Below, piece by piece: positions 1 through 27,532 of a DNA stretch of 27,532 nucleotides. The position numbers and the translations under genes were made by a program. The stretch lies in the IMG/VR virus record IMGVR_UViG_3300032144_000037, positions 1-27,532 of that record; one strand, 5' to 3'. How positions within the stretch are numbered: position 1 is the stretch's first letter; each line of letters starts with the position of its first letter. Under the pieces are notes generated by a model. That model saw only the letters and a program-made list of their open reading frames with translations. It ran no database searches and was not told the origin of the DNA. The DNA comes from a virus.

Positions 1-118
1 GCGGACGACCCGCATTGCCAGGCCCACTTTTTTTCCAACGATCGACGCATTGCGGGTTGCCAATCCGGCGGGCAATTACGGAATGTGATCCGCCCTGGTC
101 AGGGTCAGGTGACGCATC
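1..118. other. region upstream of terminase; no gene assigned
   Basis: No convincing gene is visible. All three + frames are short or run into the next gene out of frame. The stretch holds a run of seven T (28-34), unusual here, and an 8-base direct repeat CGCATTGC at 11-18 and 46-53. Sequence just upstream of a small terminase gene is a common place for a cos or pac site or for the end of the preceding transcript. Neither can be shown from this fragment. Confidence 0.3.
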
Positions 119-526
119 GTGAAGTGCGCGACGTGCCCGGCCGAACTCCCGGTGCAGCAAGGCCCCGGGCGGCGAAGGAGGAAATGCACGGAGTGCTCGC
201 CGCCTGACCGGCGTGACCGCAGAGTGGCCGCCGTCCCGGCTGTTCGAGCGTCCACCGCCGTGGCTGACGAGCCGGTGCCGGGCCCGGTCGAGACCGAGAC
301 CTTGGCCAGCCTGAAGAAGGCCAACCGGGTCCACACAGTGCCCGGCGCGATCGCCCTGCGCCTGGCCCGGGACCTGGACGGCAATGCGCTGACCGGGTCG
401 CAGGCGTCCTCGGTCAGCGCGCAGCTACTGCGCACGATGGAGCTGGCGCTCGACGGTGCGCCGGCAGAGCCGGACGAGGTCGACGAGTTCAGTGCCCGGT
501 TGCGAACCAAGCGGGCCAGCGCGTGA
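119..526 (+). CDS. terminase small subunit, zinc-binding type (probable)
   Basis: A 135-residue basic protein directly ahead of and overlapping the large terminase. Near the N-terminus are two CxxC pairs (CATC at residues 3-6, CTEC at about 24-27) separated by a basic, Arg-rich stretch, which looks like a zinc ribbon able to bind DNA. The C-terminal half is helical, with a segment (VSAQLLRTMELAL) typical of small terminase oligomerisation regions. The GTG start at 119 follows TCAGGTGA at a suitable distance. The assignment rests on position and architecture: small terminases recognise the packaging site and load the large subunit. A DNA-binding protein of another kind is possible. Confidence 0.6.
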   Translation: MKCATCPAELPVQQGPGRRRRKCTECSPPDRRDRRVAAVPAVRASTAVADEPVPGPVETETLASLKKANRVHTVPGAIALRLARDLDGNALTGSQASSVSAQLLRTMELALDGAPAEPDEVDEFSARLRTKRASA

Positions 527-2157
527 GCCCTGCCCGGTCCCCGGCGCCGCTGCAGCAGCCGGCGACGCTCTGGGTGCCGCCCCGGCGCGGGTCCTACGGC
601 CCGGAGATCATCGAGTGGGCCGGCGGCATCGGCATCGAGATGGATCTGGAGCAGCAGCGGGACATTGACGTCCTGGCCAGCTACGGCCCGGGTGGTGACT
701 GGCTGGTCCCGGAGGCCGGGATCATCGAGGGCCGACAGAACGGCAAGACCAAGTCGGTGCTGTTGCCGATCGCGCTGGCCGACCTGTTCCTGTTCTCGGA
801 TACTCCGGACCGGATCTTCTGGACCTCGCACCTGATGAAGACGTCGCTGGACACCTTCGGTCGGGTCATGGAGCTGATCGAGAACAACCGGTCGCTGAAG
901 CGGCGGGTCAAGTCGGTCACGGAGTCGAAGTCCGAGCAGGCGATCCTCCTGGACAACGGTGCATCGTTCGAACTCCTGGCCCGTACTGGCGGCGGGGGGC
1001 GAGGCCTCGGCGGCAAGCGCGTGGTCTTCGACGAGGCGCTGTTCCTGCTGCTGGCGGCAATGGGTGCGCTGTTGCCGACGCTGCGGTCCCGCGGTAACCC
1101 GCAGATCAACTACGGCAGCTCGGCCGGCAAGCCCGAGTCCGATCACCTGCGGTCGCTGCAGGCGCGCGGGCGCCGCGGTGGTGACCCGGGCCTGATCCTG
1201 ATCGAGTACCGCGCCGACGGCAGCTGGGCCGACCCGGGGTGCCTGGCCGGGAAGTTCTGCACGCACATTTACGGCGTCGAGGGTTGCTCGCTCGATGACG
1301 AGAACCGTTGGCGGCAGGCGAATCACGCGATCGGCCGTGGCCGGATGCGGTTGCAGAGCCTCCGCAGCGAGCGCAGCATCCTGTGCCGGACGCCGGAAGG
1401 TGTTCTGGAGTACGGGCGGGAGGCACTCGGCTGGGAGGAAGCCGGCGGCGCCCTGACCAAGCCGATCCCGATCAAGGCGTGGGCGGATCTCGCCGTTCCG
1501 GATTCGTATCCGAAGCCGGCTGGCCGGCCGGTGTTCTTCGTGACGATCGAGAAGTCGTCGGCTTCGGCGACGATCGCGACGGCGGCGGACGGGCTCGGCG
1601 GGATTCCGCACGTCGAGCTCGCGGATCACCGCCTGGGTACTGACTGGCTGCTGGCGAAGCACCGTCTGGACGGGCAGTGGCAGGACGGGCGCCTGCAGCA
1701 GCTGAAAGCGGCGTACCCGGATGCGGTGTTCGCGGCCTGGGCCAAGGGCCCGGTGGAGAGCCTGGGCCCGGAGCTGCAGAGCGCGAAATTCGAACTCGAG
1801 CTCCTGGCACCGGCCGAGCAGGCACAGGCGTGCGGGCACGTCGAGAAGCTGATGGCCGGGCGGGCGGATCCGGACCGGCCGGATCGCCGCCTACCGGCGT
1901 TCACGCATTCGGGTGACCCGATCGTCGTCGACTCGATGGCCGGGTACGCGACGCGCACCCTCGACCAGGGTGTCTGGACGCTCGACTGGAAGACGTCGAC
2001 CGGGAACCTGGCGCCCTTCGCGGCGGAGATAGGCGCCCTGTGGCTGCTGGAGAAGCACCGCGGCGAGACCAAGTCGGAACCCGGATCGGCGCCGGTGACG
2101 CATCCATCCGCGTCGTCCGGCGACCTGTGGCGCCCGACCGAACGATTGAACCTGTGA
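523..2157 (+). CDS. terL: terminase large subunit (packaging ATPase/nuclease)
   Basis: A 544-residue protein whose GTG start overlaps the previous stop (GTGA). The ATPase half has a Walker A of the actinophage type (EGRQNGKTK, residues 69-77) and a Walker B (RVVFDEALF, about 166-174). The C-terminal half fits the RNase H-like nuclease domain, with GTDW near 372, a conserved-looking LGPEL near 414 and VVDSMAGYATR near 468. It would pump DNA into the prohead and cut the concatemer. Odd point: the first two expected catalytic acids of the nuclease look replaced (FFVTIEK near 341, FAAWAKGP near 405), with only the third (D470) obvious. Length is normal for the family and the frame is intact. Confidence 0.93.
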   Translation: MSPARSPAPLQQPATLWVPPRRGSYGPEIIEWAGGIGIEMDLEQQRDIDVLASYGPGGDWLVPEAGIIEGRQNGKTKSVLLPIALADLFLFSDTPDRIFWTSHLMKTSLDTFGRVMELIENNRSLKRRVKSVTESKSEQAILLDNGASFELLARTGGGGRGLGGKRVVFDEALFLLLAAMGALLPTLRSRGNPQINYGSSAGKPESDHLRSLQARGRRGGDPGLILIEYRADGSWADPGCLAGKFCTHIYGVEGCSLDDENRWRQANHAIGRGRMRLQSLRSERSILCRTPEGVLEYGREALGWEEAGGALTKPIPIKAWADLAVPDSYPKPAGRPVFFVTIEKSSASATIATAADGLGGIPHVELADHRLGTDWLLAKHRLDGQWQDGRLQQLKAAYPDAVFAAWAKGPVESLGPELQSAKFELELLAPAEQAQACGHVEKLMAGRADPDRPDRRLPAFTHSGDPIVVDSMAGYATRTLDQGVWTLDWKTSTGNLAPFAAEIGALWLLEKHRGETKSEPGSAPVTHPSASSGDLWRPTERLNL

Positions 2158-2171
2158 AAGGTGGTGGCGTG

Positions 2172-2456
2172 GTGACCATCCAGTTCCGTCTCCCGGTCCC
2201 GAGTTCCGAACTGCTGGCCAACCTGCTCGGCCTGGCCGGCCTGGTGGCCGTCGTGGTCGGCGCTGGTGGGCTGCTGGGCAACTGGTGGGTAAGCCTGGTG
2301 CTGGCCGGCGGGGTGTGCGTGTTCCTGTCCTGGGTCGCCACCCAGCAGCCCGCACAGGCAACCTCGTCCCGGGTCGGGTCCGCGGCCGCGCCGGCCGACG
2401 TGCTGGCGCTGAAGCGGATCCTGGCCGACGCCGAACAGCGCACGAGGGTCGGGTAA
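2172..2456 (+). CDS. small membrane protein of unknown function
   Basis: A 94-residue protein between terminase and portal. Two hydrophobic segments are clear (about residues 14-36 and 39-58), followed by a polar C-terminal tail ending in a short helix (VLALKRILADAEQRTR). The start is a choice between GTG 2169 and GTG 2172. The latter lies 7 bases after AAAGGTGG, which begins at the terminase stop, and is preferred. Small two-span proteins occur between terL and portal in some actinophages, but no function can be named. It may place packaging at the membrane or act in exclusion, which is speculation. Confidence 0.65.
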   Translation: MTIQFRLPVPSSELLANLLGLAGLVAVVVGAGGLLGNWWVSLVLAGGVCVFLSWVATQQPAQATSSRVGSAAAPADVLALKRILADAEQRTRVG

Positions 2457-2460
2457 CCCG

Positions 2461-3888
2461 GTGGGCTCGTGGCTGTTCCCGTCCCGGGTTCGTGAGGCCT
2501 CGCCGGCACAGGTGATGGCGGCCGGCGCCGCCGGGTCGGGTGGGTGGGGTGTCGACCCGGTCGACGGTGACCGCGGGTACAAGCCGGCCGGGTCACGCAG
2601 GGAGGTGCCGTACTGGACGCTGGAGAAGTCCCGGACGTACAGCGTCGCCGCGTACCGGACGAACCCGATGGCGCGGGCGATCCTCGACACCTACACCAGC
2701 TTCGTCGTCGGCGACTCCGGTCTGTCCCTGCAGGTGAACAACCCCGACGTCCGCCAGGTCGCCGAGGAGTTCTGGAAGGACCCCCGCAACGCGCTCGGCG
2801 ACCGGCAGGAGTTGATGCTGCGGGACCTGATGCTGATGGGGGAGCAGTGCCACGAGATGCTCGTCGGCCCCGGCTCCGGAGTCGTCCGGTTCTCGCCGAT
2901 CGACACCACCAACATCCGGGACGTCAGCCTCATCTCCGGCAACCCGTTGTGGCCCGGCAAGGTGCTGTTCGAGGGCGGCGGATCCAAGAAGGTCGTCGAC
3001 GTCGACGACATCACCGGCCTGCGCGACGGCGAGTGCCAGTGGTGGACGCCGTGGAAGACCCTGCTGACGGACCGGCGCGGGATGCCGTTCCTGGCGCCGA
3101 TCCTGGACTGGCTCGACTCCTACGACACGATCCTGTCGAACTTGATCGACCGAACCGCGCTGGCCCGGTACCTGGTCTGGGACGTGACCGTGAAGGGCGG
3201 CCAGACCGAGGTCGACGCCTTCGTCAATGCCCGCGGCGGCACCACCGTCCCGCGCTCGGGGTCCGTCGAGGTGCACACCGACTCGGTCACCTGGGAACCG
3301 AAGACGGCTCCGACCGAGGCCGAGGAGGACAGCGTCGCCGCGAAGGGCGTGCTGACCCTGATCGCCGGAGGCGCCGGCCTGGCCAAGACCTGGCTTGCTG
3401 ATCCGGAGGACGCCAACAGGGCCACCAGCCTGACGATGGCCGAGCCGGTGCGCCGCCGGGTCGGCGGTGTGCAGAAGACCTGGCTCGGATACCAGACCGA
3501 CCTCGTGCGGTTCGCGGTCGACCGGGCCGTCGCGGCGAAGCGGCTCCCGGCGAAGGTTGAGGGTACGGACCCGAAGACCGGTGTGACGTACGAGATCCCG
3601 GCCTCGCAGGCGGTGACGATCAGCGGCCCGGAGATCGCCGCAGCCGATGCGCAGCTCACGGCGCAGGTGCTGCTGAACCTGTCGACCGGCCTGGACAACC
3701 TCGTCACGGCCGGCGTGCTGACCAAAGAGGCCGCCGGGGTGGCCGCCCGCAAGGCCTGGGAGGACTACGTCGGCGTGCCGTACTCCGCGGACCTCGGCAA
3801 GCCCGATGCCAACCCGGACGACATCGCCACCCACGTGGACGGCGCGGCACCGGCCGCCGCCCGGCGCGGCAATCTCCGCCCCGCCTGA
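2461..3888 (+). CDS. phage portal protein
   Basis: A 475-residue protein starting at a GTG four bases after the preceding stop. It has the expected portal features: an N-terminal region leading into YSVAAYRTNPMARAILDTYTS, a hydrophilic wing/stem region with RDLMLMGEQCHEM, and a C-terminal region with an extended Ala-rich helix. Length and position (after terL, before capsid) match the family. The dodecameric portal forms the DNA entry vertex and docks both terminase and the connector proteins encoded from 11017. The Ala/Arg-rich tail after residue 455 looks disordered. Confidence 0.9.
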   Translation: MGSWLFPSRVREASPAQVMAAGAAGSGGWGVDPVDGDRGYKPAGSRREVPYWTLEKSRTYSVAAYRTNPMARAILDTYTSFVVGDSGLSLQVNNPDVRQVAEEFWKDPRNALGDRQELMLRDLMLMGEQCHEMLVGPGSGVVRFSPIDTTNIRDVSLISGNPLWPGKVLFEGGGSKKVVDVDDITGLRDGECQWWTPWKTLLTDRRGMPFLAPILDWLDSYDTILSNLIDRTALARYLVWDVTVKGGQTEVDAFVNARGGTTVPRSGSVEVHTDSVTWEPKTAPTEAEEDSVAAKGVLTLIAGGAGLAKTWLADPEDANRATSLTMAEPVRRRVGGVQKTWLGYQTDLVRFAVDRAVAAKRLPAKVEGTDPKTGVTYEIPASQAVTISGPEIAAADAQLTAQVLLNLSTGLDNLVTAGVLTKEAAGVAARKAWEDYVGVPYSADLGKPDANPDDIATHVDGAAPAAARRGNLRPA

Positions 3889-3932
3889 CCCCCATTTCGC
3901 CGCAACCACCCTGACAGATGAGGAGTTTCAGC

Positions 3933-4253
3933 ATGGCCAAGCTCACCCGTGAAGAGGCCGCGATCGCCCTGGGAATGAAGGCCCGTGAGGTCGTCGACCT
4001 GGTGGCCGTGCGCGGCGGGACCGTCGTGCAGACCCACGACGGTGTCCAGACCCTGGTTACCGACGACGGCGCGATCACGCCGTACGTTCGGCCGCCGCTG
4101 GCCGAGTCCGCCGAGGCCGTGACCGAGGACCCGGACGCCGTCCTCGACGTGCTCCGCGCCGAGGCCGAAGCGCTCGGCGTGAAGGTCGACAAGCGGTGGT
4201 CCGCCGACCGGCTGGCCAAGGAGATCGACGCGCGGAAGAGCAGCGGCGCATAG
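3933..4253 (+). CDS. small head-region protein with LEM/Rho-N-like C-terminus
   Basis: A 106-residue protein. ATG 3933 is chosen over the in-frame ATG 3918 because AGGAG (3921-3925) lies inside the longer version and sits 7 bases before 3933. The N-terminal part (MAKLTREEAAIALGMKAREVVDL) resembles a small helical domain, and the middle is a short beta-like region. The C-terminal KVDKRWSADRLAKEID pattern is typical of the HeH/LEM or Rho N-terminal-like motif seen in many small phage head proteins beside portal and capsid genes. The role is unknown; a head-assembly or nucleic-acid-binding accessory is the likeliest reading. Confidence 0.65.
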   Translation: MAKLTREEAAIALGMKAREVVDLVAVRGGTVVQTHDGVQTLVTDDGAITPYVRPPLAESAEAVTEDPDAVLDVLRAEAEALGVKVDKRWSADRLAKEIDARKSSGA

Positions 4254-4256
4254 CGG

Positions 4257-7061
4257 ATGAGCAACCACCCCGAGCACGGGCACCCGGTGATCGGCTGCCT
4301 GGACTGCAACCAGGAGTCCGCGACCGCGGGTTTCCGAGGGAAGGAGACCACCGTGGATCTCGCCTGCCCGAACTGCGGGCACACATTCGCCGCCGAGGCC
4401 GGCCAGCCGGTGCCGGTCCGGGTCACCGAGTCCGTGGCCACTGGTCAGCCGGCCGCACCGGCCGACACGTGGCCGCTGGGCACGGCCGAGCAGGTGCTGA
4501 CCGCATGGCGTGAGACGCACCACCCCCGGGAGGCCTCCCGCTACCTGCCGGCCGCGCTCACCGAGCTGCACGACCGGATCCGCGCAGCCGCCACCGCCCA
4601 GACGGTGACGCTCCCGGACGCCGCGACCGTGGTCGAGGCGATCAACGGGGAACGCTCGAGCAACGACACCCGCGACCTGCTGCAGGTCGCACTCGAGGAA
4701 GCCGCCAAGGCTGCGGGTAGTTCCCCGTACGACTACTGCTACGCGTGGGTCCAGGACTTCACCGACACCATGGTCGTGTACCGCTCCGGCGGGAAGACCT
4801 GGCAGCGCACCTACGCACTGGCCCCCGTCGGGACGATCGGCACGATCACCTTCCTGGACGACCCGGTGCCGGTGATCGCCCAGACCTGGTACGTGCCGGC
4901 CGCCGGCGGCGACCCGACGATGCCCGCCGAAGCCGAGACCGACGTCATCATCGAGACCACGGGCCCGCCCGCAACGGCCGAGCGGGTCCGGATCCCCGGC
5001 CGGGTCCTGGAGGCCAAGGAGGACGACGCTACCGGCGGCCGGGTCTACCGGGTCCGGATCATCCAGGCCGGCGAGTCCAAGAACGGCCGGATCTACCCGG
5101 CCCAGGTCCTCGCGGCCGCGGCCTCGTTGTACGAGAACGCGAAGGCCTTCGACCACCACCGGACTCCGGAGGAGATGGCGTCCGGGACGATCCGCGGGAT
5201 GGTCGGGTACTACTCCGACGTCGCCTCCACCGGTGACGGCCTCGAAGCCGACCTGCACCTGCTGCCCTCCGCGGTGCACGCGGCCGAGGCCCTGGACGCC
5301 GCGCTCGCCGGCGAGACCGACGGCCGTGAACCCCTGGTCGGGCTCTCCCATGACGTCCAGGCCCTGTTCCGGCAGGTCAACCTCGGTGGGGCCCGGCGCA
5401 TGGAAGCCACGTCCATCGTGACCGTGAACTCCGCCGACGTCGTCGCCCACCCGGCGGCCGGCGGTAAGGCCACCCGGGCCGTCGCCGGTGGCCTGGACGA
5501 CGACACCGAGACCACGGATGACGCCGATTCCCCAACAACCCCCGCGGGCGGGCCGCCCGAAGAGATCACCGATCCAGAGGAGACTGATGTGACCGTCAGC
5601 ACCGAAGGTGTGCTCGCCGCTCTGAAGACAGCTACGCCGGAGCAGCTCGCTGCCGTCGGTCTGTCGCGGCCTGCCACCGAGACCATCACCCCGCCGGTCC
5701 CGGCAACCACCGACCCCGTCAGCGCCCGGGAGACCCTGGCCAAGACCTCGTTCCTCGGCAAGATGCTCGTCCGCTCGAAGGTGGCCGACGCGGGCCTGCC
5801 TGAGGCCGTGGCCGAGTCCCTGCTGGACGCGCTGCCCGACCAGGTCACCGAGGCCGACGTCGACGCGCAGGTCGCCTCCCTCAAGGGGGCCCTCGGGATC
5901 GCCGAACGCGCCCAGCTGGTGCCGACCGCCGCCGTCGCGGTGACCCAGGAGTCGCGGGACAAGAAGGTCAAGGCGCTGGACGCGTTCTTCACGCCCGGCG
6001 ACACCACCGGATACAACAGCTTCCGGGAGGCGTTCCTCGACTTCACCGGCGCCCGCCCGCGCAGCTGGGACGAGGACTTCAACAAGGTCATCCTCCGGGA
6101 GTCAATGGGCGGTGGGTACGACTCGGGCAGCACCGACGGGGACCGGCTGGTTGAGTCCGTGGCCAGCACCACCTGGGCCGCCGCACTCGGCGACTCGGTG
6201 ACCCGGCGCCTGGTCGCCGCCTACGCGCAGCCGTCGCTGCAGACGTGGCGGGCGATCGTGTCGAACATCTTCCCGGTGAACGACTTCCGTACCCAGCGGA
6301 TCGAGCGCATCGGTGGATACGGTGTCCTGCCGGCGGTCAACCAGGGCCAGCCGTACCAGCCGCTGACGAGCCCCACCAACGAGGAAGCCACGTACGCAGC
6401 GACCAAGCGCGGTGGCACCGAAGACCTCACCCTCGAGGCGATCGCCAACGACGACGTCCGGGCCATCAGCCTGATCCCCGACAAGCTCGCCCTGGCCGCC
6501 GCGCAGACCCTGTTCCGGTTCGTCTGGGACATCTTCCCGACGAATGCCGCGACCACGTACGACTCGACGGCTCTCTTCCACGCCACCCACAGCAACACCG
6601 ACAACCCGGCGGTGCTGAGCGACACGACGCTGGCGACCGGGCGGCGGAAGATGCGTCAGCAGGCGGCCTACGGCGACTCCTCGAACGTGCTGTCGTTCAT
6701 CCCGAAGTTCCTGGTGGTGCCGTCGGCGCTGGAGAACCTCGCGTTCCAGCTGACCGCATCGGCCGTCGCGGTCCCCGCTTCGGGCAACGCCTCGAACATC
6801 CCCAACCTGCACCAGGGTCTGCAGCCGATCGTCGTCGACTACTACAGCGACAACGACGACTGGTTCCTGGTCGCGGATCCGGCGCAGTGCCCGACCATCG
6901 AGCTCGGGTTCTACCAGGGGCAGCAGACCCCGCAGCTCTTCACCCAGTCCGACCCGAACGTGGGGAGCATGTTCGACGCGGACAAGATGACGTTGAAGGT
7001 GCGCCACATCTACGGCGGTGCTCCGGTCGAGCACCGCGGGTTCTACCGCGGCTCCAACTAG
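4257..7061 (+). CDS. fused prohead protease / major capsid protein
   Basis: One uninterrupted frame of 934 residues. Residues 1-45 hold a possible zinc ribbon (CLDC 14-17, CPNC 37-40). About 155-215 is a small beta domain. About 245-410 looks like a prohead protease of the herpesvirus-protease fold: NGRIYP (276-281), FDHHR with candidate catalytic His 300/301, and GLSHD with candidate Ser 364. An acidic, Pro/Thr-rich linker (412-445) precedes a scaffold-like helical region (446-560) and the capsid domain (about 565-934), which resembles Mu gpT-type heads (TALFHATHSNTDNP and a DWFLVADP stretch). Domain limits are estimates. Start: ATG 4257 has little Shine-Dalgarno support, whereas in-frame GTG 4353 follows a strong AAGGAG. 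An internal start at 5589 would give capsid alone. Confidence 0.85.
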   Translation: MSNHPEHGHPVIGCLDCNQESATAGFRGKETTVDLACPNCGHTFAAEAGQPVPVRVTESVATGQPAAPADTWPLGTAEQVLTAWRETHHPREASRYLPAALTELHDRIRAAATAQTVTLPDAATVVEAINGERSSNDTRDLLQVALEEAAKAAGSSPYDYCYAWVQDFTDTMVVYRSGGKTWQRTYALAPVGTIGTITFLDDPVPVIAQTWYVPAAGGDPTMPAEAETDVIIETTGPPATAERVRIPGRVLEAKEDDATGGRVYRVRIIQAGESKNGRIYPAQVLAAAASLYENAKAFDHHRTPEEMASGTIRGMVGYYSDVASTGDGLEADLHLLPSAVHAAEALDAALAGETDGREPLVGLSHDVQALFRQVNLGGARRMEATSIVTVNSADVVAHPAAGGKATRAVAGGLDDDTETTDDADSPTTPAGGPPEEITDPEETDVTVSTEGVLAALKTATPEQLAAVGLSRPATETITPPVPATTDPVSARETLAKTSFLGKMLVRSKVADAGLPEAVAESLLDALPDQVTEADVDAQVASLKGALGIAERAQLVPTAAVAVTQESRDKKVKALDAFFTPGDTTGYNSFREAFLDFTGARPRSWDEDFNKVILRESMGGGYDSGSTDGDRLVESVASTTWAAALGDSVTRRLVAAYAQPSLQTWRAIVSNIFPVNDFRTQRIERIGGYGVLPAVNQGQPYQPLTSPTNEEATYAATKRGGTEDLTLEAIANDDVRAISLIPDKLALAAAQTLFRFVWDIFPTNAATTYDSTALFHATHSNTDNPAVLSDTTLATGRRKMRQQAAYGDSSNVLSFIPKFLVVPSALENLAFQLTASAVAVPASGNASNIPNLHQGLQPIVVDYYSDNDDWFLVADPAQCPTIELGFYQGQQTPQLFTQSDPNVGSMFDADKMTLKVRHIYGGAPVEHRGFYRGSN
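4341..4355 (+). promoter_or_regulatory. strong ribosome site pointing to an alternative GTG start at 4353
   Basis: AAGGAG (4341-4346), within a longer purine run from 4336, stands six bases before GTG 4353, which is in frame with the protease-capsid gene. It would shorten the product to 902 residues and remove the first CxxC pair. ATG 4257 lies only three bases after the previous stop and has no comparable signal, although translational coupling could serve it. Both may be used. Confidence 0.6.
5576..5591 (+). promoter_or_regulatory. internal ribosome binding site for the capsid part
   Basis: AGAGGAG (5576-5582) lies six bases before GTG 5589, in frame with the long protease-capsid gene and exactly at the junction between the acidic linker and the scaffold/capsid part. 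Position and quality match the ribosome sites of ordinary genes in this window (for example 8572-8577 or 7904-7910). Confidence 0.7.
5589..7061 (+). CDS. nested major capsid protein from an internal start
   Basis: Starting at GTG 5589 the frame would give a 490-residue protein beginning MTVSTEGVLAALKTATPEQL. Its first 115 or so residues are helical and charged, like the delta/scaffold domain often fused to capsid proteins. The rest is the capsid domain. Phage heads need hundreds of capsid subunits but few protease molecules, so a separate start solves the ratio problem posed by the fusion. The strong Shine-Dalgarno site and its placement at a domain border are seen in the sequence; actual use of the start is inferred. 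The alternative is that only the fusion is made and then cleaved by its own protease. Confidence 0.65.
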   Translation: MTVSTEGVLAALKTATPEQLAAVGLSRPATETITPPVPATTDPVSARETLAKTSFLGKMLVRSKVADAGLPEAVAESLLDALPDQVTEADVDAQVASLKGALGIAERAQLVPTAAVAVTQESRDKKVKALDAFFTPGDTTGYNSFREAFLDFTGARPRSWDEDFNKVILRESMGGGYDSGSTDGDRLVESVASTTWAAALGDSVTRRLVAAYAQPSLQTWRAIVSNIFPVNDFRTQRIERIGGYGVLPAVNQGQPYQPLTSPTNEEATYAATKRGGTEDLTLEAIANDDVRAISLIPDKLALAAAQTLFRFVWDIFPTNAATTYDSTALFHATHSNTDNPAVLSDTTLATGRRKMRQQAAYGDSSNVLSFIPKFLVVPSALENLAFQLTASAVAVPASGNASNIPNLHQGLQPIVVDYYSDNDDWFLVADPAQCPTIELGFYQGQQTPQLFTQSDPNVGSMFDADKMTLKVRHIYGGAPVEHRGFYRGSN

Positions 7062-7073
7062 TCCCACCCCGCC

Positions 7074-7117
7074 GGCGCGGCGGTCCTCGGGCGGTCCTCC
7101 CGTGGGGCCGCCGCGCC
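7074..7117 (+). terminator. hairpin after capsid gene, terminator or attenuator
   Basis: A 13-pair stem with one G-U pair (7074-7086 with 7105-7117) starts 13 bases after the capsid stop, and its loop contains a second small inverted repeat. It is followed by a pyrimidine-rich stretch (TCTTCTCCTG) rather than a clean T run. It could end part of the transcription after capsid, lowering the downstream genes, or protect the 3' end of capsid mRNA. Confidence 0.55.
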
Positions 7118-7194
7118 CGCTCTTCTCCTGACCCAGGGCCCCCGGTGTGATGCACCTGCGGGCTGAAACCCCCATCACCGGAGGATGTTCCGCC

Positions 7195-7608
7195 ATGCCC
7201 CTTTTCACTGAGCTGCGCGGCGCCCTGCAGGCCGTCGTCAACCTCGAATCAGTCGGCGCCGCAGGCGTGACCGGCAACCTGCCGGCCTGGGTCGCCCCGG
7301 CGAAGGCGCAGATCATCAGCGCCCAGTTGGTGCCTGCGGCCGCGATCACCGCCGACCCGACCAACAACGCCGTCTACACCCTGACCCGGCACACCGCCGG
7401 TGCCGCCGCTGCGACCGTGGCCACCAGGTCGTGGGCGACCACGAACTCGGTGGCCCTCACCACCGAGTCGATGACCCTGTCCGGCACCGCCGCGAACCTG
7501 CTTCTCGCGGCGGCAGACACCCTGTCCGTCGTCAAGACCGTCGGCGGCACCGGCCTGGTGATCCCGAACATGCTGCTGGTCGTCAACTACCGCTTCACCG
7601 GGGTCTGA
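7195..7608 (+). CDS. putative head decoration or small virion protein
   Basis: A 137-residue protein, the first gene after the capsid hairpin. ATG 7195 is chosen because GGAGG (7180-7184) precedes it; an upstream in-frame start at 7147 would place that signal inside the gene. The sequence is rich in Ala, Thr and Val with alternating beta-type segments (LPAWVAPAKAQIISAQLVPA, then repeated short strands ending in LLVVNYRFTGV), which suggests a beta-sandwich. Position just after capsid is typical of decoration proteins. No family was recognised with confidence. Confidence 0.6.
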   Translation: MPLFTELRGALQAVVNLESVGAAGVTGNLPAWVAPAKAQIISAQLVPAAAITADPTNNAVYTLTRHTAGAAAATVATRSWATTNSVALTTESMTLSGTAANLLLAAADTLSVVKTVGGTGLVIPNMLLVVNYRFTGV

Positions 7609-7611
7609 TCG

Positions 7612-7896
7612 GTGGGCACTCCAGCCCGGGCGATCGCGCTCAGCGGTGCCGACCAGGCGGTCTACACCGGCGGCGCGATCTACCGGGGAATCGTCCTGCG
7701 GGAGACCGCCGCCGCACCCGCACAGGTCCGGGTCTACGACGGAACCTCAGCCGCCGGGATCCTCCTCGACGACGTCGCCCTGGCGGCGTCCGCGTCCGCA
7801 TCCACCTGGTACGGCGACGGCGGAATCTGGGCATCCACCGGCATTTTCGTCGACATCGTGACCGGGACCGTCGAAGGCTCCCTGCGGCTCGGCTGA
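7612..7896 (+). CDS. small putative virion protein
   Basis: A 94-residue protein starting at GTG 7612, four bases after the previous stop. It is made of short predicted strands: AIYRGIVLRETAAAPAQVRVYDG, then ILLDDVALAAS and GIWASTGIFVDIVTG, with a glycine-rich end. Similar short beta proteins are common among actinophage structural genes near capsid and fibre genes. Function unknown; structural by context. Confidence 0.55.
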   Translation: MGTPARAIALSGADQAVYTGGAIYRGIVLRETAAAPAQVRVYDGTSAAGILLDDVALAASASASTWYGDGGIWASTGIFVDIVTGTVEGSLRLG

Positions 7897-7919
7897 GATC
7901 ACGAAGGGAGAGCTGACGA

Positions 7920-8573
7920 ATGCCACTGAACACCCTCGGGAAGAACCTGGCGCTGAACGGACTCGACGAGTCCGTGCCGGGTATCACCCACATCGGTGTC
8001 GGGAACACCACCGACCCCGGCACCGGCACCAACTACGCCGGCACCGAGGCCACCGGGGGCAGCCCTGCCTACGCCCGGCAGGCGGTCACCTGGGGAGGTG
8101 CGGCCGCCGAATTGAAGTCGAACACCGGGGCCCTGTCGTTCGACGTGCCCCCCGGCGGGTACGGGTTCCTCCTGTATTTCAATGCCAGCACAGGCAATAC
8201 GAACAACTTCATCGGGTACGCCCCGATCAACGGGACGGTGAAGGGTTTCGCCACGGTCGACTCGACGGACGTCACCAACGACACCATCACCTCGAGCGGG
8301 CACGGTCTCGTCGCGGATGACCGGGTGCAGCTCTTCGACGTCTTCGGCGCTGGCGTCCCGGCTGGGCTCACCGAGGGAACCGTCTACTTCGTACTGGCGT
8401 CCGGCCTGACCACCGACGTTTTCAAGGTCGCCACCACCTCCGGTGGGACGGCGATCAACATCACCGGCCAGGGCGAGCTCTTCTTCCAGAAGGTGATCCC
8501 CGAGACGTTCAGTTCGCAGGGCCAGATCACGGTCGCCGCCGGCGCCCTGGTCCTCGACGCCACCGCATTCTAG
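7920..8573 (+). CDS. putative fibre-like or accessory virion protein
   Basis: A 217-residue protein with a clear AAGGGAG ribosome site (7904-7910) ahead of ATG 7920. The first 100 residues (GITHIGVGNTTDPGTGTNYAG, later FDVPPGGYGFLLYFNASTG) look like the N-terminal domain of phage fibre-associated proteins. The middle segment (DSTDVTNDTITSSGHGLVADDRVQLFDV and on to about 185) looks like a small beta-barrel repeat module frequent in tail and fibre proteins. The end (GQITVAAGALVLDATAF) is a closing strand. It belongs to the accessory virion block. The exact role, head fibre or tail-related, is not decided. Confidence 0.55.
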   Translation: MPLNTLGKNLALNGLDESVPGITHIGVGNTTDPGTGTNYAGTEATGGSPAYARQAVTWGGAAAELKSNTGALSFDVPPGGYGFLLYFNASTGNTNNFIGYAPINGTVKGFATVDSTDVTNDTITSSGHGLVADDRVQLFDVFGAGVPAGLTEGTVYFVLASGLTTDVFKVATTSGGTAINITGQGELFFQKVIPETFSSQGQITVAAGALVLDATAF

Positions 8574-8583
8574 GGAGCCACCA

Positions 8584-8946
8584 ATGTTGTCATCAGTTCG
8601 GCTGGCGTCGCCCGCGGCGGGCTACGTCCGCACGGTCATCGAGACCAGGATCACGCTTGACAGCGTGAATCCCACCTTCGTCCTTTTCGACGTCGCGCCC
8701 GATTCTCCTGCTGCTGAGTGCATTCCGCTCTCAGGCGGGTTCGTGGTTCTGCAGGGCGACGACGTTGACGGTTGGGGGGTGAGCGACGACTACGCTCCCA
8801 GCGTCTCGGCCAATGGCCCGATCGGTTCCACCGGTGACGGCTCCGCCGAGCCGTACGAGCGGTGGCGGATCGGCCTGGTGTTCGGTCCGGGTTCCGGTGA
8901 TCTGCAGATCATTGGATCGGCCGTCTACATCACCTTCGTCCCGTGA
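8584..8946 (+). CDS. hypothetical virion-block protein
   Basis: A 120-residue protein with AGGGAG (8572-8577) placed six bases before ATG 8584. It has no recognised domain. The chain alternates beta-type strands (TRITLDSVNPTFVLFDVAP) with an acidic loop (GDDVDGWGVSDDYAPS) and ends in strands (DLQIIGSAVYITFVP). Its stop overlaps the next GTG by four bases, so the two are probably translated together. Codon use is a little less G+C-rich than in the flanking genes, a possible sign of separate origin. Confidence 0.5.
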   Translation: MLSSVRLASPAAGYVRTVIETRITLDSVNPTFVLFDVAPDSPAAECIPLSGGFVVLQGDDVDGWGVSDDYAPSVSANGPIGSTGDGSAEPYERWRIGLVFGPGSGDLQIIGSAVYITFVP

Positions 8947-9476
8947 GGCAGTATTGGGTTGCGCCCTTGCCGCCGCTTCACACGGCTAACGGGACTGCGC
9001 TGGCCAACTCGACGACACTGACCGACATCTCGCCGGCGCCGAATATCACCGTCCCGGCAGGCTTGCTGGAGGTCGGTACTGAGCTTCGGATTCGGGCGGC
9101 TGGTGAGTTCTCGACCACGGGCACGCCGACTCTGCTGATCGGGATCTACCTCGGCGGCGTCGCTGGAACGGTCCTCGCGGCGTCCACGACGATCACCACG
9201 GGCAGCGGTGCGGCGGCGTGGGGATGGGTCCTCGATTACCAGGGCGTGATCCGCACCGTCGGTTCGTCGGGGACTCTCAACGGTCAGGGCACCCTCGTGC
9301 TGGGTACGTCGCTCACCGCAGGTTCTGTGGCGATGATCCCTGACAATGCTGCCGGTCGCACGTTCACGTGGGACACAACGACAGCGAAGTTCCTCACCAT
9401 CGGCGCGAAATGGGGTACCGCGTCGGCGTCGAACACCATTACCTGCCAGGACATCTCCGTCGAGCTGGTCACGTAG
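8943..9476 (+). CDS. putative jelly-roll virion protein
   Basis: A 177-residue protein with a GTG start overlapping the preceding stop (GTGA). The order of strands (ANSTTLTDISPAPNITVPAG, LEVGTELRIRAAGEFSTTG, TLLIGIYLGG, then FLTIGAKWGTASASNTITCQDISVELV) is the pattern of a TNF-like jelly-roll often seen in phage head-fibre or decoration proteins. A short tip or fibre role in the accessory block is likely. The trimer state is an inference from the family. Confidence 0.6.
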   Translation: MRQYWVAPLPPLHTANGTALANSTTLTDISPAPNITVPAGLLEVGTELRIRAAGEFSTTGTPTLLIGIYLGGVAGTVLAASTTITTGSGAAAWGWVLDYQGVIRTVGSSGTLNGQGTLVLGTSLTAGSVAMIPDNAAGRTFTWDTTTAKFLTIGAKWGTASASNTITCQDISVELVT

Positions 9477-9526
9477 TGCCGGCACCCGGACGTCACCGGC
9501 GATTGCCCGGTTAGGAAGGGGCCAGC

Positions 9527-11020
9527 GTGCCGGCTGTAATCGCCTCCGGCCCGACGTTCGGCGACGGCTCGGGAGGCCTCACCGTCGTCAACGCGGCGCC
9601 GGCCGGGCTTACCGACCGGGACTGGCTGCTCGCGGTTCTGCTTTCGGACAACGACGGCGACGCCGCGGCGATGACCGCCCCGGCCGGGTGGTACCAGGTC
9701 AGCAGCTCCGCCGACACCGTCACCACACTGGGTGGTTTCGGGAAGATCTGGACCCGTCGCGCGGTCGATGCCGGCGCTGGGCCCTACAACTTCCCGGGCG
9801 GCTCCGGCTCGGACAACACCGGGTTCGTGTTCAGGATTGCCGGCGCGGACCCGGTGCAGTTGTTCGCGGCGCCGCCGGTGTGGGCGAATCCGGGCGCGGG
9901 TGCGACGACGTCGCTGATCGCGCCGTCGGTCACACCGGGCGGGTCCGGGTTGTTGATCTGCATGTTCATGCTCGAGGGAATGTTCGGCGGCAGCATCAGC
10001 CCGCCGGGCGGCATGAGCGGCACATCTGTCCTGAACGCCACGGGGTTCATGCAGACGCTGCCGGGCTCCGAGACCGTCCCACCAGGGCCCACCGGCACCC
10101 GGACGGCGACGGCGACCACCAGCGGTGCCAGCAACCTCCACGGCTTCCTGGCCGTCAGCATGGTCCTGGCCGACGACACCTCCAGCACGTACGCCGGCTG
10201 GTTCCTCGGCCCACCCACATTCGGGCGGCCGTGGGTGCCGGCGTCACCGCAATGGGCCGGCGGCGAGTTCATCCCGCCGCCGCAGGTCGAGGCCACCACG
10301 GGTGTCGGCGCGCTGGGCATGGCCTCCACCGCGGTGGTCCGCAAGGTCGTCGCGGTCACCGCCACGACCGGGCTCGGCCTGAGCAGCACCGGCACAGCCC
10401 AGAAGGTGACCAGGGCGGCCGGGACCGCCGCCCTGGCGGTCACCACAACCACGCTCGCCCGCAAGGCCACACCAGCCACCGGATCGGGCACCCTCGGCGT
10501 GGCCGGCACGGTGTCTGCTCGCAAGGCCTCGCCGGCCACCGGCGCCGCCACCACTGGCCTGGCCGGCACGGTCACCCTGCGGAAGACGACGCCAGCCGCG
10601 GCCCGGTCGCTGGCCGGCCTGGCCTCGACCACGGTGGCCCGGAAGGTCAGCCCGGTCACCGGGTCGGGCCTGGTCGGGTTCACATCGACCGGGCAGCTAG
10701 CGGACAGCAATGTCCGGGCCGTCACCGCTCGGACCCTGATCGGGCTGACCGGCAGCGCGCAGGCCCGCAAGCGGTCATCGGCGGCCGGGATCACCACCCT
10801 GGGAGCTACGTCCACCGGGACGATCCGCAAAGTCAGCGGCGTCCTGGCCGGCGCACGCTTCGGGATCACCACCTACTTCCAGTCGCCTGGGCGGGTGCAC
10901 GTCTACACCGGCACGGCATCCGTCAGCTCTCCCGCCTCGGGTGCCGCCGGCGTCACCGCGCCGCACGCCAGCGCCTCAAGCATCACCGCGACCCAGGCAG
11001 GGGAGGTGGCCGTGCAATGA
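9527..11020 (+). CDS. repeat-containing virion protein with shared N-terminal domain
   Basis: A 497-residue protein from GTG 9527 with GGAAGGGG (9514-9521) ahead. Residues 1-235 form a beta-rich domain (GLTDRDWLLAVLL, MTAPAGW, KIWTRRAV, GLLICMF, TGTRTATAT) that matches the N-terminal domain of the tail-tip protein at 18657. Residues about 258-460 consist of ten units with a strict 20-residue period, each ending in an Arg/Gln-Lys pair and rich in Thr, Ala, Gly and Ser. The last 35 residues are Ser/Ala-rich. The repeats suggest an extended fibre or a surface scaffold. The many Thr/Ser residues make it a candidate target for the glycosyltransferase at 13276, which is an inference from context only. 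Confidence 0.65.
   Translation: MPAVIASGPTFGDGSGGLTVVNAAPAGLTDRDWLLAVLLSDNDGDAAAMTAPAGWYQVSSSADTVTTLGGFGKIWTRRAVDAGAGPYNFPGGSGSDNTGFVFRIAGADPVQLFAAPPVWANPGAGATTSLIAPSVTPGGSGLLICMFMLEGMFGGSISPPGGMSGTSVLNATGFMQTLPGSETVPPGPTGTRTATATTSGASNLHGFLAVSMVLADDTSSTYAGWFLGPPTFGRPWVPASPQWAGGEFIPPPQVEATTGVGALGMASTAVVRKVVAVTATTGLGLSSTGTAQKVTRAAGTAALAVTTTTLARKATPATGSGTLGVAGTVSARKASPATGAATTGLAGTVTLRKTTPAAARSLAGLASTTVARKVSPVTGSGLVGFTSTGQLADSNVRAVTARTLIGLTGSAQARKRSSAAGITTLGATSTGTIRKVSGVLAGARFGITTYFQSPGRVHVYTGTASVSSPASGAAGVTAPHASASSITATQAGEVAVQ
10280..10880 (+). repeat. 60-bp coding tandem repeat, about ten diverged units
   Basis: The codons of the marker Arg-Lys (or Gln-Lys, Ala-Asp) pairs begin at 10340, 10400, 10460, 10520, 10580, 10640 and 10700, exactly 60 bases apart, then 10766 (a 6-base insertion) and 10826. 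The units are well diverged in DNA while keeping length and the protein pattern, so selection on the protein rather than recent copying explains them. They lie inside the gene at 9527. Confidence 0.85.
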
Positions 11021-11946
11021 CGACGACCTCATTCAATATCGGTGACCGGCCGAAGCTCACCTACATCGCGAAGGTCGACGGGACACCGACAGACGCGACG
11101 GTGATCCTCACGGTCACCCGCCCCGACGGCACGACCCTCACCCCGACCCCAGATCACACCGGGCTGGGCACGTACACCGCGAACATCGACGTCGACATGG
11201 ACGGCCTCTGGACCTTCCTGTGGTCGGCGACCGGTGCGGTCACCGACACCGAGGACGGGACCTTCCGGGTCCTGGCCCGAGCCGGGGCCACCGTGTACGC
11301 GACGGTCGGCGAGCTGCGGGAATGGTTCGGTGACGACGGCGAGCGGCTGTCGTCACCGCAGCTGGCCCGGGCCCTGGCCGCGACGTCCCGGGCGATCGAC
11401 CGGTACTGCTTCCGCCGGTTCTGGCGCGACAACAGCGCCACGACTCGCCTGTTCCGCGCGGACGAGCCGGATTTCGTCTGGATCGATGACCTGTGGTCGA
11501 CCAGCGGTCTGATCGTCGCCACCGACCCGGGCGCCAACGGGTTGTTCTCCGAGACCTGGACGCAGACCACGTACCAGCTGGAGCCGCTCAACAGCGCGGC
11601 CGACGCCGGCGGCGACAGTGCGTTCGCCTGGTGGCAGATCGCCGCAGTCTCGACGATGTCGTTTCCGTACGCCCAACGGCGGGCCGGGGTGCGGGTGACC
11701 GCGAAGTGGGGATGGTCAGCCGTCCCGGACCAGGTCTCCGAAGCGACCCTGCTCAAGGCCGCGAGCCTGTTCAAGCGCAGGGACGCGCCGTTCGGGTGGG
11801 CCGCGGTGGGTGACGTCGGGGTCGTACGGATCGGCCGCAACGACGTCGACGTCGTTGACCTCCTCAGCCCGTTCCGGAAGACCCGGCCCCGCACGCTCAC
11901 CTACCGACCGCAGGTGAACTCGATCTTCCACGGGGGTCTGCAATGA
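11017..11946 (+). CDS. head-tail connector protein with N-terminal Ig-like domain
   Basis: A 309-residue protein; ATG 11017 overlaps the previous stop (ATGA) and GGGGAGG lies about ten bases ahead. Residues 1-85 read as a small Ig-like or bacterial-polysaccharide-type beta domain (KLTYIAKVDGTPTDATVILTV, DGLWTFLWSATG, EDGTFRVLA). From about residue 90 the sequence fits the phage connector gp6/gp15 type: ATVGELREWFG, LARALAATSRAIDRYCFRRFW, then a beta region and EATLLKAASLFKRRDAP. Connectors close the portal and receive the tail. The appended Ig-like domain is an extra surface module. The upstream frame is open far to the left, but the overlap and ribosome site fix the start here. Confidence 0.75.
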   Translation: MTTTSFNIGDRPKLTYIAKVDGTPTDATVILTVTRPDGTTLTPTPDHTGLGTYTANIDVDMDGLWTFLWSATGAVTDTEDGTFRVLARAGATVYATVGELREWFGDDGERLSSPQLARALAATSRAIDRYCFRRFWRDNSATTRLFRADEPDFVWIDDLWSTSGLIVATDPGANGLFSETWTQTTYQLEPLNSAADAGGDSAFAWWQIAAVSTMSFPYAQRRAGVRVTAKWGWSAVPDQVSEATLLKAASLFKRRDAPFGWAAVGDVGVVRIGRNDVDVVDLLSPFRKTRPRTLTYRPQVNSIFHGGLQ

Positions 11947-12224
11947 GCGACTGGCACGACATCGGCGGTGGGCACGAGATCTCGTTCTACGTCGGCGATG
12001 ACGACGTCACGCGGATTGGTTTGCTCGACCGCCACCACAAGCCGGATGGCACGCCCTGCTCCACCGGCAGCATCATGTTCGACCTCCCAGAGAACGCTCA
12101 CGCGCCCGAACGCTCGCGCTGGCAACTGGTGAACCTTGAGCCCCTCACCCTCAGCCCATCGCTGCTCTGCAACCTCTGCACTGATCACGGTTTCATCCGC
12201 GAGGGGCGGTGGGTGCCGGCATGA
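11943..12224 (+). CDS. DUF6527-like small protein
   Basis: A 93-residue protein overlapping its neighbours at both ends by ATGA. The C-terminal half (GSIMFDLPENAHAP, then LEPLTLSPSLLCNLC and DHGFIREGRWVP) matches my recollection of DUF6527, a small family with conserved Cys and His residues that probably bind metal. Such genes are common in phages but have no settled role. The tight packing in a connector operon suggests it is made with the head-tail joining proteins, yet it need not be structural. Confidence 0.6.
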   Translation: MSDWHDIGGGHEISFYVGDDDVTRIGLLDRHHKPDGTPCSTGSIMFDLPENAHAPERSRWQLVNLEPLTLSPSLLCNLCTDHGFIREGRWVPA

Positions 12225-12679
12225 CGACGATCGCCGTGGCCAAGGCTGCGCTGCGCGACCTCTGGGTTCCCAGCCTGGCGCCGGTCCGGATCATCTACGG
12301 GCCCCGTGCCGCTCCACGGGCACCGGAGTGGCTGCGGATCCTCGGCGTCACCGGGACCAGAACCCCGGCCACGCAGGGCCCGGACCGGCTGATGGAAGAG
12401 CAATACACCATCAACTGCGAACTGACCGTGACCCTGGTCGGCGACGGCGACGAGGACCTCCAGCAGATCGTCACCGAACGCGCCGTCGCGATCTACGAGG
12501 CCGCCGAGACCGCCGTCCGATCCACCCCCGGCGAGCGGATCGGCGTCCCGGGCGTGCTGCTGGCCATGGTCGCCGGCCGGTTCACCCTCACCGAGGCACA
12601 ACCGGCTGCGGAAACCCCGTGCACAACCACGATCACGTTCGGTGTGGACGTGAGCGCCGACGACGAACTGGAGCCCTGA
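12221..12679 (+). CDS. putative neck / tail-terminator protein
   Basis: A 152-residue protein. ATG 12221 overlaps the previous stop; in-frame GTG 12209 lies too close to the GAGGGG signal to be the main start. The pattern of a short helix (IAVAKAALRDLW), a strand-rich core (PVRIIYGPRA, QYTINCELTVTLVG), a long helix (LQQIVTERAVAIYEAAETAVRS) and closing strands (TTTITFGVDVSA) resembles tail-terminator/completion proteins. Its place, between connector and tail tube, agrees with this. No signature motif is strong enough to be certain. Confidence 0.55.
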   Translation: MTTIAVAKAALRDLWVPSLAPVRIIYGPRAAPRAPEWLRILGVTGTRTPATQGPDRLMEEQYTINCELTVTLVGDGDEDLQQIVTERAVAIYEAAETAVRSTPGERIGVPGVLLAMVAGRFTLTEAQPAAETPCTTTITFGVDVSADDELEP

Positions 12680-13276
12680 ATGCACGCTGCCGCCCGCGCC
12701 TACGCCAAGTCCAAGTTGGCCGGCCAGCACTTCCCGAGCGTGGTCGAGATCGGGGGACGGAACATCAACGGTGGGGTCCGGGACCTGTTCACCTGCGACC
12801 GGTACGTGGCTCTCGACCTGGAGCCCGGCCCCGGCGTCGACGTCGTCGCCGACGCGATCGAGTGGCGCCCGGACGAACCGGTGGACCTGGTGATCTGCTG
12901 CGAGGTCCTGGAACACGAGGCAAGGCAGGAAGAACTGATCCGGGCCGCCCTGGCCTACCTGAAGCCCGGCGGCGCCCTGCTGGTCACCGCCGGTGGCCCG
13001 GGCCGGGCCCCGCACTCCGGTCACGACGGCGGCCCCCTGGCCGAGGGCGAGCACTACGCCAACCTCGACCCAGACAACCTCCAGCGGTGGTTCGAGGCCG
13101 CCGACCTGTACCCAGCGGAGGTGCACTACGCCGCGGGGGTCTGCGACGTCTACGGCTTCGGGACCACGCCTGAGGCCGGAGGGGTTGTCCGGGGGCAGAG
13201 GTTCATCGTCGGTGAGGAAGGCTGCGAGTTGTACCTCCCAGCCGTTGACGGCACGGTGTCCGGGATACCCGCCTGA
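12680..13276 (+). CDS. SAM-dependent methyltransferase with tape-measure-like C-terminal motif
   Basis: A 198-residue class I methyltransferase. Motif I is VVEIGGR (21-27), the acidic residue ending strand 2 is D46 in VALDLEPG, and later motifs are VICCEVLEHE (71-80) and LKPGG (94-98), as in Methyltransf_11 proteins. The target is unknown. The C-terminal 32 residues are odd: GGVVRGQRFIVGEEG (167-181) followed by CELYLPAVDG repeats the motif at the end of tape measure proteins, including the one encoded here. The gene abuts the preceding stop and overlaps the glycosyltransferase (TGATG), so the pair is translated together. Modification of virion proteins or glycans is the likely role. Confidence 0.8.
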   Translation: MHAAARAYAKSKLAGQHFPSVVEIGGRNINGGVRDLFTCDRYVALDLEPGPGVDVVADAIEWRPDEPVDLVICCEVLEHEARQEELIRAALAYLKPGGALLVTAGGPGRAPHSGHDGGPLAEGEHYANLDPDNLQRWFEAADLYPAEVHYAAGVCDVYGFGTTPEAGGVVRGQRFIVGEEGCELYLPAVDGTVSGIPA

Positions 13277-14346
13277 TGCGGTGGGTGGTCGGCCAGCCCG
13301 GGCCCTCCTGGAGCGTTCACGACGTCTACGTCGGGTGGGTCGAGGCGCTGCGGCAGCTCGGCGAGGACGTCCACACCTTCAACCTGGACGACCGGCTCGC
13401 GTTGTACGACCACGCACTGATCGACATCGGTGACCCAGGCCCGAACGGTGAACTGAAGCTCCGGAAGGCCTTGACGGTCGAGCAGGCGAAAGAGCTGGCC
13501 GTGAACGGGCTTCCGGCGATGCTGTGGAAGGTCCGCCCGCAGGTTCTGCTGCTGGTGTGCGGGTTCTTCGTCCCGTACGAACTGCTCGATCACGCCCGCC
13601 GCACCGGGACCCGTGTGGTGATCATCCACACCGAGGAACCGTATGAGGTCGAGCGGGAGCTGGAGCTGGCCGCGCATGCCGACCTGAACCTGATCACCGA
13701 TCCGACCCACCTGGATCGGTTCACCGCGGTCGCGCCGACCGTGTTCGCTCCGCACGCCTACCGGCCGGCCGTCCACCACCCCGGGCCCGGCCCGGTCGAC
13801 CTCGTGTCGGATCTGGCGTTCGTCGGGACGGGGTTCGGTTCGCGCCGGTGGTTCCTGGAGCAGTTGCACGCCAGCGGCGCCCTGGACGGCCTGGACGTCC
13901 TCCTGGCCGGCAACTGGCAGGGCCTGGCCGATGCGTCGCCCCTGCGGGCATTCCTGGCCTCGGGTGACCCGGAAAAGTGTTGCGACAACGAGCAGACGGC
14001 GGACATCTACCGGGCCGCCCGGATGGGCATCAACCTCTACCGGCGTGAGCACGACGACAACGCCGACGCCGCCGGTCTGGCGATGGGCCCGCGTGAGGTG
14101 GAGATGGCCGCGTGTGGACTGTTCTTCCTGCGCGACCCCCGCCCCGAGGGCGACGCGGTGTTCCCGATGCTGCCGACCTTCGCTGGCCCGGGCGAGGCCG
14201 CCGAGCTGATCCGCTGGTGGTCCACGCACCCCGACCAGCGTGCTGCTGCCGCCGCGATGGCGCGAGAGGCGATCGCGGACAGGACGTTCGCCCAGTCCGC
14301 AACCAATCTGCTCCGGCTGCTCGGCCGGCAGCCGGTCACCACCTGA
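13276..14346 (+). CDS. CgeB-like glycosyltransferase (GT-B type)
   Basis: A 356-residue protein with the features of the CgeB/Glyco_trans_1_2 group. A GT-B N-terminal half has short Rossmann strands (PQVLLLVCGFF at 89-99, RVVIIHTEEPYE at 113-124). A middle segment reads DLAFVGTGFGSRRWFLEQL (179-197). The donor-site motif GPREVEMAACGLFFLRD (271-287) carries the acid expected to hold the sugar nucleotide, and the C-terminal helix pattern includes HPDQRAAAAAMAREAI. It would transfer a sugar from a nucleotide donor; acceptor and sugar are not shown. Placement within morphogenesis genes and overlap with the methyltransferase suggest glycan decoration of virion proteins. Confidence 0.82.
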   Translation: MRWVVGQPGPSWSVHDVYVGWVEALRQLGEDVHTFNLDDRLALYDHALIDIGDPGPNGELKLRKALTVEQAKELAVNGLPAMLWKVRPQVLLLVCGFFVPYELLDHARRTGTRVVIIHTEEPYEVERELELAAHADLNLITDPTHLDRFTAVAPTVFAPHAYRPAVHHPGPGPVDLVSDLAFVGTGFGSRRWFLEQLHASGALDGLDVLLAGNWQGLADASPLRAFLASGDPEKCCDNEQTADIYRAARMGINLYRREHDDNADAAGLAMGPREVEMAACGLFFLRDPRPEGDAVFPMLPTFAGPGEAAELIRWWSTHPDQRAAAAAMAREAIADRTFAQSATNLLRLLGRQPVTT

Positions 14347-14361
14347 AAGAGAGGGCCCACC

Positions 14362-14760
14362 ATGTCCCGTATCCACGGCCGCGCCGGTCGCGTCTACATC
14401 AACCTGACCTCCGGTGGCACCGCCGAGCCGGTCGCGTTCCTGTCCGGCTGGTCGATCAACTTCGCCGTTGACAAGTCCGACGTCACCGCGTTCGGTGACC
14501 CCAACAAGGTCTACGTCTCCGGACTCCCCGACGCCAGCGGAGATTTCAGCGGGTTCTACGACGACGCCACCGTCCAGGTCTACAACGCGGCCGTGGACGG
14601 GGTGGCCCGGAAGTTCTACCTCTACCCCTCCACGAACACGTCCGGGCAGTACTGGTGGGGGACGATCCTGCCCGACTTCAAGGTCAACGGCGACGTCGGC
14701 GGCCCCGTCCAGATCAGCTCGTCCTGGAACGCCGCCAGCCCCATCGCCAAGGTCGGGTAG
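14362..14760 (+). CDS. major tail tube protein
   Basis: A 132-residue protein with a good GAGAGGG signal before ATG 14362. The sequence pattern is that of siphovirus tail-tube proteins: an N-terminal Gly-rich strand (GRVYINLTSGG), LSGWSINFAVDKSDVTAFGDPNKVYVSG with the characteristic aspartates, then DFSGFYDD, FYLYPSTNTSGQYWWGT and a final ISSSWNAAS strand. It polymerises into the tube around the tape measure protein. Length is short but usual for actinophages. Immediate neighbours (chaperone, tape measure) agree. Confidence 0.82.
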   Translation: MSRIHGRAGRVYINLTSGGTAEPVAFLSGWSINFAVDKSDVTAFGDPNKVYVSGLPDASGDFSGFYDDATVQVYNAAVDGVARKFYLYPSTNTSGQYWWGTILPDFKVNGDVGGPVQISSSWNAASPIAKVG

Positions 14761-14768
14761 GCCCTCCG

Positions 14769-15221
14769 GTGGTGCAGGTGCAGTTCGGCGGCGGCGAGCA
14801 ACTTGAGGCACTCGCGAAACGACTCGCCGCCGCCGCGAACTCCGACCTGGTCGTCCGGGAGGTCGGTCAGGCGCTGCGCACTGCCGTCCCCGAGGTCGAG
14901 GCGGTTCTGGTCAAGGGCACCGAGCGGCTGCCGAAACGCGGAGGCTTGGCCGACCAGGTCGCCAAAACCAAGGTCGCAGTGAAGGTCACGTCCCGTCGCG
15001 GGTTCTACAGCGTCCGGCTCACTGCCCTCCTGAACGCCGTGAGGGATCCGGGCGCCATCGATCGAGGCCGGGTCGCTCACCAGGCCTGGGGTCGCTGGAC
15101 GAAACCTCTCCTGATCCAGCTCGTACCCAAGGGCTGGTTCAGCGAGTCCATGAAAGATCTCGCCCCCACTCTGCGTGCCCGCGCGGCCGCAGCCCTCAGA
15201 GCAGCACTACGGAAGGTCTGA
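14769..15221 (+). CDS. HK97 gp10-like tail/neck protein (probable)
   Basis: A 150-residue basic protein. Neighbouring GTGs at 14769 and 14772 could both start it; GGTAGG (14756-14761) favours 14769. It has long charged helices (GGEQLEALAKRLAAAANSDLV, VREVGQALRTAVPEVEAVL), a conserved-looking LPKRGGLADQVAK segment and a C-terminal Ala/Arg helix. This arrangement resembles gp10-type tail completion proteins. Its place after the tube gene is a little unusual, since gp10 homologues more often lie before it, so a related minor tail protein is possible. Confidence 0.6.
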   Translation: MVQVQFGGGEQLEALAKRLAAAANSDLVVREVGQALRTAVPEVEAVLVKGTERLPKRGGLADQVAKTKVAVKVTSRRGFYSVRLTALLNAVRDPGAIDRGRVAHQAWGRWTKPLLIQLVPKGWFSESMKDLAPTLRARAAAALRAALRKV

Positions 15222-15227
15222 AAACCA

Positions 15228-15713
15228 TTGATTCTCCGCTGGACTCCCGAACCCGGCGCACCATCCCGAGACCTGTCGTTCAAGCCGATGGAACTGCTCT
15301 CTCCGGACGCGGAGCCGATCGAAGCGGCCGGCGACGGGCTATGGCAGACCTTCGACGGTTGGCACCACCTCTTTAAGAACGGCCACAAGCGGGCGGAACG
15401 GGTTGCTCTGTGGATCGCCCGGCGCCGTGAGGAACCCGACCTGCAGCTGCATCAGGTCGTGGTCCGGATGGATGCGCTCACAGTCCATTTCGATCTCGAC
15501 GACATCCGGGCTCGGCGCGCGGAGATCCGGGCCATCCCGATCACCGAGGACTGGACGCAGGAGATGACGGACCACATGCTGGCCCGCCCCTACCTCGCCC
15601 TGCCCGACGGTGAGGTCGACCCCGGCCCTTTAGAGCCCAGCAACGCGCCGAGCAGTACCACTCCCACACCGCCCGGCGAGCTCGCTACCGGTTCGCCATC
15701 TCCCGCCTCCTGA
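15228..15713 (+). CDS. tail assembly chaperone, short form (gpG-like)
   Basis: A 161-residue protein with a TTG start at 15228, eleven bases after GGAAGG. The sequence (MILRWTPEPGAPSRDLSFKP, then WQTFDGWHHLFKNGHKRAERVALW and LDDIRARRAEIRAIPITEDWTQ) is typical of actinophage tail chaperones encoded just before the tape measure gene. The chain ends in a low-complexity Pro/Ser/Thr tail of 27 residues (135-161) that follows the slippery site. Such chaperones coat the tape measure protein until the tube assembles. In the normal frame it ends at 15713; most ribosomes should make this form. Confidence 0.82.
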   Translation: MILRWTPEPGAPSRDLSFKPMELLSPDAEPIEAAGDGLWQTFDGWHHLFKNGHKRAERVALWIARRREEPDLQLHQVVVRMDALTVHFDLDDIRARRAEIRAIPITEDWTQEMTDHMLARPYLALPDGEVDPGPLEPSNAPSSTTPTPPGELATGSPSPAS

Positions 15714-15811
15714 ACATCAGCCCCCTCGAGCAGGACCGGATGACGGTCAACGACGTCGAAAACGCCTGCGACTACGTCGATGCGATCCTGAGGGGGCCAG
15801 ACGATGGGTGA
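15228..15811 (+). CDS. tail assembly chaperone, -1 frameshift form (gpGT-like)
   Basis: A slip back by one base at CCCTTTA (15626-15632) continues in the -1 frame for 59 codons and stops at 15809-15811, six bases into the tape measure gene. The fused product would be about 194 residues. The extension (QQRAEQYHSHTARRARYRFA, then LLNISPLEQDRMTVNDVENA) is helical and ends with the family's typical acidic signature (DYVDAILRGPDD). It lacks a good start of its own, and its codon pattern is like the other genes. The G/GT arrangement, with the long form made at a few percent, is established in lambda and most siphoviruses. Confidence 0.85.
15626..15632 (+). other. programmed -1 ribosomal frameshift site
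   Basis: The heptamer CCCTTTA fits X XXY YYZ in the reading frame of the chaperone gene (zero-frame codons CCT at 15627 and TTA at 15630; after slipping, CCC and TTT). TTA is a very rare codon in GC-rich DNA, which would favour a pause. The zero-frame chain then ends 27 codons later, while the -1 frame stays open for 59. Confidence 0.88.
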
Positions 15812-18650
15812 GGAACTCGCGTTCGACCTGGTCCTCAAGGACAAAGGCGCGAACGACGGGATCGCCGAGCTCGGGCGCACCAGCGCCGCGGCGGCCCTGA
15901 AGATCGACCAGGCGAACATCAGGGTCGAGAAGAGCGCCCGGACTGCCGCCGCGGCTGAGGAGAAGTTCGGCAAGGGCAGCCTTGAGGCCCGCGACGCGGC
16001 GCTCAAGCTCGTCGCTGCGCAGCAGAACCTCGAGAAGTCCCTGCGCGGGACCGAGCAGGCCGCGGAGGAAGCCGAGACCGGCGTCAAGGGCGTCACCGCG
16101 GCGCTGGTCGCCGGCGGCACGGGGGCCGCTGTCGGGTTCGGTGCCGCGATGGTCAAGTCCCTGAACATCGAGGCCGGCGTCGACAAGCTGCAGGGCCAGC
16201 TCGGCGCCACGGTCAAGGAAGCCGAGCGGTACGGGAAGGTCGCCGGGGACGTCTACGGCGCGAACTTCGGCGAGTCGATGGACCAGGTCAACGAGGCCAT
16301 CGTCAACGTCCGGCAGAACATCGGTGACCTCGGCGACGTCGGGTCGTCGTCTCTGCAGTCGATCACCGAGGACACCCTGTCGCTGGTGCAGGCCTTCGGC
16401 GTCGACCTGTTCGGGGTCACCAAGGCCGCCGGCACCCTGCTGCGGACCGGGCTGGCCCCGGACGCGCAGTACGCCCTCGACCTGATCACCGTCGGGCTGC
16501 AGAAGATCCCCGGCGCACAGGAAGACCTCCTCGACACCCTGACCGAGTACGCGGTCCAGTTCGCAGCGCTCGGCCTGAAAGGTGACCAGGTCCTCGCGTT
16601 CATCTCCTCCGCGATGCAGGGTGGGGCCCGGAACACCGACCTCGCTGCTGATGCCCTGAAGGAGTTCAACCTCCGGGCCCGGGACACCACGAACACCGGC
16701 GCTCAAGCGGCGATCGCCGAGCTCGGCCTGTCCTCGTCCCGGACCGCTGAGGCGATCGCCGGGGGAGGTGCCGGAGCGGTCGCGGCGATGACGGAGCTGC
16801 TGACCCGGTTGCGGGAGATCCCCGATCCGGCCGACCGGTCCCGCCTGGCTACCGCGCTGCTGGGCACGCAGGCCGAGGACCTGCAGCAGGCCCTGTTCGC
16901 GGTCGACCCGCAGCAGTTCACTCAGGGCCTGGAGGGCATCGCCGGGGCAGCGGACAACCTGAACAACACCCTCGGCGACAACGGCGCCGCGAAGATCGAG
17001 ACCTACAAGCGGCAGCTCGAACTGATGATCAACAGCGCCGCCGGCGTCGACGGACCGTTCGGTGTCGCCGCGGCCGCGACAGCTGCCTACGGGGCGGACG
17101 CGGTTACCGCGGCCGGGTCGATCGGCCCGCTGATCGGTGGGCTGTCCCTGATCCCGGGGGTCGCACCCCGGGTGACCGCGCTGATGACCCGGCTCGGTGA
17201 CGCGTTCGCGTCGTCGGCCGGGCGGATCAACGCCAACCGTGGGGCCCTGGTCAAGGGCGGGCTGGCACTGACCGCCTACGTCGTCGCCATGGAAGCGCTC
17301 GGAAAGTTCGGTCCGAAGGCTGAAGACGCCGCCCTCTCGGTCGGTGAGGTCCAGTTGCAGCTGTCGAAGCTCGCGAAGGGCACCGCCGAGGGTGGGGCCA
17401 CCCTGGGGAAGAACTTCAGTGAGATCGGCAGCCAGCTCAGCGACCTGGCGGATCCGACCTTCGCCCGGCGTTTCGAGGACCTCAACGGCGTGGTCTTCAA
17501 ACTGTTTTCCCTCGGCAACACCGGGTCATTCCAGGGCGGCGACGCTCGCCGTGAGTTCGTCGCGGACCTGAAGAACATCGACGCTGCCCTGACCCAGGCC
17601 GTGCAGTCCGGGAACGCCGATCAGGCCGCGCAGCAGTTCCGGGAGCTCAACGAGACCGCGATCGAGGGGGGCGCGGGCGTCGACCAGCTGGCGCGGCACC
17701 TGCCCAACTATGTCGAGGCGGTCGCCGCCGCCGGTGCGACGTCGGGCAGCACGGTGACTCAGGTGAAGGACCTGGCCCGCGGGCTGGGCACGCAGGCCGA
17801 GCTGACCGACTCCGCGACAGAGGCGACGGCAGAGCTGAACAAGGAGATGAAGACCTACGCCGACGCGCTGCTGGAGCTGCGCGGCGACCAGCGGTCCTTC
17901 GAGGCCGCCGTCGACGACGCAGCCTCTAGCGTGAAGGAGAACGGGGCCACCCTCGACATCACCACGGAGAAGGGCCGCAACAACGCCGCCGCCCTGGACG
18001 AGATCGCCAGTGCCGGGCTGAAACTGGCCGAGCAGACCCCGAAAGGCGTCGACGCGCAGAAGCACTTCGCCGACACCATCGCCACCACCAGGGCGAGACT
18101 GATCGACGCCGCCGACAAGATGGGGTTGACCCGGGGGCAGGCCCGAAAGCTCGCCGAGAGCATTCTCGGGGTCCCCAGATCCCGGAACTTCCGTTTCACC
18201 AACAACATCGACGCGAACATCGCGAAGGTCCGCGGCCTGCGCGCACAGATCAACACCGTTGCGGGCAAGACGTACTCGTACACGATCCGGGAAATCCTGA
18301 CCAGCGAGAACCGCCGTGACGCCGCGATCGCCGGGCGCCGGGCCACCGGTGGTCCGGTCGCCGGCGGCAAGACGTACATCGTGGGTGAGCGCGGGCAGGA
18401 ACTGTTCGTCCCGAAAGAGGACGGGTTCATTCTCCCGGAGGTCCCCCGGCCGGGGTTGCCGCCGGTATCCCGCAAGCCCTACCAGGTCGGCGTCGGCGTC
18501 GAGTCACCCAACCGGGCCGCGCGCCTGGAGCTCGCGATCGTGGCCGGCCCGAACACCGTCGACCAGCTCCTGGTCGAGGTCCTGCGCAACGCGATCCGGC
18601 TCAGGGCCGGCGGCAACGTCCAGGCCGCTCTCGGATCAGGCAGGGGGTGA
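15804..18650 (+). CDS. tape measure protein
   Basis: A 948-residue protein with a GAGGGGG signal ahead of ATG 15804. The N-terminal 95 residues are a charged coiled coil (LKIDQANIRVEKSARTAAAA). Hydrophobic, Gly/Ala-rich segments appear near 95-115 and 415-450. Helical, Ala-rich tape sequence fills most of the rest, and the C-terminus carries the usual motif GGPVAGGKTYIVGERGQELF (about 848-867) followed by VPKEDG. By the usual rule of about 0.15 nm per residue the tail would be near 140 nm. The protein sets tail length, fills the tube and is ejected ahead of DNA. It is the longest helical gene of the region after the two chaperone forms, as expected. Confidence 0.92.
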   Translation: MGEELAFDLVLKDKGANDGIAELGRTSAAAALKIDQANIRVEKSARTAAAAEEKFGKGSLEARDAALKLVAAQQNLEKSLRGTEQAAEEAETGVKGVTAALVAGGTGAAVGFGAAMVKSLNIEAGVDKLQGQLGATVKEAERYGKVAGDVYGANFGESMDQVNEAIVNVRQNIGDLGDVGSSSLQSITEDTLSLVQAFGVDLFGVTKAAGTLLRTGLAPDAQYALDLITVGLQKIPGAQEDLLDTLTEYAVQFAALGLKGDQVLAFISSAMQGGARNTDLAADALKEFNLRARDTTNTGAQAAIAELGLSSSRTAEAIAGGGAGAVAAMTELLTRLREIPDPADRSRLATALLGTQAEDLQQALFAVDPQQFTQGLEGIAGAADNLNNTLGDNGAAKIETYKRQLELMINSAAGVDGPFGVAAAATAAYGADAVTAAGSIGPLIGGLSLIPGVAPRVTALMTRLGDAFASSAGRINANRGALVKGGLALTAYVVAMEALGKFGPKAEDAALSVGEVQLQLSKLAKGTAEGGATLGKNFSEIGSQLSDLADPTFARRFEDLNGVVFKLFSLGNTGSFQGGDARREFVADLKNIDAALTQAVQSGNADQAAQQFRELNETAIEGGAGVDQLARHLPNYVEAVAAAGATSGSTVTQVKDLARGLGTQAELTDSATEATAELNKEMKTYADALLELRGDQRSFEAAVDDAASSVKENGATLDITTEKGRNNAAALDEIASAGLKLAEQTPKGVDAQKHFADTIATTRARLIDAADKMGLTRGQARKLAESILGVPRSRNFRFTNNIDANIAKVRGLRAQINTVAGKTYSYTIREILTSENRRDAAIAGRRATGGPVAGGKTYIVGERGQELFVPKEDGFILPEVPRPGLPPVSRKPYQVGVGVESPNRAARLELAIVAGPNTVDQLLVEVLRNAIRLRAGGNVQAALGSGRG

Positions 18651-18656
18651 CCCCTT

Positions 18657-21600
18657 GTGACCCTGCTCGTCGCCACCTCGACCCAGACGACACCGGCTGA
18701 CTCGGCTTCCCACACGGTCACGAAACCCACAGGCACCGCCGACGGCGACCTCCTGGTCGTCTGCGGCAGCGTCGACGGGGACGGGACCGGGTCCACCCTG
18801 ACCGCGCCGGGCGGGTGGGCGTCCGTGCACAACGGTGGCGCCGGCGGCGGCCCGCCCGGGCAGGCAGGGTTCTTCCGGGTGTGGACGCGGACTGCCTCCG
18901 GTGAAGGCGCGTCGTGGGCGTTCGGGTCCTCTGCGGTGTGCAACTCGCAGTTCACCGCACTCAGAATCACCGGGGCCGCGGGCGCGACCATCGTCGCCAC
19001 GACCGCCGGTGGGACGACGACACCGGGCACCACGCACACCGCGCCCACAGCGACCGCAGTCGGCGCGGGCGACCTGCTGATCTGCGGATGGCAGATCATC
19101 CCTCAGGCGTCGGCGTCCACCTACGTGGCGCAAGGGTCGATGACCCAGCACGGCACCGCGGGGTCGGTGTCCGGAACCTGGTTGCGGCACCTGATCGCGT
19201 CCGAACTGCTGGTCGCGGGCGGTGCGACCGGCACGCGGACGATGACCACGTCCCTGACGCCGGCTCAGTTCGGTGACACCACGTGGTCGCTGATCCTCAG
19301 CCCTGCAGCGGCCCCGGCGGCCATCGTGGACACCAGCCTGCACGCCGAGGCGTTTATCGGGTCCGCGTGGGTCGATCTTGCCGCGCTGGGGGATGTGCGC
19401 TCCTCCGACGGGGTGACGATCCGCCGCGGCCTGAGCGCTGAGGGGTCGTCACCGGAGCCCTCAGCGTGCTCGCTGTTCCTGGACTGCACCGGCGGGAAGT
19501 ACAGCCCGCGGAACCCGACCGGCCCCAACTACGGGCTCATCGGCCGGAACACACCGCTGCGGGTCAGCGAGGACCAGGCAACGTCGTACCTGAGCATCGA
19601 CGCGGCGACCGGGAACACCCCGGTCGGCGGGTGCAGCGTGTCCACGCCGGACACCGGCGCCCTGGACATCACCGGTGACCTGGACCTGCGGTTCGATGCC
19701 CAGCTGAGCACCTGGAACGAGCTCACGGAGCTGGTGTCGAAGTGGGTTGAGACCGGAAACCAGCGGTCATGGACCCTGTGGGTGACCAGCTCGGGCAAGC
19801 TGATCCTTTTCTGGTCGGCGGACGGCACCATCGTCCGGTCCTCCACGTCCGCTCTGCTGCCGATCTCCACGGGTCGCCTCGCCGTCCGGGCAACGCTCGA
19901 TGTCAACAACGGGGCCGGCGGGGCGACGGCCACGTTCTACACCAGCGACTCGATCAGCGGGACCTGGACCCAACTCGGCGATCCCGTGGTCAGCACGGGC
20001 ACGACGTCGCTGTTCTCGTCGACGGCGGACGTCGTGCTGCTGGACGCCACTGGTAGCGCCGGGGCGGCGAGCGTGATCCGGGGCCGGGTTCTCGCGGCGC
20101 AGGTCCGTGACGGAATCGCCGGCACGCTCGTGGCGAACCCCGACTTCACCGCCCAGGATCACGCGGCGACGTCCTTCGTCGACAGCACGGGCAAGACGTG
20201 GACGCTCAACGGGGCGGTGACCCTGCAGAAGCGGGACTACCGGTGGTGCGGGGAGATTCCCGCGTGGCCGATCCGGTGGGACATCTCCGGCCGCAATGTG
20301 TACACCCCGCTGGAAGCAAGTGGCGTGATGCGGCGACTCTCGCAAGGGGTTTCGCCGCTGCGCTCGGCTCTGTTCCGGGCGATCGTGTCCGCGAATCCGA
20401 TCGGGTACTGGCCGGTCGAAGACGGATCCGACTCGACGATCGTGGCGTCGGGCTTGGACGGGTCGTCGCCGGTCACCTCCGACATGTACACGGTGAACAC
20501 CCCCACCTACGCGACCAATTCGGAGTTCCCTGGGTCGGCTCCGCTGGCGGAGTTCAATGGGGCCAGCCTGAACGCCCGAATCCAGAACCACGTTTTCAGT
20601 GGTGTCATCCAGGTGCGGTTCCTCACGAAAGTCCCCGCCGGGTCCACGTCCGGTGCGGTGATCGCCCGGGTCTACACCAGAGGCAACGCATTCCGGTGGG
20701 ACCTGATCTACAACTCGGCATCGAACGGGTCGCTGCAACTGCGGGCCTTCGACGTCGAAGGCGCCGACATCGGTGGGTCCGGGCTCCTCGGGTTCGCCGT
20801 CGACGGCCAGCTCATCCGGGTCTCGGTCAACCTGCAAACCTCCGGCGCGAACGTGAACTGGACGGTGACCACGCTTGAGGTGGGCGCCACCACCGGCGGG
20901 CAGTCGTCGGGGACGGTCAACACGGTCACCATCGGGGCCCCGTCGCGGATCACCATGAACCCGAACCGGAACCTGACCGACACCGTGGTCGGGCACGTCT
21001 CCTACGAGAGCACAGCGTCCTCGATCTACGACCTGCGCGACGAGCTGAACGGGTTCGTCGGCGAGACAGCCGGGCGGCGGTTCCAGCGGCTGTGCCGCGA
21101 GGAAGGTGTGGACCAGGTGATCCTCGGTGACGCCGACGCCACCGAGCCGATGGGTATCCAGCGGCCGCTGCAGTTGCTGGACCTCCTCAAGGAATGCGCG
21201 TTCGTCGATGGCGGTCTCCTGTACGAACCCCGGCAGTTCCTCGGCCTGGGCCTGCGGACCCGTGAGTCGCTGCAGTCGCAGCCAGCCACACTGACAGTGC
21301 CGTATACGTCGCTGTCGCAGCTGGACCCGATCGACGACGACGCCAATGTGATCAACGACGTCACGGTGACCCGCCCCAACGGGTCCAGCGCTCGCGTGGT
21401 CCTGGGATCCGGTGCCCTCTCGGTGCTCCCGCCGCCGGCCGGGGTGGGCCGGTACGACAGCGAGATCGACTGCAACGTCGCCGACGACACCCTGCTGGCG
21501 AACCAGGCCGGGTGGAGGCTGCACGTCGGGACCGTGGACGAGCCCCGCTTCCCCTCGATCCGGATCGGGCAGAACAACCCCCGCATCGCCCTCTCGTCCA

Positions 21601-22103
21601 CCGTGCTGGGCCAGCTGGCGGTCCTGGAGCTCGGTGACCGGGTCGACATCACCGGGCCGCCGGCGTGGCTGCCGCCGGAGACGATCAGCCAGCTGGCCAT
21701 CGGGTGGCAGGAGTACCTGGGGGATCGGCTGCGGACCCTGACGCTGGTGTGCGTCCCGGAAAGCCCGTTCCGGGTCACCCGGTACGCCAGCACCACCGCG
21801 GTGGCCGCCGCGGGGCAGACCGGAGTCGGGCGGTACTCGTCGTCCGGGACGACCCTGGTCGGTTCGGAGAGCACCACCGACACCAGCTGGGCAATCACCA
21901 CACCGATCGGACCGCGGTGGACGACGGACGCCGCGCAGTTCCCGATGGACTGGATGTGCGAAGGCGAGCAGATCCGGGTCACCGCGATCACCGGCACCAC
22001 GTCCTTGCAGACGGCCACCGTGCAGCGCTCGATCAACGGCGTCGTCAAGGCCCACGCCGCAGGCGCGGTCATCACCCTGTTCCAGCCGGCCATCTACGGA
22101 TAG
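18657..22103 (+). CDS. large minor tail / tail-tip protein with lectin-like domains
   Basis: An 1148-residue protein from GTG 18657, with a GGGGG ribosome site at 18643-18647. Residues 1-222 form a domain homologous to the N-terminus of the repeat protein at 9527 (DGDLLVVCGS, LTAPGGW, RVWTRTA, DLLICGWQI, TGTRTMTTSL). Residues about 225-310 (SAWVDLAALGDVRSSDGVTI, SLFLDCTGGKYSPRNPTGPN) look like the distal tail region of actinophage minor tail proteins. Two concanavalin/LamG-like domains follow (about 335-495 and 580-765), then a tail-hub part ending in a beta domain (VTRYASTTAVAAAGQTG to the end). It probably builds the tip and contacts the cell envelope. The carbohydrate-binding role is inferred from the fold type. 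Confidence 0.8.
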   Translation: MTLLVATSTQTTPADSASHTVTKPTGTADGDLLVVCGSVDGDGTGSTLTAPGGWASVHNGGAGGGPPGQAGFFRVWTRTASGEGASWAFGSSAVCNSQFTALRITGAAGATIVATTAGGTTTPGTTHTAPTATAVGAGDLLICGWQIIPQASASTYVAQGSMTQHGTAGSVSGTWLRHLIASELLVAGGATGTRTMTTSLTPAQFGDTTWSLILSPAAAPAAIVDTSLHAEAFIGSAWVDLAALGDVRSSDGVTIRRGLSAEGSSPEPSACSLFLDCTGGKYSPRNPTGPNYGLIGRNTPLRVSEDQATSYLSIDAATGNTPVGGCSVSTPDTGALDITGDLDLRFDAQLSTWNELTELVSKWVETGNQRSWTLWVTSSGKLILFWSADGTIVRSSTSALLPISTGRLAVRATLDVNNGAGGATATFYTSDSISGTWTQLGDPVVSTGTTSLFSSTADVVLLDATGSAGAASVIRGRVLAAQVRDGIAGTLVANPDFTAQDHAATSFVDSTGKTWTLNGAVTLQKRDYRWCGEIPAWPIRWDISGRNVYTPLEASGVMRRLSQGVSPLRSALFRAIVSANPIGYWPVEDGSDSTIVASGLDGSSPVTSDMYTVNTPTYATNSEFPGSAPLAEFNGASLNARIQNHVFSGVIQVRFLTKVPAGSTSGAVIARVYTRGNAFRWDLIYNSASNGSLQLRAFDVEGADIGGSGLLGFAVDGQLIRVSVNLQTSGANVNWTVTTLEVGATTGGQSSGTVNTVTIGAPSRITMNPNRNLTDTVVGHVSYESTASSIYDLRDELNGFVGETAGRRFQRLCREEGVDQVILGDADATEPMGIQRPLQLLDLLKECAFVDGGLLYEPRQFLGLGLRTRESLQSQPATLTVPYTSLSQLDPIDDDANVINDVTVTRPNGSSARVVLGSGALSVLPPPAGVGRYDSEIDCNVADDTLLANQAGWRLHVGTVDEPRFPSIRIGQNNPRIALSSTVLGQLAVLELGDRVDITGPPAWLPPETISQLAIGWQEYLGDRLRTLTLVCVPESPFRVTRYASTTAVAAAGQTGVGRYSSSGTTLVGSESTTDTSWAITTPIGPRWTTDAAQFPMDWMCEGEQIRVTAITGTTSLQTATVQRSINGVVKAHAAGAVITLFQPAIYG

Positions 22104-22115
22104 GAGGAGGATCCA

Positions 22116-22628
22116 GTGCCTCAGCTCAGTGGCGAATTCATCCTCGCCGAGGACATCGTCCCCGTCCGGTACATCAAGAAGATCGCCACCGAGACGATCA
22201 CCAGCTCGACCACGCAGCAGAACGACGACGACATCGCAGGTATCGCGCTCGCCGCGAACAAGGTTTACCTCGTTCAGTTCTACGGTGCGTTCCTCGCCGC
22301 CACCGGTGGGGACATCGCCACGACCTGGGTCGTCGGCGGGGGCGCCGCCCAGCTCACCGCCCGGACCTGCATCGGGCCGGCGACCACAACGACCAACGTG
22401 ACCGACACCACGATGCGAGCCGCCCGGCACGACTTCACCACCGCGGTGCCCTACGGCGGCGACGGCACCCGCAGCACCGCGATCCAGGAGACGTTCCTCG
22501 TGGAGACCACTACCAGTGGGAACGCCGGGACCCTGACCCTGCAATGGGCTCAGGGCACCTCTAACGGCACCGGAACCCAGTTGACCACCTCCACATTCGT
22601 GGTCATCACGGAGGTCGAAGCAGGATGA
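22116..22628 (+). CDS. putative tail-tip or receptor-related beta protein
   Basis: A 170-residue protein starting at GTG 22116 after the strong site GAGGAGG. It is made of beta strands (EDIVPVRYIKKIATETITSS, KVYLVQFYGAFLAAT, GTLTLQWAQGTS) with Thr/Gly-rich loops and ends in FVVITEVEAG. This is the pattern of small jelly-roll proteins that often close the tail-tip cluster. No named family was recognised. It overlaps the endolysin start by four bases (ATGA). Confidence 0.55.
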   Translation: MPQLSGEFILAEDIVPVRYIKKIATETITSSTTQQNDDDIAGIALAANKVYLVQFYGAFLAATGGDIATTWVVGGGAAQLTARTCIGPATTTTNVTDTTMRAARHDFTTAVPYGGDGTRSTAIQETFLVETTTSGNAGTLTLQWAQGTSNGTGTQLTTSTFVVITEVEAG

Positions 22629-23419
22629 GTCAACGGTTTTCGCAGAACGGTTGGCCGGCCTATGCCACAACCGAGCACTTCACCCGGTTCACCGCGGCGG
22701 ACCAGGGCTGGTGGGCGGCCAACGATGACGTAGCCGTGGTGTTCGCCGAGTTCATCGAGCGGTTCGACGTCGAGGTCGAGGAGCTGACGCAGCCGACCCT
22801 CGACGACTGGTCGTACGCGAACCGGCTCGTCCGTGGCTCCACGTCGGTGGTGAGCAACCACGGCAGCGCGACCGCGATCGACCTCAACGCGCTGAAGCAC
22901 CCCCGTGGCGTCCACGACACGTTCAGCCCGGCGAAGCAGCGGGCTATGCACCGGATCCGGGACGACATCACCGACGACGCCGGCCGTCCGGTGCTGCGGC
23001 TGGGCATGGACTACACGGGCACCGTCGACGACATGCACGTCGAGATCAACGCCAGCGCGGCCCGCGTAGAGCAGGCCGCGAACAAGATCAGGGCACGGAA
23101 GGAGAGCAGCATGGACCTCGAGGACAAGGTCGCGTACACGAAGGCGGCCAGGGCCCGGCTGGAGAAGGCGGAGGACCCGCTGCGCGTGGTCGTGCAGTGG
23201 CCGCCGGCGGTCCGGATCGCTCGGGACGAGGTGCAGGTCTTCCGCCGGGAGATGACCGCCCAGATCGGCGCGCTGACGAGCATGGTTGCCGCCCTCGCGG
23301 GTGCGATCCAGGGCGGCGGGTCTCTGACCGAGGCGCAGGCCACCGCGGCCGCTGAGGCGGGCGCCCGGGCCGCGCTGGCCCAGCTGGGCGAGGCCCTCGA
23401 CCCCGACGACCCGGCGTGA
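22625..23419 (+). CDS. endolysin, M15-type D,L-/D,D-peptidase
   Basis: A 264-residue protein with GGAGGT (22610-22615) before ATG 22625. Residues about 55-142 form an M15 metallopeptidase: SNHGSATAIDLN gives zinc ligands H79 and D86, and DDMHVEIN gives H138 beside D136. This group cleaves peptides of peptidoglycan. The segment NALKHPRGVHDTFSPAKQ sits between the motifs as expected. No classical LysM or SH3 repeats are present. From about 163 the chain is a charged coiled coil (MDLEDKVAYTKAARARLEKA) and an Ala/Gly-rich helical tail that may bind wall or form oligomers. A strong internal start at 23111 would make this tail as a separate protein. It leads the lysis cassette. Confidence 0.85.
   Translation: MSQRFSQNGWPAYATTEHFTRFTAADQGWWAANDDVAVVFAEFIERFDVEVEELTQPTLDDWSYANRLVRGSTSVVSNHGSATAIDLNALKHPRGVHDTFSPAKQRAMHRIRDDITDDAGRPVLRLGMDYTGTVDDMHVEINASAARVEQAANKIRARKESSMDLEDKVAYTKAARARLEKAEDPLRVVVQWPPAVRIARDEVQVFRREMTAQIGALTSMVAALAGAIQGGGSLTEAQATAAAEAGARAALAQLGEALDPDDPA
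23097..23113 (+). promoter_or_regulatory. internal ribosome site in the endolysin gene
   Basis: GGAAGGAG (23097-23104) lies six bases before ATG 23111, in frame with the endolysin, at the boundary between the catalytic domain and the C-terminal coiled coil. It is as good as the best ribosome site in the window. Confidence 0.7.
23111..23419 (+). CDS. nested C-terminal endolysin fragment
   Basis: The internal start at ATG 23111 would give a 102-residue protein (MDLEDKVAYTKAARARLEKA, then a helical Ala-rich tail) without catalytic residues. Some endolysins of other phages are known to make a C-terminal wall-binding fragment from an internal start, which then joins the full-length enzyme. The same arrangement would fit here. 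The alternative is that two once separate genes have fused in frame and the original ribosome site persists. Use of the start is inferred from the sequence only. Confidence 0.55.
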   Translation: MDLEDKVAYTKAARARLEKAEDPLRVVVQWPPAVRIARDEVQVFRREMTAQIGALTSMVAALAGAIQGGGSLTEAQATAAAEAGARAALAQLGEALDPDDPA

Positions 23420-23631
23420 CCCCTCCTGTCCCGGGCAACAGCACCGAACTGCACCAGATCGCCCTCAGCGTGGCCCGGATGGAGGGCAAGTTGGACGGCG
23501 TCCTGGCGCTCGGCGTCGACCACGAGACCCGGATCCGAAAGCTCGAGCGGGCCCTGTGGATCGCTGTCGGTGCCGGGGCGGCCGCGGGTGGCGGGGTCGC
23601 GGCCGTGGTGTCGAAGCTCACTGGGGGGTAA
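23416..23631 (+). CDS. XhlA-like single-span lysis protein
   Basis: A 71-residue protein whose GTG start overlaps the endolysin stop (GTGA). Residues 8-45 form an amphipathic, coiled-coil-like helix (LHQIALSVARMEGKLDGVL, then RIRKLERALW). Residues about 47-66 form a Gly/Ala-rich membrane helix, followed by a short basic C-terminus. This arrangement is that of XhlA/hemolysin-like proteins, small partners of holins in Gram-positive phages. Its place between endolysin and holin supports an accessory lysis role. Confidence 0.65.
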   Translation: MTPPVPGNSTELHQIALSVARMEGKLDGVLALGVDHETRIRKLERALWIAVGAGAAAGGGVAAVVSKLTGG

Positions 23632-23636
23632 CGGCT

Positions 23637-23828
23637 ATGGCCGCACTTATAAGTCTCATGCAGGTCATGGCGTACAACTGCCCGGCCTGCGGCGAGGTAC
23701 TGCAGTTCCTCGCGCGGGCCGACTCGGTCCCGGGTGACAACACCCGACTGGATCTCGAACTCGACGCCCGTCCGATCCAGGACCACATCGACCGGCACCT
23801 GCTGGTCGGCGACATCCCCAAGGAGTGA
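23637..23828 (+). CDS. small zinc-finger-like protein in lysis cassette
   Basis: A 63-residue protein from ATG 23637, with a run of six G (23623-23628) as ribosome site. Two Cys (C15, C18 in NCPACGEV) and two His (H50, H54 in DHIDRHLL) lie at positions that could hold one zinc, CxxC then HxxxH. The intervening segment is acidic. No membrane span is present except a weakly hydrophobic start. It was not recognised as a known family, and a role in lysis is suggested only by its neighbours. Confidence 0.6.
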   Translation: MAALISLMQVMAYNCPACGEVLQFLARADSVPGDNTRLDLELDARPIQDHIDRHLLVGDIPKE

Positions 23829-23830
23829 CC

Positions 23831-24133
23831 ATGCCCGTTTCCGTTCTGCCCTCCATCCTCCGCACCGGTGTCCCGTTGCTGGTCGGCTACTTCCTCGCCT
23901 GGCCGGCCGCGCGCTGGTTCGGCCTGACCGAAGAGCAGGTCACCAGCCTGATCACGATCGTGATCAGCGCGCTCTACTACCTGACCGTGCGGCTGCTGGA
24001 GCAGGTCGCCCCGCGGTTCGGGTGGCTGCTCGGGTACGCGTCCAAGCCGGTCTATGTCGCCCCGAAGCTGGCGGCCGACGGCGTCCACCTGATCACCAGT
24101 GCGGCCCCGCCTGCCGGTCGGCAGGTCCAGTGA
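23831..24133 (+). CDS. holin (probable)
   Basis: A 100-residue protein. ATG 23831 is preferred since AAGGAG (23820-23825) precedes it by five bases, while an in-frame GTG at 23825 falls inside that signal. Two membrane helices (about 14-31, GVPLLVGYFLAWPAARW, and 36-57, VTSLITIVISALYYLTVRLL) are followed by a polar, Pro-rich C-terminus. Size, topology and its position after endolysin fit an actinophage two-span holin that opens the membrane for endolysin. It overlaps the next gene by GTGA. Confidence 0.75.
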   Translation: MPVSVLPSILRTGVPLLVGYFLAWPAARWFGLTEEQVTSLITIVISALYYLTVRLLEQVAPRFGWLLGYASKPVYVAPKLAADGVHLITSAAPPAGRQVQ

Positions 24134-25137
24134 CCGAGCGGGTGATCACCGCGGCCGACATTGTCCGCTTGAAGGCGAAGCTCGGCCCGGACATCGACGA
24201 ATGGTTCGAGGGCCTAGAGGTGCTCGACCCAGGCCCGGACCCCGTGCCCGACCCTCCGGTCGTGGCCTGGTCGTCCGGTGCGTTCACGATGCACCAGCCG
24301 GCCACCCTGGCCGCGATGGGCACCTGGCGCGGCAAGCCGATGGCCAACGCCGCCGTCTTCCCCACCTACCGCAGCGGCGCGGACAAGCCCGACCAGCTGG
24401 CCGACACCTGGTGGATCAAGGCGGCGGCCGGCGTCCCGGACGTCAGCATCGGCATGCCGATGTGCCTGGAGGGCGGGTCGATCAGCACCGACCTCAGCCC
24501 GCAGTTCCGGAAGATGGCCACGGCGATGAAGGCGACCGGGCAGCGATGGTTCATCCGGCTGGGCTGGGAGATGAACCTGCCGCAGCAGCCATGGAAGGTG
24601 ACCGACGCCAACCTGAGCCTGTGGCGTCAACGATGGGCGCAGTATTACGACCTGTTCAGGGGCATCCTCGCCGACAAAGGCCTGGTCGGCTTCAACCCGA
24701 ACATCGCCGAAAACCAGAGCGGGCTAAGCGGCTCCATCCTGCGCGCCTGGGTGGACGGGAAGGTCGACTGGTGCGGCCCGGACGTCTACGACTGCTGGCC
24801 GGCGTTCACCTCCGATGCGAACGTCGCCACCCAGATGAACCGCAACCAGGGCCTGAACTGGTGGGCCAGCACGGCGGCGCTCAAGGGCGTCCCGCTGGCC
24901 GTCCCGGAGTGGGGTGTCAGCTCAGGCACGCAGTGGCCGAAAGAGCAGATCGGCCGGGACAATCCGCGCTACGTCAGCGATATGCGCGCGTTCTTCGAAC
25001 GCGTCCGCAAGCAGCTGCTGTTCGAGTCGTACTTCAACGAGCAGGCCGGCTACGTGGCCTCGGACATCTTCCGGCCCGGCGCGAAGGCGTCCAACCCGCT
25101 GGCGGGAGATCGGTATCGGCAACTGTTCGGCGCGTAG
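24130..25137 (+). CDS. GH26-like glycoside hydrolase
   Basis: A 335-residue protein from GTG 24130, overlapping the holin stop. Residues 1-30 are a helical lead followed by a Pro/Asp linker (33-43). The catalytic part resembles GH26 beta-mannanase-type (beta/alpha)8 enzymes: RWFIRLGWEMN (139-149) with E147 as acid/base candidate, VGFNPNIAENQ (186-196), DWCGPDVYDCWP (213-224) and LAVPEWGV (256-263) with E260 as nucleophile candidate. GWE replaces the usual HE motif. It probably cleaves an envelope or surface glycan, as a second lysin or a depolymerase. There is no signal peptide and no wall-binding repeats. It closes the lysis operon before the terminator. Confidence 0.8.
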   Translation: MTERVITAADIVRLKAKLGPDIDEWFEGLEVLDPGPDPVPDPPVVAWSSGAFTMHQPATLAAMGTWRGKPMANAAVFPTYRSGADKPDQLADTWWIKAAAGVPDVSIGMPMCLEGGSISTDLSPQFRKMATAMKATGQRWFIRLGWEMNLPQQPWKVTDANLSLWRQRWAQYYDLFRGILADKGLVGFNPNIAENQSGLSGSILRAWVDGKVDWCGPDVYDCWPAFTSDANVATQMNRNQGLNWWASTAALKGVPLAVPEWGVSSGTQWPKEQIGRDNPRYVSDMRAFFERVRKQLLFESYFNEQAGYVASDIFRPGAKASNPLAGDRYRQLFGA

Positions 25138-25168
25138 TATCGGCAGCTCTGGTACCGCTCCGGAAAGG

Positions 25169-25209
25169 CGATGGCCCCCGGCCCCCCTCGTCGGGGCCGG
25201 GGGCCATCG
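25169..25209. terminator. strong bidirectional terminator hairpin
   Basis: A perfect 17-base inverted repeat (25169-25185 with 25193-25209) with a 7-base loop lies 31 bases after the GH26 gene stop and ahead of the minus-strand genes. It contains runs of C and G. There is no T run, which is normal in GC-rich hosts. Its position between converging genes fits a terminator for both strands. Confidence 0.85.
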
Positions 25210-25222
25210 TCGTATTGCGGGG

Positions 25223-25468
25223 CTACCCCCGAGCGGCGGCGAGCGCACCTCGGATCAGCCCGGTCAGCAACGTGATCAAGCCTCCGATTTCCAGAACTCC
25301 GCCGGCCAGGACTACCGCGGTCTCCGCTGCCCCTTCGAGTAGCGGCCCGATGCCGGCCGCGATCACCAGGCCGACGGCCAGGACCAGCGCCCCGAGTAAT
25401 GCGATTCCGAACCACTGGCTGGCGCGCCGTCCGGTGGCTGCCGGGCGGCCGTGCGCGGGAATACTCAT
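25223..25468 (-). CDS. small two-span membrane protein
   Basis: A minus-strand gene whose stop lies 14 bases from the terminator. Translation from ATG at 25468 gives 81 residues with a basic N-terminus and two hydrophobic helices (about 19-42 and 49-75). Longer in-frame starts exist at ATG 25519 and TTG 25552. No good ribosome site was found for any of them, so a leaderless start is possible. The function is unknown; small two-span proteins at the end of prophage late regions may act in exclusion, but nothing here shows this. The hairpin at 25559-25598 separates it from DUF397, which suggests its own promoter. Confidence 0.5.
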   Translation of the reverse strand: MSIPAHGRPAATGRRASQWFGIALLGALVLAVGLVIAAGIGPLLEGAAETAVVLAGGVLEIGGLITLLTGLIRGALAAARG

Positions 25469-25558
25469 GGCCACAGATGATGCATCCGCTGGGCATGCTG
25501 TGTCCCGCGAATCGGACATTCTGTCGAGATCGTGCGCCGGGCGGGTCAGCAAACGCGG

Positions 25559-25598
25559 GACCGGCGCGACCCCCCGGTTCTGGGGTGCCGCGCCGGTC
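25559..25598 (-). terminator. hairpin after DUF397 gene
   Basis: A stem of 10 pairs (25559-25568 with 25589-25598) plus 5 more (25569-25573 with 25582-25586) across a 2-base bulge, with an 8-base loop. It begins 14 bases beyond the DUF397 stop on the minus strand, where a terminator is expected. Confidence 0.65.
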
Positions 25599-25612
25599 TG
25601 GGGCAGGTCAGG

Positions 25613-25819
25613 TCAGATCAGGTGGTCGAACTCGCCCCGCTTGGCGCCGTCCAGCCAGGCCGCGAATTCAGCCGGGGTAAAGCCCAAGGTCGGGCCGGTC
25701 CCGGCGTCCTTCGTGTCGCGGACCTGGACCTGGCCGTTGTGCTGGCGCATCTCGACGCAGTCACCGTTGCCGCCTGAGGCGCTAGCCTTGATCCACTGAG
25801 TTGTGTCGATGTTGCTCAT
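25613..25819 (-). CDS. DUF397 domain protein
   Basis: A 68-residue protein of the DUF397 family: TQWIKASASGGNGDCVEMRQ, the VQVRDTKDAG segment, and LGFTPAEFAAWLDGAKRGEFD, each at the usual place. DUF397 proteins occur nearly always in actinobacteria beside an XRE/DUF5753 regulator, and pairs of this kind (for example at the whiJ loci of Streptomyces) affect development, perhaps by a protein-protein switch. The start overlaps the regulator's stop (ATGA), so the two are co-translated. As part of a phage or element it may tune the lysogeny regulator. Confidence 0.9.
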   Translation of the reverse strand: MSNIDTTQWIKASASGGNGDCVEMRQHNGQVQVRDTKDAGTGPTLGFTPAEFAAWLDGAKRGEFDHLI

Positions 25820-26643
25820 TTCAGGTACTCCTCGATCGGAACGGATTGTGCGCGGACTCTCGCAAAGTCCTCGCGGTACGACAGGAGCATCGACGGATCT
25901 TCGATGTACCTGCTCCCCGCTCGCGTCTCCAAATAGACGAGGGCGGGGTCGTCTGAACTATCGAAGCCCAGAACGGTGAATGCGCCCTTCAGTGCCGGAT
26001 GAGCCCCAGCACTGAAGGGCAGCACGTTGATGCGAATGTTTGGACGACGATTCAGCTCTAGCAACTGCTTTCGCTGTTCGGCCATTACCTCAGGCCCGCC
26101 CACCTCCCGAGCGAGTACCGCCTCGTCGAGCACGCTGACTACCTCAAGCGGCGTGGCCCGGTCGAGAGCCGCCCGCTGTCTTTCGACGCGCAGCTGTACT
26201 TGCCGCTCGGCGGTGTCGGACGGGAGCAGCATTCCGGCTTCGGCCTCGAAGACGCTGCGGTGGTAGTCCGGCGTCTGCAGCAGGCCTGGCACCAGGCCGG
26301 TCTGATAGGTCCATGCCTCGACAGCAGCAGATTCCCGCTCGACGTAGGTGTGGAACCAAGTGGGGATGGCGTCGCCGTGGGCCTCCCACCACCCACGCTG
26401 TGCGGTCTCCTTGGACAGCTCGGCAAGCTGGTCAGTGAGCTCCTGGTCGGCTCCGTAGAACCAGCAGAGCGTGCGGACGTCGGCGACCGTGACCGCCTGC
26501 TTGCCGTTCTCGATGCGGGACAGCTTCGCCTTGGAGGCGATGCGCTCTTCGACGACATCCATGGACGTCTTTCCGGCGTGTTCTCGTAGCTGTCTCAGCC
26601 GTCGGCCCAGTGACCGGCGGTTCGTCGCAGACCCCGTAGTCAT
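25816..26643 (-). CDS. XRE-family regulator with DUF5753 domain
   Basis: A 275-residue protein from ATG 26643; an in-frame ATG at 26703 would add 20 residues, but the usual family start and spacing favour the shorter one. An XRE helix-turn-helix covers about 10-65 (LGRRLRQLREHAGKTSMDVV, SKAKLSRIENGKQAVTVADV). The rest is the DUF5753 domain (GWWEAHGDAIPTWFHTYVER, YQTGLVPGLLQTPDYHRS, then RINVLPFSAGAHPALKGAF). The family binds DNA near its own promoter. Three TCGTGAC copies in the upstream spacer are candidate sites. It could be the immunity or switch repressor, or a host-derived cargo regulator; the window cannot settle which. Confidence 0.92.
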   Translation of the reverse strand: MTTGSATNRRSLGRRLRQLREHAGKTSMDVVEERIASKAKLSRIENGKQAVTVADVRTLCWFYGADQELTDQLAELSKETAQRGWWEAHGDAIPTWFHTYVERESAAVEAWTYQTGLVPGLLQTPDYHRSVFEAEAGMLLPSDTAERQVQLRVERQRAALDRATPLEVVSVLDEAVLAREVGGPEVMAEQRKQLLELNRRPNIRINVLPFSAGAHPALKGAFTVLGFDSSDDPALVYLETRAGSRYIEDPSMLLSYREDFARVRAQSVPIEEYLK

Positions 26644-26660
26644 GCGCTGAGTGTTCCACC

Positions 26661-26738
26661 TCGTGACGTCTCGTGACAGAGGGTCTTGCGTTGCGTGTTC
26701 CATGAGAGCCGTTCCACTCCGGGCGTGTCACGACACGC
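26661..26738. promoter_or_regulatory. candidate operator cluster of the XRE regulator
   Basis: The spacer between the divergent genes carries TCGTGAC at 26661-26667 and 26671-26677, exactly one helical turn apart, and the same heptamer inverted inside a perfect palindrome GCGTGTC-AC-GACACGC (26723-26738). GTTCCA(C/T) also occurs three times (26653, 26697, 26711). These repeated elements beside an XRE gene look like its operators. Neither a -10 nor a -35 could be placed with confidence. Confidence 0.6.
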
Positions 26739-26795
26739 TGATCAGATTGAGACGTTGAGGCAAACGCACCGTGTCGCCACAGTTACTCACAGGCG

Positions 26796-26832
26796 GGATC
26801 GGCGCGGGCATCCATCGAGCTAGCGCCGATCC
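26796..26832. repeat. inverted repeat in leader of the divergent operon
   Basis: GGATCGGCGC (26796-26805) is repeated perfectly as its reverse complement at 26823-26832 with a 17-base spacer, 35 bases before the gene at 26868. It could be an operator for a second regulator or an RNA hairpin in the leader. There is no T run. Confidence 0.55.
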
Positions 26833-26867
26833 GGCCGCAGACCAGCCGTCGACGTGGGGACGCTGTG

Positions 26868-27194
26868 ATGAACGACCAGACCGTGACTCTGGACCTGGTG
26901 GACGCCGACTGGCGACCAGTCTCGGCCGAGCTGAGCATCCGCCGGGACACCGTCGAGATCCGCTGCAGGAACCGGCTCATCGCCATCCAGGACCGCGACC
27001 AGCTGACCGAGTGGCTCGCCCGTCCGGACGGCGCGTTGATCTGCGACGAGCTGAGCTGGCTCTGGACCGGGTGGGCCGTCAGCATCTACATCCGGCACGA
27101 GGTCCCAGCCTTTGCCCTGCCGTTCCCTGTGATCGATGACCTGCGACGGCGCCTGATCGGTCAGCAGGATCGCGAGCCGGTGCGGCGCTCATGA
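26868..27194 (+). CDS. hypothetical protein, first gene of divergent operon
   Basis: A 108-residue protein. ATG 26868 lies eight bases after GGGGA (26855-26859); GTG 26865 is adjacent and in frame. The chain starts with strands (VTLDLVDADWRPVSAELSIR, TVEIRCRNRLIAIQ), followed by a helix (RDQLTEWLARPDG), a Trp-rich strand pair (ELSWLWTGWAVSIYI) and a C-terminal helix (VIDDLRRRLIGQQ). No family was recognised. It is divergent from the regulator across the operator region, where early genes or accessory genes of elements often lie. It overlaps the next gene by ATGA. Confidence 0.6.
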   Translation: MNDQTVTLDLVDADWRPVSAELSIRRDTVEIRCRNRLIAIQDRDQLTEWLARPDGALICDELSWLWTGWAVSIYIRHEVPAFALPFPVIDDLRRRLIGQQDREPVRRS

Positions 27195-27355
27195 CCGCCG
27201 TGCCAGCCGATCCCGTGCCAGCGGCCGTGGACTCCACGGCCGCGGACGAGATCGACCTGCTCGACAGGCTGCACCCGCTGCTCGTCAGCGCAGCCTTCCA
27301 CCACGACGGCCCGGTCCTGCTCACCACGGGCGGGTTGATGACGTTCGACAACTAG
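27191..27355 (+). CDS. short hypothetical protein
   Basis: A 54-residue protein whose ATG overlaps the previous stop (ATGA). The sequence begins with a Pro/Ala/Asp-rich stretch, then a helix (ADEIDLLDRLHPLLVSAAFH) and a short strand region (GPVLLTTGGLMTFDN). Nothing in it was recognised. The overlap and consistent codon pattern support a real coding region translated with the gene before it. Confidence 0.5.
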   Translation: MTAVPADPVPAAVDSTAADEIDLLDRLHPLLVSAAFHHDGPVLLTTGGLMTFDN

Positions 27356-27514
27356 GGACCTACTCGCCGGGTCCGCCCCAGCGAGAGGAGGAAGAAGTCA
27401 GGCACGTCCCAGCTCACGAGCGGGCCCGGGAGAAGACCGGGCCGGAAAACGGGGAATCATGAACCGACGATCGGTGCCCAGCCCGGACACAGCGCAAGGA
27501 TCGAGGTCGGGGGC
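27356..27514 (+). other. spacer with unused-looking ribosome site and hairpin
   Basis: This stretch holds a purine-rich GAGAGGAGGAAG (27383-27394) with no start codon at the right distance, and a 7-pair hairpin (27423-27429 with 27437-27443). It also contains the start of a tiny open frame at 27459, described separately. No longer gene is evident. Confidence 0.35.
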
Positions 27515-27518
27515 ATGA
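27459..27518 (+). CDS. possible 19-residue leader peptide
   Basis: ATG 27459, three bases after GGGGA (27451-27455), opens a 19-codon frame (MNRRSVPSPDTAQGSRSGA) whose TGA overlaps the ATG of the next frame at 27515 (ATGA). It could couple translation into the next gene or simply be chance. It has no family and little evidence beyond the overlap. Confidence 0.25.
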   Translation: MNRRSVPSPDTAQGSRSGA

Positions 27519-27532
27519 CCGTCGCGGTGAGG
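27515..27532 (+). CDS. start of a further gene cut by the window edge
   Basis: ATG 27515 opens MTVAVR and the window ends. It overlaps the preceding tiny frame by ATGA, the spacing used by most genes here. Only six codons are visible, so no product can be suggested, and the true gene could have another start. Confidence 0.3.

Follow-up and report, generated by a model that had tools for sequence, protein, structure and literature searches.

The DNA studied is a 27.5-kb record of an uncultivated virus with 69% G+C (27,532 nucleotides, hereafter the window). The left part of the window carries, in this order, a terminase gene, a portal gene, a small gene and a long fusion ORF. The features of this ORF lie on the plus strand. 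Further along, at positions 12680–14346, ORFs judged by eye to be methyltransferase-like and glycosyltransferase-like lie within the head-tail gene run, directly ahead of the major tail protein.

The fusion frame, its domains and its two candidate starts

Between ATG 4257 and the stop at 7061 there is one uninterrupted frame, which encodes 934 aa. A reading made from the sequence alone had described a single 2.8-kb frame in which a prohead protease is joined to the major capsid protein. The single frame was confirmed, the length of 2.8 kb being that of the frame as counted from 4257. The start taken in that reading was GTG 4353, from which the ORF (4353..7061, 2,709 bp) encodes a fusion of 902 aa. 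A strong Shine-Dalgarno (SD) sequence precedes this codon (ggAAGGAGaccacc GTG, -8.8 kcal/mol), and GTG 4353 is likelier than ATG 4257 to be the real start. The N-terminus of the fusion (4353–4430) contains a CxxC pair (CPNCGHTF), which is zinc ribbon-like with a weak Pfam match only.

The fusion protein matches PHROG 29592 over nearly its whole length (E 4.9e-232; residues 86–931 against profile positions 38–887 of 893; residue numbers count from the ATG 4257 frame). The major capsid domain of HK97 fold occupies residues 636–931 (6162..7049). This half matches Pfam PF25209 (Phage_capsid_4) with 157 bits against a cut-off of 27, and it also matches solved HK97-fold capsids in the PDB. A Pfam search with the protease half gave no match, and this half was therefore modelled alone with 40 aligned sequences, which gave a pLDDT of 94. 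The best solved match of the model was the T4 capsid assembly protease gp21 (5jbl_B; Z 13.6, 145 residues, 2.9 A), followed by herpesvirus assemblins with Z of 5–7. The prohead protease domain, residues 238–402 (4968..5462), is thus predicted to have the T4 gp21/herpes assemblin fold. His 301 (5157–5159) and Ser 364 (5346–5348) are invariant in the 40–42 aligned sequences and are usable as putative catalytic residues. The protease and capsid domains named in the sequence-only reading were in this way both recovered.

The protease is followed by a low-confidence and probably disordered linker (residues 401–449, 5457..5603; pLDDT below 50), the length of which varies among homologues. A scaffold (delta-like) region then extends over residues 445–619 (5589..6113). 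It is mostly helical, with helices at 450–616 in the secondary structure of the model, and its position suggests the scaffold role. In the full model, residues 620–635, between the scaffold helices and the capsid fold, are of low confidence too. Overall, the tripartite architecture was confirmed, with protease, scaffold region and HK97-fold capsid within one open frame.

The SD-like motif AGAGGAG is located at 5576..5582, with a six-base spacer to the in-frame GTG 5589, exactly as the earlier reading had it. This GTG is residue 445, at the end of the linker and, in the model, five residues ahead of the first scaffold helix. The proposed nested gene (5589..7061) would encode a scaffold-capsid protein of 490 residues, and a count of the codons to the stop gave the same 490. 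Anti-SD pairing calculated for the 43 in-frame starts of the fusion ORF was strongest at GTG 5589 (-9.1 kcal/mol), with GTG 4353 second. Judged from this one sequence, the internal site is only suggestive. Single-sequence statistics were dropped as proof of it: 6 of the 226 internal in-frame ATG or GTG codons in the genes of the window equal or exceed it in strength, and when the ORF itself was shuffled synonymously, some strict SD and start fell into the junction window in 62 of 200 cases.

Conservation of the site at the protease-scaffold junction

A first protein scan found one close relative (L002), in which AGGAG, a six-base spacer and ATG are kept at the junction despite a changed linker. 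Profile scans have since given 499 relatives in viral contigs, 80 of which were fetched, and loci from phages and bacterial genomes were added. Only one phage record, that of Microcystis phage Mae-JY22, had more than half of the fusion protein matched, as against the 499 viral-contig loci, and the window's family is therefore almost unsampled among sequenced isolates. The sequence-only reading had proposed that related phages be compared for a stop between the two genes with the ribosome site kept. Among homologues in which tblastn found both domains, 90 of 90 were fused in one frame and none was split; L014 and L015 are likewise single frames. No stop was present at the protease-scaffold junction in the tested homologues of the window's family, and the ribosome site was kept.

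An SD-like motif with an in-frame start at or adjoining the junction is present in all 92 scored homologues, though in a few it is weak. The start codon is GTG in 63, ATG in 28 and TTG in 1, and the spacer is mostly 6 nt (39 homologues) or 5 nt (30). The tally takes the best motif of each sequence, and for this reason some sites are weak or perhaps not the true site (L094, L097, L108 and L084). The opposite case, a fusion that is kept while its ribosome site is lost, was also sought. It was not clearly present among the 92 fused homologues, the nearest being the weak sites of L094, L097 and L108. The distance from the conserved end of the protease to the site ranges from 11 to 50 residues across homologues, and the encoded residues vary too.

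As the choice of sites had relied on these very features, it was checked by three controls. A strict motif, defined as AGGAG, GGAGG or GAGGT with ATG or GTG in the junction window, was present in 68 of 78 non-redundant sequences, and other windows of the same ORFs gave 0–13. Synonymous codon shuffles of the same 78 sequences gave 34.0 strict hits (sd 3.6, maximum 43 in 200 shuffles); the preference of the acidic linker for GAG codons explains about half of the strict hits in shuffles. When the junction was set by a protein pattern and not by the motif, the valine at this position was written GTG in 49 of 51 cases, compared with 42% elsewhere; in both non-GTG cases the pattern fell away from the site found by the motif. 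Bases at the junction are, moreover, more often unpaired than those in the remainder of the ORF (0.467 vs 0.381, p=5e-10), which means less structure at this site. In addition, 7 non-redundant homologues have the GGAG core in a shifted codon phase and encode different residues there, which argues that the nucleotides and not the residues are kept. The residues most often read through the motif are EE, KE and QE. After the homologue comparison, the internal site lies far beyond chance.

Other protease-capsid fusions, among them the ClpP-type fusions of Fels-1, F10, mEp043 and others, also show an SD-like motif with an ATG where protease and scaffold meet, and cultured phages with the same arrangement include F10, JBD68 and mEp460. 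The junction motif was present in all 34 non-redundant ClpP-type frames (shuffles 21.0, sd 2.6, maximum 29). A second distant set gave 44 of 52 in a fixed window (shuffles 31.9, sd 2.2, maximum 38) and 49 of 52 in a wider one, which gained five sites that had fallen just outside; 3 of the 52 fell short of the motif criterion of the scan. Less weight can be placed on these distant sets: conservation at the junction is in part that of the protein residues, and the criterion applied was less strict. A single split relative was encountered, the module of the archaeal Methanoculleus virus L4768 (L027, 837–3499), in which protease/scaffold, decoration and capsid are three genes. Its protease/scaffold gene carries cAGGAGaatccagcATG at the matching junction, with an internal SD and ATG (1428). 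The gene order is the same as that of lambda C, D and E, which encode protease/scaffold, decoration and capsid proteins.

Readings of the junction and the proposed two products

A shell contains hundreds of capsid subunits and needs few copies of the protease, a ratio which a fused gene seems to forbid. A further initiation site for ribosomes, lying between the protease and scaffold parts, probably lets one gene yield many shell subunits and few enzyme copies. Direct observations are the domains and the open frame, the motif with its spacing and conservation, and the accessibility of the junction. It is very probable on these grounds that the nested start gives a scaffold-capsid protein and that the full-length fusion is the source of protease by co-assembly. 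Ribosomes starting at GTG 4353 would make the 902-residue fusion, and independent initiation at GTG 5589, served by AGAGGAG, would make the 490-residue protein, presumably in excess. Both products would co-assemble through their common C-terminal part, so that the shell would be built from the short form and the protease brought into the prohead by the minor full-length fusion. Inside the prohead the protease may free itself and remove the scaffold, by cuts between linker, scaffold and capsid. The ratio of protease to capsid would then depend on a pair of ribosome sites carried by a single message, as in lambda C/Nu3. We infer the use of the internal start, the excess of the short product, the co-assembly, the cleavage and the role of the fusion as protease source from sequence comparison.

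Three other explanations of the locus have been weighed. If only the full-length fusion were made, the purine run would be a by-product of a Glu-rich linker (GAG GAG), the Met or Val codon would be incidental, and the capsid precursor would arise by self-cleavage. The predominance of EE, KE and QE across the motif agrees with this, as do the shuffles, which still place a strict SD and start at the junction in about 34 of 78 sequences. Yet no shuffle exceeded 43 against the 68 observed, and a linker selected as protein leaves unexplained the GTG codons at 49 of 51 junction valines, the 7 homologues with the SD out of phase over other residues, the start codon that stands behind the motif in nearly all, mostly 5–6 nt away, and the reduced structure of the junction. 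We regard this explanation as unlikely. The SD-like run might instead cause a translational pause between protease and scaffold that aids domain folding and involves no initiation; its place exactly on the domain boundary, within a disordered linker, is what such a pause would call for. A pause needs no start codon, however, and an ATG or GTG lies behind the motif in nearly all homologues, mostly at the spacing of 5–6 nt that is best for initiation and with the valine written GTG. A pause site without initiation is accordingly very improbable.

The third possibility is that protease and capsid are truly separate genes and that a stop was lost from this contig through an error of sequencing or assembly; a separate downstream gene would have an SD and start of this kind. 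Against this, the frame is uninterrupted in all homologues that could be tested, which come from independent metagenomes, from isolates and from bacterial genomes, and a single PHROG family spans nearly the whole protein. As one error cannot recur across dozens of contigs, the homologue comparison rules out such an origin, and we give it practically no chance of being correct.

Returning to the nested start, its conservation, if it is truly used, would solve the ratio conflict and would mean that the nested scaffold of lambda and the scaffold-capsid fusion of HK97 are joined in one gene. For a family that numbers hundreds of metagenomic phages, the annotated long protein would then be the less abundant of the two products, and the persistence of protease-capsid fusions would be explained. 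A wider statement is rather likely, with less assurance than for the window's own gene: protease-scaffold-capsid genes in general, whatever their type of protease, may be two-product genes, in which the true capsid precursor comes from a conserved nested start that annotations lack, two ribosome sites set the ratio and the co-assembling fusion delivers the protease. If this holds, the main capsid precursor is absent from databases in which a single long protein is entered.

Relation to known capsid and scaffold genes

Nested protease/scaffold starts and three-part capsid genes are already known separately. Their combination, in which the nested product of a three-part gene comprises both scaffold and capsid, did not come up in the searchable literature; as this included few subscription journals, the negative result is weak evidence of absence. 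Effantin is said to have described a tripartite capsid gene in Gifsy-2 in 2010. Pseudomonas phage MD8 gp5 and its relatives also have a three-part capsid gene, and the paper on MD8 makes no mention of a nested start (PMC8508860). These genes, like the NCBIfam families NF045540 and NF045541, resemble the window's gene in that protease, scaffold and HK97-fold capsid are encoded in one gene and the capsid half is homologous. Their protease is ClpP, whereas that of the window is predicted to have the T4 gp21 fold.

Lambda C/Nu3 has an in-frame nested scaffold start (Shaw and Murialdo, 1980, as cited in PMC8508860), and an in-frame scaffold gene has been reported in the Mu-like phage KS10 (PMC2628397). 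Both share with the window's gene an internal in-frame start where protease and scaffold adjoin and a nested product with the C-terminus of the long one. In both, the nested product is the scaffold alone and the capsid is a separate gene, whereas the nested frame of the window continues through the capsid. The window's gene would thus work like the lambda C/Nu3 type but is not classed with it, because its nested frame includes the capsid domain. In HK97 gp5, similarly to the window, the scaffold (delta domain) is the N-terminal domain of the capsid protein; unlike in the window's fusion, the HK97 protease gp4 is encoded apart from the capsid, by a gene that ends in a stop of its own.

The herpesvirus UL26/UL26.5 pair consists of a protease-scaffold fusion and a shorter in-frame product, the scaffold without protease (PMC4498786). 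The fold of the UL26 protease is related to that predicted for the window's protease; the herpesvirus capsid protein is separate from UL26/UL26.5, whereas in the window's gene it is fused. A further feature of herpesviruses is that the short product comes from its own 3'-coterminal transcript and not from an internal ribosome site. Such 3'-coterminal transcripts are named in the title of a cytomegalovirus paper cited in PMC4498786.

The NCBIfam families NF045540 and NF045541 are named 'prohead protease/major capsid protein fusion protein'. The window's fusion scored below their cut-offs (182.3 bits vs 525 for NF045541 and 135.2 vs 475 for NF045540), and the matches span the scaffold-capsid part only. 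Some fusions of the window's family have extra domains: in alignment A3, DUF6582 was matched in 11 of 42 members and PG_binding_1 (peptidoglycan-binding) in 2.

Follow-up and report, generated by a model that had tools for sequence, protein, structure and literature searches.

According to PMC11256854, glycosyltransferases are found among the structural genes of phages, as in the virion-glycosylation gene set of mycobacteriophage Che8, and those of mycobacteriophages reportedly glycosylate virion proteins (Freeman et al. 2023, as cited there). Tape measure proteins (TMPs) of several families (phrog_30701, phrog_33680, phrog_1538, and others) carry the motif VGExGxEL[FY]xP, which is preceded by a TMP domain and followed by another 37 to 69 residues. 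In the TMP of JBD30, the terminal residues were resolved in the baseplate, and a hook is predicted for the region that precedes the terminal domain (PMC11445458). Furthermore, the contractile injection system effector Sle1 is related to TMPs and links its activity to a TMP-like part (PMC13277306).

We analyzed a methyltransferase gene in a window of 27,532 bases (the whole stretch of DNA studied), which constitutes one record of a single uncultured virus. The locus resembles the Che8-type sets cited in PMC11256854 in that a glycosyltransferase, accompanied here by a methyltransferase, lies among structural genes; the target protein and sugar are putative here. The methyltransferase ends in ...PEAGGVVRGQRFIVGEEGCELYLPAVDGTVSGIPA, and this end contains a phrase, GGVVRGQRFIVGEEGCELYLPAVDGTV, that resembles the TMP motif. 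The features of the locus are listed in Table 1.

Table 1. Features of the methyltransferase locus and of the tape measure gene, in window coordinates
Feature	Position	Strand	Evidence or remark
SAM-dependent methyltransferase ORF, 198 aa	12680-13276	+	ATG start directly adjoins the stop codon of the gene before it
SAM-dependent methyltransferase core, residues 1-162	12680..13165	+	PF13489, phrog_32762, AF2 pLDDT
C-terminal extension, 36 residues, absent from all homologues	13166..13273	+	Alignments, pLDDT, GC3
TMP-like motif GGVVRGQRFIVGEEGCELYLPAVDGTV, residues 167-193	13178..13258	+	Profile match, domain 23.2 bits, sequence E 3e-7
Glycosyltransferase, start overlapping the methyltransferase stop (TGATG)	13276..14346	+	PF13524 4.7e-13
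Major tail protein	14362..14760	+	phrog_10528 8.4e-10
Tape measure protein (TMP), 948 aa	15804..18650	+	PF10145 1.2e-17, phrog_1272 1.9e-23
TMP motif GRRATGGPVAGGKTYIVGERGQELFVPKEDGFILPE, 69 aa before the TMP end	18333..18440	+	Profile match, 57.7 bits

The core of the enzyme is that of a small phage methyltransferase. It matched PF13489 (3.5e-10) and, over residues 20 to 161, phrog_32762 (3.6e-15); the score against PF13489 (Methyltransf_23) was 40.3 bits, above the curated cutoff of 27. AlphaFold2, run with an alignment of 12 homologues, modeled residues 1 to 165 with high confidence (pLDDT > 90 across most of residues 1 to 160), and structure comparison of this model revealed a predicted fold resembling class I methyltransferases. 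Searches of Pfam and PHROG yielded no TMP family match on the enzyme, which is only 198 aa long. With the phage methyltransferases of phrog_32762 and PF13489 it shares the whole core, the conserved residues, the length up to about residue 162, and the neighborhood of a glycosyltransferase, but the 36-residue motif-bearing tail occurs in no member examined other than the present enzyme.

A comparison within the family led to the same result. Among distinct homologues from viral and bacterial contigs (median length, 166 aa), 104 of 118 end by residue 180, and the enzyme runs 36 residues past its core. Since none of the 117 other distinct homologues carries the motif, it is foreign to the methyltransferase family; the earlier note had seen no reason for it in such an enzyme. 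The nearest relatives, L255 (68% core identity) and L256 (57%), are both syntenic with the same glycosyltransferase, and both lack the motif tail.

We then asked how far the likeness to the TMP is real. Local alignment of the enzyme tail with TMP residues 844 to 876 gave a score of 69, and the highest score reached by 3,000 shuffles of the tail was 58. Likewise, a tblastn search of the contig with the enzyme as query picked the TMP site (E 7.9e-4). Both of these tests are independent of the DNA pattern with which TMP motifs were gathered. With the enzyme left out, 113 TMP motifs were combined into a profile, which gave the enzyme 24.7 bits (E 3e-7) in a six-frame search of the window, second only to the TMP, although this E-value is slightly flattering because part of the conservation was imposed by the gathering pattern. 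That pattern had fixed the profile columns V, G, E, G, E, L, F/Y, and P beforehand, so that independent conservation is limited to GG, V, and G-x-[IV] and to what the unbiased tests show. In a comparison with 38,880 PHROG families, the top two matches of the tail were the same two families that were best for the TMP motif, albeit weakly (E 0.012 and 0.015). The similarity described in the earlier note is thus significant in the alignment, in tblastn, and in the profile comparison. Neither of the two outcomes that the note had named as refuting it, an insignificant profile comparison or a motif normal to the methyltransferase family, was obtained. Other matches of the tail were discarded: those to phage tail-tube and RNA polymerase genes (E 0.5 to 9) were treated as chance, and phrog_4819, a 58-aa family with a weak match (E 0.18), had no match in 60 genomes and one weak match in 369.

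These results bear directly on the possibility that a small downstream ORF or an untranslated spacer became fused to the gene and resembles the motif by coincidence. The phrase is short, with many G, E, and V residues, and the site was singled out by a reader scanning many sequences, both of which speak for such a convergence. De novo extension does occur at this junction, since L256 has a separate small ORF and L255 an unrelated 62-aa extension at the same place. However, no shuffle attained the observed score, the alignment is ungapped over 26 residues, the best TMP match at the DNA level shares identical synonymous codons, and the enzyme was the only frame not of TMP type to score at E 0.01 or better among 332 loci (63,243 frames). 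We therefore regard chance convergence of a short motif as unlikely, and as less likely than a graft from a TMP. A frameshift origin from the L255 extension was rejected as well, as the DNA could not be aligned beyond the core and no frame yielded the motif.

In detail, the enzyme tail has the core positions of the TMP motif in the same order and at the same distances, has the same G-T-[IV] end, and carries a GG upstream. Against the TMP consensus GG..V....Y.VGE.GPELF.P..SG.I, it gives the profile match reported above but departs at two points: its GG is shifted by one residue, and GCE stands in place of GPE, which is nearly fixed in TMPs. On these two points the description in the earlier note needs correction. 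GCE was not found in any other viral contig. The core residues of the motif are either retained or exchanged for similar ones (Y to F, F to Y, V to L). Moreover, the motif had been described as the C terminus of the TMP, which it is not: the TMP carries RATGGPVAGGKTYIVGERGQELFVPKEDGFILP at the motif site, and 69 residues follow downstream. A helix was modeled at TMP residues 919 to 934, at low confidence, in a model of the whole TMP that was made without an alignment and was otherwise uninformative. The enzyme, in contrast to the TMPs, has neither a TMP domain before the motif nor a comparable terminal-helix segment after it, where only five residues remain.

For most of residues 173 to 196, the AlphaFold2 model gave a pLDDT below 50 and no secondary structure. 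The methyltransferase may thus consist of a folded core and a tail that is modeled, at low confidence, as disordered and flexible; this low confidence is not proof of disorder, because the alignment held no homologues for the tail. The earlier note had raised the possibility that the tail brings the enzyme to the tail tip, chaperones, or virion. Read in this way, it would be a functional targeting tag that mimics a TMP segment and docks on the tail-assembly chaperone, the baseplate hub, or the tail lumen, so that tail proteins are modified during assembly or the enzyme is carried into the next host. The position of the motif, at the C terminus of an enzyme whose gene lies shortly before those of the major tail protein and the TMP, is consistent with this idea, as are the retained or conservatively changed core residues. 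TMPs are themselves cargo of the tail lumen, and contractile particles can be loaded with TMP-related effectors (PMC13277306); the hook predicted just before the terminal domain of the JBD30 TMP would anchor it in the baseplate (PMC11445458). However, the TMP part resolved in the baseplates of JBD30 and lambda comprises the last 25 to 33 residues, for which the enzyme has no equivalent, and the TMP homology of Sle1 is a coiled coil of 440 aa with an associated partner protein (PMC13277306), whereas the enzyme has a motif of 27 residues. Furthermore, in the related phages L014, L056, and L258, TMP-length frames contain the motif, yet the methyltransferases are untagged.

The search for other tagged proteins points in the same direction. 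No non-TMP protein with the motif was found among at least 120 pattern matches in viral contigs and their ORFs, in 682 bacterial genomes (297 of one class and 385 of another), or among 60 of 954 phage records, and the list of further non-tape phage proteins with this ending suggested in the earlier note therefore holds no second case from these sources. The motif-bearing frames that were found were TMPs, frames of TMP length, short TMP frames like those of gene transfer agents, or, taken as a group, unnamed hypothetical proteins. Among solved structures, one weak motif match was obtained (chain 25vf_5), which is annotated as a lambda-type tape measure. In a sample from an alphaproteobacterial class, the motif also occurs in short frames of about 180 to 280 aa (L346 to L363 and similar) that resemble gene transfer agent tape measures. 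With relatives untagged, the baseplate segment of the TMP absent from the tail, and a single example at hand, the proposed recruitment of the enzyme is unsupported; we hold a targeting tag to be improbable, though a serious alternative, and the tail is in our view more likely a passenger than a tag that works. More doubtful still is the broader proposal that the TMP motif is a portable docking signal of tail assembly that was moved onto the methyltransferase, with the enzyme acting on or traveling in the tail.

Inspection of the gene neighborhood revealed that the glycosyltransferase is the constant syntenic partner of the methyltransferase in the relatives. In two loci (L262:2696-4315 and L316:1219-2802), the two enzymes are fused in a single chain (PF13524) at the same position in the gene order, ahead of the major tail protein, and L400 has a likewise combined methyltransferase-glycosyltransferase layout, as judged by sequence. 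Other partners occur as well: in a phage structural region, L378:1898-2965 joins a homologue to a second methyltransferase domain (PF13578) in an apparent double methyltransferase, and L417:3001-4257 carries, fused C-terminally to the methyltransferase, a domain of about 260 aa that has no Pfam match. The 3' end of the methyltransferase gene is a repeated joining site, mostly for partners of the same pathway. These fusions support both a sugar-modifying pair and the joining of a TMP-like piece by recombination. Adjacency to a glycosyltransferase and occasional fusion with it, as for the sugar-modifying methyltransferase of a virion glycosylation pair, are thus present, and methylation of a glycan on a virion protein would be the most economical putative role of the enzyme.

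On balance, we consider it probable that a TMP fragment was grafted by recombination onto the methyltransferase of this glycosyltransferase pair and that the tail is tolerated cargo. The small methyltransferase and its neighboring glycosyltransferase would work together, the methyl group most likely going to a sugar on a virion protein. At a junction that seems to accept additions repeatedly, some 30 codons of a tape measure gene would have been joined in frame to the 3' end of its gene in this lineage, the donor more likely being the TMP of a foreign phage than the phage's own. The outcome would be a folded enzyme with a flexible and presumably near-neutral tail, probably cargo with little or no function and at most a weak contact with tail-assembly proteins.

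An origin of the tail by duplication within the phage was rejected. Over 26 codons, the phage's own TMP agrees with the tail at 12 of 26 residues (46% amino acid identity) and at 56% of the DNA, about what unrelated TMPs reach (mean, 10.9 of 26 residues). The closest TMP motif belongs to another virus, L154 (15 of 26 residues, 64% DNA identity, and an identical run of 18 bases, ATCGTCGGTGAGGAAGGC), and no further viral contig has the IVGEEG-ELY form; being the best of many, the L154 match is no more than suggestive. No donor with high DNA identity to the tail was found. G+C at third codon positions was lower in the tail (28 of 36) than in the core (0.92; uncorrected p 0.008), which fits a recent arrival. 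Counted against a graft are the GCE variant, seen in no other viral contig, and the conservation of the motif core, which could mean selection for function rather than carriage as a passenger. The phrase is too short (27 residues, about 24 bits), and its single known example too isolated, for descent from a TMP to be provable.

A protease or degradation signal, or an artifact of metagenomic contig assembly, is highly improbable. The former had been put forward in the earlier note as a protease recognition sequence, and the window does come from one uncultured virus. Yet the enzyme has E at the position at which R or K prevails in TMPs, and the cleavage site proposed for JBD30, itself speculation, lies at an Arg outside such a motif (PMC11445458). 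As to an artifact, the reading frame is unbroken, and its overlap with the next start codon recurs in the relatives.

If the tail is functional, the widespread and unexplained TMP motif would be a separable signal, and the enzyme would offer a direct test of its binding partner. If it is not, the gene is an instance of gene-end grafting at the methyltransferase-glycosyltransferase junction in phage structural operons, a junction that appears to collect fusions.

Two further ORFs of the window were noted. At 9527-11020, a 497-aa protein without a family match contains internal degenerate repeats of about 20 to 25 residues (..TGVGALGMASTAVVRKV..). At 4257-7061, a 934-aa ORF matches families of both head maturation proteases and major head proteins, and it is seemingly a protease-capsid fusion.
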